In this document: in pieces, positions 1 to 64,000 of the stretch
Layout: the number at the start of each line of letters is the position of its first letter
Numbering within the stretch: position 1 is the first letter of the stretch
Assembly: GCF_005670685.2 (NCBI RefSeq)
Contig: NZ_CP062008.1
Coordinates: 2,542,001-2,606,000, forward strand
Reading direction: 5' to 3'
Source: Mycolicibacterium mucogenicum DSM 44124
Lineage (GTDB): Bacteria; Actinomycetota; Actinomycetes; Mycobacteriales; Mycobacteriaceae
Length of the DNA stretch: 64,000 nt
The notes under the pieces: generated by a model
Seen by the model: the letters and a program-made list of their open reading frames with translations, nothing else
The model's database searches: none
Told to the model about the DNA's origin: nothing
Translations under genes and position numbers: made by a program

Positions 1-7
1 GCTCTGT

Positions 8-199
8 TCAGCCCTCGCAGGCGATGCCGTCGCCATCGCGGTCCTGGGATGCCTTGTAGTCGGGATCACCCTGCGGGATGTTGTACCGACCATCGGCATG
101 GGCTGCCGAACAGTTCTTGTACCCGGATGCCTGCGCGGCGGGGGCGATGGCCACGCCGGCGGAGGTGATCAGGGCAGCAACGATCAACGCACGCAACAT
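8..199 (-). CDS. Small secreted excalibur-domain protein
   Basis: A 63-residue protein. An N-terminal hydrophobic signal peptide (about residues 1-24, ending A-Q-A-S) is followed by a short mature domain of excalibur type. That domain contains N-C-S-A-A and ends with the Asp-rich loop D-R-D-G-D-G-I-A-C-E, which in this family resembles an EF-hand calcium loop with two conserved Cys. It is probably exported and may bind Ca2+; no enzymatic role is visible. It lies alone downstream of the leftward tRNA cluster and behind that cluster's terminator, so it probably has its own promoter. The family match is clear; the function is unknown. Confidence 0.85.
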   Translation of the reverse strand: MLRALIVAALITSAGVAIAPAAQASGYKNCSAAHADGRYNIPQGDPDYKASQDRDGDGIACEG

Positions 200-339
200 T
201 TCGACCTCGGAGAGTTAGCTCGGTTCGGCAATATGCCGATATTGCGAGATTGACGCTACCGTCATCGCCACTGGCCTGTACGTGAATTCGAGAAAAAACA
301 GCGCGATGGTACGAATATATTGCGGGTTGCTGGTTGTGG

Positions 340-373
340 GTAAAAAGAAAGGCCCGGTTCGAAAACCGGGCCT
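340..373 (-). terminator. Intrinsic terminator of the leftward tRNA cluster
   Basis: A perfect 10-bp stem (AGGCCCGGTT, 350-359, with its complement at 364-373) closes a CGAA tetraloop. Read leftwards, the stem is followed by a T-rich tract (340-349). This is an unusually canonical intrinsic terminator for a mycobacterium. It sits just after the tRNA-Val gene, so it should end the Gly-Cys-Val tRNA transcript. Confidence 0.85.
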
Positions 374-388
374 GTCGTGAAACTCTGG

Positions 389-460
389 TGCGCGATACTG
401 GGATTGAACCAGTGACCTCTTCCGTGTCAGGGAAGCGCTCTCCCGCTGAGCTAATCGCGC
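389..460 (-). tRNA. tRNA-Val (GAC)
   Basis: Read on the minus strand, the acceptor arm GCGCGAT pairs with ATCGCGC. The D-arm (GCTCAGCGGGAGAGC), the anticodon stem CTTCC/GGAAG with loop CTGACAC (anticodon GAC) and the T-arm with TTCAATC all fold normally. The discriminator base is A and CCA is not encoded. It is the last gene of a leftward Gly-Cys-Val tRNA cluster and is followed by the terminator at 340-373. Confidence 0.95.
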
Positions 461-477
461 CGGGTTGAAACTTTTGG

Positions 478-548
478 AGGTGGAGACGGGAATCGAACCC
501 GTGTGCACGGCTTTGCAGGCCGTTGCCTCACCACTCGGCCACTCCACC
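478..548 (-). tRNA. tRNA-Cys (GCA)
   Basis: The acceptor stem GGTGGAG/CTCCACC, the anticodon loop CTGCAAA (anticodon GCA) and the T-loop TTCGATT are all present on the minus strand. The discriminator base is U, as expected for a tRNA-Cys identity element. It is the middle gene of the Gly-Cys-Val cluster, 17 bases upstream of tRNA-Val. Confidence 0.95.
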
Positions 549-576
549 ACTGGGGCTGATGCCATTCGCACCTTCG

Positions 577-649
577 AGCGGATGACGGGATTCGAACCCG
601 CGACCCTCACCTTGGCAAGGTGATGCGCTACCAACTGCGCTACATCCGC
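577..649 (-). tRNA. tRNA-Gly (GCC)
   Basis: The acceptor stem GCGGATG/CATCCGC, the D-arm with GCGCAGTTGGTAGCGC, the anticodon loop TTGCCAA (anticodon GCC) and the T-loop TTCGAAT fold normally on the minus strand. It is the first gene of the leftward three-tRNA transcript, so the promoter should lie in 650-720. Confidence 0.95.
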
Positions 650-939
650 GTTTCGCTTCGGTTGAACTTTGTTCGTCCGTTGCGATGCAAGACATTAGTG
701 CACGAATGCGAGCAGATACAAATCGCGTGAAAACCGCTGGTAAACGGGCTGGTTCGTGGAGGTGACGGCGTCTTGGCCGGTGTTTCGGGCGTTGTGTCCC
801 GTGACTCCTGAGGCGGCGCGGTGGTGGGTTTGGGTGGCCGGGACGGGTGCCGCCCGACGCCGGCGGGGCGCGATTCCCGTTCGGGTCGGGGGACGTGTTA
901 GTGTCTGTCGTCGCACCGATCCGGTCGGTGAGATTCCCC

Positions 940-1014
940 GGTCTCGTAGCTCAGGGGGAGAGCGTCCGCCTCACACGCGGAAGGTCACTGGTTCGATCCC
1001 AGTCGGGACCACCA
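940..1014 (+). tRNA. tRNA-Val (CAC)
   Basis: Plus-strand tRNA with acceptor stem GGTCTCG/CGGGACC, anticodon stem TCCGC/GCGGA, loop CTCACAC (anticodon CAC) and T-loop TTCGATC. The 3' CCA is encoded (1012-1014), unlike in the three leftward tRNAs nearby. The gene body is 940-1011. No integrase or attachment duplication was seen at its 3' end. Confidence 0.95.
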
Positions 1015-1027
1015 CACAATCCCACCG

Positions 1028-1765
1028 TCACGCGTCGTCGGGCATGACGGTTTCCCACTGCACGAACGGTTCCAGATTCACGCTGGCGGCCAGCTTGATC
1101 GAGGCGGCATTGTCCAGCTGGCAGCGGTATTGCGGCTCGAATCCTTGCGTGAGCGCGTAGCGAAACATCTCACGCACCAATGACTTTGCGTGTCCTCGGC
1201 CTCGTACGGAGCCTAGGGTCAGCACTCCGATGTCGGCCAACGGAAACACGTCGTCCCACGGATACACGCTGCCGATACTCACAAGACGTCCGCGCTCGTC
1301 GAACGCGCCGAACACCGCCCAGTGGTCGAGTTCGACGTACGCGCCGTCCCAGTCCTCTTCGGGGACAGCCGCTTTGAACGACGCAAAGATGTCGGCGTCG
1401 CGATCGGTCAGCGGCCGGACGTTGATTGCTCCGGTGTCGCCGAGAATGTCGGCGGCCGCCGATTCTGAGAGATAAAACACATTGTCGGCGCCGTTCAGTA
1501 CGACGCCCTGGGTGGCCAGTGCGGCTCTGATGTCGGCCTCGGTCGGATTGTCGAGTGCGGCAATGTCATTGGTCAGCACATCGGCGACGGCGGAGCTCAC
1601 GGCGATCGACACGCGGTCGTCGTCGGCGGTCCGCAGGATGGCGGCGCGTTCGTCGTGCTGCAGGTCCGGGTTGACGTTGATCGTCAGGTTTTTGTTGCGG
1701 TGCAACGTTTTTCCGCTGAACGCGGCGGTCCAGTAGTCGGTGATGACCGGCGAGAAGTCGGGCAC
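1028..1765 (-). CDS. GNAT-family N-acetyltransferase
   Basis: A 245-residue protein. The C-terminal half has the GNAT fold signature: I-G-V-L-T-L followed by the acetyl-CoA pyrophosphate loop R-G-R-G-H-A-K, then an M-F-R-Y-A-L helix. The N-terminal half resembles the extra domain of two-domain GNAT proteins. The start is the GTG at 1763-1765, preceded by AGGAG six bases upstream; the open frame continues far upstream only as a shadow of the PPE gene. It is transcribed divergently from the PPE gene, and the 150-base gap contains the Zur-like palindrome. The acceptor substrate cannot be told from sequence. Confidence 0.85.
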   Translation of the reverse strand: MPDFSPVITDYWTAAFSGKTLHRNKNLTINVNPDLQHDERAAILRTADDDRVSIAVSSAVADVLTNDIAALDNPTEADIRAALATQGVVLNGADNVFYLSESAAADILGDTGAINVRPLTDRDADIFASFKAAVPEEDWDGAYVELDHWAVFGAFDERGRLVSIGSVYPWDDVFPLADIGVLTLGSVRGRGHAKSLVREMFRYALTQGFEPQYRCQLDNAASIKLAASVNLEPFVQWETVMPDDA

Positions 1766-1875
1766 GGATGAACTCCTGGGGACGCTGGCGGGTTGACCTA
1801 GGTAGGTCGCATCCTTCAGAGCCCTCGTCCGTTCGGCAACGCATTTTCTTGCGCCACGCAACCGGGCTGCTACCT

Positions 1876-1896
1876 TAATGAACATAGTTTTCATTA
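1876..1896. promoter_or_regulatory. Zur (FurB)-like operator
   Basis: A 21-bp AT-rich palindrome in GC-rich surroundings. The 7-bp arms TAATGAA (1876-1882) and TTCATTA (1890-1896) are perfectly complementary, separated by CATAGTT. The right half reads TTTTCATTA. Mycobacterial zinc uptake repressors bind AT-rich palindromes of this TGAAA...TTTCA form. It ends 22 bases before the PPE start, where a repressor would block transcription. Assignment to Zur rather than another Fur-family protein is inference, helped by the His-rich product of the gene it precedes. Confidence 0.65.
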
Positions 1897-1918
1897 CCGT
1901 TAACGGAGCGGGGGATGC

Positions 1919-3391
1919 GTGATGGCAATGCCGGTGTGGATGGCGTCGCCGCCAGAGGTGCATTCGGCATTGCTCGGCAGCGGTCCGGGTCCGGGCCCAC
2001 TGCTCGCGGCCGCGGCCCAATGGTCTTCGCTCGCCGCGACCTACACAGCGGTCGCCGAGGAGCTTCGGGCCGTTCTCGCGGCAGCGCATGCGGGAGCATG
2101 GCAGGGACCGACGGCAGAGCGATATGTGGCCGCACACGTTCCGTATCTGGAGTGGCTGACCCAGAGTGGCCTGGAAAGCCATGCCCGCGCGGCCCGGCAT
2201 GAGGCCGTCGCCGGCGCATACAGCGCTGCGTTGGCCACGATGCCCACACTCGCCGAATTGGCCGCCAACCACGCCACGCAGGCCGCGCTGGTGGCCACAA
2301 ACTTCTTCGGTATCAACACGATTCCCATCGCGGTCACCGAGGCCGACTACGTCCGCATGTGGGTACAGGCCGCCACCTCGATGGCGACGTACGAAGCCGT
2401 TTCCGACGTGGCGACGACGTCCGCTCCGCAGTCCACGCCCGCGCCCTCGATCGTCGGGCACGACGACCACGACCACGATCACGACCATGATCACGATCAC
2501 GATCACGGCCATGATCACGATCACGATCACGGCCACGGCGATCTGGACCCGACCGATCTGGAATGGTGGTTCGAGGTCGGCGCCGAGATGGGCGAGCACC
2601 TCGAACTGCTGTGGAACAACCTGCTTTACGATCCGGCCGCGCTGCTGACCAATCTGCCGATGGTGTTGGCGGACGTGACTTTCCATGCGTCGCAGCTGGC
2701 TTCGGTGCTGGGTCAGTTCGCCCCGGCACTGATCCAGCCGGCACTCGGCCTGGCGATCGCCAACCTCGGTTGGGTGGCCGGGTTCGCGGGACTGGCCGGT
2801 ATCCAGGTTCCCCCGGCGGCGATCGGTGCAGAGCCGCTGCCGGCGCCGCAGGAAACGCCCACGCCTGCCGTCGCGACGGCCCCTGCGCCCAGCCCGGCGT
2901 CAACGGCGACCTCTGCGTCGGCCCCGGTGAGTGCCTCCGCGTCGGCACCGACCGGCACGGTGTCGTCGCCCGCTGCTCCGGCACCGACCTCGCCGCCGCC
3001 CGTGGGAGACCCCGGGTTCCCATATGCGGTCGGTGACGGTTCGGGTATCGGCGCGAGCGCGTGGCTCCAGCGTCAGACGCGCGTCGATGCCGCCGCGTCG
3101 GCACGGGCATCCAGGACAGCCCAAGAAGCCTCGGCTGCTGCGGCGTCGGCCCGGCAGGCGCGCCGGCGTCGCGGTCGGCGCAAACAAGAAGGTGACGCTG
3201 TCGAATACATGGACCTCGATGTCGCGCCGGAATGGGAATCCGGCGCCTCGGACAGCGGCGCCGGCCCCATGGGGTTCACCGGAGCCGTATCGCGCGCGGG
3301 CGGTACGCCAGCGGGATTGACGGCGGTGTCCGGCGACGAGGTGCGCGCGCCGATGCTGCCGAGTACCTGGAGCCCTGACGAGAACGGCTAG
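1919..3391 (+). CDS. PPE protein (PPW-type C-terminus) with His/Asp-rich insert
   Basis: A 490-residue PPE-family protein. The PPE domain (about residues 1-170) has the P-P-E-V-H-S motif near residue 12 and the W-Q-G-P turn typical of helical PE/PPE partners. Residues 181-206 are an insert with 13 His and 11 Asp. A helical middle part, a Pro/Ala-rich linker and a C-terminal region with G-F-T-G and M-L-P-x-x-W (PPW subfamily) follow. PPE proteins are usually exported by ESX systems. No PE partner gene is adjacent. GTG 1919 and ATG 1922 are both possible starts, with GGAG upstream. The Zur-like box and the His tract suggest a role in zinc acquisition; that is inference. The stop overlaps the ndh stop by 4 bases. 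Confidence 0.88.
2459..2536 (+). repeat. Low-complexity GATCAC repeat encoding the His/Asp tract
   Basis: A degenerate hexamer array (variants of GAYCAY) inside the PPE gene encodes alternating His and Asp, residues 181-206. Such arrays can change length by slippage in steps of two codons without breaking the frame. It is an internal coding repeat, not a CRISPR array. Confidence 0.8.
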
Positions 3392-4785
3392 GCGGACTCG
3401 TTCTTCTCGACCTTGTCGGCCGCGGCCAAAGCGTTCAGCTGGTTCTGCAGCAGCTGCATCGAGGTGCGTGCGTAGATCATCTGGCTGGTGATCGCCATCT
3501 GCGCGCGGCCGCGGCCCAGGAAGGTGACGAACCAGGTGAACAGTGTCGTCACCCGGTTCTTGTAGCCGACCAGATAGACCAGGTGCAGCACCAGCCACGA
3601 CAGCCACGCGAACGGTCCGGCGAATTCCAGCTTCTTCTTGGTCAGCGGCACCGGCACCTGGGCGACCGCGTCGAACCGCGACACGGTCGCCATGCTGCCC
3701 TTGTCCCAGTACTTGAAGGGCTCGCGGTTGGCGGGGTCGTCATGGCCGGCCAGGGACCGCTTGATGATGTCGGCGGCGTAGGTGGCGCCCTGGATCGCAC
3801 CCTGCGCCATGCCCGGCACGCCTGGGACGGCCATGAGATCACCGATGACGAAGACGTTCGGGTGCCCCTTGACCGTGAGGTCGGGCTCGACCACGACGCG
3901 GCCGGCCCGGTCGGTCTCGGTGCCGTCGGACTGCTCGGCGATGAGCTTGCCCAGCGGGCTCGCCTGCACACCGGCCGACCACACCTTGCAGGCGCAGTCG
4001 ATGCGGCGCTCGGTGCCGTCCTTGTCCTTGACGGTGATGCCCTTGTAGTCGACGTCGCTGACCATCGCGTTGAGCTGGATCTCGACGCCGAGTTTCTCCA
4101 GGCGCTTCTGCGCCTTGGCGCCGAGCTTGGGACCCATCGGGGGCAGCACCGCAGGCGCGGCGTCCAGCAGGATCACGCGGCAGTCCTGCGGCTTGATGCT
4201 GCGGAACGCGCCGGCCAGGGTGCGTTCGGCAAGCTCGGCGATCTGTCCGGCCAGTTCGACACCGGTGGGCCCGGCGCCGACCACGACGAACGTCAGCCGG
4301 CGGTCGCGTTCTGCCGGGTCGGTGACCACCTCGGCGGCCTCGAATGCGCCCAGGATGCGGCCGCGCAGTTCGAGGGCGTCGTCGATGGTCTTCATGCCTG
4401 GCGCGAACGTCGCGAAGTGGTCGTTGCCGAAGTAGGACTGCTGGGCGCCGGCCGCGACGATCAGGCTGTCGTACGGCGTGACCGTCTCCTGCGACATGAG
4501 CTTGGAGGTGACGGTCTGCGCCTTCAGGTCGATGTGCTCGACCTCGCCGAGGCGGACGGTGACGTTCTTCTGCTTACGCAGGACCAGCCGCGTCGTCGGC
4601 GCGATCTCGCCTTCGGACAAGATGCCCGTGGCGACCTGGTAGAGCAATGGCTGGAAGAGATGGGTCGTCGTGCGCGAGATCAAGGTGATGTCGACGTCGG
4701 CGCGTTTGAGGGCCTTGGCGGCCTGCAGGCCACCGAATCCCGATCCGATGACGACGACGCGATGACGCTGGGACGCGATGGTCAT
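3388..4785 (-). CDS. ndh: Type II NADH:menaquinone dehydrogenase
   Basis: A 465-residue single-subunit, non-proton-pumping NADH dehydrogenase that oxidises NADH at the inner face of the membrane and passes electrons to menaquinone. The first FAD dinucleotide fold is [10 protein letters not shown] near residues 10-20; the second, NADH-binding fold is [17 protein letters not shown] lies near the FAD site. A C-terminal hydrophobic segment ([11 protein letters not shown]) fits membrane attachment. Start ATG at 4783-4785 has GAAGGAG upstream; the longer open frame is an artefact. Convergent with the PPE gene: the two stop codons share CTAG (3388-3391). Confidence 0.95.
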
Positions 4786-4874
4786 GTGGCTCCTTCGGGC
4801 GCAACGTAGGACCGAACGACAGGGCAAACATACTGGCAATCGCTCCGCCATGGGTGACAACTGGAGGCCGGGCG

Positions 4875-5321
4875 TCAGCGCCCGGCTGCCGGCAACTCGA
4901 TCCCCATCTGCTGCAAGGCTTTTCGCATGGAGCTGTCGCCGCGGTCCAGATAGCCGCTCAGCTGGTCGAGCGACGCGTCCGCGGTGCCCGGCGTCATCAT
5001 CGTGCAGACGCGGGCGAACGACCGGAAGTTGTCGATGCTGTCCTGCAACGACGAGTTGACGTCCGCGTTGGGCGTCGGCAGGTTCTTGCCGAGATCGTCC
5101 AGAGTGCCTTGCAGTTTTGTGCAATCCCGCGACATGGCGACGAAGTCGTGCGCGGTCATTGCTTCCCCGACCGTGCCGAGCGTGCCGCCCAGGCTGGACA
5201 CCGAATCGGTGATGGGACGTTGCCACGTGAGGTCGCCCGGCGCGCCGGCCTGGCCCGGCACGGTCTGTGTGCAGGCGCTGAGCAGTGCACCTGCCACTGC
5301 CAGTACCGCAACTCGACGCAT
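4875..5321 (-). CDS. Putative lipoprotein of unknown function
   Basis: A 148-residue protein with a lipoprotein signal ending L-S-A-C (lipidated Cys17), so it is probably anchored on the outer face of the plasma membrane. The mature part is helical, with two further Cys residues (in R-D-C-T-K and A-R-V-C-T) that could form a disulfide. I do not recognise a named family. It is divergent from the PheC-like lipoprotein gene with 45 bases between the starts, so the two probably share a promoter region. Confidence 0.8.
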   Translation of the reverse strand: MRRVAVLAVAGALLSACTQTVPGQAGAPGDLTWQRPITDSVSSLGGTLGTVGEAMTAHDFVAMSRDCTKLQGTLDDLGKNLPTPNADVNSSLQDSIDNFRSFARVCTMMTPGTADASLDQLSGYLDRGDSSMRKALQQMGIELPAAGR

Positions 5322-5366
5322 ACAGCCAGCGTAGGCGAGTTGGTGGTCGCGTGAGAGTCTGGCTGC

Positions 5367-6143
5367 ATGAGGCGCACAGTGTTCGCGATGGCGTCGGTGC
5401 TGGTCGTTGCGGCGGTTGCGGCGTGCAGCTCGCCGCCGGACGAATCCACACCGAAGGCACTGACGGTGTGCAGCACCGGCGACTATCGCCCGTTCACCTA
5501 CCGTGACGCCGCCGGTGAGTGGAGCGGTATGGACATCGATCTGGTCCGGGATTTCGCTCGGGAATCCGGCGTGGAGCTGCATCTGGTGCCCACCACCTGG
5601 CCGACGCTCATGGCGGACCTCGGGCACAAATGTGAGCTGGCAGTCGGGGGTATCAGCATCACCGCCGACCGCGCCGCCAAGGCGCTGTTCTCCGAGCCGT
5701 ATCTGCGCGATGGCAAGGCGGCGATCGTGCGGTGCGCCGATGCCGCGAAGTACCGCTCGCTGCCCGATATCGATCGCGGGGGAGTGCGGGTTGTCGTCAA
5801 TCCGGGTGGTACCAATGAACAATTCGACCGCGCCAATCTGCACCACGCGAGCATCGTCGAATACCCGGACAACAACACCATTTTCGATCAGGTCATCGAG
5901 GGCAAGGCCGACGTCATGATCACCGACGGCAGTGAAGTTCGTTGGCAGGTCACGCAACATCCGCAGTTGTGCGCGGTATCGACCGACCAGCCGTTCACCG
6001 TCGCGCAGAAGGCCTACCTGATGCCCAAGGATGCAGTGTCGCTGCAGCAGCGAATCAACAAGTGGCTCAGCACTATTCAAGGTGATGGCAGCTACTCGGC
6101 CGTCAGCCGGAAATGGCTGGGTGCGAACATCGGGCCGAAGTAG
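5367..6143 (+). CDS. PheC-like periplasmic cyclohexadienyl dehydratase / solute-binding lipoprotein
   Basis: A 258-residue protein with a lipobox (V-A-A-C, Cys20) followed by a type 3 solute-binding fold. Its motifs are those of periplasmic cyclohexadienyl (prephenate/arogenate) dehydratases rather than of ordinary amino-acid binders: T-T-W-P-T-L-M (76-82), G-G-I-S-I-T (94-99), N-P-G-G-T-N-E (145-151) and T-D-G-S-E-V-R (186-192), where PheC-type enzymes carry an acidic catalytic residue. If active it would convert prephenate to phenylpyruvate outside the membrane. No permease or ATPase gene is adjacent. It converges on a kinase whose sensor domain has the same fold (5-base gap). Dehydratase versus binding role needs assay. 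Confidence 0.75.
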   Translation: MRRTVFAMASVLVVAAVAACSSPPDESTPKALTVCSTGDYRPFTYRDAAGEWSGMDIDLVRDFARESGVELHLVPTTWPTLMADLGHKCELAVGGISITADRAAKALFSEPYLRDGKAAIVRCADAAKYRSLPDIDRGGVRVVVNPGGTNEQFDRANLHHASIVEYPDNNTIFDQVIEGKADVMITDGSEVRWQVTQHPQLCAVSTDQPFTVAQKAYLMPKDAVSLQQRINKWLSTIQGDGSYSAVSRKWLGANIGPK

Positions 6144-6148
6144 ACGGC

Positions 6149-7918
6149 CTAGCGCAGCGCGCCGTTGATGACCGGCTTGTCGATGATGCCCATCTCCACA
6201 CCCCATTTGGTGGCGATCTCCCGGTATTCACCGGTCTGCATCAGGTGTTTGAGCGCCGCCTGCAACGCGGCGGCGAGCGACGAGCCCTTGGCCACCGGCC
6301 ACCCGTAGGGTTGCGCATCGACGATGCCGCCGGCCGCTTCCAGCTTGCCGCCGCTGAGTTTGATCGCGTAGCCGGTGACGGGCGAGTCGGCCGCCATGGC
6401 GTCGACGGTGCCGGCGAGCAGTGCCGCGGTGACGCCGTCCTGGCCGGCGATCGGGACGATCTCGATGGGTGCCACGCCGGCCGCCACGCATGCCGCGCTG
6501 CGGGCCGGCAGGTGGTCGGTCTCCTCGACCGAGCCCAGATGCACGCCCACCCGTAATCCGCACGCCGCGTTGGGATCCACGCTCGATCCGGTCCGCCGCG
6601 CCCACAGCACACCGGCCTTGAAGTAGGTCACGAAGTCGGCTGACTTCTCGCGCTGTTTGGTGTCGGTGGTCGAGGACGCCCCGACCGAGATGATGCCGTC
6701 GTGCACCGAAGCGACGATCTTGGAGATGCCGATCTCCCGGAACTCCGGTTCGAGCCCGAGGACCCGGCTCACCGCCGTCATCAGATCGACGTCGAAACCG
6801 GTGAACTTCCCGTCGGTGCCCTTGAATTCGTTTGGTGCATAAGGAATGTTGACTCCGACGACCAGTCGGCCCGAATCCTTGAGATCGGCAGGTAGTTTGG
6901 CGGCAATCGACGGCACCGAACCCGACGGCCCGACCTGGTATTGCCGGGACCAGTAGAGCCACGCGGTTCCCGCACCGGCGGCCAGCACGATCACCGCACC
7001 GACCGCGATGACGATCCGCCGGGTGCGGCGCTTCGGTTCGTCGGTCTGCACCGCATGGCGTCCCGAGCCCGTGCGCGGGCCGGTGCGGCCCGAAACGCGG
7101 ACCTGCGCACTCAGTGCGGCGCGGGCGTCCGCGGCGAGTTCACCGGCGTGCTGGTAGCGCTTGCCGGGTTTCTTGGCCATGCCTTTGGCGATCACGTCGT
7201 CGAATGCGACGAGTCGCCGATCGACGTCGGACGGCTTCGGGGCCGGAGCGCTGACGTGCCCGGCGATCTGGTGCTCGAGACTGTCGGCCGGATACGGCCG
7301 CCGACCGGTGAGGCATTCATACAGCACGCAGGTCAGTGCGTAGATGTCCGAGCGCGGGTCGGCCTGGCCGCCCTCGAACCGCTCGGGCGCCATGTACGCC
7401 AAGGTGCCGAGAGTGCTTCCGGCCGTGGTCAATCCGTGCTCACCTGCGGTGCGGGCGAGGCCGAAGTCGATCAGGTAGGCGAAGTCGTGGTCGGTCACCA
7501 GGATGTTGGAGGGCTTGATGTCCCGGTGGATCAACCCGGTCCCATGGGCTGCGTCCAGGGCCGCGGCGATCTGCTCGATGATTCGGACGGAGAAGTCGGG
7601 GCTTGGGCGGTGCTCGGTGTCGGCCAGGATTTCGGCGAGGGTGCGGCCTTCGATGAGCCGCATGTCCAGGTAGAGCTGACTGTCGATCTCGCCGAAACCA
7701 TGAATGGGGACGACGTGCGGCTCGTTGAGGCCCGCGGCGGCCTGGGACTCGCGCTTGAACCGTTCCTGGAACACGGGGTCCTTGGCGAGGTGTGGCGGCA
7801 GCACCTTGAGCGCGACGGTGCGCTGGGTGTTGGTGTCATAGGCGATGTACACCTCGCCCATGCCGCCGCGGCCTATCAGTTCGCGCAGCTCGTACTGCCC
7901 GAATCGTGTCGGCTCCAC
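6149..7918 (-). CDS. Transmembrane Ser/Thr protein kinase with extracellular solute-binding sensor domain
   Basis: A 589-residue fusion. Residues 1-275 are a Hanks-type kinase with all key residues: glycine loop G-R-G-G-M-G-E-V, Lys38 in V-A-L-K, H-R-D (131-133), D-F-G (151-153) and an activation loop with several Thr before A-P-E. A basic juxtamembrane stretch leads to one transmembrane helix (about 301-323). Residues 350-585 are a type 3 solute-binding (amino-acid type) domain outside the membrane. Known mycobacterial kinases carry PASTA, NHL or other sensors; here the ligand-binding module suggests direct sensing of a small polar metabolite. GTG start at 7916-7918 has AAGGAG. It converges with the PheC-like gene. 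Confidence 0.9.
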   Translation of the reverse strand: MEPTRFGQYELRELIGRGGMGEVYIAYDTNTQRTVALKVLPPHLAKDPVFQERFKRESQAAAGLNEPHVVPIHGFGEIDSQLYLDMRLIEGRTLAEILADTEHRPSPDFSVRIIEQIAAALDAAHGTGLIHRDIKPSNILVTDHDFAYLIDFGLARTAGEHGLTTAGSTLGTLAYMAPERFEGGQADPRSDIYALTCVLYECLTGRRPYPADSLEHQIAGHVSAPAPKPSDVDRRLVAFDDVIAKGMAKKPGKRYQHAGELAADARAALSAQVRVSGRTGPRTGSGRHAVQTDEPKRRTRRIVIAVGAVIVLAAGAGTAWLYWSRQYQVGPSGSVPSIAAKLPADLKDSGRLVVGVNIPYAPNEFKGTDGKFTGFDVDLMTAVSRVLGLEPEFREIGISKIVASVHDGIISVGASSTTDTKQREKSADFVTYFKAGVLWARRTGSSVDPNAACGLRVGVHLGSVEETDHLPARSAACVAAGVAPIEIVPIAGQDGVTAALLAGTVDAMAADSPVTGYAIKLSGGKLEAAGGIVDAQPYGWPVAKGSSLAAALQAALKHLMQTGEYREIATKWGVEMGIIDKPVINGALR

Positions 7919-8041
7919 CCAGCACTCCTTGGCGTGTCAGTTTCGTGTGAAAGCTACAACACCTGGTCAGCAGTGGCCGGGTGAATCACAGTCAGGTGGT
8001 CTGGCGGGAGTCGGTGAGGACAGCTAGAAACTCCTTGCGGT

Positions 8042-8063
8042 TCGAACATATGTTCGATACAAT
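8042..8063 (+). promoter_or_regulatory. LexA (SOS) box overlapping the promoter of the DUF222 gene
   Basis: TCGAAC-ATAT-GTTCGA (8042-8057) is a perfect 16-bp palindrome and an exact match to the mycobacterial LexA consensus TCGAAC-N4-GTTCGA. The -10-like TACAAT (8058-8063) directly abuts it, so LexA would block the promoter. Transcription would start close to the ATG at 8069, giving a leaderless or nearly leaderless mRNA. 13E12/DUF222 genes are known members of the SOS regulon in M. tuberculosis. Confidence 0.85.
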
Positions 8064-8068
8064 TGGGC

Positions 8069-9309
8069 ATGGGAATCGCACCGGATCTCAACCCACTTGT
8101 CGATCACCTTCGTGGCGTGGTCATCCCCGACAACATGGCCGGAGATGCTGCCCTCGCGACAGCGCGGCAGCTGATCACGATCCGCAACATCGCCGATCAT
8201 CTGGTCGCGACGATGACGGGGGTGCTGGACCGCTGCGGGGCGGCGGCTGCGCAGGGCCGGACGCCGCGGGAGTTGTTGATGGCGTTGGGGTGTGCGCCGT
8301 CGGTGGCGCAGCGGCTGGTGCGTGTCGGTGGTGCGTTGCCGATGTTGCCGACCCTGGCGGCGCATGCCGTCGACGGGGTGATCTCGGGGGAGCATGTCGA
8401 TGCGATCGTCAAAGGCATCAACCACATTCAGGCCCGCGCACCCGGACCCGTGGACGAGCAGGCCCGGTTTGCGCAGGTGACCGATCTGTTGGGGCAGTTC
8501 TTCTCCGGCGCCACCCCGCCGACATCGGCAACCGCGCACGGCGGTTGGGGAACCGGCTCGCTGCGAGTGAGGGTGGGTTGCCCGCGGCGGAGGATCGGTC
8601 GATCAACACCGCCGACCACCGCGTCACCAGCGACGGGCGGGTGCAGATCCGCGCGGACCTGGACGCCGAAGTCGGTGCCAAGTACATCGCGGCGATGGAA
8701 CAAGGATCCGCGCCGCGGCCCGAACCCGACGGCAGCCCCGATGTGCGCTCGGCGGGGCGTCGACGCGCTGATGCGTTGGAGGCGGTGTTGGATATCGCGG
8801 CCCGCGGCGGCGAGATAGCCTCGGCGCCGCGGACGCAGCTGCTGCTGACCGTCCCGGCGGATGCTCCGGATTTGGCCACGCTGGAGTTCATCGGGTCGAT
8901 CAGCACCCTGACCCTGGACCGATTGTCCTGCGACACGACGGTCACCACCATGGTCGTGGACGGCGAACGGGTGCCGCTGGATATGGGGCGGGAGAAACGC
9001 CTGTTCCCGCCACAGCTACGCAAAGCGCTGTATCTGCGGGATCAGTGCTGCATCAAATGCGGCGCCCCACCCGGACGCACCCACGCCCACCACATCATCC
9101 ACTGGACCCACCACGGTGAGACATCACTAGCCAACGGGTGTCTGCTGTGCCCGGCGTGTCACGCCAACATCCACCACGACGGCTGGGACGTCGTCATGGG
9201 ACTGGACAAACACCCCTGGCTCATCCCACCGGCCACCGTCGACCCACACCGCACACCGATACCCGCCCACAACCGCCGCACCATGCACCTCGACCACGTG
9301 GCCGCCTAA
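8069..9309 (+). pseudogene. DUF222/HNH endonuclease (13E12-type), frameshifted
   Basis: The DUF222 N-terminal part (from ATG 8069) is read in one frame to about 8515. The remainder, with the C-terminal HNH nuclease domain, continues in another frame. The HNH part has C-I-K-C...H-A-H-H-I-I-H-W...C-P-A-C-H...H-H, with zinc-type Cys pairs and the catalytic His. Joining the two frames gives a protein of normal architecture. The break is best explained by one base missing in the C-run at 8514-8517 (F-S-G-A-T-P followed by A-D-I-G-N-R). This could be a real inactivating mutation or a sequencing error. These proteins are mobile, SOS-linked nuclease-like factors of unclear role. Confidence 0.85.
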
Positions 9310-9356
9310 CACCTAAAGCACTGCGCACCTTGACAACTCAACAGTGACAACGCACC

Positions 9357-9400
9357 GCGGGCCTGCTGCTTCAACAGCGGGATGGGAGCAGCAGGCCCGC
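9357..9400. terminator. Bidirectional terminator hairpin
   Basis: A perfect 14-bp inverted repeat (GCGGGCCTGCTGCT, 9357-9370, and its complement at 9387-9400) with a 16-base loop lies between the convergent DUF222 and DUF1990 genes. There is no clear T-tract, as is common for mycobacterial terminators. It can serve both strands. Confidence 0.7.
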
Positions 9401-9422
9401 ACCCGGAAGGCCGCCCGGGCGC

Positions 9423-9920
9423 TCAGACTGCGCGCAGGTAGCGCTGCGCGATCACGCGCTGCGCGACCCGTGAGACCGGAGCTCCGAGTCGGCTCCACCA
9501 GAGCGCCGGCCGCGAGAACGCCGTCGCCTCGGCGAAGACCGCGCCGCTGGCCGGGTCGAAGCGCACGCTGAACAGCTCCTCGCCGGACTCCGGGTGACCT
9601 GGCAGCGTCCCGTACGCGAACCCGCGCCGGTCGGGTTCGTCGACGACGTACACCACGCGGCACGGCACCTGCACAGGCCCGAGGCGGCCCAGCATGTCGG
9701 TACCCGCTGCGGCGCTGACGGTGGTCGCCTCCACCCGCATGCCGACACCTCGTTGCATTTCCCACCGCAGGACCGCGGCGGCCGCCTCGTCGAATCGTGC
9801 TCGACCCGAACCGATCTGGGCCTCCGCGTGCACGTGGTGGTAGCCGTCCGGCAGTTCGCCTGCGGTCGCCCCGACGTCGGGGTAGGTGAATGCCAGCCCG
9901 GCCAGGTCGCTCAGTCGCAT
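9423..9920 (-). CDS. DUF1990 family protein
   Basis: A 165-residue cytoplasmic protein matching the DUF1990 pattern: an N-terminal F-x-Y-P-D-V-G, a central W-x-M-Q-R-G-V-G-M, a R-R-G-F-A-Y-G-T-L-P-G-H-P-E-S-G-E-E block, and a C-terminal R-V-A-Q-R stretch. The function of the family is not established; the fold is thought to be of ligand-binding type. Start ATG at 9918-9920. It diverges from the hotdog gene at 9954 with 33 bases between them. Confidence 0.85.
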   Translation of the reverse strand: MRLSDLAGLAFTYPDVGATAGELPDGYHHVHAEAQIGSGRARFDEAAAAVLRWEMQRGVGMRVEATTVSAAAGTDMLGRLGPVQVPCRVVYVVDEPDRRGFAYGTLPGHPESGEELFSVRFDPASGAVFAEATAFSRPALWWSRLGAPVSRVAQRVIAQRYLRAV

Positions 9921-9953
9921 AGGGCCACCTTGCCACCGTGATAAGAGAAACAG

Positions 9954-10565
9954 GTGGATAAGCATGCCGGTGGAGGATTCAACCCGCCCAAACCGACCAC
10001 CCAGGGCGGCCCCGACTACGGCAGGTTCGTCGAATCCGTCCGCATGGCCGGCGACCACGCCCGCGGTGCCGACGCGCCCGACGATGTCATCACCCAGGCC
10101 GCGAACCTCATCGAACAGGCCAATGCCCTGCTGGCGCCGTACCGCGCCGACGAGTGGCACTCACCGTCGGGCCGCCGCCTCGACCTGCCCAACCGCGGCA
10201 ACGTCCTGAACGTGCCGTCGGACCTCAAGGTCACCGATGACGGCCGGATCGCCGGTCCCGTCCGCTTCCGGCGCTTTCATCTGGGCCGCAACGGCGCCGC
10301 GCACGGCGGGTCCATCGGGCTGCTGTTCGACTCGGTGCTGGGGCATGCCGCCTACCGGCTCACCGACAGCCCGTTCCAGCGCACCGCCTACCTGCACATC
10401 AACTATCGGCAGATCGTCCCGGTCGAAAAAGACCTGCGCGCCACGGCGACGCTGGAGCGCGTCGAGGGCCGCAAGATATTCATCACCGGCGCGCTGCTGG
10501 ACGGTGACACGGTGCTCGCCGACGCCGAGGCCCTCTTCGTCAAGCTCAAGCCGGGTCAGCCTTGA
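9954..10565 (+). CDS. Hotdog-fold (PaaI-like) thioesterase family protein
   Basis: A 203-residue protein. The C-terminal 120 residues form a single hotdog domain with H-L-G-R-N-G-A-A-H-G-G-S-I-G-L-L-F-D (catalytic loop and start of the long helix) and the strand Y-L-H-I-N-Y-R-Q-I-V-P-V. It probably hydrolyses an acyl-CoA thioester, substrate unknown. The N-terminal 80 residues are hydrophilic and not recognised. The start is the GTG at 9954 with only a weak purine-rich stretch upstream. It lies upstream of thrS on the same strand with a 78-base gap that probably carries the thrS promoter. Confidence 0.75.
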   Translation: MDKHAGGGFNPPKPTTQGGPDYGRFVESVRMAGDHARGADAPDDVITQAANLIEQANALLAPYRADEWHSPSGRRLDLPNRGNVLNVPSDLKVTDDGRIAGPVRFRRFHLGRNGAAHGGSIGLLFDSVLGHAAYRLTDSPFQRTAYLHINYRQIVPVEKDLRATATLERVEGRKIFITGALLDGDTVLADAEALFVKLKPGQP

Positions 10566-10643
10566 GGCGGCGCTGGCCCGCGAAGCGATGACCGGTGCCG
10601 ATAGCATGGTCGCGATCGTCACCTAACCAGTAGGAGTGTCTCG

Positions 10644-12704
10644 ATGACCGCCGTCGCCAGCCCCGCACCAGCAGCCCCGATCCGGGTCGCTGCCGGGACT
10701 ACCGCCGGCGCCGCGGTCCGTGAGGCCGGGCTGCCGCAGCGTGGCGAGGTCGACGCCATCGTCGTGGTCAAGGACGCCGACGGCCGCCTGCGCGACCTAT
10801 CCTGGACCCCGGACGTCGACGTGGAGGTCATTCCGGTCGCCGCGAACACCGAGGACGGCCGCAGCGTCATCCGCCACTCGTGCGCCCACGTGCTGGCCCA
10901 GGCGGTACAGGACCTGTTCCCGGAGGCCAAGCTCGGCATCGGCCCGCCGATCACCGACGGCTTCTACTACGACTTCGACGTCGCCGAGCCGTTCACGCCG
11001 GATGATCTGGCCAAGCTCGAGAAGCGCATGCAGAAGATCATCAAGGATGGTCAGCTGTTCGACCGTCGCGTGTACGAGTCCAAGGAGCAGGCCCGCGAAG
11101 AGTTGGCCAAGGAGCCGTACAAGCTCGAACTGGTCGACGACAAGTCCGGCGACGCCGACATCATGGAGGTCGGCGGCGACGAGCTGACGGCCTACGACAA
11201 CCTCAATCCCCGCACCCGCGAACGGGTTTGGGGCGACCTGTGCCGTGGCCCGCACATCCCGACCACCAAGCACATCCCGGCGTTCAAGCTCACCCGCAGC
11301 AGCGCCGCGTACTGGCGCGGCGACCAGAAGAACGCCAGCCTGCAGCGTGTCTACGGCACCGCCTGGGAGTCGCAGGAGGCCCTCGATAAGCACCTCGAGC
11401 TGATCGAGGAGGCGCTGCGCCGCGACCACCGCAAGCTGGGCGTGGAGCTGGACCTGTTCAGCTTCCCCGACGAGCTGGGCTCGGGCCTGCCGGTGTTCCA
11501 CCCGAAGGGCGGCATCGTGCGCCGCGAGCTGGAGGACTACTCGCGCCGCAAGCACCAGGAAGCCGGCTACGAGTTCGTCAACACCCCGCACATCACCAAA
11601 GAGCAGCTGTACATCACCTCGGGGCACCTGGAGTGGTACGCCGACGGCATGTACCCCCCGATGCACATCGATGCGGAGTTCAACGAGGACGGCACGCTGC
11701 GCAAGCCGGGGCAGAACTACTACCTCAAGCCCATGAACTGCCCCATGCACCACCTGATCTTTCGGTCGCGGGGGCGGTCGTACCGCGAGCTGCCGCTGCG
11801 GCTGTTCGAGTTCGGCAGCGTGTACCGGTACGAGAAGTCGGGCGTCGTCCACGGTCTGACCCGCGTGCGCGGCATGACGCAGGACGATGCGCACATCTAC
11901 GTCACCCGTGAACAGATGCGCGACGAGCTGACCACGCTGCTGCAGTTCGTGCTGGATCTGCTGAGCGACTACGGCCTCGACGACTACTACCTGGAGCTGT
12001 CCACCAAGGACCCCGACAAGTACGTCGGCTCGGACGAGCTGTGGGAAGAGGCCACCGAGACCCTGCGCGAGGTCGCCGAGGCCTCCGGTCTGGACCTGGT
12101 GCCCGACCCGGGTGGCGCGGCGTTCTACGGCCCGAAGATCTCCGTCCAGGTCAAGGACGCGCTGGGCCGCAGCTGGCAGATGTCGACCATCCAGCTGGAC
12201 TTCAACATGCCCGACCGGTTCGAGCTGGAGTACACCTCGGCTGACGGCAGCCGGCAGCGGCCGGTGCTGATCCACCGCGCCCTGTTCGGGTCCATCGAGC
12301 GGTTCTTCGGCGTGCTCACCGAGCACTACGCCGGCGCGTTCCCGGCCTGGCTGGCCCCGGTGCAGGTCGTCGGCATCCCCGTCGCCGACGCGCACCTGGA
12401 CTACCTGTACGACGTTGCGGCGCAACTGAAGTCGCGCGGCATTCGGGTCGAGGTCGACGGCAGCGATGACCGGATGGCGAAGAAGATCGTCAACCACACC
12501 AATCAGAAGGTGCCGTTCATGCTGCTGGCGGGGGACAGGGACGCAGCCAGCGAGTCCATTTCCTTCCGGTTCGGTGACCGTACCCAGGTCAACGGTGTCC
12601 CGGTGGCCGAGGCCGTCGACCTCATCGCCGGTTGGATCGCGCGCCGCGAAAACGCTTTCCCGACCGCAGATTTGGTGAACGAGGCGCGGGGCGCACAGGC
12701 GTGA
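10644..12704 (+). CDS. thrS: Threonyl-tRNA synthetase
   Basis: A 686-residue class II synthetase that charges tRNA-Thr. Domains in order: TGS (about 10-75), second additional editing domain with H-S-C-A-H-V (about 80-240), catalytic core with motif 2 ([10 protein letters not shown]) and motif 3 ([10 protein letters not shown]), and the C-terminal anticodon-binding domain (about 580-675). Zinc ligands include the Cys of M-N-C-P-M-H. Start ATG 10644 has TAGGAG upstream. It heads the block thrS-HIT-pgsA1-patA-pimA-NUDIX, in which every junction overlaps; this matches Rv2614c-Rv2609c. Confidence 0.97.
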
Positions 12705-13303
12705 CCGAGGATCGGAGCATCGTGGACCCCGGCGTCGGAGACGCCATCGTGGACCGGGGTGTCGGTGACGTCGACTACCTGCAGCGGCTGTGGACGCCGC
12801 ACCGGATGAGCTACATCGTCGACGCTCCGATGAAGGGCGGCGAGGGCACGTCCGCGGGCTCGAAGCAGCCCTTCATCGACATTCCCACGATGTCCGACGA
12901 GGAAGGCCTCATCGTTGCGCGCGGCGAGCAGGTCTACGCGGTGCTCAACCTGTACCCGTACAACCCGGGACACCTCATGGTCGTGCCCTACCGCAAGGTG
13001 TCGGAGCTCGAGGACCTCACCGAGGCCGAGAGCAGCGAGCTGATGGCGTTCACCCAGAAGGCAATTCGCGTGATGAAGGCCATCTCGAACCCGCACGCCT
13101 TCAACGTCGGGCTCAACCTGGGCACGTCGGCGGGCGGCTCGCTGGCCGATCACCTGCACATGCACGTGGTGCCGCGCTGGGGCGGCGACGCCAACTTCAT
13201 CACCGTCATCGGTGGCACCAAGGTGATCCCGCAGCTCCTGCGTGACACCCGCAAGCTGCTGGCCGACGAGTGGGCGGCGCAGGATCAGAAAGCGAAGCCG
13301 TGA
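12701..13303 (+). CDS. HIT-family diadenosine tetraphosphate (Ap4A) phosphorylase
   Basis: A 200-residue HIT protein with the triad H-L-H-M-H-V-V and upstream G-H-L-M-V-V-P-Y-R. It corresponds in position and sequence to Rv2613c, whose product phosphorolyses Ap4A to ATP and ADP. The GTG start (12701-12703) overlaps the thrS stop (GTGA), so translation is coupled to thrS. That fits a housekeeping link, because aminoacyl-tRNA synthetases make Ap4A as a side product. The longer in-frame extension to 12632 lies within thrS and is rejected. Confidence 0.9.
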
Positions 13304-13959
13304 GCGACTTCTACCTCCTGACCCGCGCGGCCTACACCAAGCTGAGCCGCCCGCTGGCCCGGGGAGCGCTGCGCATCGGGCTGACGCCGGACAGTGTCAC
13401 CGTCCTCGGCACCACCGCGTCGGTCGTCGGCGCGCTGACGCTGTTCCCGACGGGGCACCTCTGGTACGGCGCCCTGGTGGTCTGGTTCTTCGTGCTCGCC
13501 GACATGCTCGACGGCGCCATGGCCCGCGAACGCGGCTACGGCACGCGGCTGGGCGCGGTGCTCGACGCGACCTGCGACCGCATCGGTGACGGCGCGGTGT
13601 TCTGCGGCCTGCTGTGGTGGATCGCGTTCGAGATGCACGACAAGCCGCTGGTCATTGCCACGTTGATCTGCCTGGTCACCTCGCAGGTCATCTCGTACAT
13701 CAAGGCCCGCGCCGAGGCCAGCGGACTGAACGCCGACGGCGGCTTCATCGAACGCCCGGAGCGGCTGATCATCGTCCTGGTCGGCGCCGGTTTCTCGGAT
13801 CTGCCGATCCATCCGCTGCCGCTGGCGCTGCCCATCGCGATGTGGCTGCTGGCGGTCGCCAGCATCATCACGCTGGGCCAACGTCTCGCCTCGGTGCGCC
13901 GTTCGCCGGGCGCCGACGAGCCGCTGCCGTCGAGTTCGCCGTCGAAGGAGCAGCAATGA
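13300..13959 (+). CDS. pgsA1: Phosphatidylinositol phosphate synthase
   Basis: A 219-residue CDP-alcohol phosphotransferase with several membrane helices. The full family signature D-x2-D-G-x2-A-R-x8-G-x3-D-x3-D is present (from D-M-L-D-G-A-M-A-R to D-A-T-C-D). In mycobacteria this enzyme joins CDP-diacylglycerol and inositol 3-phosphate to make phosphatidylinositol phosphate, the root of PIMs, LM and LAM. The GTG start overlaps the HIT stop by GTGA, and the stop overlaps the patA ATG. The context with patA and pimA fixes the role. Confidence 0.95.
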   Translation: MSDFYLLTRAAYTKLSRPLARGALRIGLTPDSVTVLGTTASVVGALTLFPTGHLWYGALVVWFFVLADMLDGAMARERGYGTRLGAVLDATCDRIGDGAVFCGLLWWIAFEMHDKPLVIATLICLVTSQVISYIKARAEASGLNADGGFIERPERLIIVLVGAGFSDLPIHPLPLALPIAMWLLAVASIITLGQRLASVRRSPGADEPLPSSSPSKEQQ

Positions 13960-14909
13960 GCGTCCCCACCGGCGGTGTGCCGTCCTTCGGGGGTTTCGAC
14001 GTCCCGATGGGCGAGCAGCTCAAGGACCTCGGCTACGCCGCGGGGTGGGGGCTGATCCGGACCATGCCGGAGTTCGCCGCCCGCAACATGTTCGACGCGG
14101 GCGCGCTGTATGCGGCGCGCGGCGGCGGTCCCGAGCAGCTGCGTAAGAATCTGGCCCGGGTGCTGGGTGTGCGGCCGGCCAAGGTGCCCGGCCGCATCAT
14201 CCGCGCCTCGCTGGCGTCGTACGCCCGGTATTGGCGGGAGGCCTTCCGGCTGCCGTCGATGAACCAGCGCACCCTCGGCGAGCGGCTTCGACACTGCCTG
14301 GTCGGCACCGAACACATCGCACGCGGGCTCGAAAACGGCAAGGGCGTCATCCTGGCGGTGCCGCACAGCGGCAACTGGGACATGGCCGGCGTCTCGGTGG
14401 TGCACCAGTACGGCAAGTTCACCACCGTCGCCGAGCGGCTCAAGCCCGAGTCGCTGTACAACCGCTTCGTCGAGTACCGCGAATCGCTGGGGTTCGAGAT
14501 CCTGCCGCTGACCGGAGGAGTCCGCCCGCCGTTCGACGTCCTGACCGAGCGGCTGCAGGAGGGCCGCATCGTCTGCCTCATGGCGGACCGGGACCTGTCG
14601 CGAAATGGCGTGCAGGTCAACCTTTTCGGCGAGCCGACTCGTATGCCGGCCGGTGCGGCCAAGCTGGCCGTCACCACCGGTGCGACGCTGCTGACCGTGC
14701 ACTGCTGGAACAAACCCAACGACTGGCAGTTCGATGTCTCGGCGCCGCTCGACACGTCCAGCGGCGACGTCGCGGCCATCACCCAGGACCTTGCCACCCG
14801 CTTCGAGGCGGGCATCGCCGCGCACCCCACCGACTGGCACATGCTGCAGCCGCAGTGGCTGGCCGACTTGTCCGAGGAACGTCGGGCCCGGTTGGCCGGG
14901 AACGACTGA
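13956..14909 (+). CDS. patA: Phosphatidylinositol mannoside acyltransferase
   Basis: A 317-residue LPLAT/HtrB-type acyltransferase. The catalytic H-x4-D motif is seen as P-H-S-G-N-W-D, and the downstream M-A-D-R-D-L-S and G-E-P-T-R-M-P-A-G blocks are typical. In mycobacteria PatA (Rv2611c) transfers a palmitoyl group from acyl-CoA to the mannose of PIM1/PIM2 at the inner face of the plasma membrane. ATG 13956 overlaps the pgsA1 stop and is preceded by GAAGGAG. The stop overlaps the pimA start (TGATG). Confidence 0.94.
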   Translation: MSVPTGGVPSFGGFDVPMGEQLKDLGYAAGWGLIRTMPEFAARNMFDAGALYAARGGGPEQLRKNLARVLGVRPAKVPGRIIRASLASYARYWREAFRLPSMNQRTLGERLRHCLVGTEHIARGLENGKGVILAVPHSGNWDMAGVSVVHQYGKFTTVAERLKPESLYNRFVEYRESLGFEILPLTGGVRPPFDVLTERLQEGRIVCLMADRDLSRNGVQVNLFGEPTRMPAGAAKLAVTTGATLLTVHCWNKPNDWQFDVSAPLDTSSGDVAAITQDLATRFEAGIAAHPTDWHMLQPQWLADLSEERRARLAGND

Positions 14910-16039
14910 TGCGCATCGGCATGGTGTGCCCGTACTCGTTCGACGTACCGGGCGGCGTTCAGGCACACGTGCTGCAACTGGCCGAGGTGATGCGCGGCTA
15001 CGGCCACGAGGTCAGTGTGCTGGCGCCGTCGTCGGCCGAGACGCACGCCGACCTGCCCGACTACGTCGTCTCCGGCGGCAAGGCCGTGCCCATCCCGTAC
15101 AACGGGTCCGTGGCGCGGCTGCGATTCGGTCCGGCCACCCGGCGGATGGTCAAGCGCTGGATCGTCGAGGGCGACTTCGACGTGCTGCACCTGCATGAGC
15201 CCAACGCGCCCAGCCTGTCGCTCCTGGCGCTGATGGTGGCCAACGGCCCGATCGTCGCGACGTTTCACACGTCGACCACGAAGTCGTTGACGCTCAACGT
15301 CTTTCAGGGGATTCTGCGGCCCTGGAACGAGAAGATCATGGGCCGCATCGCGGTGTCCGATCTGGCCCGGCGCTGGCAGATGGAGGCCCTGGGCTCGGAC
15401 GCTGTCGAGATTCCCAACGGAGTCGACGTGTCGGCGTTCGACAACGCGCCGCTGCTGCCCGGCTATCCGCGGCCCGGCCGCACGGTGCTGTTCCTCGGCC
15501 GGTTCGACGAGCCGCGCAAGGGCATGCAGGTCCTCGTCGGGGCGCTGCCCAAACTGGTGGCGGCCTGTCCCGACGTCGAGGTGCTGATCGTCGGCCGCGG
15601 CGACGAGGAGGCGCTCAAGGAGACCGTCGGCGAGCATGCGGGACACCTGCGCTTCCTCGGCCTGGTCGATGACGCCGAGAAGGCCTCGGCCATGCGCAGC
15701 GCCGACGTCTACTGCGCCCCGAACACCGGCGGTGAGAGCTTCGGCATCGTGCTGGTCGAGGCGATGGCCGCGGGCACGCCCGTGGTGGCCAGCGACCTGG
15801 ACGCCTTCCGGCGCGTGCTCAACCAGGGCGAGGCGGGCCGGCTGGTGCCGGTCGACGACGCCGAGGCCCTCGGTGAAGCGCTGGTCGAGATGCTGTCGAA
15901 CGACGACGCCCGCCGCCGGTACGCCGAGGCGGCCACGCAAGCGGTGCGCCGCTACGACTGGTCGGTGGTCGCGCAGCAGATCATGCTGGTCTACGAGACC
16001 GTGGCCGGGTCGGGGACGAAGGTCCGGGTGGAGGCCTGA
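14909..16039 (+). CDS. pimA: Phosphatidyl-myo-inositol mannosyltransferase
   Basis: A 376-residue GT4 (GT-B fold) glycosyltransferase. The N-terminal domain starts R-I-G-M-V-C-P-Y-S-F-D-V-P-G-G-V, with the acceptor-side loop and the hydrophobic/basic membrane patch. The C-terminal domain has the G-R-F-D-E-P-R-K-G hinge and the nucleotide-sugar E-x7-E motif in G-E-S-F-G-I-V-L-V-E-A-M. PimA transfers the first mannose from GDP-mannose to phosphatidylinositol, the committed step of PIM synthesis, and is essential in mycobacteria. It is translationally coupled on both sides. Confidence 0.96.
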   Translation: MRIGMVCPYSFDVPGGVQAHVLQLAEVMRGYGHEVSVLAPSSAETHADLPDYVVSGGKAVPIPYNGSVARLRFGPATRRMVKRWIVEGDFDVLHLHEPNAPSLSLLALMVANGPIVATFHTSTTKSLTLNVFQGILRPWNEKIMGRIAVSDLARRWQMEALGSDAVEIPNGVDVSAFDNAPLLPGYPRPGRTVLFLGRFDEPRKGMQVLVGALPKLVAACPDVEVLIVGRGDEEALKETVGEHAGHLRFLGLVDDAEKASAMRSADVYCAPNTGGESFGIVLVEAMAAGTPVVASDLDAFRRVLNQGEAGRLVPVDDAEALGEALVEMLSNDDARRRYAEAATQAVRRYDWSVVAQQIMLVYETVAGSGTKVRVEA

Positions 16040-17073
16040 TGAGCTGGCTGCTGATCGTCGCGCTGGTCTGGCTGGCGCTGACGGTGCTGATCACCGTGGT
16101 GTGGGCCTACCAGACCGCGCACCGGTTGGACCGGCTGCACGTGCGCTACGACCTGTCGTGGCAGGCCCTGGACGGGGCGCTGGCCCGGCGCGCGGTGGTC
16201 GCGCGGGCCGTCGCCGCCGACGCCTACGGGTCCCGGCCGGCGGGCCGCCGCCTGGCCGCACTGGCGGACGATGCCGAACGGGCACCCCGCGCGGCCCGCG
16301 AGGCCGCCGAGAACGAACTGTCCGCGGCCCTGGCGCAGGTCGACCCGGCGTCCATCCCGGTGACGCTGGTCGCCGAACTCGCCGATGCCGAGGCCCGGGT
16401 ACTGCTGGCCCGCCGCTTCCACAACGACGCCGTCCGCGACACCCTCGCGCTGCGCGAGCGCACCCTGGTGCGCTGGTTGCACCTGGGCGGAACCGCGGCC
16501 ATGCCAACGTATTTCGAGATCGTCGAGCGGGCGTCGCGGCACGAGCCCGGCGCGGTGGGACGACGGACGTCGGCCCGCGTCGTGCTGCTGGACCAGGACG
16601 GGCAGGTGCTGCTGTTCTGCGGCAGCGACCCGGCCGCCGACCCGCTGATGGCGCCGCGGTGGTGGTTCACCGTCGGGGGAGCGGTCGAACCGGACGAGTC
16701 GCTGCCCGACGCGGCCGCCCGGGAGATGGCCGAGGAGACCGGGCTGAAGGTCGACCCGGCCGAGTTGATCGGCCCGGTGTGGCGTCGTGAGGCGATGTTC
16801 GAGTTCAACGGGTCTGTGATCCGCAGCGAGGAGTTCTTCTTCGTGTACCGCACCTCACGGTTCGAGCCGGTGACCACCGGCCACACCACCGTGGAGCGGC
16901 AGTCGATTCACGCGCACCGTTGGTGCGACGCCGCGGTCATCGCCCGGCTGGCCGCCGATGGTGAGACTGTCTATCCATTGCAGCTCGGTGAATACCTTTC
17001 CCTCGCAGGCGAATTGGCCGACGGGAAGGTTCCGGCGGCCACGGCCGGCACGGCGCCGCAGACCATCCGCTGA
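16039..17073 (+). CDS. Membrane-anchored NUDIX hydrolase (Rv2609c-like)
   Basis: A 344-residue protein. A hydrophobic helix (about residues 3-24) should anchor it in the membrane and a long amphipathic helical region follows. The C-terminal NUDIX domain (about 170-320) has a complete box, G-x5-E-x7-R-E-M-x-E-E-T-G-L, so it is predicted to hydrolyse a nucleoside diphosphate-linked compound with Mg2+. The substrate is unknown; its place at the end of the PIM operon suggests a lipid-linked or sugar-nucleotide substrate, which is inference. The ATG at 16039 overlaps the pimA stop. Confidence 0.88.
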   Translation: MSWLLIVALVWLALTVLITVVWAYQTAHRLDRLHVRYDLSWQALDGALARRAVVARAVAADAYGSRPAGRRLAALADDAERAPRAAREAAENELSAALAQVDPASIPVTLVAELADAEARVLLARRFHNDAVRDTLALRERTLVRWLHLGGTAAMPTYFEIVERASRHEPGAVGRRTSARVVLLDQDGQVLLFCGSDPAADPLMAPRWWFTVGGAVEPDESLPDAAAREMAEETGLKVDPAELIGPVWRREAMFEFNGSVIRSEEFFFVYRTSRFEPVTTGHTTVERQSIHAHRWCDAAVIARLAADGETVYPLQLGEYLSLAGELADGKVPAATAGTAPQTIR

Positions 17074-17089
17074 CCTGCGCGGATAACCG

Positions 17090-17125
17090 ATTTGGTACGG
17101 CCACTAGACTTGGCGGGTACCAAAT
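17090..17125 (+). promoter_or_regulatory. Inverted repeat flanking the pdxS promoter (possible PdxR operator)
   Basis: ATTTGGTAC (17090-17098) and GTACCAAAT (17117-17125) are perfect 9-bp complementary arms separated by 18 bases. A -10-like TAGACT (17105-17110) lies in the spacer and the predicted transcription start falls in the right arm. A repressor or activator on this site would control pdxS, tesB2 and pdxT. MocR-type PdxR regulators control pdxST in many Gram-positive bacteria; no pdxR gene is in this window, so the assignment is inference. Confidence 0.55.
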
Positions 17126-17142
17126 TCTTGAGGGAGATTGCA

Positions 17143-18048
17143 GTGGATACCGCAGCGGATAACAGCGGTCAGACGGGCACCGCCCGGGTCAAGCGCGGCA
17201 TGGCCGAGATGCTGAAGGGCGGCGTCATCATGGACGTCGTCACACCGGAGCAGGCACGTATCGCCGAAGGCTCAGGCGCCGTAGCCGTCATGGCGCTCGA
17301 GCGCGTACCCGCCGATATCCGCGCGCAGGGAGGCGTCTCGCGGATGAGCGACCCGGACATGATCGAGGGCATCATCGACGCCGTCACCATCCCGGTGATG
17401 GCCAAGGCCCGCATCGGCCACTTCGTCGAGGCGCAGATTCTGCAGAGCCTCGGTGTGGACTACATCGACGAGTCCGAGGTGCTGACCCCGGCCGACTACA
17501 CCCACCACATCGACAAGTGGAAGTTCACCGTGCCGTTCGTCTGCGGCGCCACGAACCTGGGCGAGGCCCTGCGTCGCATCAACGAGGGCGCGGCGATGAT
17601 CCGCTCCAAGGGTGAGGCCGGCACCGGTGACGTCTCCAACGCCACCACCCACATGCGCAAGATCGGCGGCGAGATCCGTCGGCTGACGTCGCTGTCGGAG
17701 GACGAACTGTACGTCGCCGCAAAGGAATTGCAGGCGCCGTACGAGCTGGTGGTCGAGGTCGCGCGGGCCGGCAAGCTGCCCGTGACGCTGTTCACCGCCG
17801 GTGGCATCGCCACCCCGGCCGACGCCGCGATGATGATGCAGCTGGGCGCCGAGGGTGTGTTCGTCGGTTCGGGCATCTTCAAGTCCGGCGACCCGGCGGC
17901 CCGCGCCGCGGCCATCGTCAAGGCTACGACGTTCTACGACGACCCCGACACGCTGGCCAAGGTGTCGCGCGGTCTGGGCGAGGCCATGGTCGGCATCAAC
18001 GTGGAGGATGTGCCGGAGCCTCATCGGCTCGCCGAGCGGGGCTGGTAA
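17143..18048 (+). CDS. pdxS: Pyridoxal 5'-phosphate synthase subunit PdxS
   Basis: A 301-residue (beta-alpha)8 barrel enzyme that builds PLP from ribose 5-phosphate, glyceraldehyde 3-phosphate and ammonia supplied by PdxT. Typical features: [18 protein letters not shown] near the N-terminus, [10 protein letters not shown], the phosphate loop G-E-A-G-T-G, and T-A-G-G-I-A-T-P. The GTG at 17143 has AGGGAG upstream and matches the usual N-terminus; the open frame to 17092 is upstream of the ribosome-binding site. The 9-base gap to tesB2 and then pdxT makes one operon, as in Rv2606c-Rv2604c. Confidence 0.96.
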
Positions 18049-18057
18049 AACCAACAG

Positions 18058-18903
18058 GTGGCAATCGAGCAGATACTCGATCTCGAGCAACTCGAGGTCA
18101 ACATCTACCGCGGCAGTGTCTTCAGCCCGGAATCGGGTTTCCTGCAGCGTACTTTCGGTGGCCACGTAGCCGGTCAGTCGTTGGTGTCCGCGGTGCGCAC
18201 CGTGGAACCGAAGTACCAGGTGCACTCGCTGCACGGGTACTTCCTGCGTCCCGGTGACGCCCGCGCACCGACGGTGTACATGGTGGAGCGCATTCGCGAC
18301 GGTGGGTCGTTCTGCACCCGCCGCGTGAGTGCCATCCAGCATGGCGAGACCATCTTCTCGATGTCGGCGTCGTTCCAGACCGACCAGACCGGTATCGAGC
18401 ACCAGGACGCCATGCCGGTGCCGCCGCCGCCCGACCTGTCGAAGGGGTTCCGGTCTGCCGGGGCGTTCGACGACGCCGGGTTCGCCCAGTTCGCCGAGTG
18501 GGACGTGCGCATCGTGCCGCGCGACCAGGTGGCCCGGGTGCCCGGCAAGGCGTCGCAGCAGCAGGTCTGGTTCCGGCACCGCGACCCGCTGCCCGACGAC
18601 CACGTCCTGCACATCTGCGCCCTGGCCTACATGAGCGACCTGACGCTACTGGGTTCGGCGCAGGTGAATCACCTTGAGGTACGCAAACATATGAACATCG
18701 CCTCGCTGGACCACGCCATGTGGTTCATGCGGCCCTTCCGAGCTGACGAATGGCTGCTGTACGACCAGTCGTCACCGTCGGCGACCGGCGGCCGGGCCCT
18801 GACCCAGGGCAAGATTTTCAACCAGTACGGCGAGATGGTGGCCGCTGTGATGCAGGAGGGACTGACCCGCTACAACCGCGGCTTCGTCCCACCGGCGGAG
18901 TGA
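18058..18903 (+). CDS. tesB2: Acyl-CoA thioesterase II
   Basis: A 281-residue double-hotdog thioesterase. Typical family features are [10 protein letters not shown] in the first repeat, [14 protein letters not shown]-x-S-F-x-T-R-R-V, and S-L-D-H-A-M-W-F in the second repeat, which carries the catalytic Asp/Gln/Thr-type site. It hydrolyses medium to long acyl-CoAs to free acids. It sits between pdxS and pdxT, an order conserved in mycobacteria but with no obvious metabolic link. The GTG start follows the pdxS stop by 9 bases and its stop overlaps the pdxT GTG. Confidence 0.93.
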
Positions 18904-19481
18904 GCCCGCACGTCGGTGTCCTGGCCTTGCAGGGGGACACCCGAGAGCATCTGGCCGCCCTGCGCGAGGCGGGCGCCGAGGTGTCCACGGTCCGGCGCCT
19001 CACGGAGCTGAATACCGTTGACGCCCTGGTGATCCCGGGCGGCGAATCCACCGCGATGAGTCACCTGCTGCGTGAGCTGGAGCTGCTGGAGCCGCTGCGC
19101 GAGCGGCTGGCCGCGGGGATGCCGTGCTACGGATCGTGCGCCGGCATGATCCTGCTCGCCACCGAGATCAATGACGCGGGTGTGCCGGGCCGCGAGGCCC
19201 TGCCGCTACGCGGGATCGATATGACGGTGCGGCGCAACGCCTTCGGTCGTCAGGTCGACTCGTTCGAAGACGACCTCGACTTCGTCGGCCTCGACGACCC
19301 CGTCCACGCGGTGTTCATCCGGGCGCCCTGGGTCGAGCGCGTCGGACCCGACGTCGAGGTCCTGGCCCGCGCGGCCGGACATCCCGTCGCCGTCCGTCAG
19401 GGCCGCATGCTCGCGACCTCGTTCCATCCCGAGGTCACCGGCGACCGGCGCATCCACAAGCTCTTCGTCGACTCGCTCTGA
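18900..19481 (+). CDS. pdxT: Pyridoxal 5'-phosphate synthase glutaminase subunit PdxT
   Basis: A 193-residue class I glutamine amidotransferase that feeds ammonia to PdxS. It has I-P-G-G-E-S-T (oxyanion/glutamine site), the nucleophile Cys in Y-G-S-C-A-G-M, and the His-Glu pair in S-F-H-P-E-V. The start is the GTG at 18900, overlapping the tesB2 stop (GTGA); the frame further upstream is a shadow. Its last 276 bases are also open on the opposite strand as the C-terminal extension of the lipase gene. Confidence 0.95.
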
Positions 19482-20687
19482 TCGCGCCAGCCACACGCGC
19501 AGGCGCTCGTAGATCCGTTCGTCGTTGAGCAGCGTGAAGTGGTGCGCCTCGGGCAGGTGCAGGCGATTCTCGCGGTCAAACCCCATGTCGCGCTTGCGGC
19601 TTCGGCCTTGCGCGCTGCGCACCTGCACGAGTCCGTCGCCCAGTACCCAGCCGATCGGGTTGGCCGGCGTGCGGGCCAGGGTCGCGGTGACGCAGTAGTA
19701 CGACACCCCGTCGAGCAGCGGCACGTCGATCGGCGGTTCCGCGCGCAAGGCGTCAGGTTCGCGATCGCGCCAGTCGCGTTCGTCGAGTGAACCGAAGCGC
19801 AGATCGCGAATCCCGGTGCTGCGCCGGCGCAGCAGGCTGCCGAACGGGCGCGTCTCGGGCAGTGCGCTGAGCGCCGCCGACCCGTAGTGCACGACCTTCT
19901 CCAGCGGTGCGCCGGTGTGCGGCGTGCCCAGAGTCACGACGGTGCGCACCCGATTCACCCACGACGCGCCGGGCATCGCGCAGGCCGACCGGATGACCAA
20001 GCCGCCCATCGAATGGCCGACCAGCGAGATCGACGTCACCGGCTCCGGCCAGGCGGCCACCAGCTGGTCCAGCAGTTCGGAGAGCAGCACGCCGTTGTCG
20101 GAGATGTGCAGGCCGGTGTTGTAGCGAATCTCGACTCCGGTGATGCCGATGTCGGCCCCGAGGCGCTGGCCGTAGGTCGGCCTCTTGCCGAGCGCCCAGA
20201 AGGCCTCGGTCTCGACCAGGCCGTGGACGAACACCACGATGTCGCCCGTGGCAGCGGGGTAGGCGGCGCGCAGGCTGTCGGTGTCGAGGTCGACCGGCCG
20301 GCCGCCGACGCGCACCGACATCGTCGTCGCCAGGACGGAACCCTGCTCGTGGAGCTTGTCGCCGATCAACCCCTGCAGCACCGCGAGGACGCGCGCGCCG
20401 CCGGCCTGATCGGACAGCTTGCCGGCGGCCTGGTCGTGCACCGCCTTGCCGGCGATGGGCGCCGCCGTCGTGGCCACGTGACTGATGGTGGAGTAGACGC
20501 CGTCGGTGATGGCGTCGTAGACGACCTTCACGGGCTTGGCGGCCGGGCCGACACCGAGGCCCACCAGCCGGAACACCCGCTCGGAGATGGCGCGCTGCAC
20601 CTTGTGGATGCCGTCGACGGCGGTGCCCAGCTCGTTGAGGCCGAGCTCGGTGAGGGCCGCGGCTTCGCTGGCGAGGGGGTCGTGCAT
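19206..20687 (-). CDS. Alpha/beta-hydrolase (lipase-like) with C-terminal read-through antisense to pdxT
   Basis: A 493-residue open frame. An N-terminal helical region (1-120) precedes an alpha/beta-hydrolase with oxyanion strand V-V-F-V-H-G-L, nucleophile elbow G-H-S-M-G-G and a late A-H-H-F-T-L-L His. The hydrolase domain ends about V-W-L-A-R-S, near 19480. No stop codon follows; the frame runs a further 276 bases on the complement of pdxT to 19206, so about 90 C-terminal residues are probably non-conserved. Substrate unknown, probably an ester. Start ATG 20685-20687 is my choice over an upstream in-frame option to 20768. Confidence 0.75.
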
Positions 20688-20825
20688 AGGCTGAGTGTAC
20701 GACTGTTCACTGGATTGCCTCCTGTGAATCCGCTGACTGTGAGCAGTTTCATCGCATGTCGGTGTCATAGCGACGGCTCGTCCGCTTCACAGCTCGGCCA
20801 TAGCTGGGACTGCCTTAATGGTCGG

Positions 20826-22748
20826 GTGACTACGACATCCGCCGCCGTCCTGGACGCCCCGACGGCCGAGCCGGAGATCACGGCACCCACCAAGACCCGC
20901 GAGCGCGCGGCGCTGGCCCTGCTGCTGATCGTGACGGCCGTCGGCTACCTGTGGAACATCACCATCAACGGCATGGGCAACCAGTTCTACGCCGCCGCCG
21001 TGTGGGCCGGGTCCAGGAACTGGGAGGCGCTGCTGTTCGGGTCCATCGACCCGAACAACGTCATCACCGTCGACAAGCCGCCGCTGTCGCAGTGGGTGAT
21101 GGCGCTGTCGGGTCAGATTTTCGGTTTCAGCAGCGCGAGCATGTTGATCCCCGAGGCGTTGATGGCCGTCGGCTCGGTGTGGCTCCTCTACGCCGCGGTG
21201 CGACGGATCAGTGGTCCACAAGCCGGCTTGCTGGCCGGCGCGGTCCTGGCGCTGACTCCGGTGTCCGCGATGATGTTCCGCTTCAACAACCCCGACGCGG
21301 CCATGGTGCTGCTGATGACGTTGGCGGCCTACTTCACCGTCCGCGCGCTGAACGACAAGGGTGTCAGGTGGATGGCCCTGGCCGGCGTCGCACTGGGTTT
21401 CGCGTTCCTGGCCAAGATGCTCGAGGGCCTGATGGTCATGCCGGCTCTCGGTCTGACGTACCTCATCGCGGCGCCCACCGCCCTACGCAGCCGGCTGTGG
21501 CACCTGCTGGGTGCACTCGGCGCCATGCTGGTCTCCGCCGGCTGGTTCGTGGTGCTGACGATCCTGTGGCCGACGTCGTCCCGGCCCTACATGGCCGGCT
21601 CGACCGACAACAGCTTCATGAATCTGGTGTTGGGCTACAACGGCTTTGGCCGGGTGCTCGGCAAGAACCACATGGGTAAGAGCGACCCCGACAAACCGTC
21701 GACGGTGCACACCCTCACCGGGGAACACGCCGGACACGCAGCCGGCGAGACGATCAAGACCGCCGGGCACCATGGCTTCGGCATGGGTGATCAGACGCAG
21801 GGCCTGCCCAGGCTGTTCACCGGTGAATTCGGCTTCGAGATCGGCTGGCTGGTGCCGGCCGCGCTGCTGGCCACCGTGCTCGTGCTGATCTCGCGCGGGC
21901 GCGCGCCCCGCACCGGCCGGGTCCGCGCCGGCGCCCTCCTGTTCGGCGGCTGGCTCGTGAGTGTCGGCCTGGTGCTGAGCTTCATGAAGACCAACGTGCA
22001 TCCGTACTACTGCCTGGCGCTGGCGCCGGCGATGGCCGCGATGTTCGCCATCTTCGTCATCGAGTTCTGGCGCTGCCGGGACTCCCTGTTCCACCGGATC
22101 GGCTTGGCCGCAGTGCTTTTGGCCAGCGGGGTCTGGGGGTTCGTGATCCTCGGCCGCAACTCCGACTGGCTGCCCGCGCTGCGCTGGGTGATCCTGGCTG
22201 CCGCTGTGATCGGCGCCGCGGCACTCATCTGGTCCGGCCGCGTCAACCGCAAGCACCTGGCGACGCTGGCCCTGGGCCTGGCGATGTTCGGCGCGGTCGG
22301 CGGATCGGTGGCCTACTCGCTCGCGACCTTCGGCCAGCCGCACCTCGGCGGCGGGCCGTCCGTCGGCCCCGCGGACAAGGACGACAAACACGGCGGCTTC
22401 GGCCAGCGCGACGAGAATCCCCAACTGAATGCGCTGCTCAAGGCCACGACCACCAAGTGGTCCGCGGCGATCGACCGGTCGTCGCCGGCCGCCGGTCTGG
22501 AGCTCGACACCCGGACCCCGGTCATCGCGATCGGTGGCTTCGGTGGCAGCGACCCCGCGCCGACGCTGCAGCAGTTCCAGTCCTACGTCGGTGCCCACGA
22601 GGTGGCGTACTACATCGTCTCCGACAACAAGGGCCACTGGGGCGCCGACGCGCACAGCGATATCGCCGACTGGGTGGGCGCCAACTTCGCGCCGATGAAG
22701 GTCGGGTCCGACACCGTCTACAACCTGCTGCAGCCGGTCCGGAAGTAG
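20826..22748 (+). CDS. GT39-type membrane glycosyltransferase (ArnT/PMT superfamily)
   Basis: A 640-residue multi-pass protein of the GT-C superfamily with about 11-13 hydrophobic helices. The first periplasmic loop carries the acidic/basic signature N-V-I-T-V-D-K-P-P-L-S-Q-W and N-G-M-G-N. The last 150 residues are a soluble domain (F-G-G-S-D-P-A-P-T-L-Q-Q-F). Such enzymes use polyprenyl-phosphate sugars on the outer side of the membrane; donor and acceptor here are unknown. The GTG at 20826 fits the N-terminus; its ribosome-binding site is weak. It diverges from the lipase gene. Confidence 0.85.
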   Translation: MTTTSAAVLDAPTAEPEITAPTKTRERAALALLLIVTAVGYLWNITINGMGNQFYAAAVWAGSRNWEALLFGSIDPNNVITVDKPPLSQWVMALSGQIFGFSSASMLIPEALMAVGSVWLLYAAVRRISGPQAGLLAGAVLALTPVSAMMFRFNNPDAAMVLLMTLAAYFTVRALNDKGVRWMALAGVALGFAFLAKMLEGLMVMPALGLTYLIAAPTALRSRLWHLLGALGAMLVSAGWFVVLTILWPTSSRPYMAGSTDNSFMNLVLGYNGFGRVLGKNHMGKSDPDKPSTVHTLTGEHAGHAAGETIKTAGHHGFGMGDQTQGLPRLFTGEFGFEIGWLVPAALLATVLVLISRGRAPRTGRVRAGALLFGGWLVSVGLVLSFMKTNVHPYYCLALAPAMAAMFAIFVIEFWRCRDSLFHRIGLAAVLLASGVWGFVILGRNSDWLPALRWVILAAAVIGAAALIWSGRVNRKHLATLALGLAMFGAVGGSVAYSLATFGQPHLGGGPSVGPADKDDKHGGFGQRDENPQLNALLKATTTKWSAAIDRSSPAAGLELDTRTPVIAIGGFGGSDPAPTLQQFQSYVGAHEVAYYIVSDNKGHWGADAHSDIADWVGANFAPMKVGSDTVYNLLQPVRK

Positions 22749-22881
22749 CATCTGAGCTAACAAGCCGTCGGCATCGGCCGCCGCGCTACCCCGGCACCGG
22801 CATGTCGTCCGTTCGACCGATATCAGCCACCCCGCGGCTGTGCTGTAATCCAGCGACTTCCTATCGGTCGAAGGGGTGGCC

Positions 22882-24603
22882 ATGCCGAATTCGGATGCCG
22901 GACACAACGAGTCGAGCAGCTCCGCCGACCCGTACGCAGAATTCCGCCGCCCGGCCGGACAGCACTACGGCCCGCCTGCTCCGCATCCACCGCTGTTCGC
23001 GGGTTCCGCGCAATGGGGTGCTGCGCCCCCGCCACCGCAAACTGATCACGGGTCCGGCTTCTATCAACCGCAGGCGTCCGGCACGGGACTGGTGCTGAAA
23101 CCATGGCACTTCCTGTGGATCGCGGCCGGGGTGTTTCTGCTCGTGGCGTTGTTCGTCTCGTCGGGCGTGGGCTGGGTGCTGCTGGCGGCGGCCTGCGGGC
23201 TCGGCGGGGCGTACCTGCGGCAGCGGCAGGCAGCTGCGGCGGCGCCGGTCCGACAAGCGCAGGCACCGTACCCCGCCCCGATGATTCCGTTGCGTGCCAT
23301 GACGATTCCCGAGATTTTCACGGGCACCGCGAAGATCATGGTCCGGTATTGGCCTGCGCTGTTGGGCATACCGGTCGCGATCCTGGTCGGCTTCGCGCTG
23401 TTCGTCTACGCGTCGGCTGCGACGATCAGCACCGTTGTGGTCAAAGCGACCACGACCGTCGGTGCGGGTGGCCTGGCCAACCTGGACAGCCTGATGACCG
23501 GGATGTTGGTCCTGTGGGTCGTCTATTTCGCGGTGATCGCGGCGATCGCGTTGCCGGCGGACGCACTACTGATTTCGTTGACGGTCATCGCGACCGACCG
23601 GGCTGTCCGCGGCCTGCCGATCCAGTCGCGCGACGTCCTCCGGCAAGCGCGGCAGCGCATGTTCGCGGTATGCCGCCTCACGCTGGCGTTCTACGTGATC
23701 CTGTTTCTGCCGCAGTTCGTGTTCTATCTGATCCTGACCAGCAGCCCGAAGGTGATGCTCGCCATGGCTGGACCCGCCGGCCTGGTGCTGGCGTTCCTGG
23801 TGATGTTCCCGCTGTACTTCGGGCTGGGCTTGCTGCTCAGTCTCGCGCCCATCGCCGTCGTGGTCGAAGGACGTGGCATCGGTGCCGCGTTGCAGCGGTC
23901 GGTGCAACTGCTCAAGCCCGCGTTCGGGCGGATCCTCGGCATCCACGTGCTGTGGAGCATTTGCATGGTGCTGGTCCTGTGGGGCTACTTCGCTCTGCTG
24001 GGAGAGCAGATTCTCACGAACCTGTTCGATAGTCCGGTGCTGGCCGCTGCCGACCTGCTGGTGTTCGCGGCCGTGGTCGGGGTGATGATCGGGTTCTTCC
24101 GTGTCCTGCAGGCGCTGATCTACACCGACGTCCGGATCCGGCAGGAGGGCTACGACCGTGAACTGATCGCCGACTGGAATCGGGCCGCGGCCGGTGGTGT
24201 GGCGGCGCCGCCCGCGATGACGACCGGCAGGGCGCTGATTGCGGCGGCCGCCGGCGTCGCGGTCATCGCGGGCTTGACCATCGCGGTGTCGGCGTTCAGT
24301 GGACCGTCGGACGATGACGTCATCAATGCGTTGAAGGCCGATAAACCGACCGGGTTGTTCAAGAACGGCAAGGCGGTTTTCCATGTGGACGATCTCGAAG
24401 AAGCTGAGCACGGTTGGTACGTCGCAACGATCAAGCTCGACGACATGGAACTCGAGCCGGGCACCGTCGTGCTGAGACAGGACACGATCTCCGGGGGCAG
24501 GCTGCGGGTGGTCGAGGGACCCGGCACGGACTTGCATTTCGTGTGTCCCAATTTTCCGCAGTCGGTGCAGAAGCTCGTGCACAGCTGTTCGTACGGGCAT
24601 TGA
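22882..24603 (+). CDS. Multi-pass membrane protein of unknown function
   Basis: A 573-residue protein. A Pro-rich hydrophilic N-terminus (1-70) is followed by a helical pair (about 75-115) and then about six transmembrane helices (150-410) of the kind found in uncharacterised glycerophosphoryl-diester-phosphodiesterase-like membrane domains. A further helix (about 450-475) precedes a C-terminal extracytoplasmic domain with two Cys (V-C-P-N and H-S-C-S-Y) likely joined by a disulfide. I do not recognise a specific function. ATG 22882 is 5 bases after AAGGGG; GTG 22876 is less likely. Confidence 0.8.
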   Translation: MPNSDAGHNESSSSADPYAEFRRPAGQHYGPPAPHPPLFAGSAQWGAAPPPPQTDHGSGFYQPQASGTGLVLKPWHFLWIAAGVFLLVALFVSSGVGWVLLAAACGLGGAYLRQRQAAAAAPVRQAQAPYPAPMIPLRAMTIPEIFTGTAKIMVRYWPALLGIPVAILVGFALFVYASAATISTVVVKATTTVGAGGLANLDSLMTGMLVLWVVYFAVIAAIALPADALLISLTVIATDRAVRGLPIQSRDVLRQARQRMFAVCRLTLAFYVILFLPQFVFYLILTSSPKVMLAMAGPAGLVLAFLVMFPLYFGLGLLLSLAPIAVVVEGRGIGAALQRSVQLLKPAFGRILGIHVLWSICMVLVLWGYFALLGEQILTNLFDSPVLAAADLLVFAAVVGVMIGFFRVLQALIYTDVRIRQEGYDRELIADWNRAAAGGVAAPPAMTTGRALIAAAAGVAVIAGLTIAVSAFSGPSDDDVINALKADKPTGLFKNGKAVFHVDDLEEAEHGWYVATIKLDDMELEPGTVVLRQDTISGGRLRVVEGPGTDLHFVCPNFPQSVQKLVHSCSYGH

Positions 24604-24714
24604 GCGACCCGCCGGACGCGCAACCAGCACGCCCGTCCCGAGTCTGCGCAGACCATGCAACGCGCCCACGTAAACTGGTCAGCTGACGTTTGATCAGAAA
24701 GAGGGCGTACACGC

Positions 24715-25470
24715 ATGAGCGGCCATTCCAAGTGGGCGACAACCAAGCACAAGAAGGCCGTCATCGACGCCAAGCGCGGCAAGATGTTCGCCAAGCTGAT
24801 CAAGAACATCGAGGTCGCGGCCCGTGTCGGCGGCGGCGACCCGGGCGGTAACCCGACCCTCTACGACGCCATCCAGAAGGCCAAGAAGAGCTCGGTCCCC
24901 AACGACAACATCGAGCGGGCCCGCAAGCGCGGCGGCGGTGAAGAAGCCGGCGGCGCCGACTGGCAGACCATCATGTACGAGGGCTACGGCCCCAACGGTG
25001 TCGCGGTGCTCATCGAGTGTCTGACCGACAACCGCAACCGCGCCGCCGGCGAGGTCCGCGTCGCGATGACCCGCAACGGCGGCAACATGGCCGACCCGGG
25101 TTCGGTCGCCTACCTGTTCTCGCGCAAGGGCATCATCACCCTGGAGAAGAACGGCCAGACCGAGGACGACGTGCTGATGGCCGTCCTGGATGCCGGTGCC
25201 GAAGAGGTCAACGACCTCGGTGACTCGTTCGAGGTCATCTGCGAGCCGACCGACCTGGTCGCGGTGCGCACCGCCCTGCAGGACGCCGGTATCGACTACG
25301 ACTCGGCCGAGTCCGGCTTCCAGTCGTCGGTGTCCGTCGAGGTCGACCTCGAGGGCGCCCGCAAGGTGTTCAAGCTCGTCGACGCCCTCGAGGACAGCGA
25401 CGACGTGCAGAACGTCTACACCAACGTCGAGATCCCGGACGACGTCGCCGCGCAGCTCGACGAGGAATAG
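24715..25470 (+). CDS. YebC/PmpR-family protein
   Basis: A 251-residue protein of the YebC/TACO1 family: [13 protein letters not shown] at the start, the G-G-x-P-x-x-N-P-T-L block, and the conserved acidic tail ending [10 protein letters not shown]. Earlier described as transcription regulators, members are now also linked to relief of ribosome stalling. It corresponds to Rv2603c. ATG 24715 has GAAAGAGGG upstream. Confidence 0.93.
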
Positions 25471-25496
25471 CCGCTTCCGGCGGTAGCGTGCCGAGC

Positions 25497-25916
25497 ATGC
25501 CCGAGCCGCCTCCGTTCAGCCCGACTGTCACGCTGCTGACCGTCAGTCGGGTGTGGGACGCAGCCTTCGCCGACGCTCTGAAGCCTCTCGGGCTGACGAC
25601 GCGTAAGTACGGGCTGCTCGGACACATCCGGGGGAGCGCCGGAATTTCGTTCAGTGAACTCGCCCGGCGTTCGCGTATCACCGTGCAGAGTGCGCACGCG
25701 GCGGTTGCCTCGTTCGTCGATGCGGGACTCGTCGACGACAGCACGGCGCATGCCGGTGCTGCTTCCACGTTGCGGGTCACGGCCGCGGGGGAGTCGTTAC
25801 TGAACCGCGCGGCTGACGTCGTGGCCCGTCTGGACGCCGAATTCGCGGCGCAAAATCCCGAACTGACCGAGGCATTACGTGAGTACATGAGACGGGTCAC
25901 GTCCGTTTCGCCATAA
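25497..25916 (+). CDS. MarR-family transcriptional regulator
   Basis: A 139-residue winged-helix protein. The recognition helix region reads I-S-F-S-E-L-A-R-R-S-R-I-T-V-Q-S-A-H-A-A-V, followed by the wing (G-L-V-D-D-S...A-S-T-L-R-V-T-A-A-G). C-terminal helices would form the dimer interface. ATG 25497 is preferred; GTG 25488 is an alternative. The stop lies inside the left arm of the hairpin at 25913-25939, whose right arm holds the start of the next gene. It probably controls that gene and itself. Confidence 0.85.
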   Translation: MPEPPPFSPTVTLLTVSRVWDAAFADALKPLGLTTRKYGLLGHIRGSAGISFSELARRSRITVQSAHAAVASFVDAGLVDDSTAHAGAASTLRVTAAGESLLNRAADVVARLDAEFAAQNPELTEALREYMRRVTSVSP

Positions 25917-25939
25917 CCTTCAGTTAGGCTGAAGGTTAT
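25913..25939 (+). promoter_or_regulatory. Perfect 11-bp inverted repeat spanning stop and start codons
   Basis: ATAACCTTCAG (25913-25923) and CTGAAGGTTAT (25929-25939) are perfect complements with a 5-base loop. The left arm contains the marR stop TAA (25914-25916). The right arm contains the Shine-Dalgarno GAAGG and the first two bases of the ATG at 25938. In RNA the hairpin would hide the ribosome-binding site until a ribosome finishing marR opens it. In DNA it could instead be a MarR operator. Confidence 0.7.
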
Positions 25940-26384
25940 GCAAGCGTTGTTGCTGTCCGTCCACGTCGTCGCGGGCATCCTCTTCGTCGGGCCGATCGCC
26001 GTGGCCACCAGCCTGTTTCCCCGCTATGCGCCGGTCGGTGGCCCGTCGGCGAACATGGAGCGCAACGAGGGCGTAGCGCGTGCGCTGCACCGCATCACCC
26101 GCGTCTACGGGGTGCTCGCGCTCGCGGTGCCCGTCGTCGGCCTCGCGCTCGCCGGTGTCCAGGGGCGCTCGACCGAGATCTGGGTCATCGTGGCGATGGT
26201 GCTGACGGCCATCGCCGGCGGATTGCTGGCGGTTCAGATCGTGCCGCGACAGCGGGAGGCGCTCGCCGCGCCCGACGATGGGCGGCAGTTGCGCACCCTC
26301 GGCATGGTGACCGGCGTGTTCAACCTGCTGTGGGTGATCGTCGTCGTGCTGATGGTCGTGCACCCCGGGTCCAAGTACGTGTGA
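25938..26384 (+). CDS. DUF2269-type integral membrane protein
   Basis: A 148-residue protein with four hydrophobic helices (about 3-25, 55-75, 80-100 and 120-142) and the early H-V-V-A-G-I-L-F-V-G-P motif of DUF2269-like proteins. Function unknown. The ATG and its Shine-Dalgarno GAAGG lie within the right arm of the hairpin at 25913-25939, so translation is probably coupled to the MarR gene 21 bases upstream. The product may be the regulated target of that regulator. Confidence 0.8.
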   Translation: MQALLLSVHVVAGILFVGPIAVATSLFPRYAPVGGPSANMERNEGVARALHRITRVYGVLALAVPVVGLALAGVQGRSTEIWVIVAMVLTAIAGGLLAVQIVPRQREALAAPDDGRQLRTLGMVTGVFNLLWVIVVVLMVVHPGSKYV

Positions 26385-26452
26385 GCATCCCGCGGGCGTG
26401 TCACATCGGTGTCGCGCAGCGGAAAACCGCTGATGCACTGCAAGATGTCCCG

Positions 26453-26770
26453 ATGGTGGCGGTGAGGGACCCCGACGGGACCGAGTGGCGCGTGCGCCGG
26501 CGCTGGTGGCCGTACTCGGACACGCTCGACGGGGAAGATTTCTTCCTGCTGGACTGGTTCGCCGTCGCGCTGGTGCTGCCGTTCCTGCTGGCGTGGCCGT
26601 TCTGGCTGCTGGCCAAGCTGTTCGGGGTGCGCTGGAAGATCGTCGTGGAACGCGACGGCGCCGAGGCGCACCGTGAACTGGTCCGCTGGTGGGGAGCGTC
26701 CGAAGCGCGCATCGGCGAGCTGGCCCAGGAGATTCAGCAGGGCGCGCGGTCCGGGTACTTCCAGATCTGA
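26453..26770 (+). CDS. Small membrane protein of unknown function
   Basis: A 105-residue protein. A hydrophilic N-terminus (V-R-R-R-W-W-P-Y) leads to a hydrophobic hairpin or single helix (about 33-55, rich in L, F, W), then a short cytoplasmic tail with helical charge pattern. Not a recognised family. ATG 26453 gives the usual-looking N-terminus; an in-frame GTG at 26381 would overlap the preceding stop (GTGA) and add 24 residues, so the start is uncertain. Confidence 0.65.
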   Translation: MVAVRDPDGTEWRVRRRWWPYSDTLDGEDFFLLDWFAVALVLPFLLAWPFWLLAKLFGVRWKIVVERDGAEAHRELVRWWGASEARIGELAQEIQQGARSGYFQI

Positions 26771-26812
26771 GCGTGTCCCTGGCGCAACCTGTCGGCACCG
26801 CCCGCTAAGCTA

Positions 26813-26828
26813 TCGAACAGCTGTTCGG
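26813..26828 (+). promoter_or_regulatory. LexA (SOS) box upstream of ruvC
   Basis: TCGAAC-AGCT-GTTCGG matches the mycobacterial LexA consensus TCGAAC-N4-GTTCGA at 11 of 12 defined positions. It lies 20 bases before the ruvC start, close to the expected promoter. Damage-inducible control of ruvCAB is established in mycobacteria. Confidence 0.85.
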
Positions 26829-26847
26829 GACCGAGTGAGGAGTGGGC

Positions 26848-27405
26848 GTGCGGGTGATGGGCGTCGACCCTGGTCTGACGCGCTGTGGCCTCTCGATGAT
26901 CGAGGGGGGCACGGGGCGCAAGGTCACCGCGCTCGATGTCGACGTGGTGCGCACCCCGTCCGACGTCGAACTGCAGCGGCGGCTGCTGACGATCAGCGAC
27001 ACCGTCGAGCACTGGATGGACACGCACCGTCCCGACGTCATCGCCATCGAGCGGGTGTTCGCCAACCAGAACGCCAACACCGCCATGGGTACCGCGCAGG
27101 CCGGCGGCGTCATCGCGCTGGCGGCCGCGCGCCGCGGGATCGACGTGCACTTCCACACGCCCAGTGAGGTGAAGGCCGCGGTCACCGGAAATGGTCGCGC
27201 GGACAAGGCTCAGGTCACCACCATGGTCACCAAAATTCTTGGGCTGCAACAGAAACCGACTCCGGCCGACGCGGCCGACGCGCTGGCGCTGGCCATCTGC
27301 CACTGCTGGCGGGCGCCCATGATCGCCCGGATGGCCGCGGCCGAGGCCAAGGCCGCGGAGTTCAAGAAGCAGTACGCAGCGAAGGTGAAGGCGGCACGCG
27401 CATGA
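26848..27405 (+). CDS. ruvC: Holliday junction resolvase RuvC
   Basis: A 185-residue endonuclease that cuts four-way junctions made by RecA and moved by RuvAB. The acidic active-site residues are visible in [16 protein letters not shown] and [11 protein letters not shown] 26848 is chosen because GAGGAG (ending 26842) is correctly spaced; GTG 26842 is too close. It overlaps ruvA by ATGA. The LexA box upstream places the operon in the SOS response. Confidence 0.96.
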
Positions 27406-27989
27406 TCGCATCGGTCCGTGGCGAGGTCATCGACGTCGCGCTCGATCACGCGGTGATCGAGGCCGCCGGCGTCGGCTACAAGATCATGGCCACCCCCGCG
27501 ACGCTGTCCACGCTGCGCCGCGGCACCGAGTCGCGGCTGATCACCGCCATGATCGTGCGTGAGGATTCCCAGACGCTGTACGGCTTCGCCGACTCCGACG
27601 CCCGCGACCTGTTCAACACGCTGCTCGGCGTCTCCGGCGTCGGCCCCAAGATCGCGCTGGCGACCCTCGCGGTCTACGACGCCCCGACCCTGCGGCAGGC
27701 CCTGGCCGACGGCGACGTCACCGCACTCACCCGGGTGCCGGGCATCGGCAAGCGCGGCGCCGAACGCATGGTGCTGGAACTGCGCGACAAGATCGGCGCG
27801 ACGGCGGGTGCCGGCGTCGGCGTCGCCGGCGGTCACTCCATCCGTGGGCCCGTCGTGGAAGCCCTTATCGGACTTGGCTTTCCGGCCAAGCAGGCCGAAG
27901 AAGCCACCGACAAGGTGCTGGCCAACGATCCGGAGGCCAACACCGCCACCGCGCTGCGGTCGGCCCTGTCGATGCTGGGTAAGAAGTGA
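27402..27989 (+). CDS. ruvA: Holliday junction branch migration protein RuvA
   Basis: A 195-residue junction-binding subunit that loads RuvB. It has an N-terminal OB fold, two helix-hairpin-helix motifs ([10 protein letters not shown] and [10 protein letters not shown]), and the flexible linker to the C-terminal RuvB-binding domain (A-L-I-G-L-G-F). ATG 27402 overlaps the ruvC stop and its own stop overlaps the ruvB GTG, so all three are translated as a coupled unit. Confidence 0.96.
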
Positions 27990-29044
27990 GCCGGTTCGAC
28001 GACGAGGGTGCCGAGCCCGACGAGCGGGACGTCTCGCCGGCGCTGACCGTCGGTGAGGGCGACGTCGATGCCAGCCTGCGGCCCAAATCGCTGCGTGAGT
28101 TCATCGGCCAGCCCCGCGTGCGCGAGCAGTTGCAGCTCGTGCTCGAAGGCGCCAAGAACCGCGGCGGGACACCCGACCACATCCTGCTGTCCGGCCCGCC
28201 CGGTCTCGGCAAGACCTCGCTGGCCATGATCATCGCCGCCGAGCTGGGCTCGTCGCTGCGTGTCACCTCCGGGCCCGCGCTCGAGCGCGCCGGCGACCTG
28301 GCCGCCATGCTCAGCAACCTGGTCGAGGGCGACGTCCTGTTCATCGACGAAATCCACCGCATCGCCCGGCCCGCCGAGGAGATGCTGTACCTCGCGATGG
28401 AGGACTTCCGGGTCGACGTGGTGGTCGGCAAGGGACCCGGCGCGACGTCGATTCCGCTGGAGGTCGCGCCGTTCACCCTGGTCGGGGCGACCACCCGGTC
28501 GGGAGCGCTGACCGGCCCGCTGCGCGACCGGTTCGGGTTCACGGCGCACATGGACTTCTACGAGCCGCCCGAGCTGGAGCGGGTGCTCGCCCGCTCGGCC
28601 GGCATCCTCGGCATCGAACTCGGTGCCGAAGCCGGCGCCGAGGTGGCCCGGCGGTCCCGTGGCACGCCGCGTATCGCCAACCGGCTGCTGCGCCGGGTTC
28701 GCGACTACGCCGAGGTCCGCGCCGACGGCGTCATCACCCGCGACGTGGCCAAGGCCGCACTAGCGGTCTATGACGTCGACGAACTCGGACTGGATCGGCT
28801 CGACCGGGCCGTATTGACCGCGCTGACAAAGAGTTTCGGGGGCGGCCCGGTCGGGGTCTCGACGCTGGCGGTCGCGGTCGGGGAGGAGGCCACCACCGTC
28901 GAGGAGGTGTGCGAGCCGTTCCTGGTGCGGGCCGGGATGATCGCCCGGACGCCGCGGGGGCGCGTGGCGACCCCGCAGGCGTGGACGCATCTGGGCCTGC
29001 AACCGCCGATAAACGGACTCGGGCAGGCCGGGCTGTTTGAATAG
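27986..29044 (+). CDS. ruvB: Holliday junction branch migration ATPase RuvB
   Basis: A 352-residue AAA+ motor that drives branch migration together with RuvA. Walker A is G-P-P-G-L-G-K-T, Walker B is L-F-I-D-E-I-H, sensor 1 lies in G-A-T-T-R, and the arginine finger region is G-P-L-R-D-R-F. The C-terminal winged helix ends [12 protein letters not shown] start overlaps the ruvA stop (GTGA). Confidence 0.97.
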
Positions 29045-29049
29045 GACCC

Positions 29050-29436
29050 ATGCTGATTGCAGGGTTGATCGTTGCCGGCCTCGCCGCGTTGCTGCACGTG
29101 TACATCTTCGTGATGGAGTCGCTCACCTGGACTTCGCCGCGGACCAGAGCCACCTTCGGGCTCACCGAGCAGCAGGCGGTGGACACCAAGGAGCTGGCGT
29201 TCAACCAGGGGTTCTACAACCTGTTCCTGGCCATCGTCACCGCCATCGGTATCGGGGCAATCGCCGTGGGGCACTGTGGCATCGGTCTGGCGCTGATCTT
29301 CGCCGGGGTTGGTTCGATGCTGGCCGCGGCGCTGGTGCTGTTGCTGTCGTCGCCGGACAAGGCGCGCGCGGCGATCACGCAGGGCCTGTTCCCGGCGATC
29401 GCGGTCATTCTGCTGGCGATCGTGGCAGTGAGGTGA
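29050..29436 (+). CDS. DUF1304 integral membrane protein
   Basis: A 128-residue protein with four transmembrane helices. The signature N-Q-G-F-Y-N-L-F-L-A and the early H-V-Y-I-F-V-M-E-S are characteristic of DUF1304. Function unknown. It follows ruvB by 5 bases and overlaps the next gene by GTGA, so it is probably part of the ruv transcript at least by read-through. Confidence 0.85.
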   Translation: MLIAGLIVAGLAALLHVYIFVMESLTWTSPRTRATFGLTEQQAVDTKELAFNQGFYNLFLAIVTAIGIGAIAVGHCGIGLALIFAGVGSMLAAALVLLLSSPDKARAAITQGLFPAIAVILLAIVAVR

Positions 29437-30218
29437 GGTCTCGGTGCGCGGCCGCTGTAGCGGCCGTCGTGCTGGCGTTCACCGGTGGCGGAACCTCCGC
29501 CGCTGACCCGGCGCCCGACCCGGTGCAACTCGCCGGCCTGCTCGTCGCCGACGAGCAGGCCGTGCGCGATCCGGCGACGCCGGAGCCGGCCTTGATCGAC
29601 GCCGCGCACCGGCAGCAGGTGGCCTATCGCGAGATCGCCAGGCATCCGGAGTGGGATGCGGTCATCGCGCCGCGCATCCCGCCGGCGCTGGCGGCGGCCT
29701 ACGGCCGCAACGTCGACGCCGGCCGTCAGCTGTTCGGGATGACACCGCCGCGCGACAACCTCCCGCCGTGGACCATCCAGCCGCCGGCGCCTGCCGACGA
29801 ACTGCTCGGCTACTACCGCGAGGCACAGGCGGCATCGGGCGTCGACTGGACGTATCTGGCGGCGATCAACCTCATCGAGTCGCGGTTCGGCCGGATCAAC
29901 GGCGACAGCACGGCCGGAGCGCAGGGACCCATGCAGTTCCTGCCGTCGACGTTCGCCGCGTACGGCTCCGGGGACATCCGCTCGCCGCGGGATTCGATTC
30001 TCGCGGCCGGCCGCTACCTGGCGGCCAACGGTTTCGCCACCGACCATGACGGCGCCGTGCACCACTACAACCATTCCGGCGCGTATGTCCGTGCCGTCAA
30101 CGACTATGCCGCAGTGCTGGCCGCCGATCCCGCCGCGTTCGCGGGCTACTACCAATGGCAGGTCTATTTCCGGACCACGTCGGGCGACGTGCTGCTGCCC
30201 GTCGGCTACCCGGCCTAG
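29433..30218 (+). CDS. Secreted lytic transglycosylase (SLT domain)
   Basis: A 261-residue protein with an N-terminal signal peptide (about 1-24, ending T-S-A-A). The C-terminal SLT-type domain has the catalytic Glu in I-N-L-I-E-S-R-F-G and the family signature G-A-Q-G-P-M-Q-F-L-P-S-T-F. It should cleave the MurNAc-GlcNAc bond of peptidoglycan with 1,6-anhydro product formation. The GTG 29433 start overlaps the DUF1304 stop. It converges on the GGDEF gene. Confidence 0.88.
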   Translation: MRSRCAAAVAAVVLAFTGGGTSAADPAPDPVQLAGLLVADEQAVRDPATPEPALIDAAHRQQVAYREIARHPEWDAVIAPRIPPALAAAYGRNVDAGRQLFGMTPPRDNLPPWTIQPPAPADELLGYYREAQAASGVDWTYLAAINLIESRFGRINGDSTAGAQGPMQFLPSTFAAYGSGDIRSPRDSILAAGRYLAANGFATDHDGAVHHYNHSGAYVRAVNDYAAVLAADPAAFAGYYQWQVYFRTTSGDVLLPVGYPA

Positions 30219-30221
30219 CAC

Positions 30222-31286
30222 TCAGTGATGTGACACCAGGTGCGTGCTCACCTGGTCGCCGCCGGCACGTTTGGCGACATACATGGCGTGATCGGCCGAC
30301 GCCAGGAGCTGATCCATGACGGGCCGGCTGCCGGCCGGCGCGTGGGCGATCCCGAAACTCGCCGTCATGTAAGACGGTTTCGTGGCGATGCTCCGGCGTA
30401 GCCGTTCGGAGAATCGAAGGGCAGTGGCCTGATTGCCACGGATGGCGATGACGAACTCCTCGCCGCCGATCCGGGCTGCCACCGCACCTTTGGGCAGGGC
30501 ATTCATGATGACCCCGGCGACGTTCATCAGAACCCGGTCGCCGGCGGCGTGCCCGAGGGTGTCGTTGATGCGTTTGAAGTCGTCCAGGTCCAGGAGGATG
30601 ACGCTGATCTCGGATTCGGCCTGGGTGCCGGCGAGCAGCGGTCGGATCGCCTGATCGAACCCGCGGCGATTCGGCAATTGCGTCAGCGGATCGAGGTGGG
30701 CCACGGCGGAGTCGTCGCCCAGCAGCATCACCAGCACATGCACGGCGAGGGGGAGTAACAGCGTGTTGGAGACGAGCCCGACGAACACCGCGACCGCCAG
30801 TTGGGGATCGCCCTGCGCCGCCAGCCGGAAGCTGCAGACCGCCGCGGTCAGGATGGCGGTCAAGGCCACCGACGCCAGATATTTCGGCGTATGGAATGAC
30901 GCCACATATGCGGCCAGCAGCGCGAACACGAAGCCGCCCAGGGCCGCCGCCTTGGGATCGCGCTGCACCAGACACACGCCGGCGATACAGAACTGCAGCA
31001 GGGTCACGATCACGGTGGATTGGCGGCGCCGCGGCCAGCGAGTCAGCCAGACGATCGAGCACCCGATGGAGACGACGCCGGCGACGACCGGCACCGCGAC
31101 CGAGAACACCGTCGCCGGACCGGACGGACTCCAGATTGTTGCGAGGCCGACCGCGCCGCCGCTGAACACGATCAGGCCGACGACGATGCGGGTATAGGGC
31201 TGGAGTCCGCGGTTCTCGATGTATGCGGACAGCCATTCATAGTGGTCGGGCCGGTGCCACCAATGCCGAATTCGCTGCCAGGCCAA
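30222..31286 (-). CDS. Membrane-bound GGDEF diguanylate cyclase
   Basis: A 354-residue protein with about six transmembrane helices (38-185) and a C-terminal GGDEF domain. The active-site loop is R-I-G-G-E-E-F, intact for c-di-GMP synthesis from two GTP; L-D-L-D-D-F-K-R-I-N-D supplies the metal and nucleotide residues. The inhibitory I-site R-x-x-D nine residues before GG is absent (P-K-G-A), so feedback inhibition may be lost. The only suitable start is a TTG (31284-31286) with GGGAGG upstream. No EAL domain is present. Confidence 0.85.
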   Translation of the reverse strand: MAWQRIRHWWHRPDHYEWLSAYIENRGLQPYTRIVVGLIVFSGGAVGLATIWSPSGPATVFSVAVPVVAGVVSIGCSIVWLTRWPRRRQSTVIVTLLQFCIAGVCLVQRDPKAAALGGFVFALLAAYVASFHTPKYLASVALTAILTAAVCSFRLAAQGDPQLAVAVFVGLVSNTLLLPLAVHVLVMLLGDDSAVAHLDPLTQLPNRRGFDQAIRPLLAGTQAESEISVILLDLDDFKRINDTLGHAAGDRVLMNVAGVIMNALPKGAVAARIGGEEFVIAIRGNQATALRFSERLRRSIATKPSYMTASFGIAHAPAGSRPVMDQLLASADHAMYVAKRAGGDQVSTHLVSHH

Positions 31287-31560
31287 CGTCCCGAACCTCC
31301 CTCGCCCCCGAGAAAAGCTAGCGCATCGTTAACTGAGTTGCACGGCGTAGTGGCTTATGCGCATGAAATTCCCATCTTACTTTCGCGAAAATAATTGCTA
31401 GTGTCTTGTCCCGCTCGGTGGGCCGGGGAATCGCCCGCGGTATGGGTGGTCGGCGTTGACGCCCTAGATGGCACACTGGTCACTACCGCGGCACGGCGTA
31501 CGGCTGGTCCGGCTCGCTTGCCTGTTCACAGACTCAACAGAACGAAAGATTTTCGCTGTC

Positions 31561-31884
31561 ATGGATTTGGTCGTCTTCCTGCCGCTGCTCCTGGTCATGG
31601 GTGCCTTCATGTTCTTCGCGTCGCGGCGGCAGCGGAAGCAGATGCAGGCCACGATCGACCTGCACAACTCGCTGCAGGTCGGCGACCGCGTGCACACCAC
31701 GTCGGGTCTGCAGGGCACCATCGCCCGGATCGACGACGACAACGTGGATCTGGAGATCGCTCCCGGCGTCGTCACCACCTGGATGAAGCTCGCCGTGCGT
31801 GACCGCATCGAGCCCGAGACCGAGGCCGCTGACGACCTGACCTCGGCTACCGCCGAAGAGGGCACGCCGAAGACCGAAGGCTGA
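31561..31884 (+). CDS. yajC: Preprotein translocase accessory protein YajC
   Basis: A 107-residue protein: one N-terminal transmembrane helix (3-20), then a basic R-R-Q-R-K-Q-M and a small cytoplasmic beta domain with [14 protein letters not shown]. YajC associates with SecDF. ATG 31561 gives the standard N-terminus; upstream in-frame codons to 31468 are not needed. The ribosome-binding site is weak. It leads the yajC-secD-secF-SBP-apt-relA series, as in Rv2588c-Rv2583c. Confidence 0.93.
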
Positions 31885-31949
31885 CATTCCCGCTCCAACA
31901 CGTACCCTTTGCGGGGCTGACGTACCGATCTCAAGGAGACCCTAGAACC

Positions 31950-33812
31950 GTGGCATCGTCTTCGGCGCCGGTGCACCCATACCGCTATTTGTCGTTGTTC
32001 CTGGCGCTGCTGATCGGCGCCTATCTTCTGGTGTTTCTCACCGGCGACAAGCAGGCCAAGCCCAAGCTGGGCATCGACCTGCAGGGCGGTACCCGGGTCA
32101 CCCTGACTGCACGTACCCCTGACGGCTCGACCCCGACGCGCGAGGCGCTGATCCAGGCGCAGGAGATCATCGGTGCCCGAGTGAACGGCCTCGGTGTCTC
32201 GGGTTCCGAGGTTGTGATCGACGGTTCCAACCTGATCATCACCGTGCCCGGTCAGGACGGCAGCGAGGCCCGCAACCTGGGCCAGACCGCGCGGCTGTAC
32301 ATCCGGCCCGTCGTGCACGTCATCCCGGCGCAGGGCGCGCAGCCCGCGACGCCCGCCGCGCCGGCTGCTCCGGCTCCCGGTGGCATCCCCGGCGGACCCG
32401 CCGGCGGCCTGCCCGGTCTGCCCGGCATGCCGCCGCTGATCGCCCCGGCCGAGCCCGAGGCCCCGGTCGTCCCGCCGACGCCGGGTATGCCGGCGCACCC
32501 GGCATCCACCGAGCCGGCCCCCGCCCCGGCCCCGCAGCCGCGGCCCTTCCCGGAGGAGCCGACTCCGGCGCCGTCGGACACCTCGGCCAACCCGGCGCCG
32601 CCGGCCCCTGCCGCTCCGGGCGCGCCTGAACCGGGTGCCCCCGCCGCTCCGGCTCCGGCCCCAGGTGCCCCCGCGCCCGCGCCGGGACCGCACGGCCCCA
32701 AGGCCGAACTGGCCCAGCGCATCGCCGACGAGAAGGCACTGCGTCAGAGCACGCAGCCGCAGATCCAGCTGCTGGCCCTGCAGTTCCAGGCCACCCGCTG
32801 CGACCAGCAGGACGTGCTGGCCGGCAACGACGATCCGAACCTGCCGCTGGTGACCTGCTCCAAGGACCACAAAGAGGTCTACCTGCTGGACAAGTCGATC
32901 ATCAGCGGTGACGAGATCAAGGACGCGTCGTCGGGTCTGAATCAGCAGCAGGGCGAGTACGTCGTCGACGTCACGTTCAAGGAGAAGGCCGCCGACGTCT
33001 GGGCCACCTTCACCGCCGCCAACATCGGCACCCAGACCGCCTTCGTGCTCGACTCGCAGGTGGTCAGCGCGCCGGCCATCCAGGAGGCGATCCCGGGCGG
33101 ACGCACGCAGATCACCGGGCACTTCAACGCCTCGACGGCGAAAGACCTGGCCAACGTGCTGAAGTACGGCTCGCTGCCGCTGTCGTTCGAGTCGTCCGAG
33201 GCGGAGACGGTGTCGGCCACGCTGGGCCTGACGTCGCTGCGCGCCGGCCTGTGGGCGGGTCTGATCGGCCTCGGTCTGGTGCTGCTGTACTCGCTGGCCT
33301 ACTACCGCGTCCTCGGCATCCTCACCGCCCTGTCGCTGGTCGCGTCGGGCGCCATGGTGTTCGCGATCCTCGTGCTCCTGGGGCGGTACATCAACTACAC
33401 GCTGGACCTGGCGGGTATCGCGGGTCTGATCATCGGTATCGGTACGACGGCCGACTCGTTCGTCGTGTTCTTCGAACGCATCAAGGACGAGATCCGCGAG
33501 GGACGCAGTTTCCGCTCGGCCGTGCCACGTGGTTGGGCACGCGCCCGCAAGACCATCGTCTCGGGTAACGCGGTCACCTTCCTGGCCGCCCTGGTGCTGT
33601 ACATCCTGGCCGTCGGCCAGGTGAAGGGCTTCGCGTTCACCCTGGGCCTGACCACGATCCTCGACATCGTGGTGGTGTTCCTGGTGACGTGGCCGCTGGT
33701 CTTCCTGGCGTCCAAGTCGGCGCGGATGGCCAAGCCTGCGTACAACGGTCTCGGCGCCGTGCAGCAGATTGCGCGCGAGCGGCGAGCGGCCAGCCTGACG
33801 GGACAGGGGTAA
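31950..33812 (+). CDS. secD: Protein translocase subunit SecD
   Basis: A 620-residue RND-like subunit that uses the proton gradient to help pull proteins through SecYEG. The first helix (about 10-30) is followed by the P1 domain and I-D-L-Q-G-G. Residues about 130-250 are a long Pro/Ala-rich insertion inside the extracytoplasmic part, typical of actinobacterial SecD but absent in E. coli. Five C-terminal helices follow, with [26 protein letters not shown] 31950 has AAGGAG upstream. secF follows 7 bases later. Confidence 0.95.
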
Positions 33813-33819
33813 CACCGAC

Positions 33820-35073
33820 ATGTCGAAGCATTCAACTGACGACACCGACCTGGAGCTGACCGAATCGGCTGCGGCCGAAGAAGATTCGGCCACCGAGATC
33901 GAGGATACCGCCGCCACCGAGCAGAGCGGCAACCTGCCGCAGCACGGATTCTTCGTCCGGCTCTACACCGGTACCGGTGCTTTCGAGGTCATCGGCAAGC
34001 GCCGCATGTGGTACGCGATCAGCGGCGTGATCATGCTGGTCATGATCGCCAGCATCCTGGTGCGTGGTTTCAACTTCGGTATCGACTTCGAGGGCGGAAC
34101 CAAGATCGCGATGCCGGTGGCGGGCGTTTCCACCACCGCCACTCCGCAGGCCGTCGAGGACGTCTTCAACAAGACGCTCGGCCATGCCCCGGAGTCGGTG
34201 GTGCGCGTCGGCAACGGCGACTCGGCCACCCTCCAGATCCGCACCGAGACCCTGTCGACCGCGGACACCGACAAGGTGCGCAACGCGTTGTTCGACGCGT
34301 TCCAGCCGAAGGGCGAGGACGGCAAGGCGTCCAAGGCGGTGATCAGCGATTCGGCGGTGTCGTCGACCTGGGGTGATCAGATCACCAAGAAGGCGCTGAT
34401 CGCGCTGGTGGTGTTCATCGTCATCGTCTCGATCTACATCACCATCCGCTACGAGCGCTACATGGCGCTGGCGGCGCTGGCCTCGTTGGCGTTCGACCTG
34501 ATCAGCACCGCGGGCGTGTACTCGCTCGTCGGGTTCGAGGTCACGCCGGCCACCGTCATCGGTCTGTTGACGATCCTCGGCTTCTCGCTCTACGACACCG
34601 TGATCGTGTTCGACAAGGTCGAGGAGAACACCCACGGCTTCGAGCACACCACCCGGCGGACGTTCGCCGAGCAGGCCAACCTGGCGGTCAACCAGACCTT
34701 CATGCGGTCCATCAACACCAGCCTCATCTCGGCGCTGCCGATCATCTCGCTGATGGTGGTCGCGGTGTGGCTGCTGGGTGTGGGCACGCTCAAGGACCTG
34801 GCGCTGGTGCAGCTGGTCGGTGTCATCGTGGGCACCTACTCGTCGATCTTCTTCGCCACCCCGTTGCTGGTCTCGATGCGCGAGCGCACCGACCTGGTGA
34901 AGAACCACACCCGCCGGGTGCTCAACCGTCGCAAGTCGTCGACCGAGCGCGGTGTCACCGGGGGCGACGAGGTGGCCGTCGGTGCGGTGAACGCGCCGGA
35001 AAAGCCGGCGCCGGGGGCCAAGCCGTTGCGGCCCACCGGTAAGCCGTCGGGTAAGCGAAACACCCGGGGCTAG
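33820..35073 (+). CDS. secF: Protein translocase subunit SecF
   Basis: A 417-residue partner of SecD. An acidic cytoplasmic N-terminus (1-40), first helix (about 65-85), extracytoplasmic domain with F-G-I-D-F-E-G-G-T-K, then five helices including G-F-S-L-Y-D-T-V-I-V-F-D-K-V-E-E-N, the conserved proton-pathway region. The C-terminal basic tail is cytoplasmic. ATG start is 7 bases after the secD stop. Confidence 0.95.
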   Translation: MSKHSTDDTDLELTESAAAEEDSATEIEDTAATEQSGNLPQHGFFVRLYTGTGAFEVIGKRRMWYAISGVIMLVMIASILVRGFNFGIDFEGGTKIAMPVAGVSTTATPQAVEDVFNKTLGHAPESVVRVGNGDSATLQIRTETLSTADTDKVRNALFDAFQPKGEDGKASKAVISDSAVSSTWGDQITKKALIALVVFIVIVSIYITIRYERYMALAALASLAFDLISTAGVYSLVGFEVTPATVIGLLTILGFSLYDTVIVFDKVEENTHGFEHTTRRTFAEQANLAVNQTFMRSINTSLISALPIISLMVVAVWLLGVGTLKDLALVQLVGVIVGTYSSIFFATPLLVSMRERTDLVKNHTRRVLNRRKSSTERGVTGGDEVAVGAVNAPEKPAPGAKPLRPTGKPSGKRNTRG

Positions 35074-35079
35074 CCCTCG

Positions 35080-36726
35080 ATGCCCGCCCGGTTCCGCCGA
35101 ACCGCCTTGGCCGGTGCGGTGATGTTGGTGGCCGGTTTCGGCCTGTCCGGTTGTGACAGCTCGGCTGACACCGTCGACTACATCGTCGACGGTGCCCTGC
35201 CCACCTACAACACCGCGTCGGTTGTCGGCGCGGCTTCGGGTGCGCCGCAAGCGTTTTCGCGGGTGCAGACGGGGTTCAACTTTCGCGGGCCCGACGGGCA
35301 GGTGGTCGCCGACCGCGACTTCGGCACCGTTTCGGTGATGGGCCGGGCTCCGCTGACTCTCGACTACAAGATCAACGACAGCGCCGTCTACTCCGACGGC
35401 AAGCCGGTCACGTGTGACGACATGGTGCTGGCCTGGGCCGCGCAGTCGGGGCAGTTCCCGGCGTTCGACGCGGCCAGCCGCGCCGGGTACAGCGACGTTG
35501 CGGTCGTCGACTGCACCCCGGGCCAGAAGCGCGCCCGGGTCACCTTCATCCGTGACCGCGACATCACCGACTACGGCCAGTTGTTCGCCGCGACGTCGCT
35601 GCTGCCGGCGCACGTGCTCGACGACGCGCTCGGGCTCGGCGACGGCGGCGTGACGAAGGCAATTCAGAGCGGTGACGCGCCGACCATCGACAAGATCGCC
35701 GATGCCTGGAACACCACCTGGGATCTGAAGCCCGACGCGGACCTCAAGAAGTTCCCGTCGGCCGGACCCTACAAGCTCGCGTCGGTGGCCAAGGACGGCT
35801 CGATCACGTTGGCGGCCAACGACAAATGGTGGGGTGCCAAGCCGGTGATCGGCAAGATCACCGTGTCGCCGCGGGGCGCCGACATCGCCAGCCGGATCAA
35901 GTCCGGCAAGGTCGAGGTCGTCGACATCGCCGCCGGCGTCGTCGGCAAGGACGATGTGCCGTCGAGCTACGTGCGCAGGGACAGCGCGTCCGACGACATT
36001 CAGCAGCTGATCTTCGCGGCCCAGGGCGCGCTGGCCGATCCGGCCGCGCGCCGCGCCGTCGCGCTGTGTACGCCGCGGGACGCGATCGCCGCCGCGGTCG
36101 GCGTCTATGTCAGCAACGCGCGGCTGAACACGGCGTCGGACGATTCCCTGGCGGTGGCCGAAAACGTCGACGCGACTGGACAGTTCGCGGCCGCCGACGT
36201 GGACGGGGCGCGCGCCGCCGTCAACGGCCAGCCCCTGACCGTGCGGATGGGATATCGCGGGCCGGATGCCCGACTGGCCGCGGTGGTCGCCGCGATCACC
36301 AAGTCGTGCGCCGCCGCGGGCATCACCGTACAGGAGGTCGCCTCGCCGACGGTGGGTGCACAAAGCTTGCGCGCCAACGACATCGACGTGCTCCTGTCCG
36401 GTGGCGGGGGAGCGGCCGGCAGCGGGTCCAGTGGATCGTCGGTGGTGGATTCCTATGCGCTGCACGGCGGCAACGGCAACAACCTGTCCGGCTACGCGAA
36501 CGAACGCGTCGACGGCGTCATCGCCGCCCTGGCCGTGACCACCGACCCCAAGGAGCAGGCACGCCTGCTCGGTGAGGGAGCGGGGGTCCTATGGGGCGAC
36601 GTGCCGACTCTGCCGCTGTACCGTCAGCAGCGGACGCTGCTGGTGACGAACGACCTGACGCTCGTGCGCGCCAACCCCACGCGGTGGGGCGCCGGCTGGA
36701 ACATGGACCGCTGGGGGAGCAAGTGA
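35080..36726 (+). CDS. Oligopeptide-type ABC transporter substrate-binding lipoprotein (Rv2585c-like)
   Basis: A 548-residue protein with a lipobox (L-S-G-C, about Cys25) and a family 5 solute-binding fold: [13 protein letters not shown], the G-P-Y-K-L-A block, and N-D-K-W-W-G. It should sit on the outer face of the plasma membrane. No permease or ATPase gene is adjacent; it lies between secF and apt, as Rv2585c does in M. tuberculosis. A Gly/Ser-rich loop (about 446-461) interrupts the C-terminal lobe. The ligand is unknown. The stop overlaps the apt GTG. Confidence 0.88.
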
Positions 36727-37247
36727 CCGATCTGAACGCCCTCTTCACCGAACTGGTCCGTGAGGTGCCGGACTTCCCGGAGCCCGGCATCCAGTTCAAG
36801 GATCTGACGCCACTGCTCGCCGATGGCCGCGGGCTGGCAGCGGTCACGGCCGCGCTGGCCGAGGTGGCCGACGGCGTCGATCTGGTCGCCGGCATCGATG
36901 CCCGCGGATTCCTGCTGGGCGCCGCCGTCGCGACCCGGCTGGGTACCGGGGTGCTCGCGGTCCGCAAGGGCGGCAAGTTGCCGCCGCCGGTGCACAGCCA
37001 GTCCTACGCGCTGGAATACGGCAGCGCCACGCTGGAGATTCCCGCCGATGGGATCGATCTGACCGGCCGGCGCGTTGTCGTAATAGACGACGTACTCGCT
37101 ACCGGTGGAACGGTTGCTGCGACGGTCCGGCTGCTGCAGGCGGCAGGTGCGACGGTGACCGCGGCGGCGGTCGTGTTGGAGCTGAACGGCCTCGGTGGAC
37201 GCGCTGTGCTGGAACCCCTACAGGTCACCAGCCTGTACGTGGTCTGA
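36723..37247 (+). CDS. apt: Adenine phosphoribosyltransferase
   Basis: A 174-residue purine salvage enzyme: adenine plus PRPP gives AMP. The N-terminal [15 protein letters not shown] and the PRPP loop [13 protein letters not shown] are clear. GTG 36723 overlaps the upstream stop by GTGA. It precedes relA by 41 bases, the common actinobacterial apt-rel order. Confidence 0.94.
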
Positions 37248-37288
37248 GGAGCTATCCTCGACAAACCAGGTGTAGGAGGTGTGCGGCG

Positions 37289-39631
37289 TTGGCTGACGAC
37301 AAGGTGACGCAGGTCCAGTCGGCGCCGCCCGAGCCGCCACAGGCGGCGTCACTGGAAGCGGCCAAGGGCACCGTCAGCGCGTCCCGCCGTGTCCGTGCCC
37401 GGCTCGCCCGCCGGATGACCGCGCAGCGCAGTCTGGTCAACCCGGTCCTCGAGCCGTTGGTCGCGGTCCACCGCGAGTACTACCCCAAGGCCGACCTCGC
37501 GATCCTGCAGCGCGCCTACGAGATCGCCGAGGAGCGGCATGCGCCGCAGCTGCGCAAGTCCGGTGATCCGTACATCACCCATCCACTGGCCGTCGCCAAC
37601 ATCCTCGCCGAGCTCGGCATGGACACCACGACGCTCGTCGCGGCGCTGCTGCACGACACTGTCGAGGACACCGGCTACACGCTCGAGGCGCTCACCGCCG
37701 AGTTCGGCACCGAAGTCGGCCACCTGGTCGACGGCGTCACCAAGCTGGACAAGGTGGTGCTGGGCTCGGCGGCCGAGGCCGAGACCATCCGCAAGATGAT
37801 CATCGCCATGGCGCGCGATCCCCGCGTGCTGGTGATCAAGGTCGCCGACCGGCTGCACAACATGCGCACCATGCGGTTCCTGCCGCCGGAGAAGCAGGCC
37901 CGCAAGGCCCGCGAGACGCTCGAAGTGATTGCGCCGCTTGCCCATCGGCTCGGTATGGCCACCGTCAAATGGGAGCTCGAGGACCTGTCCTTCGCGATCC
38001 TGCACCCCAAGCGGTACGAGGAGATCGTGCGCCTGGTCGCCGACAGGGCGCCGTCGCGTGACACCTATCTGGCCAAAGTGCGCGCCGAGATCGCCAATTC
38101 GCTGCTCGCTATGAAGATCAACGCGACGGTCGAAGGCCGGCCCAAGCACTACTGGTCCATCTACCAGAAGATGATCGTCAAAGGCCGCGACTTCGACGAC
38201 ATCCACGACCTGGTCGGTGTCCGCATCCTCTGTGACGAAATCCGGGACTGTTACGCCGCCGTCGGTGTCGTGCACTCGTTGTGGCAGCCGATGGCCGGGC
38301 GGTTCAAGGACTACATCGCGCAGCCGCGGTTCGGCGTCTACCAGTCGCTGCACACGACGGTCGTCGGCCCGGAGGGCAAGCCGCTGGAGGTGCAGATCCG
38401 CACCATCGACATGCACCGCACCGCCGAGTACGGCATAGCCGCGCACTGGCGGTACAAGGAAGCCAAGGGCCGCAACGGCTTACCGGCGGGCGGACACGCC
38501 ACCGAGATCGACGACATGGCGTGGATGCGCCAGCTGCTCGACTGGCAGCGTGAGGCCGCGGACCCGGGCGAGTTCCTCGAGTCGCTGCGTTACGACCTTG
38601 CCGTGCAGGAGATCTTCGTGTTCACGCCCAAGGGCGACGTGATCACGCTGCCGGCCGGCTCCACGCCCGTCGACTTCGCGTATGCGGTCCACACCGAGGT
38701 CGGGCACCGCTGCATCGGCGCCCGTGTCAACGGTCGCCTGGTGGCGCTCGAGCGCAAGCTCGAAAACGGTGAAGTGGTCGAGGTTTTCACCTCCAAGGCG
38801 CAGAATGCCGGTCCATCGCGGGACTGGCAGACGTTCGTGGTGTCGCCGCGGGCCAAGGCCAAGATTCGGCAGTGGTTCGCCAAGGAGCGGCGTGAAGAGG
38901 CGCTGGAAACCGGCAAGGACGCCATCGCCCGCGAGGTGCGCCGCGGCGGAATGCCGCTGCAGCGATTGATGAACGCCGAATTGATGGCCGCACTCGCGCG
39001 CGAACTGCGCTACGCGGACGTCTCGGCGCTGTACACCGCTGTCGGTGAGGGACATGTCTCGGCCCGGCACGTCGTGCAGCGACTGGTGGCCACGCTCGGT
39101 GGTGACGACGACGCTGCCGACGAAATCGCCGAACGGTCGACGCCGGCCACCATGCCGGTGCGCCGCCGCACGAATGACGATGTGGGCGTGGCGGTTCCGG
39201 GTGCGCCTGGGGTGCTGTGCAAACTTGCCAAGTGCTGCACGCCGGTGCCGGGCGACAACATCATGGGTTTCGTGACCCGTGGCGGTGGCGTCAGCGTGCA
39301 CCGGACCGACTGCACCAACGCCGCGTCGCTGCAGCAGCAGGCCGAGCGCATCATCGACGTGAAGTGGGCGCCGTCGCCGTCGTCGGTGTTCCTGGTGGCC
39401 ATTCAGGTCGAGGCATTGGACCGGCACCGCCTGCTGTCCGACGTCACCCGGGTGCTGGCCGACGAGAAGGTCAACATCCTGTCGGCTTCGGTGACCACGT
39501 CCAACGATCGAGTTGCGATCAGCCGCTTCACTTTTGAAATGGGCGACCCGAAGCACCTCGGACACGTGCTGAACGTGGTGCGCAACGTCGAAGGCGTGTA
39601 CGACGTCTACCGGGTGACTTCGGCCGCTTAG
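37289..39631 (+). CDS. relA: Bifunctional (p)ppGpp synthetase/hydrolase
   Basis: A 780-residue Rel protein. The HD hydrolase domain (about 70-230) has H-D-T-V-E-D-T; the synthetase domain (about 260-390) has the basic [18 protein letters not shown] loop. TGS (about 440-500), a zinc-finger region (L-A-K-C-C-T-P) and a C-terminal ACT domain follow. It makes and degrades the stringent-response alarmone. The TTG start at 37289 is set by AGGAGG at 37274-37279. After relA the order departs from that of M. tuberculosis. Confidence 0.96.
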
Positions 39632-39730
39632 GCGCTGTTTTTCCGCTGTCGCTCGTGATTTGAGCAAACCCGTACTCAGCGCTGCGCAAGATTGGTGCAG
39701 GACTGGGGTTGGTGGTGCGGGTAATCTCAG

Positions 39731-40507
39731 ATGCGGGACTGTCCAGATGTGGGGGTGGACGCGTTGAGCGGTGAGTTGAAGGTCGACCTGGAGACCATGT
39801 CGTGGTCGGCGGGCACGGTGAATCCTGCCGAGAGTGCGAATATCCCCGCGGGCGCTGACCCGGTCAGCTTGATGCTTTCGTCATATATCCCAGGGCTAGT
39901 CGACGGCGCGAATGCAAAGGTTGCGGCCGCACAGGCGGAAGATCACGCTTTCGCAGGCAAGGTCTCGTCGGCGAAGGCTGCGTACCAGAGTGGGGACGAA
40001 GCGGGCGGTCAAGCGATCCAGAAGGCCAGCGAGAGCCTCAATCCCGCATCCGCCGCCGGCAAGGCTGGCGGCGGCGCTGACGGTGGAATGGGCCAGTTCG
40101 GCCAGATGATGGGCATGGCGATGCAGGCCTTCCAGGCCCCCGCCCAGGCCATGCAGGCGCTCGGATCGGTTCCGCAGACCGCGATGCAGGCGGCCCAGCA
40201 GATCGGGCAGCAGGTCCAGCAGCTCGCCGGACAGGCCGGTAAAGACGGGGCCAAGCCGGGAGATGCAGGTGCCGGGGGAGTCGGTGGTGCCGCTGGTCAA
40301 CAGCTCAAGCCGGAGGATCGCAAGCCGGGCGACGAGAAGGCCCGTGAGGAGAAGCGGGACGAGAAGCCCGAGGAAAAGAAGGACCCCGAGGCCGACAAGA
40401 AGCACGCGGCTGCCGGGCCCAGCAGCGGCCCGTCCGCGCCAGTGCCACCTTCCACGCCTGCGCCGCGGTCGGGGCGCCACGCCGCAAATCCTGCGGTCGA
40501 TGTGTAA
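39731..40507 (+). CDS. EspJ-like ESX secretion-associated protein
   Basis: A 258-residue Ala/Gln-rich protein. The N-terminal 100 residues are helical and contain Y-Q-S-G-D (85-89), a match to the Y-x3-D/E export motif of type VII substrates. The middle is Met/Gln/Ala rich (Q-M-M-G-M-A-M-Q-A-F). The C-terminus is a charged Lys/Glu/Pro tail and then a Pro/Ser tail. The architecture resembles EspJ of the ESX-1 locus. It opens a cassette of four frames on the same strand. Starts at GTG 39749, GTG 39755 or TTG 39764 are possible instead of ATG 39731. Assignment by architecture; moderate certainty. Confidence 0.65.
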   Translation: MRDCPDVGVDALSGELKVDLETMSWSAGTVNPAESANIPAGADPVSLMLSSYIPGLVDGANAKVAAAQAEDHAFAGKVSSAKAAYQSGDEAGGQAIQKASESLNPASAAGKAGGGADGGMGQFGQMMGMAMQAFQAPAQAMQALGSVPQTAMQAAQQIGQQVQQLAGQAGKDGAKPGDAGAGGVGGAAGQQLKPEDRKPGDEKAREEKRDEKPEEKKDPEADKKHAAAGPSSGPSAPVPPSTPAPRSGRHAANPAVDV

Positions 40508-40557
40508 TTTTCGGTCTTGACTGTTTTGCGTTGTGAGTTTCTGAGGGAGGGCGATCT

Positions 40558-41679
40558 GTGACGCAACCGCCGACGTGGGGTGCGCCCCCGCCGCAGCAGC
40601 CGGGTGGCTGGCCGGGTCAGCCTGGACCGGGTGGGCTGTGGGGCCCGCAGCAGCCGTGGCCGGCTCCGGTTCCGCCGAAGAAGGGCGGCGCCGCCAAGTG
40701 GGCTATCGGGGCGGTGTCGTTGGTTGCGGTGATCGCGATAACGGCGGTAGTCGCAGTGTCGTGCACGAAGAACAGTGGTGGCAGCAATGGTGGCGGTGCT
40801 AGTACGACCTCAGATGCGCCGTCCGACGTTGCGAGCGCGAACGACAAAGGGCCGGTTGGGATCATCACGGAGGATCCATCGTGTGCGCCGTGGACTCCGA
40901 TCACTAACACGCTCGCTGATATCGAAGGCAAGGGTTGGCTGACGCGGGATCCGTCCATTCCGGCCTCATCGTGGACGCCTGAGGTTCGTGCCCAGTACGA
41001 GACCGTCGGCAAGGCGATGCGAAAGACTGCCGATCAGATAGTGCCTCTGGCCAAGATGACACCCCATCGGGTGATGCGTGAACTTTATGAGCAGTCCATT
41101 GCATATTTCCGGGCGTACGCGGACAGTCTTCCTGCTTACACATCAGCCGACGATGGCTTGGCGCGGACAGCGTCCACGGCCGGTAACGTCATTACGAATA
41201 TCTGCGCCGCTATTTCCTTCGGTTCTGCGGCGGCTCGTGCATCGTTGGTCAGTGTTCCTGCATCGCCGACATCGATCGCGCCGATAGGCGATATCTCCAA
41301 TCCGCGACGGATGTTCGACACACCTGACACCGTGTGCGCTGATCTGAGCCCCACGTTGGACCAGCTGCTGACTAACCCGAGTTTTATGGAATGGATAAAG
41401 AATGATCCGAGCATTGCGGTAGGTAACTGGCCGCCGGAGCGGCAATCCCTAACCGACATAGTTACTCCCGTGATGACCTCGACCGCTGATGCATTGGAGA
41501 ATCTGGCGCAAAGAAGTTCGAATGCAGTCGTTCGGGATTTCATGCTTTTGGGTGTGCAGTATCGGCGTACGTTTATTCAGTCGTTGCCGACCTATCAGCC
41601 GAACGACCAATATGTGTATTTAGCCGGTCAGTACGCACCCGGCATCCTGGCGGGAGCCTGCAAATCCTCCGCACGATGA
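40558..41679 (+). CDS. Pro-rich membrane-anchored extracytoplasmic protein in ESX cassette
   Basis: A 373-residue protein. A Pro/Gly/Gln-rich cytoplasmic N-terminus (1-42), one transmembrane helix (about 47-69) ending with a Cys, a Gly/Ser linker, and a large extracytoplasmic domain with Cys residues in P-S-C-A-P-W, I-C-A-A, V-C-A-D and G-A-C-K. I know no named family, but proteins with this layout occur beside ESX substrate genes in mycobacteria. Codon third positions are visibly less GC-rich than in the flanking housekeeping genes. GTG 40558 has GGGAGG upstream. It follows the EspJ-like gene by 50 bases. Confidence 0.75.
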   Translation: MTQPPTWGAPPPQQPGGWPGQPGPGGLWGPQQPWPAPVPPKKGGAAKWAIGAVSLVAVIAITAVVAVSCTKNSGGSNGGGASTTSDAPSDVASANDKGPVGIITEDPSCAPWTPITNTLADIEGKGWLTRDPSIPASSWTPEVRAQYETVGKAMRKTADQIVPLAKMTPHRVMRELYEQSIAYFRAYADSLPAYTSADDGLARTASTAGNVITNICAAISFGSAAARASLVSVPASPTSIAPIGDISNPRRMFDTPDTVCADLSPTLDQLLTNPSFMEWIKNDPSIAVGNWPPERQSLTDIVTPVMTSTADALENLAQRSSNAVVRDFMLLGVQYRRTFIQSLPTYQPNDQYVYLAGQYAPGILAGACKSSAR

Positions 41680-41693
41680 GGAGTAGTGGTCGC

Positions 41694-41792
41694 ATGGCGG
41701 ACATCGATCTAGTGCAGATTGTCGTAAACGGAATTGATGTCGTCACCCAGAATGATTCTGCGGCTGACGATCGATGCGATCAAAGGCGATAA
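41694..41792 (+). CDS. Candidate 32-residue small protein in ESX cassette
   Basis: A short frame from ATG 41694 to TAA 41792, with GAGGAG about 10 bases upstream. It begins M-A-D-I-D-L-V-Q-I-V-V-N-G and ends charged (R-C-D-Q-R-R). It fills the 116-base gap between the membrane protein and the EspK-like gene, whose ATG follows its stop by 3 bases. It may be a real small protein, a leader that couples translation, or the remnant of a longer gene cut short. Sequence alone cannot decide. Confidence 0.4.
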   Translation: MADIDLVQIVVNGIDVVTQNDSAADDRCDQRR

Positions 41793-41795
41793 GCA

Positions 41796-44195
41796 ATGGC
41801 GATTCCGCCCTTCCACCCCGGTGAGTTCGGTCCGTTGACGGTCGAGGGTCCTGCGTTTCCAGACGTCGATGAAACTGTGCTTAATCACATAGCTGAGCAA
41901 CTCATGGCGCTCGGGGATCGCGTCGACGGCGAGGTGATTCCACATCACGCGCACCAGCGGATGGAGTTAGCTGACTGGCAGGGGGAGGCTGGCCGGCTTG
42001 CGTTGGCTGCGGCTAGCGGTGTTCTTGGTTCTTACAGCGACGCGTGTGCTGCTGTATACGCGGCGGCACGAAAGGTGTATCGCGCTGAGTCTGCGGTGGT
42101 TCAGACGAAGCATGCGGTAAACAAGAACGCCGAGATTATCGAGCACCTCTGCCGGACGTTCAAGGAGGTGTGCTTCCGGATGCTGGCGGCGGGGTATTCG
42201 GCCTATCTATCGAAGGATTTTGAAAAAGGGGACGCCTTTTTCAAGGCGGCTAGGGATTTTGCGGCGCTGATTCAGAGCACGATCGCTAATGGCCGCAAGG
42301 AAAACACTGCCGCGGTGGCGGCTTGCGCGACAGGGCTCGCGCAAGAGTTGGGCATTCCGCCGAGTACGCCTGGTGCGAACGGACTAATGCCGCCTCCGCC
42401 TCCGAAACCCCAGGCCCCTGGAATCTCTGGCGAGCCGCCAGCATCGGGGTTGCCGGGCGGCTCGCCCGGGTCTGGTGGCATGGGTGGCGGCGGCTCCGTT
42501 GATAGTGCGGGGCAAAACACTGCGCCGGCACCAGGCGCTAAGCCTGTTGTGGATAAGAATCCGGCGCCTGCTGCCGGTGGTGGATCGATCGATAGTGCGG
42601 GGCAAAACACTGCGCCGGCACCAGGCGCTAAGCCTGTTGTGGATAAGAATCCGGCGCCTGGCGCCGGCGGTGGGTCGATCGATAGTGCCGCCCAGAATCA
42701 TGCACCGCAGCCCGGTAAACCCGTCGTCACTGAGTCGGGAAATGGCCAGGTAGTTGCGCCTCCGCCCGGCGGTGGCATCAACGCGGCAATGGGGTCACCG
42801 GGATCGCGTCCGACGCCCCCGGCGACAACGTCGACCGGTTCACCCTCGACGTCGTCTGCCTCCAGTGCAGCCGCAGGCAGCCCGTCAGGAACTCCAGGCG
42901 GCCCGGGGTCGGGGCAGCAAGGAGCCGGCCAGCAAGGCACAGGACAACAAGCCAGCCAACAGGGTCAGGGCCAAGGCCCGCAGACGCCCAAGAACCCGTT
43001 CGGCCAACTGCCAACGCAGCCGTTGGGCGCCGCGGCAACTGCTGCCTCGCTGGCGACGCCCGAACCCGCCACCCAGACGGGCGCAGCGTCGGGCACCCCG
43101 GCCGCTGCCAGTGGGGCGGCGACAGGCACCGGTGGTGCGGGTGCCGCACCAGTGACCCAGACAGCGGGCGCGGCAAGTGCCGCAGCCCCGACCGGCACAC
43201 CGGCCGGTGCCGCGCCGGCCGCTCCGCTGGGCCCGGCGCCGACGCCGTCACCGGCCGCGCCGGTCGCTCAGCCCGGCGCAGGTGCGGGCGGCCCGGGTGG
43301 TCCGGGTGTCGCGCCGATGTCGACCAACCAGCAGCAGAACGCCGCTGCCGCGGCGCCGATCCCGGTCACGGCGGCGCGCGCGGAGCGCGACGCGATGGCT
43401 GCCGCGGCGCGGGCCGGTCTGGTGCGCAAGTCCGCGGGTGACGCGGACGTGCAGTTCGCCGAGCGAATCGCGGCGGCGTTGCACGCGCCACCGTCGGTCC
43501 CGCCAATGGCCTGGAACTTCGTGTGGGCGGTCGGCGTGACGACCGACGGCGAGATCATCGCCGCGAATTCCTATGGGGTGTCGTTCATTCCGGACGGCAT
43601 GTGCCTACCGTCGCAGGTGATCTTCGTCAGCGCCGACGAGCGCATCCCGGCCGGCCAGCGCGGCCGGTGGGTGCGCGAGCCGTTCGTCGCCCTGCAGGCG
43701 TGGTGCACCTTCCATGAGAAGACGCTCAAGGTGGTCATCGGCACCCAGCAGGAAGTGCAGCCGTTCGCCGGCAGCCTGCAGACGAAAGTCATTCCGCCCG
43801 AGGATATTCCGACGGACGGCCTGATGAAGGGTCGCACCCGCTTGGAGGTCATCGCACCCGAGGCCGCCGCGAAGCTCGCGGAGTGGCCGGATGCGCAGCT
43901 GCATGAAGCGTTGCCGCCGCAGCCCGTTCAACTGGTCCCGCCGGACCCCGCGGCCATCGGCAAGGCGTGGATGGAATCGATCCGTCCGCTGATGCAGACG
44001 ACGGGCGAGACGTACCGGACGGCGCACCTGGAGAAGCTTGCCGCCTACGGCCGGCTGCAGGAGTCGGCGGCGCTGTACCGGGCCTACACCGCGCCGTACG
44101 CGGCCGACCTGCGGGCCGCGATCACAGATTGGGTGTGGTGGCAACAGTTCTCGACGATCCAGGGCGACGCCCAGCTCGTGGAGCTGGGCGCCTAA
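41796..44195 (+). CDS. EspK-like ESX secretion-associated protein
   Basis: A 799-residue protein in three parts. The N-terminal helical domain (1-175) carries a W-Q-G turn (61-63) like that of WXG/PPE proteins. A long Gly/Pro/Ala/Gln-rich linker (about 180-560) includes a 30-residue tandem repeat. The C-terminal globular domain (about 575-799) resembles EspK of ESX-1: A-A-N-S-Y-G-V-S-F-I-P, V-S-A-D-E-R-I-P, L-Q-A-W, G-R-T-R-L-E-V-I-A-P. In M. tuberculosis EspK acts as a chaperone-like partner of EspB. No ESX core genes (EccA-E, EsxA/B) are nearby. Start ATG 41796. Confidence 0.75.
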   Translation: MAIPPFHPGEFGPLTVEGPAFPDVDETVLNHIAEQLMALGDRVDGEVIPHHAHQRMELADWQGEAGRLALAAASGVLGSYSDACAAVYAAARKVYRAESAVVQTKHAVNKNAEIIEHLCRTFKEVCFRMLAAGYSAYLSKDFEKGDAFFKAARDFAALIQSTIANGRKENTAAVAACATGLAQELGIPPSTPGANGLMPPPPPKPQAPGISGEPPASGLPGGSPGSGGMGGGGSVDSAGQNTAPAPGAKPVVDKNPAPAAGGGSIDSAGQNTAPAPGAKPVVDKNPAPGAGGGSIDSAAQNHAPQPGKPVVTESGNGQVVAPPPGGGINAAMGSPGSRPTPPATTSTGSPSTSSASSAAAGSPSGTPGGPGSGQQGAGQQGTGQQASQQGQGQGPQTPKNPFGQLPTQPLGAAATAASLATPEPATQTGAASGTPAAASGAATGTGGAGAAPVTQTAGAASAAAPTGTPAGAAPAAPLGPAPTPSPAAPVAQPGAGAGGPGGPGVAPMSTNQQQNAAAAAPIPVTAARAERDAMAAAARAGLVRKSAGDADVQFAERIAAALHAPPSVPPMAWNFVWAVGVTTDGEIIAANSYGVSFIPDGMCLPSQVIFVSADERIPAGQRGRWVREPFVALQAWCTFHEKTLKVVIGTQQEVQPFAGSLQTKVIPPEDIPTDGLMKGRTRLEVIAPEAAAKLAEWPDAQLHEALPPQPVQLVPPDPAAIGKAWMESIRPLMQTTGETYRTAHLEKLAAYGRLQESAALYRAYTAPYAADLRAAITDWVWWQQFSTIQGDAQLVELGA
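42501..42734 (+). repeat. 90-bp tandem repeat in the EspK-like gene
   Basis: Unit 1 (42501-42590) and unit 2 (42591-42680) are identical over their first 70 bases and differ only at a few positions afterwards. A degenerate, shortened third unit follows (42681-42734). The period is 30 codons, encoding D-S-A-G-Q-N-T-A-P-A-P-G-A-K-P-V-V-D-K-N and a Gly-rich end. The near identity indicates recent duplication within the linker, so length may vary between strains. Confidence 0.9.
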
Positions 44196-44201
44196 CCCGG
44201 C

Positions 44202-45029
44202 CTACACGCCCTTGGGCAGCATCGCGAGCTGGCGGCTCTGGACGACCACCTCACCGGTGGAGTCGAGGATGACGTGGTCCTCCTCGAACCACGTCTGGCC
44301 GACCACGGTCGAACTGGCCAGCACCCGCAGCCAGCCCGGCGCCGGCCGCCGTCGCACATAGGTGGTGAGCTGCACGGTGGGAGTCCAGCCGAAGTGCCCC
44401 TGATTCATGGTGACCGGGGGAGTGATGTCGCCTGCCATCAGCGCGAACAGCAGCGCGGTGTCGGGGTTGGCCTCGTCATCGGCGAAGGGCCGCAACCACA
44501 TTCGATTGACGGGGTCGCCCTCCTCACCGGAGAGGAATGGTGTCGCTGCATCGAGCAGGAACTCGCACCCCTGCGCCACGTGGACAATCGAACCAACCGG
44601 ATGGCTACCGCTCACCGGCACGGCATCCGCAGGTGGCTCCACCGGCAGGTACGACACCTCGAGAGATTCCTGATGGCGCGGCGGCTTGGCGTCCAGCGGC
44701 CCGAGGGTGACTGCACAGCTGACTGCCGCCCGGCCGTTCTGCGACAGCTGGACATCAACAAGGGCGACCTGTCGCCCGTGCTTGCGGACCGTCGTCGTCA
44801 GCTGCACCCCCCCAGGGTCGGGCGCATTCAGGTAGTTGGCGGTCACGGCGACGGGCGCCAGGTCGGATTCTGCACCGATGGCCTGCTGCGCGGCGGCGGC
44901 ACACACCGCCATCATGCAGCCCCCGTGCACCTTCGGGCCGATCGTCCACACCGGGTCGATGGTGGCGGTGAAGGTGCCGTCGCCGACCGCAGTGACGGTG
45001 ACGAGGTCCGTGAAGGGGTGCGCTGTCAT
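44202..45029 (-). CDS. TesB-like acyl-CoA thioesterase (paralog 1)
   Basis: A 275-residue double-hotdog protein of the acyl-CoA thioesterase family: F-T-D-L at the start, I-G-P-K-V-H-G-G-C-M-M (first hotdog loop and helix), Y-L-N-A-P-D-P-G, and P-T-V-Q-L-T-T-Y-V-R-R-R-P in the second repeat. It probably cleaves or carries acyl-CoA-type substrates. It aligns without gaps by eye with the product of 46780-47607, which has the same length. ATG 45027-45029 has GGAG upstream. It lies 50 bases downstream of the HxlR gene on the same strand and converges with the EspK-like gene. Confidence 0.85.
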   Translation of the reverse strand: MTAHPFTDLVTVTAVGDGTFTATIDPVWTIGPKVHGGCMMAVCAAAAQQAIGAESDLAPVAVTANYLNAPDPGGVQLTTTVRKHGRQVALVDVQLSQNGRAAVSCAVTLGPLDAKPPRHQESLEVSYLPVEPPADAVPVSGSHPVGSIVHVAQGCEFLLDAATPFLSGEEGDPVNRMWLRPFADDEANPDTALLFALMAGDITPPVTMNQGHFGWTPTVQLTTYVRRRPAPGWLRVLASSTVVGQTWFEEDHVILDSTGEVVVQSRQLAMLPKGV

Positions 45030-45079
45030 TTCATCTCCAACGGTGGCGCGATGGTTGCTGATTCCGGAACGGGCAAAGC

Positions 45080-45553
45080 TCACGACCGATTCAGCCGGAT
45101 CTCGATGTCACCTGCGGAAACGGTGGCAGCATTTGGATCATCGGTCACGATCACGCCAACCCGGTTGCCCGACTCCCGGTCGACGAAGCACAGCGGACCG
45201 CGGCCGTCTTTCTGCAGATGCTTGTCGCCCCACTGGCTCATCGCCAGGTATACCGGCAGCAGGTCTTCGCCGGCCTCGGTCAGCCGGTATTCGTCCCGGG
45301 CCCGTTTGCCGGGCTCCTGATAGGGCACCCGCACCATCAGCTCTGCGGCCTCGAGTTGTTTGAGTGCGCGTGACACCGCGGGCGCCGACGTTCCGATCCG
45401 CTCGACGAAGTCTTCGAATCGCGTTGTGCCGAAGAGGCTTTCGCGGACAGCAAGAAAAACCGTCTTGGTGCTGAGCAAGTCCAGCAGCTTGGCCACCGAG
45501 CAGCCGTCCTTGATCGACCACTGGCGGTCGCGCAGTCTTTCCTCGAACTCCAT
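45080..45553 (-). CDS. HxlR-family winged-helix regulator
   Basis: A 157-residue protein with the HxlR layout: conserved Cys near the N-terminus (D-G-C-S-V), F-E-D-F-V-E-R-I-G-T-S-A-P-A-V-S-R-A-L-K-Q-L-E recognition region, the wing with E-Y-R-L-T-E-A-G, and a C-terminal extension of about 50 residues. ATG at 45551-45553 has AGAGGG upstream. The start faces the SDR gene across a 90-base gap that contains two identical-pattern inverted repeats, its likely operators. Confidence 0.85.
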   Translation of the reverse strand: MEFEERLRDRQWSIKDGCSVAKLLDLLSTKTVFLAVRESLFGTTRFEDFVERIGTSAPAVSRALKQLEAAELMVRVPYQEPGKRARDEYRLTEAGEDLLPVYLAMSQWGDKHLQKDGRGPLCFVDRESGNRVGVIVTDDPNAATVSAGDIEIRLNRS

Positions 45554-45570
45554 CACACCCTCTTTTTGGA

Positions 45571-45584
45571 TAACGCTTGCGTTA
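45571..45584. promoter_or_regulatory. Inverted repeat TAACG-N4-CGTTA (operator 1)
   Basis: TAACG-CTTG-CGTTA (arms extend to TAACGC/GCGTTA) lies 18 bases before the HxlR start. The same pattern recurs at 45611-45624 with centres 40 bases apart, about four helical turns, so dimers could bind the same DNA face. Confidence 0.7.
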
Positions 45585-45610
45585 CTCAGATATCCGTGCT
45601 TCCATCTTAG

Positions 45611-45624
45611 TAACGTCATCGTTA
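45611..45624. promoter_or_regulatory. Inverted repeat TAACG-N4-CGTTA (operator 2)
   Basis: TAACG-TCAT-CGTTA lies 19 bases before the SDR start. With operator 1 it gives a symmetric arrangement, one site next to each divergent start codon, as expected for autoregulation plus control of the SDR-tautomerase pair. Confidence 0.7.
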
Positions 45625-45643
45625 TTCAGCAAGGGAGCTTCAG

Positions 45644-46345
45644 ATGGTCGCAGTGGCAGGCAAGGTGGTCGTGGTGACCGGCGGACGGCGGGGTCTGGGC
45701 GCCGCACTCGTCGACGAGCTTCTGGCCAGGGGAGCACGCAAGGTCTATTCGACGGGCCGGTCGTCGTTCACCGACGAACGCCCCGAGGTGGTTCCGGTTG
45801 AACTCGAAGTCCGCTCGGAGGCATCGGTTTCCGCGTTCGCCGCGCTCGCACCGGACGCCGAGATCATCTTCAACAACGCGGGCATCCTGCTACCCGGCTC
45901 GCTGCTGACCGGCGGCTTCGACGATATCGCGGCGACCTTCGACATCAACGTCTTCGGGCCACTGCGGGTGGCTCGAGCCTTCGCCCCGATTCTGGCCGCC
46001 AATGGCGGCGGCGCCGTGGTCAACATGCACTCGGTGCTGTCCTGGGTGGCCGGAAGCGCGGCGTATGGCGCCTCGAAGGCCGCGATCTGGTCGGTCACCA
46101 ACTCGCTGCGTGGCGAGCTGGCCGGGCAGGGCACGCAGGTGGTCGGTGTGCATGCCGGGCTGATCGAGACCGACATGGTCGCGGACATTCCCGGCCCGAA
46201 GACGACGGCGGTGGACATCGCGACGCGCATCATCGACGGACTGGAAGAGGGTGCGGTCGAGGTCCTTGCCGATGAGGTTTCGGTGGGCGTGAAGTCTGCA
46301 TTGTCCGGTCCCGTGGAGAACCTGACCTTCGCGTTGGCGGTCTGA
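45644..46345 (+). CDS. Short-chain dehydrogenase/reductase (SDR)
   Basis: A 233-residue classical SDR. The cofactor loop is T-G-G-R-R-G-L-G (with R following at T-G-R-S, which favours NADP), then N-N-A-G, the catalytic Ser in N-M-H-S-V-L-S and Y-G-A-S-K. The substrate is a carbonyl or alcohol of unknown type. ATG 45644 has AGGGAG upstream. It is divergent from hxlR and is followed 5 bases later by the tautomerase gene, so the two form an operon. Confidence 0.9.
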   Translation: MVAVAGKVVVVTGGRRGLGAALVDELLARGARKVYSTGRSSFTDERPEVVPVELEVRSEASVSAFAALAPDAEIIFNNAGILLPGSLLTGGFDDIAATFDINVFGPLRVARAFAPILAANGGGAVVNMHSVLSWVAGSAAYGASKAAIWSVTNSLRGELAGQGTQVVGVHAGLIETDMVADIPGPKTTAVDIATRIIDGLEEGAVEVLADEVSVGVKSALSGPVENLTFALAV

Positions 46346-46350
46346 CAAGC

Positions 46351-46776
46351 ATGCCGCTGTGGACCATTCACCACACGCCGGGCTTTTTTACCGCCGAGGG
46401 CAAGCGTGAGCTGGCGCGCAGCATCACCGATCACTACGAGAAGGCCGGGCTGCCGCGGTTCTATGTCGTGGTCATCTTCAACGAAACCCGTTCGGGTGAC
46501 CTGTATGTCGGTGGTGAGCAGACCGACACCGCGCTGCGGGTGGTCATCGACCACATCGCCCGCCGCGCCGCAGACAAAGACCATCGCCACCGCATCGCGC
46601 ACTGGATCAAGTCGATCCTCAGCCCGTATCTCGAAGCGCATGACAACCCGCACTGGGAGTTCCACGTCGACGAGACCAGCGAGGACCTCTGGATGATCAA
46701 CGGCTTGATTCCGCCGTCGATGGGCTCCGACGCCGAAAAGCGTTGGGTCGCAGACAACGCGGTGTCCGCGTACTGA
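46351..46776 (+). CDS. Tautomerase superfamily protein (cis-CaaD-like)
   Basis: A 141-residue protein starting M-P-L-W, so that removal of Met leaves the N-terminal Pro that acts as catalytic base in the tautomerase superfamily. The length (fused double beta-alpha-beta unit) and the G-D-L-Y-V-G-G-E-Q-T-D-T motif resemble the cis-3-chloroacrylate dehalogenase-like branch. The natural substrate is unknown; keto-enol isomerisation or hydration of an unsaturated acid is plausible. Operon partner of the SDR gene. Confidence 0.75.
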   Translation: MPLWTIHHTPGFFTAEGKRELARSITDHYEKAGLPRFYVVVIFNETRSGDLYVGGEQTDTALRVVIDHIARRAADKDHRHRIAHWIKSILSPYLEAHDNPHWEFHVDETSEDLWMINGLIPPSMGSDAEKRWVADNAVSAY

Positions 46777-46779
46777 CCG

Positions 46780-47607
46780 TCAGGACCCCAGCGGCAGCAT
46801 CGCCATCTGGCGACTCTGTACGACCACCTGGCCGTTGGCGTCGACGATGAGGTGGTCCTCCTCGAACCAGGTGTCGCCGATGACGGTGGAGCTCGCCATG
46901 ACCCGCAGCCAGCCCGGTGCGGGCCGGCGGCGCAGGTAGGTGGTGAGCTGGACCGTCGGCGTCCACCCGAAGTGGCCGCGGTTCATCGTGACCGGCGGTG
47001 TGATGTCCCCGGCCATCAGCGCGAAGAGCAGGGCCGCATCCGGATCGGCTTCATCGGAGGCGAAGGGACGCAACCAGATCCGGGTGACGGGGTCGCCTTC
47101 GGCGCCGGTGAGGAATGGCGTGGCGGCGTCCAGACGCATGTCGCAGCCCTGCGCGACGTGGACGACCTGCCCGAGCGGGTGATCGGCGGTCACCGGTACC
47201 GCATCAGCCGGTGGCTCGACCGTCATTGCGGTCACGTCCAGCGGCACCTGGTGGCGGGGCGGCTTGGCGTCGAGTCGGCCCAGCGTGACCGAGCATGTGA
47301 CAGCGACCCGGCCGCGTTGCGACAGCTCCACCTCAACCAGGTTCACCTGCCGGCCGCGCTTGCGGATCGTGGTGCTCAGATGGACCTCGCCGGGATCGGG
47401 CGCGTTGAGGTAGTTGGCGCTCAACGCGATCGGTGCCAGGTCGGCGGCGTCGGGAACGCTCTGTCGAGCGGCGGCGGCGCACAGCGCCATCATGCAGCCC
47501 CCGTGCACTTTGGGTCCGATGGTCCATCTGCCGTCGATGTTGGCGCTGAACACGCCGGAATCGATCGCGGTGACGGTGGTCAGATCGGTGAAGGGTCGAA
47601 GTGTCAT
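46780..47607 (-). CDS. TesB-like acyl-CoA thioesterase (paralog 2), coupled to mmpL
   Basis: A 275-residue double-hotdog protein, the same length as the paralog at 44202-45029 and closely similar throughout (shared W-T-I-G-P-K-V-H-G-G-C-M-M, L-D-A-K-P-P-R-H-Q and M-A-G-D-I-T-P-P-V-T-M-N). Its ATG (47605-47607) overlaps the mmpL stop by ATGA, so it is translated with the transporter. A thioesterase attached to an MmpL suggests release or editing of an acyl chain that the transporter exports; that is inference. Confidence 0.87.
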   Translation of the reverse strand: MTLRPFTDLTTVTAIDSGVFSANIDGRWTIGPKVHGGCMMALCAAAARQSVPDAADLAPIALSANYLNAPDPGEVHLSTTIRKRGRQVNLVEVELSQRGRVAVTCSVTLGRLDAKPPRHQVPLDVTAMTVEPPADAVPVTADHPLGQVVHVAQGCDMRLDAATPFLTGAEGDPVTRIWLRPFASDEADPDAALLFALMAGDITPPVTMNRGHFGWTPTVQLTTYLRRRPAPGWLRVMASSTVIGDTWFEEDHLIVDANGQVVVQSRQMAMLPLGS

Positions 47608-50453
47608 GCCATCTCCAGTTCCGGTGTTGTGCTTGCGGTTGCCGCGGTGCGGGCGGGACGGCTCCGGACCTTCAGCGGCCACCAGAACCAGCGCCCGAGC
47701 AGCGCCGCGATCGACGGGGTGATCAGGGAGCGCACCACGAAGGTGTCGAACAGCAGACCGAGTCCGATCGTGGTGCCGATCTGGCCGACCGATCGCAGAT
47801 CGCTCGCGATCATCGAGATCATGGTGAACGCGAACACCAGACCGGCGGCGGTGACGACGCCACCGGTGGCGCCGGTGGCGCGGATCAGTCCGGTGCGCAG
47901 GCCGGCGCCGATCTCTTCCTTGAAGCGGGATACCACCAGCAGGTTGTAGTCGGAGCCGACGGCCAGCAGCACGATGACCGACATGGCGATCACCAGCCAC
48001 TGCAACTCGATGCCCAGGAAGTACTGCCAGATCAGCACCGACAGCCCGAACGACGCGGCAAGGGACAGCACCACGGTGCCGACGATCACGATCGACGCGA
48101 CCAGCGCCCTGGTGATCAGCAGCATCACCACGAAGATCAGGATGATGGCGGCCAGGGCGGCGATCAGCAGGTCGTAGTGCGCGCCCTGCTGGATGTCCTT
48201 GTAGGTCGCGGCGGTACCGCCCAGATAGAACTTCGCACTGGCGAGCGGCGTGCCCTTGACGGCTTCCTTGGCGGCCTGCAGTTCGGCGTCGACGTGCGAA
48301 ATGCCTTCCAGGGTAGCGGGATCCACATCATGAGTGACGATGAAGCGGGCCGCCTTGCCATCGGGGGAGAGCATCAGTTCCATGCCGCGCTGAAAGTCGG
48401 GGCTGCTGAACGCTTCTGGCGGTAGGTAGAACATGTCGTCGTTCTTCGCGTCGTCGAACGTCTGGCCCATGGCCGCGGCGGTGTCGGTCATGCGTTCCAT
48501 CTGGGTGACCATGCCGTCGAAGGTGCTGCGCATGGTCTGCATCAGGTTGCGGACGTCGGTCGACAGGCTGATCAGCGGTGGCAGCTGGGCAGCGATCTGC
48601 GGCGTCACCACGTCGAGCTTGCCCATCGCGTCGGACAGCGCTTTGGTGTTGTCGGCCAACCGGTCGAAGCCGTCGGTGGCGTCGAACACCGAGCGCATGG
48701 CGTGACAAACCGGAATGTCGAAGCAGTGCGGCTCCCAGTAGAAGTAGTTCCGCAGCGGTCGGAAGAAATCGTCGAAATCGGCGATCTGGTCGCGCAACTC
48801 GGCGGTGGTGGCCGACATGTCCTGCGCGGCAACATCTCCGGCATGTGTGGCATCGGCCAGCTGCACGCTGAGGTCGTGCATGTGCCGCATGATGCCGATC
48901 ATCGAGGTGAGGTGGTCGGTCATGGTCTGGATGTCGCCGAGACGGGCCTTCATGAACTGCAGGTTCTCGTTCATCGAGACGGCCTGCGCGCTGATCTGGA
49001 ACGGCACCGAGCCGTGTTCCATCGGCGGGCCGAGGGGCCGCGTGATGCTCTGCACCCGGGCGATACCTGGTACGCGGAAGATGTTCTTGGCGATCCGGTC
49101 CAGCACCAGCATGTCCCGGGAGTTCCGCAGGTCGTGGTCGGCCTCGACCATCAGCATGTCCGGGTTCATGCGCGCGGAGGTGAAGTGCTCTTCGGCGGCC
49201 GCGTAGCCGATGTTGGACGGCACGTCTTTCGGTACGTAGAAGCGATTGTCGTAGTTGGTGCGGTAGCCGGGCAGCGCCAGCACTCCGACCAACGCGGCGG
49301 CGGTGGCCGCGACCAGGATGGGTCCGGGCCACCGGACCACGGCGGTACCGACTCGACGCCAGCCGCGGGTCTTGTTGGCGCGCTTGGGGTCGAGTAGTCC
49401 GAAGTGGGTGCTGACGACCATCACCGCGGGTGCGAAGGTCAGCGCCATGACCAGGATGACGGCCATCGCGGTCGCGCACGGCAGCGCCAGGGTGTTGAAG
49501 TAGTTCAGCCGGGTGAACAGCAGGCACATCATGGCGCCGGCGATGGTCAGGCCCGAGCCGAGGATCACGTGGTAGACGCTGGAAAACGTTGAATAGTAGG
49601 CGGTTTCCCGGTCCTCGCCGGCGTTACGGGCCTCGTGATAGCGGCCGACCAGGAAAATCCAGTAGTCGGTGCCCGCGGCGATCGCGAGAGCGGTCAGCAC
49701 ACTGACGGCAAAGGTCGACAGGCTGATCAACTGGGCGTTGCCCAGGACGGCGACGAGCCCGCGAGCCATGCTCATCTCGGTCAGCACGACCAGCAGAGCG
49801 ATGAATGTCGTTGCGAGGGAGCGGTATACGACCAGCAGCATCACCGCGATGACGACGAGCGTCACCACCGTCATCTTGACCATGCTCTTGTCGCCGGCCT
49901 CGTTGGTGTCGGCGACGAGGGCGGCCTGGCCGGTGACGAACGCCCTCACCCCGGCCGGTGGATGGCTGCGGTCGACGATGTGCCGCACCGCGTCGACGGA
50001 TTCGACGCCCTCGGTGGACCCTTGGTCACCGCGCAGGTTGACCTGGACATAGGCCGCTTTGTGGTCCTCGCTCTCGGAACCTGCGGATGTGATGCGGTCG
50101 CCCCAGAAGTCCTGCACGTGCTCGATGTGTGCGGTGTCCTGCTCGAGCTGGTGCACCAGCTCGCCGTAGTACTGCCGTGCGGTGTCGCCGAGCGCCTGAT
50201 CCGACTCGATGATGATCATCAGCACGCTGTCGGAATCGAATTCACCGAACGTGGTGCCGATGTGCTTGGTCGCGATGACCGACGGCGCGTCCTGCGGGGA
50301 GAGCGACACGGCGTTGTTCGCGCCGACGACCTCGAGTTTGGGCACCAGCAGGTTGGTGGCCGCGGTGGCTGCCAGCCAGATCAGGATGATCGGCACCGAC
50401 AGGATCCGGATCAGCCGGGGATAGCCGCCCCGGCTGCTGTGCTGGCCGCTCAT
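47604..50453 (-). CDS. mmpL: MmpL-family RND transporter
   Basis: A 949-residue RND protein of the mycobacterial MmpL type with two halves. Each half has a lone helix, an extracytoplasmic domain and a five-helix bundle; the proton-relay Asp-Tyr pairs occur in A-G-T-D-Y-W and A-V-G-S-D-Y-N. The second extracytoplasmic domain contains a long helical insert (about residues 500-660), typical of the MmpL4/MmpL5 group, which pairs with MmpS proteins. Its ATG overlaps the mmpS stop and its stop overlaps the thioesterase start. Cargo (a lipid, siderophore or drug) is unknown. Confidence 0.95.
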   Translation of the reverse strand: MSGQHSSRGGYPRLIRILSVPIILIWLAATAATNLLVPKLEVVGANNAVSLSPQDAPSVIATKHIGTTFGEFDSDSVLMIIIESDQALGDTARQYYGELVHQLEQDTAHIEHVQDFWGDRITSAGSESEDHKAAYVQVNLRGDQGSTEGVESVDAVRHIVDRSHPPAGVRAFVTGQAALVADTNEAGDKSMVKMTVVTLVVIAVMLLVVYRSLATTFIALLVVLTEMSMARGLVAVLGNAQLISLSTFAVSVLTALAIAAGTDYWIFLVGRYHEARNAGEDRETAYYSTFSSVYHVILGSGLTIAGAMMCLLFTRLNYFNTLALPCATAMAVILVMALTFAPAVMVVSTHFGLLDPKRANKTRGWRRVGTAVVRWPGPILVAATAAALVGVLALPGYRTNYDNRFYVPKDVPSNIGYAAAEEHFTSARMNPDMLMVEADHDLRNSRDMLVLDRIAKNIFRVPGIARVQSITRPLGPPMEHGSVPFQISAQAVSMNENLQFMKARLGDIQTMTDHLTSMIGIMRHMHDLSVQLADATHAGDVAAQDMSATTAELRDQIADFDDFFRPLRNYFYWEPHCFDIPVCHAMRSVFDATDGFDRLADNTKALSDAMGKLDVVTPQIAAQLPPLISLSTDVRNLMQTMRSTFDGMVTQMERMTDTAAAMGQTFDDAKNDDMFYLPPEAFSSPDFQRGMELMLSPDGKAARFIVTHDVDPATLEGISHVDAELQAAKEAVKGTPLASAKFYLGGTAATYKDIQQGAHYDLLIAALAAIILIFVVMLLITRALVASIVIVGTVVLSLAASFGLSVLIWQYFLGIELQWLVIAMSVIVLLAVGSDYNLLVVSRFKEEIGAGLRTGLIRATGATGGVVTAAGLVFAFTMISMIASDLRSVGQIGTTIGLGLLFDTFVVRSLITPSIAALLGRWFWWPLKVRSRPARTAATASTTPELEMA

Positions 50454-50881
50454 GCCGCCTTCACCAGGCAGAACGTGGTCGCCGAGGCGCCGTCGGACGA
50501 CTGGTGGTCGCGCAGTTCGCCGTTGACCGTGATGCGGCAGGTCAGCCGGCTGCTGTCACCTTGGGCGACGAGGTTGGCGAAGACGCTCGGCACCGTGGTG
50601 GTCAGGGTCTTCGACCAGGGCAGGGAGGTGAAGCGCTCCCGTTGCGGCTGGGCCCGCTCATCGACGTAGCTGATCATCCCCGTGGTGTCGGAGGGTCCGT
50701 CGACTTCGTAGGTCACGTACTTCGGGATCGTCGAAACGATGTTGTCCGTGCGGGTTTCGGCGGAGTGCTGGCTGCCGAAGACGCCGTGGAAGCGGTCGAT
50801 GACGAAACCGCCGACCGTGACGACCCCGACCACCGTCAGCAGCACCCAGCCGCGCTGCGCGGTCTTGAGCAACCAGTTCAT
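50450..50881 (-). CDS. mmpS: MmpS-family accessory protein
   Basis: A 143-residue partner of the MmpL. One N-terminal helix (about 12-30), then the extracytoplasmic beta domain with Y-E-V-D-G, I-S-Y-V-D-E-R-A-Q-P-Q, L-P-W-S and C-R-I-T-V-N-G-E. ATG at 50879-50881 is chosen; in-frame ATG 50893 would add four residues but lies inside the first operator. The stop overlaps the mmpL ATG. Confidence 0.92.
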   Translation of the reverse strand: MNWLLKTAQRGWVLLTVVGVVTVGGFVIDRFHGVFGSQHSAETRTDNIVSTIPKYVTYEVDGPSDTTGMISYVDERAQPQRERFTSLPWSKTLTTTVPSVFANLVAQGDSSRLTCRITVNGELRDHQSSDGASATTFCLVKAA

Positions 50882-50890
50882 GACGAGCAC

Positions 50891-50918
50891 CATACGACTG
50901 TATGTATACGCATGTATA
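50891..50918. promoter_or_regulatory. Twin abutting inverted repeats between mmpS and tetR
   Basis: Two 14-bp sites of the same design lie back to back: CATAC-GACT-GTATG (50891-50904) and TATAC-GCAT-GTATA (50905-50918), sharing the core ATAC-N4-GTAT. A -10-like TATAGT for tetR overlaps the second (50915-50920). They are the likely operators of the divergent TetR protein and would repress both genes. Confidence 0.75.
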
Positions 50919-50974
50919 GTTACGGTGCGGTGGCGACCATCACACCTCGTCACGACGGCTATTAGGGTGAAGGC

Positions 50975-51601
50975 ATGGCGGGCTCGACACGGCAGCGGAA
51001 TGTGCGGGGGCAAGGCGCGCTGTTGCGCGATGAAATCCTGGCCGCTGCGATCCGGGTGGTCGACTCGTCCGAGTCCACGAACGAGGTGTCGTTGCGCAGC
51101 ATCGCGCGCGAGGCCGGCATCTCCAACATGTCGGTGTACGCCCACTTCGACAGTCGCGAGGACGTGCTGGCGGCCGTGGCGGAGCTGAGCTGGGATCAGG
51201 TGAACCAGGACATCGCCGAGCAGGTACCGAGCGGCAAGACGCGGCGCGAGCGTCTGCTGCTCGGCTGCCGCGCGTATGTCGCGTTCGCCCAACGCTTTCC
51301 GTTGCGTTATGTGTTGATGGTCAAGGTGGACGAGATCACCCCGTCGGCGCGCCAGGCGCTCGAGGTGGTGACGCGCGGCCTGCTGGCCGCCGGCGGTATG
51401 GACCCCGACTCCGAGCCGGGACCCGACGCGAAGCGGGTGGCCGCGGCGCTGTCGGTCGCGCTGCACGGTGTCGCGATGCTGCACCGCACCGACACGCCGC
51501 ACCTGTGGATGAGCGATTTCAGCACCTGCGAAATCATCCAGACCATGGTCGACGCGGCCATCCTGCAGCTCGAGCAGGCGACCGCGGCGCCACGGCCGTA
51601 G
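50975..51601 (+). CDS. TetR-family regulator of the mmpS-mmpL operon
   Basis: A 208-residue protein with an N-terminal helix-turn-helix (V-S-L-R-S-I-A-R-E-A-G-I-S-N-M-S-V-Y-A-H-F) and a TetR-type ligand domain (H-G-V-A-M-L-H-R). Divergent from mmpS, with paired inverted repeats in the gap, it most likely represses the transporter operon and itself until a lipophilic ligand is bound. ATG 50975 has GTGAAGG upstream. It converges with zwf. Confidence 0.9.
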   Translation: MAGSTRQRNVRGQGALLRDEILAAAIRVVDSSESTNEVSLRSIAREAGISNMSVYAHFDSREDVLAAVAELSWDQVNQDIAEQVPSGKTRRERLLLGCRAYVAFAQRFPLRYVLMVKVDEITPSARQALEVVTRGLLAAGGMDPDSEPGPDAKRVAAALSVALHGVAMLHRTDTPHLWMSDFSTCEIIQTMVDAAILQLEQATAAPRP

Positions 51602-51604
51602 AAC

Positions 51605-53116
51605 CTACTTCTTCTTGGCCTCCCGCCAACCCCGTTCGAACGGCAGCCGCCAGGCGTTGGGCGCGATCAGTTGGTGGATGGCGTTGGGGCCCCAGGTGCC
51701 GGGCTGGTAGTTCTTGACCGGCGGCGGATCCGCCAGCAGCGCAGCCGAATTCGCCCACAGCGACTCGATGCCCTCGGCAGTGGTGAACAGCGTGTGGTCG
51801 CCGCGCATGGCATCGAGGATCAACCGCTCGTAGGCCTCCAGTACCTGATCGGCGCCGTCGGCCTCGGTGGCCGAGAACTGCATCGAGAGCTTCTCGAGCT
51901 TCATTCCCGGCCCGGGCCGCTTGCCGTAGAACGACAGCGACACCTTCGAGTTGTCGGCCAGGTCGAAGGTCAGGTGGTCGGGCCCTTGAGACCCGACGCC
52001 CGAACCCGACGGGAACATGGTGCGCGGTGCCTCCTTGAAGGCGATCGAGATGATGCGCATGCCCTCGGCCATCTTCTTGCCGGTGCGCAGGTAGATCGGC
52101 ACGCCGGCCCAGCGCCAGTTGTCGATGCCGACCTTCAGGGCGATGAACGTCTCCGTATCGGAATCCCTTGCCACGCCTTCGAGTTCGCGGTAGCCGGTGA
52201 ACTGCCCGCGGACGACGTCGGACACCTTCACCGGCAACATGGACCGGAAGACCTTGTTCTTCTCCTCGCTGATGGCGCGCGGTTCCAGTGCCGTCGGCGG
52301 CTCCATCACCACGAAGGCCATCACCTGGAACAGGTGGGTGACCACCATGTCCTTGTAGGCGCCGGTGCTCTCGTAGAAGTTGGCGCGGGCGTCCAGGCCG
52401 AGCATCTCGGGAATGTCGATCTGGATGTGGTCGATGAAGTTGCGATTCCAGATCGGCTCGAACAGGCCGTTGGCGAACCGGAACGCCAGGATGTTCTGCG
52501 CGGCTTCCTTGCCCAGAAAGTGGTCGATCCGGAAAATCTGTGCCTCGTCGAAGGTTTCGTGGACGAAGTTGTTGAGTTCGACCGCACTGGCCAGGTCGGT
52601 CCCGAACGGCTTCTCCATGACGACCCGGGAGCGCTCGACGAGGCCGGCCTCGTCCAGTGTTGCGATGACGGCGCGCGCGGCCTTCGGCGGTACCGAAAGA
52701 TAGTGCAGGCGGCGCACATTCGGGCCCAGCTTCTTCTCGGCAGCGGCGACCGCAGCCGCGAGCCCGGACGGCCCGGCGCTCTGCGGGACGTAGGTGAGCG
52801 TCGCGGCGAATCGTTCCCACTGTTCGTCGGTCAGGTGATGGCTGCCGAATTCATCGATCGCGGCCTTGGCGAGCTCCCGGAACTCCTCGATGCTCAGGTC
52901 CTCCAGCGAGGTCCCGACGATCTGGATGTCGGGCGCGAGTTCGGACTGGTCCAGATAGGCCAGGCCCGGCAGTAGTTTGCGTTTGGCGAGGTCGCCGGTC
53001 GCGCCGAACAGCACGATCACGTGTGGGTCGACGGCGACATCGTCGTGGCGGTTCGGCCGGGAGCCGGGCGCCGGGTACGAGATGGTCTGCGGTTTGGTGT
53101 TCGCCACGATGCGCAT
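51605..53116 (-). CDS. zwf: Glucose-6-phosphate dehydrogenase
   Basis: A 503-residue enzyme that oxidises glucose 6-phosphate to 6-phosphogluconolactone with NADP+. The cofactor loop is F-G-A-T-G-D-L-A-K-R-K, the active site R-I-D-H-F-L-G-K-E-A is intact, and the conserved E-K-P-F-G lies before it. It stands alone here, not with tal/tkt/opcA, so it may be the second zwf copy of the genome. ATG 53114-53116 has GGTGGA upstream. Directly upstream is the ppiB terminator. Confidence 0.95.
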   Translation of the reverse strand: MRIVANTKPQTISYPAPGSRPNRHDDVAVDPHVIVLFGATGDLAKRKLLPGLAYLDQSELAPDIQIVGTSLEDLSIEEFRELAKAAIDEFGSHHLTDEQWERFAATLTYVPQSAGPSGLAAAVAAAEKKLGPNVRRLHYLSVPPKAARAVIATLDEAGLVERSRVVMEKPFGTDLASAVELNNFVHETFDEAQIFRIDHFLGKEAAQNILAFRFANGLFEPIWNRNFIDHIQIDIPEMLGLDARANFYESTGAYKDMVVTHLFQVMAFVVMEPPTALEPRAISEEKNKVFRSMLPVKVSDVVRGQFTGYRELEGVARDSDTETFIALKVGIDNWRWAGVPIYLRTGKKMAEGMRIISIAFKEAPRTMFPSGSGVGSQGPDHLTFDLADNSKVSLSFYGKRPGPGMKLEKLSMQFSATEADGADQVLEAYERLILDAMRGDHTLFTTAEGIESLWANSAALLADPPPVKNYQPGTWGPNAIHQLIAPNAWRLPFERGWREAKKK

Positions 53117-53150
53117 GATTCCACCGCTGCCGGGTCCGCGCAGGGCCTAA

Positions 53151-53194
53151 CACGAACAAGGCCCGGTCACCGTGGTGACCGGGCCTTGTTCGTG
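53151..53194 (-). terminator. Strong hairpin terminator of ppiB
   Basis: A perfect 21-bp inverted repeat (left arm 53151-53171, right arm 53174-53194, 2-base centre) built on CACGAACAAGGCCCGG and its complement. It starts 5 bases beyond the ppiB stop. No T-tract follows on the minus strand. It separates ppiB from zwf. Confidence 0.8.
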
Positions 53195-53199
53195 GACTG

Positions 53200-54081
53200 T
53201 CAGTCCAGCTGGATGTACTTCACCGTGACCGGCTGCGCGGGCTTGCCGTCGCCGGCGCCGCCCTCGATGCCGTTCTGGGCGATCTTGTCCAGGGTGGCCA
53301 GGCCGGTGGCGTCGACGGTGCCGAACGCGGTGTAGCCCGGCGGCAGCTGCGAGTCCTGGTAGACCAGGAAGAACTGGCTGCCGTTGGTGTTCGGGCCGGC
53401 GTTGGCCATCGCGAGCGTGCCGCGCGGGTAGACGACCGGCTGGCTCAGCGCCGGGCTGTCGGGCTGGTACTGGTTGGTCGGGTACTCGTTGGCGAACTGG
53501 TAGCCGGGGCCGCCCATGCCGGAGCCCGTCGGGTCACCGCACTGCAGGACGTCCAGGCCGCCCTTGGTCAGCCGGTGGCAGGGCGTGTCGTTGAAGTAGC
53601 CCTGCTGCGCCAGGCTGGCGAAGCTGTTGACGGTGCACGGGGCCTTGGCGTTGTCCAGGGTCAGCCCGAGGTTGCCCTGGTTGGTGCTCATGCTGGCCGT
53701 CACCGTCGGCGGGGTGGTGGGGATCTTGCCGGTGCGCGGCGGGTTGACCTTCTTGCTGGCCTGCTCCGACGACGCCGGGTACTGGCAGTTCTCGCCGAGG
53801 CCGGCGGGCGCCACGAACGGTGGCAGCTTGCCGTCGGCGGGCGGGTTCTGCGCCGGGGCGGTCGAGCTCTCGGTCGAGGCCGATGCCGTCGCCGACGAGG
53901 ACTTGGAGTCCTTGTTGAGATAGATGACACCGAAGACGGCGCCGCCGATCACCGCGAGCACCGCGACCACCGACGCGGCGATGGTCATGATGCGCTGCTT
54001 GCGGGCCTTCTCGGCCCGGCGCTCCAACTGCCGTTCCAGCTTGCGCTTGGCGGTCTCCCGCCGTTGTTCATTCGTCGGCAC
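53200..54081 (-). CDS. ppiB: Membrane-anchored cyclophilin-type peptidyl-prolyl isomerase
   Basis: A 293-residue protein: charged cytoplasmic N-terminus with coiled-coil potential (1-30), one transmembrane helix (about 34-55), a Ser/Thr/Pro linker and an extracytoplasmic cyclophilin domain (about 125-293). That domain contains C-H-R-L-T-K-G, Q-C-G-D-P-T-G-S-G, G-T-L-A-M-A-N-A-G and S-Q-F-F-L-V. Several Cys replace usual residues (C-H-R, Q-C-G-D), suggesting disulfides outside the cell. GTG 54079-54081 is chosen (AGGAGG 8 bases upstream; N-terminus matches the Rv2582 style); GTG 54102 is less likely. Confidence 0.92.
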   Translation of the reverse strand: MPTNEQRRETAKRKLERQLERRAEKARKQRIMTIAASVVAVLAVIGGAVFGVIYLNKDSKSSSATASASTESSTAPAQNPPADGKLPPFVAPAGLGENCQYPASSEQASKKVNPPRTGKIPTTPPTVTASMSTNQGNLGLTLDNAKAPCTVNSFASLAQQGYFNDTPCHRLTKGGLDVLQCGDPTGSGMGGPGYQFANEYPTNQYQPDSPALSQPVVYPRGTLAMANAGPNTNGSQFFLVYQDSQLPPGYTAFGTVDATGLATLDKIAQNGIEGGAGDGKPAQPVTVKYIQLD

Positions 54082-54150
54082 CGCCGAAGCCCTCCTCGTC
54101 ACGGTCGGGGCGAAGTGCCCCGACTTATGGTCGGCACCGAGTGTGCCAGG

Positions 54151-54957
54151 TCACCCTGAGACGGTCTTGAGCTGGTCCAGCAGCGCCTGTGGATCGGGAT
54201 GCAGCAGCACGGCGTCCCCGATGTCGGTGCCGTTGAGCAGAACCGTCGGCGTCGAATTGATGCCCGCGCTCTTCACCGCGTTGTTGACCATGGCGCGGTA
54301 CTTGCCACCGGTGATGCAATCGGCGACGGAATCCGGGGCGCCGGCCTTCTCGGCCTGTGCGACCAGCTCGTCGTCGGACGGGAAGGTCTGCGCCGATTCG
54401 TCGGGCTGATGCGCGAACAGCGCGGCGTGGAACCGCTGGAACGCCGCGGTGTCGGCGTCGGCCACGCAGTACGCCGCCGCGCCGGCCCGGACCGAGTACG
54501 ACGTCAGGTCGCCGCGGCCGAGGATCGACACCATGGTGTAGTCCACGGCGATACGGCCGTCGGTGATCAGCTTGCCGATGGTCGGGCCGTAGACCTGCTC
54601 GAACCGGCCGCAGAACGGGCACAGGAAGTCCTCGTAGACCGTCAGTGTGGCCTTCGGCTCGGAGCTGCCCGGTTTGGTGGCGACGTTGGGCGCGGCCAGC
54701 CGGATCGAGCGCAGCGGCGTCGGGCCGGCGTCGGCGGACGACGTCTCGGCGGCCCCACCCACGGGCACGTTCTTGTGCCGAAGCACGATGACGGCGGCGA
54801 CGCCGGCCGCGACCAGCGCGATGACGGCGATCACGGCGAACATCACCCAGCCGGTGCGGGACTTCTTCGGCGGCGGAAAGCCCGGAACGTATTGCGGCGC
54901 ACCGTAGTACTGGGGCTGGTCGGGCGGCGGGGGTCCCCAGGGTCCTGGCTGCGTCAT
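54151..54957 (-). CDS. Membrane-anchored DsbA-like thiol-disulfide protein
   Basis: A 268-residue protein with a Pro/Gln/Tyr-rich cytoplasmic N-terminus (1-32), one transmembrane helix (about 36-60) and an extracytoplasmic DsbA/thioredoxin-like domain with the active site F-L-C-P-F-C-G-R-F and the cis-Pro in S-T-P-T-V. Two further Cys (Y-C-V-A-D and D-C-I-T-G) are likely disulfide-linked. It should oxidise or isomerise disulfides in exported proteins, and it lies next to the Cys-containing exported cyclophilin. Divergent from the metallo-hydrolase across a palindrome. Confidence 0.88.
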   Translation of the reverse strand: MTQPGPWGPPPPDQPQYYGAPQYVPGFPPPKKSRTGWVMFAVIAVIALVAAGVAAVIVLRHKNVPVGGAAETSSADAGPTPLRSIRLAAPNVATKPGSSEPKATLTVYEDFLCPFCGRFEQVYGPTIGKLITDGRIAVDYTMVSILGRGDLTSYSVRAGAAAYCVADADTAAFQRFHAALFAHQPDESAQTFPSDDELVAQAEKAGAPDSVADCITGGKYRAMVNNAVKSAGINSTPTVLLNGTDIGDAVLLHPDPQALLDQLKTVSG

Positions 54958-54965
54958 GGAGGCAG

Positions 54966-54981
54966 TTTCCCACGTGGGAAA
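54966..54981. promoter_or_regulatory. Perfect 16-bp palindrome between divergent dsbA-like and metallo-hydrolase genes
   Basis: TTTCCCACGTGGGAAA is fully self-complementary with a CACGTG core. It lies 8 bases before each start codon (54957 on the minus strand and 54990 on the plus strand). The regulator is not known; the symmetry suggests a dimer acting on both genes. Confidence 0.55.
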
Positions 54982-54989
54982 ATGGCTGC

Positions 54990-55655
54990 GTGTTGTTGAC
55001 GGGGTTTCCGGTCGGGATGTTGCAGTGCAACTGCTACGTCCTCGCGGCGCGCGCCGGGTCGGACGCCATCATCGTCGACCCGGGCCAGCGGGCCATGGGC
55101 CGCATCCGCGAGATTCTGGATGAGAACCGGCTCACCCCGTCGGCGGTGCTGCTCACCCACGGCCACGTCGACCACATCTGGTCGGCGCAGAAGGTGGCGG
55201 ACACCTACGGCTGTCCGGTGTACATCCACCCCGAGGACCGGTTCATGCTGACCGATCCCATCAAGGGGTTCGGTCCGCGGCTGGCCCAGCTGGCGTTCGG
55301 GGTGCTGTTCTCCGAGCCCAAGCAGGTCGTCGAACTCGACCGCGACGGTGACAAGCTCTACCTGGGCGGCATCACCGTGACGGTGGACCACACTCCGGGG
55401 CACACCCGGGGTTCGGTGGTGTTCCGCGTGAGCGACGGTCCCGCCGAGCTGGCGTTCACCGGCGACACCTTGTTCAAGCAGTCGGTGGGCCGCACCGATC
55501 TCCCGGGCGGCAGCGGCCGGGACCTGCTGAACTCGATCGTGACAAAACTGTTGGTGCTCGACGACGACACCGTGGTACTACCTGGGCACGGCCCACAGAC
55601 CACGATCGGCGCCGAACGCCGCACCAACCCATTCCTCGAAGGCTTATCAAGTTGA
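54990..55655 (+). CDS. Glyoxalase II-like metallo-beta-lactamase-fold hydrolase
   Basis: A 221-residue MBL-fold enzyme. Zinc ligands: H-G-H-V-D-H, then the His in H-T-P-G-H-T, Asp in F-T-G-D-T-L-F and the His in P-G-H-G. It corresponds to Rv2581c, beside hisS, and probably hydrolyses a thioester (S-lactoyl-thiol type); mycobacteria use mycothiol rather than glutathione, so the true thiol partner is uncertain. The GTG 54990 start is near the palindrome. The stop overlaps the hisS TTG. Confidence 0.9.
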
Positions 55656-56911
55656 GCGATTTTCAGGCGCCCAAGGGCGTCCCGGATTACCTGCCCCCGG
55701 ACTCGGCGGAATTTGTCGCGGTACGCGACGGACTGCTGAACGTCGCGCGGCTGGCCGGGTATGGCCACATCGAGCTGCCGGTGTTCGAGGACACCGCGCT
55801 GTTCGCCCGCGGTGTGGGTGAGTCCACCGATGTGGTGTCCAAGGAGATGTACACCTTCGCCGACCGCGGTGACCGCTCTGTCACGCTGCGGCCGGAAGGC
55901 ACCGCCGGCGTCATGCGGGCCGTCATCGAACACGGGCTGGACCGCGGCGCGCTGCCGGCCAAGCTGCGGTACTCCGGACCGTTCTTCCGGTACGAGCGGC
56001 CGCAGGCCGGCCGCTACCGCCAGCTGCAGCAGGTGGGCGTGGAGGCCATCGGCATCGACGATCCGGCACTGGACGCCGAGGTGATCGCCGTCGCCGACGC
56101 CGGCTTCCGCTCGCTGGGCCTCGACGGTTTCCGCCTGGAGATCACTTCGCTGGGTGACGACACCTGCCGGCCCCAGTACCGGAAGCTGTTGCAGGACTTC
56201 CTGTTCAAGCTCGACCTCGACGAAGACACCCGGCGCCGCGCCGAGATCAACCCGCTGCGGGTGCTCGACGACAAGCGGCCGCACGTCAAGGAGATGACGG
56301 CCGACGCCCCGGTGATGCTCGATCACCTGTCGGAAGCCGCCAAGGAACACTTCGACACCGTGCTGGCGCACCTGGATGCGCTGGGCGTGCCGTATGTGAT
56401 CAACCCGCGCATGGTCCGCGGCCTGGACTACTACACGAAGACCACGTTCGAGTTCGTGCACGACGGCCTCGGCGCCCAATCCGGTATCGGTGGCGGCGGC
56501 CGCTACGACGGCCTGATGAAGCAGTTGGGCGGGCAGGACCTGTCCGGCATCGGCTTCGGCCTCGGCGTGGACCGTACGGTGCTGGCGCTGAAGGCTGAGG
56601 GCAAGACGGTGGCGTCTCCCGCGGCCGTCGACGTGTACGCCGTGCCGTTGGGCGCACCGGCCAAGCTGGAACTGGCGAAGATCGTTGCGGCCCTGCGTGG
56701 TTCGGGTGTCCGCACCGACATGTGCTACGGCGACCGTGGCCTCAAGGGTGCGATGAAGGCCGCCGACCGCTCGGGCGCCAAGGTGGCCCTGGTGGCCGGC
56801 GACCGCGACATCGAGGCCGGCACCGTCGGCGTCAAGGACCTGTCGAACGGCGAGCAGGTCGACGTGCCCATCGCCGACGTCGTCACCCAGGTCGTCGCCC
56901 TACTTCATTAA
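55652..56911 (+). CDS. hisS: Histidyl-tRNA synthetase
   Basis: A 419-residue class II synthetase. Motif 1 region G-V-P-D-Y-L-P-P, motif 2 with L-R-P-E-G-T-A and [17 protein letters not shown], the His-specific R-G-L-D-Y-Y-T and motif 3 G-F-G-L-G-V-D-R; a C-terminal anticodon domain follows (about 330-419). The TTG start at 55652 overlaps the upstream stop (TTGA), giving coupled translation. Confidence 0.96.
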
Positions 56912-56962
56912 CCGCGAGCGGCCGTGTCTGTACGCGACACGCCGCCCATCCTCGGCGTTCTG

Positions 56963-56991
56963 GGGCCGCTCGTCAGCGCTGGGCGGCCCCA
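56963..56991 (+). terminator. Terminator hairpin after hisS
   Basis: GGGGCCGC (56963-56970) pairs with GCGGCCCC (56984-56991) across a 13-base loop, followed by AAAA on the plus strand, which is a T-tract for leftward transcription. It lies between the convergent hisS and cytochrome b561 genes and can act on both. Confidence 0.6.
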
Positions 56992-57026
56992 AAATGCACA
57001 TCCCACACGGCGTTTCGGTGTACAAA

Positions 57027-57044
57027 CTCCCCCGCAAGCGGGAG
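57027..57044. repeat. Short inverted repeat CTCCCCCGC-AA-GCGGGAG
   Basis: A compact inverted repeat followed by GTACCCCCAG in the hisS-cytochrome intergenic region. The form resembles short interspersed GC-rich repeats in mycobacteria, but a single copy cannot prove that; it may simply be a second terminator stem for the cytochrome gene. Confidence 0.4.
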
Positions 57045-57073
57045 GTACCCCCAGGCCGGCTCGGGGGATTGCG

Positions 57074-57589
57074 TTAGCCCGTCATGCGGCGCAGCATGCC
57101 GTCGCGCAGCGTCAGGGTGTGGAGCAGGATGGCGCTGACGTGCGCGGCGATGGCGGCCACCAACAGGTAGGCCACCACCGAATGTGCCTGCCGCAGAATG
57201 CCGTACAGGTCGCCGTCGAACGGGACGAGGCCGGGGAGCGTCAAACCGAACGCCCGCACCGGGCTGCCCGACGCCGACACCATGGCCCAGCCGACCAGTG
57301 GCTGCGCCAGCAGCATGGCGTACATCCCCAGTTCGGACGCGGCGACCAGTTTGCCCTCCAGCGGCCCCACGGTGTCTGGCCATTTCGGCGGCTTGTGGGT
57401 GAATCTGTTTGCCGCACGGACGATCACGATGACCAGGATGCTGATGCCCAGCGTCATGTGGACGGCGACCAGGGCGCCGTGGGAGCCGATCCGGTCGGTC
57501 ATGGTGAAGCCGATCAGCAGCGCGGCGAACACGGCGACCGCGGTCAGCCAGTGCAACACGCGGGTGCGGATGGGGAAGCGGTCGGTCAC
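57074..57589 (-). CDS. Cytochrome b561-type membrane protein
   Basis: A 171-residue four-helix membrane protein. The haem-ligand His residues expected for this family are visible in R-V-L-H-W-L (helix 1), H-M-T-L-G (helix 2), A-H-S-V-V-A-Y (helix 3) and I-A-A-H-V-S-A-I-L-L-H (helix 4). It should carry electrons across or within the membrane. The GTG start (57587-57589) overlaps the stop of the catalase-like gene (GTGA), so it probably supplies electrons to, or works with, that enzyme. Confidence 0.88.
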   Translation of the reverse strand: MTDRFPIRTRVLHWLTAVAVFAALLIGFTMTDRIGSHGALVAVHMTLGISILVIVIVRAANRFTHKPPKWPDTVGPLEGKLVAASELGMYAMLLAQPLVGWAMVSASGSPVRAFGLTLPGLVPFDGDLYGILRQAHSVVAYLLVAAIAAHVSAILLHTLTLRDGMLRRMTG

Positions 57590-58650
57590 GGCTTGACCTC
57601 CTGAACCTGAACGGCCGGAGCGGTTTTCGGTTCGATGGTCCGGGCCCGGTATGACCCGGCGTACACCGCCGACCGGGCGCTGAGCAGCGGATCGTCGGAC
57701 GGCTCGATGCCGTCGGGCAGGACCAGCGGATCGAAGTTGATGTCGCGAGCGTTGCCGGCGGCGTCGGTCTGGGCTTCGGTGAGGGTCAGGACGCCGGCGT
57801 CGATGACCTGCCGGTCGGCCGGCCAGGGCAGCGTCGGGTCGGTCGGGTCGCCGTCGCGCCCGACCGTCAGTCGCAGATTCCATTGCAGCGGAGTCTTTTT
57901 CAACTGGATGATCAGCGCGTCGAACAACGCGTTGGGATCGTCGGACTTCGGTGGCAGCGCCGTCTGCTGCGGCACGAACGACCACCGGACCGGCGTGCGG
58001 ACACCGGAATGGTTCACCAGATAGAACTTGTGCAGACCCGCGAACGTACTGTCGGCGAAACCCGGTGTGGGCGGGCTCTTCTTGACCAGTGCAGTCGCCG
58101 CCGCGGTCTCGGGATGCCGGCTGAGGAAGTCGGCCATGAGCTGCGGGTCGGGCTTCCCCGTGCCGGCCACCGGCTTGGACGCCAATAGTCGGTCATAGAA
58201 GCCCTGCGGTGAATTGTCGACGAACACCGGAAGGTTCAGCATCGCGGTACGCCATTGGCCGGCGCCCGGGAAGCCGATGGCCAGCCCGAGCCCGCGCGCT
58301 GCGCCCGGGGTGTCGGCAACCGTTGGGTCCCCACCGGCCAGAGAGAAGCGACCTGCGACGGGCGTCTCACCCGGCCCGAAGACCGCGGCACGGGACAGGG
58401 CGGCCGCGTTGCCGTTGCTCATGAAGTGGCCGACCACCGAGACGCCTTTGGCATGGTTCTTCCGGAATCCGGGGTGAGCGCCGAAGACGCTCCGGAAGCC
58501 GTCCAGGAACGTCTGGCGGGTCAGCGTCCCGGCGCGGCTGGTGTACGCGACCAGTCCGAGGTCCACGGCGAGGAACGCCCCGACGGCGCCGAGGCCGACC
58601 AGGATCGAACGCCGGGTCAGGGGAGTACCGCGCCAGGATGGGCCGTCCAT
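57586..58650 (-). CDS. Catalase-family (SrpA-like) haem peroxidase, exported
   Basis: A 354-residue protein with an N-terminal twin-arginine-like hydrophobic signal or anchor ([10 protein letters not shown]). The small catalase fold follows: catalytic His in [27 protein letters not shown], and the haem-ligand Tyr in [11 protein letters not shown]. Small catalase-like proteins of this group often act as peroxidases rather than true catalases. ATG 58648-58650. Operon with cytochrome b561, divergent from dtd. Confidence 0.88.
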
Positions 58651-58695
58651 GACCACCAGAGGTACCACGAAACTGCTGTGGCAGCATCTGCGAAT

Positions 58696-59136
58696 GTGCG
58701 GGTATTGGTGCAGCGGGTGACGTTGGCGCGGGTGACGGTCGACGGGCGGACCGTCGGTGAGATCACCCCGAACCCTCAGGGCCTGGTGGCGCTCGTCGGT
58801 CTCACCCACACCGACGACGCCGCGGTGGTGCGCAAGATGGCCGACAAGCTGTGGCGGCTGCGCATCCTGGACGGCGAGCTGAGCGCCGCCGATGCGGGCG
58901 CCCCGATTCTCGTGGTCAGTCAGTTCACCCTCTACGCCGACACCGCCAAGGGGCGCCGGCCGTCATGGAATGCCGCGGCGCCCGGTCCGGTTGCCGAGCC
59001 CCTCGTCGACGAGTTCGCGGCGGCGCTGCGGGCGCTGGGGGCCGAGGTCGCCACCGGGCAGTTCGGCGCCCACATGCACGTCGAACTGGTCAACGACGGC
59101 CCGGTGACGGTATTGCTGGAGCTGCAGGCGGGGTGA
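58696..59136 (+). CDS. dtd: D-aminoacyl-tRNA deacylase
   Basis: A 146-residue enzyme that removes D-amino acids (and glycine) mischarged on tRNA. The family motifs S-Q-F-T-L-Y-A-D-T and N-D-G-P-V-T (Gly-cisPro recognition loop) are intact. GTG 58696 gives the standard V-R-V-L-V-Q-R-V-T start; no good ribosome-binding site is seen and the ATG at 58694 is out of frame. Divergent from the catalase-like gene. Confidence 0.94.
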
Positions 59137-59179
59137 TACGGCTGATGCAGGGTGTAACGGTCCGGTACGGTCAGTCGAT

Positions 59180-59611
59180 ATGACCGGCATGCGTAAAGCG
59201 ACAGTCAAGTTGTCAGTGGTGTGTGGCGCGGCAGCAGTGGCGGCCGCTGGGCTGATGGCGCCGGTGGCGTCTGCCGCCCCGGCCGGCCACGAGGTCCGGT
59301 ACACGCTGTCGGTCGGCGGCCCCGCCACCTTCGACCTGCTCTACCTGGTCAATCAGCCGGCGAACAAGGCCGCGTACAACGCCGACGCCTACGCCTACCT
59401 CAAGCGCGAGACGGTCACCGTCGGTCCGGACGCCCCGTGGGTGTTCACCACGACGCTCGCCGACCCGCAGTGGGCCATCTTCACCGTCAGCAGCACCACG
59501 CACGGTGGCCAGGCCGCCCCGGACTCGACGTGCGACATCGCGGTCGACGGGCAGTCGGCAGCGCACCAGACCGCGCCGTACAACGTGCAGTGCCAGCTCG
59601 GTCAGTGGTAG
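59180..59611 (+). CDS. Secreted protein with MmpS-like domain
   Basis: A 143-residue protein with a cleavable signal peptide (about 1-33, A-S-A-A) and a small beta-rich domain. The domain has V-R-Y-T-L-S-V at its start and C-D-I-A-V-D-G near its end plus a final Cys, matching the spacing of the MmpS extracytoplasmic domain (Y-E-V..., C-R-I-T-V-D-G..., C-L). Unlike MmpS it has no retained anchor and no mmpL next to it. Start may be ATG 59180 or 59189. Function unknown. Confidence 0.75.
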   Translation: MTGMRKATVKLSVVCGAAAVAAAGLMAPVASAAPAGHEVRYTLSVGGPATFDLLYLVNQPANKAAYNADAYAYLKRETVTVGPDAPWVFTTTLADPQWAIFTVSSTTHGGQAAPDSTCDIAVDGQSAAHQTAPYNVQCQLGQW

Positions 59612-59615
59612 TTCG

Positions 59616-59956
59616 CTAGCGGCGGCTCGCCCGTCGGTTGGCCTTCTCGATCGCCTCGACCAGCTCGCCCTTGTTCATGGTCGACCGGCCGCGGATATCG
59701 AGCCGGCGCGCGACGTCCATGAGGTGTTTCTTGGTGGCCTGGGTATCCACGCCCTCGGCGGACTTGCCGCGGGCGTTGGGCCCGCCGCTGCGCGCCCGCT
59801 CGTCGGACGGGCCCTTGTGGTCTTTCTTCTCCCAGTGGTCGCCGACCTTCTCATAGCTGTGCTTCAGGGCTGAGTACGCGACCCGGTGGGCACGTTCACC
59901 TTCGCCGTATTCCTCGGCGGCCGAGTGGCTTGCCCCTGCTTCGTGGTCTTCGGCAT
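59616..59956 (-). pseudogene. ChaB-Rho_N-type protein gene, broken near the 5' end
   Basis: A strong ribosome-binding site (GAGGAGGAG) precedes ATG 59954-59956, which reads M-P-K-T-T-K-Q-G-Q-A like mycobacterial ChaB-type proteins. That frame stops after 30 residues at 59864. The conserved body lies in another frame: E-R-A-H-R-V-A-Y-S-A-L-K-H-S-Y-E-K-V-G-D-H-W, then the C-terminal Rho_N/SAP-like helix pair ending N-R-R-A-S-R-R. No start codon fits the body frame near its beginning. A deletion around 59915-59930 would remove the usual linker and shift the frame. An assembly error is the alternative. Confidence 0.7.
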
Positions 59957-60037
59957 GACTCCTCCTCACGGTGGTTGATCGGTGTCCGAATCGTCGTCCA
60001 CGACGGGAAAGAACGACTCGGTCGCGGGGCGTAGACA

Positions 60038-62146
60038 TCAGGCCGGCACCGCCTCCGTCGCCCGGTTCCAGGTCCGGTGCCGCCGGATCGTGTCGATGAA
60101 GGCCTCGATGAACAGCGCGTCAAGCGCGCCACCGTGTGAGGTCGTGGTGACAACGCCTCTGTCCGTGCGGGTTTCGGTGAGCCCGGCGGATTCGGGATTG
60201 ATGCCCGCGGCGCGCAGCAGGCCGACGCCCGCACCGAACGCGGCGATGGGCTTCAGGTGCTTGTAGGCCTCGGCGACGAAATGGATCGCCGAACCGTCCT
60301 GGGCGAGCAGCTCGACGGAGTCCAGCGCCCCCGGAACCAGCACGGCATCGTAGAGCGTCGACGACGTGGTGTTGAGCCCGAGATCCACGCCGAGTTCCTG
60401 GCCGGTGTCGGTCGTGATGGTGCCGCCCCCGATGAGGCCGACGACGTCGACGGTGGCGCCCTGCTCCCTGAGCGCGGCGGCAGTCCGCTCGGTGCCGCGC
60501 AGGTCCACGCCGTCGGCGGCCAGGACGGCGATTCGGCGGCTGACAATGGAATCGGTCGCGGTATTCATCTGCGACAGTGCCGGCGACGGCGTCACGTGGT
60601 CGGGCACGGCGACCTCGTCAGGCGCAAGCAGTCCGAGCTTGGCGGCGACCCGCTCGGCGAGCTCGTGATCGATCATGTTGAGCTGTGCGATGACTCGGGG
60701 CCGGATGCCGGTCTCGGGTCCGACCTTGCCGAGTTCGAACGAGAACGCGGCGACGATGTGGTCCTTCTCGACGGTCGACATACTGAGCCAGAACATCCGG
60801 GCCTGGCTGTAGTGGTCTTTGAAACTCTCTGCGCGGCTACGGATCTTCTGACCGTCGACGCGTTCGGTGTAGTGCCGGTAGGCGTCCGCATCCGCCAGCG
60901 CCGGACAGCCACCGCCGAGGTTGTTCTTGAGGTAACTCGTGGTCCCCTGGGCAATGGTGTGCTGGCCGTAGCCATCCCGCTGATTGTTGGTGACTGCCGC
61001 GATCGGCCGGTTGACCGGCAGTTGCGCGAAATTGGGCCCACCCAAGCGGATCAGCTGGGTGTCGAGGTACGAGAAATTGCGGAGCTGCAGCAGGGGATCA
61101 TTGGTGAAGTCGATACCCGGTACCAGATTGGCGGTGTGGAAGGCGACCTGTTCGGTCTCGGCGAAGAAGTTGTCGGGGTTGCGGTCGAGCACCATCCGGC
61201 CGACGGGTATCACCGGAACCCGCTCCTCGGGAACGAGTTTGGTCGCATCGAGCAGATCGAACGGGAAGGCGAACTCATCGGACTCGGGGATCAGCTGTAC
61301 ACCCAGCTCCCACTCGGGGAACTGGCCGGCCTCGATGGCGTCCCACAGGTCACGGCGATTGAAGTCCGGATCCTTACCGGCGATCTGCTGGCATTCCTCC
61401 CACAGCAGTGAGTGCACCCCGAGTTTCGGCGTCCAGTGGAATTTCACGAAGACGCCCTGGCCGGCGGCGTTCACCAACCGGAAGGTGTGCACACCGAAGC
61501 CCTGCATCATCCGGTAGCTGCGTGGCAGGGCGCGATCGGACATCAGCCACATGATCGTGTGCAGCGTTTCCGGCTGCAGCGACACGAAGTCCCACAGCGT
61601 GTTGTGGGCGGACGCGGCTTGCGGAATCTCGTTGTGCGGCTCCGGCTTCACCGCGTGCACGAAGTCTGGGAACTTGATGCCGTCCTGGATGAAGAAGACG
61701 GGGAAGTTGTTGCCGACGAGGTCGTAGTTGCCTTGCTCGGTGTAGAACTTGGTGGCGAAGCCGCGTACGTCACGCACGGTGTCTGCGGAGCCGCGGGAGC
61801 CGGCGACGGTGGAGAAGCGCACGAACACCGGCGTGCGCAGGCCCGGCGTGGTCAGGAATTTCGCCGTGGTGAAGTCGGCCAGCGAGTCGTCGTAGGGCTC
61901 GAAGTAACCGTAGGCCCCTGCGCCGCGCGCGTGCACGACGCGCTCCGGAATGCGTTCGTGGTCGAAGTGTGTGATCTTCTCCCGCGCATGGAAATCCTCC
62001 AGCAGGGTCGGACCGCGCTCACCTGCGGTGAGGGCGTCGTCGGTGTGCGGAACCCGCACGCCCTGTTGGGTGGTCAGGTACCCCGCGTTGTTGTCGACCC
62101 GCGCGGCGTCGAGCTGCTCGTGCTTCGCATTCGATGTTTCGTCCAC
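60038..62146 (-). CDS. katE: Large-subunit (clade 2) catalase with C-terminal DJ-1/PfpI-like domain
   Basis: A 702-residue HPII-type haem catalase that converts H2O2 to water and oxygen. Catalytic His72 lies in [12 protein letters not shown]; the distal Asn is in G-N-N-F-P-V-F-F; the haem-ligand Tyr is in [10 protein letters not shown]. The last 150 residues (R-I-A-V-L-A-A-D-G onward) are the class I amidotransferase-like domain of large catalases, without a catalytic Cys at the usual nucleophile turn (F-G-A-G-V-G). GTG start at 62144-62146, close to the predicted transcription start of a SigF-like promoter. Confidence 0.96.
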
Positions 62147-62155
62147 CGTGTCTGG

Positions 62156-62180
62156 TTACCCAAGGCGATGGCCAACAAAC
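62156..62180 (-). promoter_or_regulatory. SigF-like promoter of katE
   Basis: On the minus strand GTTT (62180-62177), a 15-base spacer and GGGTAA (62161-62156) match the mycobacterial SigF pattern GTTT-N15-17-GGGTA. The start of transcription would be near 62149, only a few bases before the GTG. Confidence 0.65.
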
Positions 62181-62201
62181 GCGGCGGTTGGCGGCCCTGG
62201 T

Positions 62202-63206
62202 TCACAGCGAGGCGGCCGACGGATATTCCGGTGTGTCGCTGTCCGCTGCGGGAGTGACTTCCTTGACGAAGTCGCCGATGTAGCGGATGGCCCGCCGTCC
62301 TTCGGGCAGGACGGCGGCGGCGAGCGGGAAATCGTGAATCTGCCCGTCCCACATATGAAGTTCGCACCGCGCCCCCGCTGCGGTCAGCCGCTCGTACATC
62401 AGTTCCGCGTCGGGCCGGAGGAACTCGTCGCTGCTGACGTGGATCGACACCGGCGGCATCTGGTGCAGGTCCGCATCGACGGGTGAGGCGATGGGTTGCC
62501 CGGACGAGCTCTTCTCACCGTGCGTGGCGACGTAGCGCATGAACGATGTCATCGCGCGCGCGGTGAACATGGCGCAGCGGTCCTTGCCACCGGGGGATTT
62601 GTCGCGCGGGTTCAGCGTCGTCAGGGGAGAGATGGCCGCCACGCCGGCGGTCGGCGGGTGACCGTGCCGAAGCAGTTCCGCAGCGGTCTGCAGCGCGAGG
62701 TAGCCGCCCGCGGAGTCCCCGGCCACCACGATCTCGGACCAGCGGTAGCCGCGGTGCAGCAGCCAGCGGAGCCCGTCGGCCGCGTCGGCCAGCGCCGCCG
62801 ACAGCCCGTGGTCGGGCAGCATGCGGTAGCCGACGTTGAGCACCTCGGCCTCAGCGCTGCGGGCCAGCCGCGCCACCAGGGATCGGTGCGTGTTGAGGCC
62901 GCAGGTGAGGAACGCCCCACCGTGCAGATAGAGGATGGCGCGACGCGCCGACGAGCCTGCGGTGCCGATCAATTCGGCCGGACAGGACGGCAGGCGGACC
63001 CGTTGCACAGTCGTCGATCTCGGCAGCGGGGCCAGCGCGGCGACCTGATCGATGGAACTGAAGGGCCAATGCAGATTCGGTTGCAGGGCCCACATCCGCA
63101 CCACGTTCTTCACGAACACCCGACAGACGGCGCCGATCGCCTGAGATTGCGGACTGCGTCGGCGATGGTGATGCCGTACTCCCTGGTCACGCCGGGTATT
63201 TCGCAT
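62202..63206 (-). CDS. HSL-family alpha/beta-hydrolase (lipase/esterase)
   Basis: A 334-residue enzyme of the hormone-sensitive-lipase group: oxyanion motif Y-L-H-G-G-A-F, nucleophile Ser in A-G-D-S-A-G-G, acid residue in S-S-D-E-F-L-R-P-D and His in G-Q-I-H-D-F. It should cleave short or medium acyl esters. Start ATG 63204-63206 with AGGAG correctly spaced; the in-frame TTG at 63215 is too close. The promoter at 63231-63256 looks SigF-dependent. Confidence 0.9.
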   Translation of the reverse strand: MRNTRRDQGVRHHHRRRSPQSQAIGAVCRVFVKNVVRMWALQPNLHWPFSSIDQVAALAPLPRSTTVQRVRLPSCPAELIGTAGSSARRAILYLHGGAFLTCGLNTHRSLVARLARSAEAEVLNVGYRMLPDHGLSAALADAADGLRWLLHRGYRWSEIVVAGDSAGGYLALQTAAELLRHGHPPTAGVAAISPLTTLNPRDKSPGGKDRCAMFTARAMTSFMRYVATHGEKSSSGQPIASPVDADLHQMPPVSIHVSSDEFLRPDAELMYERLTAAGARCELHMWDGQIHDFPLAAAVLPEGRRAIRYIGDFVKEVTPAADSDTPEYPSAASL

Positions 63207-63230
63207 GGTGATCAACTCCTGGACACTCGG

Positions 63231-63256
63231 GTACCCGTGCCAGATTTTGGTGAAAC
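63231..63256 (-). promoter_or_regulatory. SigF-like promoter of the hydrolase gene
   Basis: On the minus strand GTTT (63256-63253), a 16-base spacer and GGGTAC (63236-63231). The match to GTTT-N15-17-GGGTA is complete. The leader to the ATG would be about 18 bases and contains the ribosome-binding site. Confidence 0.65.
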
Positions 63257-63271
63257 GTTGCGTCAGAGGAG

Positions 63272-63297
63272 GTTTCCGATGGGTACAGACCAGGTAT
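63272..63297 (+). promoter_or_regulatory. SigF-like promoter of csbD
   Basis: On the plus strand GTTT (63272-63275), a 16-base spacer and AGGTAT (63292-63297), one mismatch to GGGTAT. It diverges from the hydrolase promoter, so one 67-base block would drive both genes in the general stress response. Confidence 0.5.
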
Positions 63298-63344
63298 GTC
63301 GGTAGTGCCGGAGTTCAAGAGCCGCAATACAAGGAGGAAATGCA

Positions 63345-63581
63345 GTGGGAGAGCACAAGAGCGGTCCCGAAGAGGGCATCAAGGGCACCGTCGAGGGTGT
63401 CAAGGGCAAGCTGAAGGAAGCCGCAGGCAGCGTCGTCGGCCGGGATGACCTGGTCCGTGAGGGACAGGCACAGCAGGACAAGGCCGACGCCGAACGCGAT
63501 GCGGCGAAGCGTGAGGCGGAAGCTGAGTCGGCCCGTGCCGGCGCGGCGGCCGCTGAGAAGCGCCAGCAGCAGAACCAGTAA
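63345..63581 (+). CDS. CsbD-family stress protein
   Basis: A 78-residue, highly charged helical protein with the CsbD pattern G-I-K-G-T-V-E-G-V-K-G-K-L-K-E-A-A-G-S-V-V-G and a long Ala/Glu/Arg tail extending as one helix. CsbD-like proteins are induced by general stress sigma factors in many bacteria; molecular role unknown. GTG 63345 has AAGGAGG upstream. Confidence 0.88.
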   Translation: MGEHKSGPEEGIKGTVEGVKGKLKEAAGSVVGRDDLVREGQAQQDKADAERDAAKREAEAESARAGAAAAEKRQQQNQ

Positions 63582-63588
63582 GCCAGAA

Positions 63589-63625
63589 CGGCCCGGCCTC
63601 CTTCAACCGTGGGGAGGCCGGGCCG
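63589..63625. terminator. Terminator between csbD and the DUF6328 gene
   Basis: CGGCCCGGCCTCC (63589-63601) pairs perfectly with GGAGGCCGGGCCG (63613-63625) across an 11-base loop. It lies 7 bases beyond the csbD stop and 15 bases before the convergent stop, so it can end both transcripts. Confidence 0.75.
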
Positions 63626-63640
63626 CTTCGTGTTCGAAAA

Positions 63641-64000
63641 CTATTGTGCGCGAGCGGTATCGCTGTTTCTGCTGTTCTGCATCGCCAACGGCACCAATAC
63701 CCAGAACGTGCAGAAGCCGGCCAGCCCGATGCCGCCGGCGACCCAGCCCGCCACCTGGCCCGCGACGGTGCCGAAGATCAACTCGGTCACGCCGGTCAGG
63801 GCGATCCCGAGCAACAACAGGCCGTAGAAGGCGCATCGATGTGCCGCGGCGACGATCAGCGGCATGCGCCGTTGCCGAAACAGGATGCGGTGCATGCCGA
63901 CTGGGGCGATCAGCAGAATCGTCGACGCGACCGAGAAGCCGACGGTCGCGAGGTAGACGGTCTGGCTCTGGTCATCCAGTGTGCTGAACCGCTGTTGGAA
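63641..64000 (-). CDS. DUF6328-type membrane protein (partial, 5' end beyond the window)
   Basis: The last 119 residues of a membrane protein; the frame is open to the window edge. It reads L-D-D-Q-S-Q-T-V-Y-L-A-T-V-G-F, a helix (S-T-I-L-L-I-A-P-V-G), M-H-R-I-L-F-R, and two further helices (about 63800-63850 and 63680-63760), the pattern of DUF6328. Function unknown. ATG 63895 is internal, not the start. Confidence 0.75.
   Translation of the reverse strand, partial: FQQRFSTLDDQSQTVYLATVGFSVASTILLIAPVGMHRILFRQRRMPLIVAAAHRCAFYGLLLLGIALTGVTELIFGTVAGQVAGWVAGGIGLAGFCTFWVLVPLAMQNSRNSDTARAQ

Follow-up and report, generated by a model that had tools for sequence, protein, structure and literature searches.

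A PPE gene in the genome studied here stands directly behind a predicted operator for the zinc regulator Zur, and its product carries an arm made almost entirely of histidine and aspartate. The best explanation, to which we give a probability of roughly 0.6, is that the gene encodes a zinc-starvation-induced cargo of ESX-3, of the PPE4 type, whose arm captures zinc at the envelope. Zur-controlled PPE genes are already known; we rate the His/Asp arm and its link to the Zur box as the new part, and searches of open-licence PubMed Central papers turned up neither a His-rich PPE protein nor such a link. The window, by which we mean the whole stretch of DNA analysed, comprises 64,000 bases (2,542,001–2,606,000) of a 6.1-Mb single-contig genome that its relatives show to be mycobacterial.

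The predicted Zur box and its company in the genome

The predicted operator is the sequence TAATGAACATAGTTTTCATTA at positions 1876–1896, an exact palindrome just as the first-pass annotation had described it, and its end lies 22 bases from an in-frame GTG at 1919, the spacing given there, and 25 bases from an ATG at 1922. It is the sole match at up to three mismatches in the window, with 0.10 expected from 100 shuffles. On a Zur matrix the box scores 30.4 bits, within the range of the training boxes (23.0–40.5), and the runner-up site in the window reaches 6.2; the published Zur consensus differs from it at one position on the plus strand and at two on the minus strand. The matrix was derived from 27 published mycobacterial boxes of non-PPE genes, most of them predictions themselves: 15 of the 19 boxes in Table 2 of PMC4298942, leaving out four that belong to two PPE genes, and 12 of the 23 boxes in Table 6 of PMC7174638, namely those of genes named as Zur-regulated in the text of that paper, plus smtB.

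The box is not isolated in this genome. A whole-genome scan with the consensus from the methods of PMC7174638, its first three positions dropped, gave 34 and 45 matches; with a control pattern the numbers were 8 and 5. Further sites that stay within two mismatches on both strands are found at a ZigA-like CobW gene (which scores below the cut-off of the ZigA model), between an MRF-type CobW gene and the L28…S18 genes, at the gene for type-B L31 (two boxes), at an operon with a ZnuA-type binding protein of a zinc ABC transporter, and at smtB–zur, a FUR-family gene adjoining an ArsR/SmtB gene. L28 is preceded by another box, with two mismatches on one strand and three on the opposite one. The genes at these loci were assigned by eye and their families by profile match. 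Four further two-mismatch sites match on a single strand only. With the smtB–zur locus and other classical Zur targets present in the same genome, and with its matrix score, the earlier reading of the palindrome as a Zur-like operator holds. Zur control of the PPE gene from this predicted operator is strongly supported, because the matrix score, the genome-wide company, the presence of a box at all 14 relatives with a His tract and the published zinc repression of MAB_0809c, the tentatively matched M. abscessus gene (the last two described below), all point to it.

The two Zur boxes at the type-B L31 gene lie between it and a divergent acetyltransferase gene, Pat (L126, G000:C1:937768-937843), whose expression could be affected by zinc. 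The PPE gene in the window also has a divergent acetyltransferase as neighbour (positions 1028–1765, minus strand; GNAT family, Pfam PF00583, 25.8 bits), and the two had been suggested to share the switch. The comparison of loci lends this no support: such a gene was seen next to the PPE gene at two of 15 loci, the window and L001, which share one gene neighbourhood, and it is probably outside the unit. A pattern search for a sigma-70-type promoter gave no match in positions 1700–3600, and neither a promoter nor a terminator pattern turned up at the PPE gene.

The PPE protein and its His/Asp arm

The gene itself (positions 1922–3391, plus strand) encodes 489 amino acids plus stop, or 490 from the alternative GTG start at 1919. 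The ATG at 1922 is the likelier start, because relatives among the matches listed begin MAMPVWM; a purine-rich stretch resembling a ribosome-binding site, read by eye, occupies 1905–1914 on the plus strand. The product belongs to the PPE family and to its PPW subgroup, scoring 200.1 bits on PF00823 (cut-off 26) and 46.8 on PF18878 (cut-off 27). The PPE domain spans residues 6–168 in Pfam (1937–2425, plus strand) and has as its closest solved relative the PPE4 of the PE5–PPE4–EspG3 complex; the PPE-PPW C-terminal region spans residues 442–483 (3245–3370, plus strand).

The tract lies at residues 181–206 in GTG numbering (2459–2536, plus strand), where 13 His and 11 Asp in 26 residues were counted, confirming the earlier count. 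The best 26-residue sum of His and Asp is accordingly 24, compared with a maximum of 11 in 2000 shuffles of the protein. In an AlphaFold2 model the tract has no regular structure and links the PPE helices, which run to residue 166, with a second helical region at residues 213–291 (2558–2794, plus strand). This model is of modest confidence (mean pLDDT 63.4, pTM 0.37), and therefore only its helix boundaries and the match of the PPE domain were used; in the second helical region pLDDT is 62–94, taken in ten-residue blocks, until about residue 280 and below 50 beyond. Two residues of this region, Glu222 and His255 in window-protein numbering, are invariant across 62 aligned proteins, tract-bearing and tract-less alike, and a second metal site in these C-terminal helices is conceivable.

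How the tract varies was followed in the best 120 of 4131 homologues (E <= 1e-5, among 7997 scored). Within these 120, at least five His per 30 residues were found in 96 proteins, and 95 of the 96 tracts are distinct. Successive His residues most often lie two positions apart, separated in most cases by Asp (359), Gly (86) or Glu (50). Judged from these proteins, the tract is kept by its ligand composition, with free length, and not by its sequence. DNA encoding HDHDHDH, at most one base off, is found at three loci in the genome, namely the PPE gene, a cation-efflux transporter and a nitrile hydratase alpha chain, and its occurrence at the latter two fits metal binding. The nitrile hydratase alpha chain (L176, 2189–2938) has its His/Asp tract, HHHDHDHDH, at the N-terminus.

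Profile comparisons of the arm gave resemblances below threshold. The ZrgA zinc uptake family (PF10986) reaches 19.4 bits with a cut-off of 27.4, its match covering the tract alone, and the tract alone likewise resembles tracts in nickel/cobalt efflux and UreE models, with scores far below their cut-offs. His/Asp runs bind nickel, cobalt and copper as well as zinc. Among zinc-starvation-induced exported proteins, His-rich stretches are present in ZrgA, in ZnuD, in the His loop of ZnuA and in the streptococcal Pht proteins.

Box and tract among relatives

Relatives were taken as the best 80 of at least 155 loci from a search of a genome collection, and the distribution figures given here refer to these 80. 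A His tract, defined as at least six His per 30 residues, is present in 14 of them, and the other 66 have at most four; this latter group includes two short reading frames (L038 and L039), the first with only 65 bases before its match. Scoring by exact pattern, over 55 of these 80, overlooked the box of L003 and rated those of Mycolicibacter too low, and the matrix was therefore applied to all 80. The first-pass annotation had proposed looking for the His insert in orthologs; it is found in these 14, and all 14 are boxed, with 23–32 bits at 38–124 bases before the start of the match. Among the tract-less relatives a box of at least 14 bits occurs within 400 bases in 13 of 66. A plain Fisher test over 82 rows gives 9e-9 (14/0 versus 13/55) with kinship ignored, and the count of 14 out of 14 is inflated by relatedness because five Mycolicibacter loci have one common box sequence; a tree-aware association test finds just one supported independent pair and has no power.

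The 15 loci with box and tract, the window included, fall into six gene neighbourhoods: the window with L001, L002 with L022, L007 with L008 and L013, six Mycolicibacter loci, and L003 and L012 each on its own. Box and tract thus travel with the gene and not with its flanks. These neighbour counts were made by eye and are approximate, and in the window, L002 and L022 antisense frames overlay the PPE gene.

A tree of the PPE domain (82 rows, without L001 for a motif mismatch and without L038 and L039, which are too short) is poorly resolved. A tree built without the insert (64 rows) is better resolved and places 13 of its 14 His rows in one branch with an SH-aLRT of 99; its length filter excluded one locus of the His type (L059) and seven of the 13 boxed tract-less rows. 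The remaining His row, L012, sits in a neighbouring branch whose other five members are boxed and tract-less. A single clade for all 14 His rows is not rejected (p-AU 0.077), and the His set requires two changes on this tree, so that the tract may have been gained or lost within a group under Zur control. Since 13 of the 66 tract-less relatives are boxed, a PPE gene can be under Zur control without encoding the tract, and the target of this control may be an older function of the PPE protein.

A different arrangement is seen at two tract-less loci, L018 and L015, where the PPE gene has no box close to it and is flanked by zinc-transporter genes on one side and an eccA3-like gene on the other. 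This island also has L28, L31 and cobW-family genes, and a Zur box precedes the eccA3-like gene (read by eye); the Zur boxes of L018 are at 4906 and 7491.

Published expression data exist for a likely counterpart in M. abscessus. MAB_0809c, a 'conserved hypothetical PPE family protein' with a Zur box, showed log2 changes of -5.77 and -4.66 with a zinc-carrying compound, a 25- to 55-fold decrease in mRNA (PMC8951752), and was inferred as a Zur target in PMC6734328. It is like the window gene in being a PPE gene with a Zur box, with strong zinc repression already published; it is unlike it in that the accounts of the gene in those two papers do not mention a His tract, and its function is listed as unknown. 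A homologue named M. abscessus (P0072, among the best 120 of 4131) does have one. In two Mycobacteroides-type genomes (those of L002 and L022), ten sites match the Zur consensus at up to one mismatch, at cobW, znuA, MRF/L28/L31 genes and a DUF1490 gene and inside a long frame, and because none of the ten involves a PPE gene we tentatively identify MAB_0809c with the His-tract gene of M. abscessus, a match by elimination and not by its sequence. The boxes of the His-tract genes themselves in these two genomes exceed one mismatch, so a second, weakly boxed PPE gene is possible. In a Mycobacteroides-type genome, a Zur box of 30.9 bits stands before a DUF1490 gene and the long frame after it (L173, about position 2359).

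Kinship with PPE4 and a proposed role in zinc capture

Compared with solved PPE proteins, the PPE domain matches PPE4 at E 1.4e-62, PPE15 at 9.5e-25 and PPE41 at 6.2e-19, and a fold search agrees, giving PPE4 of PE5–PPE4–EspG3 at 60–61% identity. Five PPE genes in this genome score above the cut-off, and the nearest PPE domain among them is the unpaired L131 (67% identity) and not PPE4 (63%); L130 (58%) and PPE68 (43%) follow. The genome has three EccB genes and two PE genes above the cut-off, one adjoining PPE4 in ESX-3 and one adjoining the PPE68-like gene of an ESX-1-like locus, both loci read by eye. Neither PE match lies in the window, and no PE gene adjoins the window PPE gene, which is solitary as had been noted. 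PPE4, by contrast, stands next to a PE gene in the ESX-3 locus, and the PPE4 of this genome lacks a His tract, alike as the two PPE domains are. Because no PE gene stands beside the window gene, the simplest inference is that its product probably pairs with PE5 and leaves via ESX-3. In M. abscessus, EccC3 is required for secretion of PE5/PPE4 and of MAB_0047 (PMC11791044); the string 'MAB_08' is absent from the main text of that paper.

Metal control of an ESX system had been hinted at in the annotation, and it does not apply directly here, as the ESX-3 locus of this genome has no Zur site by consensus scan or matrix. An iron-box-like site with three mismatches lies about 200 bases before eccA3, and another, with four, 25–30 bases before the PPE gene L130 (G000:C1:353389-353412); at up to four mismatches there is no iron box in the window. 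L130 and L131 (4864191) are two further PPE4-like genes without a PE partner, the second adjoining AMP-ligase-like and carrier-protein-like genes (by eye), and the two may be to iron what the window gene would be to zinc.

How might such a protein work? With zinc present, Zur would occupy the box just before the PPE gene and repress it; with zinc absent, the promoter would be freed and a PPE4-like protein with a metal-ligand arm would be made. This protein would pair with PE5 and pass through ESX-3, and its His/Asp arm, between the PPE domain and the second helical region, would bind zinc on or within the outer envelope, to be handed on towards the zinc ABC transporter. The regulatory signals, the conservation and the kinship are the observed part of this scheme, and all steps after transcription we infer. 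An exported zinc-binding role, one of the two proposed by the annotation, fits these observations. More speculatively, and with considerable doubt on our part, ESX-3 might be a shared export line for metal uptake, with one PE5 and interchangeable PPE4-type partners each under its own metal regulator; the Zur partner with its exposed His/Asp arm would then be the counterpart of an outer-membrane zinc receptor, and where Zur spares the ESX-3 machine it would control the dedicated zinc cargo instead.

Is the arm the point of the protein at all? The window gene may be a Zur-controlled PPE gene of the PPE3 sort, its function residing in the PPE body, for example as a nutrient channel, and its arm minor or later, for example a flexible acidic linker. 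Boxes before tract-less relatives favour this, as do the boxed, tract-less L046, which adjoins zinc-response ribosomal-protein and cobW-family genes, the two changes on the insert-free tree, and PPE3 of M. tuberculosis, reported as Zur-regulated and as a requirement for growth on several carbon sources, lactate among them (PMC13102306). The 13 His rows of the well-supported branch, however, keep the tract while its length varies and Glu or Gly replaces Asp, which points to selection for metal-ligand composition, and we regard a function in the PPE body as the chief alternative, possible but not favoured. The storage role that was the annotation's other proposal fits less well, because Zur targets switch on in zinc starvation. 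An arm with some 13 His could bind several zinc ions, as an envelope buffer or store would need, but such a store is expected in times of plenty whereas Zur genes are made in scarcity, and we think it fairly unlikely.

Two further readings concern the metal and the box. That the protein serves nickel, cobalt, copper or iron, its zinc link being secondary, would agree with the resemblance of the tract to those of nickel/cobalt efflux and UreE models; the operator is nevertheless of the Zur type, and the 400 bases upstream of each of the 14 His-type genes contain no iron box even when five mismatches are allowed, which makes this quite improbable. In G+C-rich genomes the promoter regions are rich in A+T, dyads occur often, and 10 of the 100 window shuffles contained a match to the palindrome at up to three mismatches. 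That the box is a chance or unrelated A+T-rich dyad is, however, already very unlikely, to the point of being negligible, given its matrix score, its genome-wide company and its conservation.

The preferred reading, a zinc-capturing PPE4-type cargo, has partial parallels. Like the window gene, PPE3 (Rv0280) of M. tuberculosis is a PPE gene reported as Zur-regulated (PMC13102306), and MAP3737 and MAP3765 of M. avium paratuberculosis are zinc-responsive PPE genes with Zur boxes (PMC4298942). In contrast to these, the window gene is solitary and encodes a tract. To our knowledge, PPE3 has no His tract. The likeness to ZrgA is confined to the tract and stays below the cut-off noted above. MspD of M. 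smegmatis is a zinc-starvation-induced outer-membrane route for zinc (PMC13098993), and it is a porin, whereas the window protein is a PPE protein.

Zinc transport across the mycobacterial outer membrane was described in a 2026 paper as unexplored so far, with the MspD porin offered as part of the answer (PMC13098993). ESX-3 of M. smegmatis was dispensable in low zinc (PMC3796483), which counts against the proposed route, and what makes ESX-3 important for zinc in certain species is not settled (PMC3796483). Both questions gain one testable gene in this PPE4-like protein, which is switched by Zur and whose metal-ligand arm is conserved; the arm may help the cell to catch zinc at its outer surface. 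If this is true, the PPE family, whose functions are mostly unclear, would gain a member whose sequence already tells its likely ligand.
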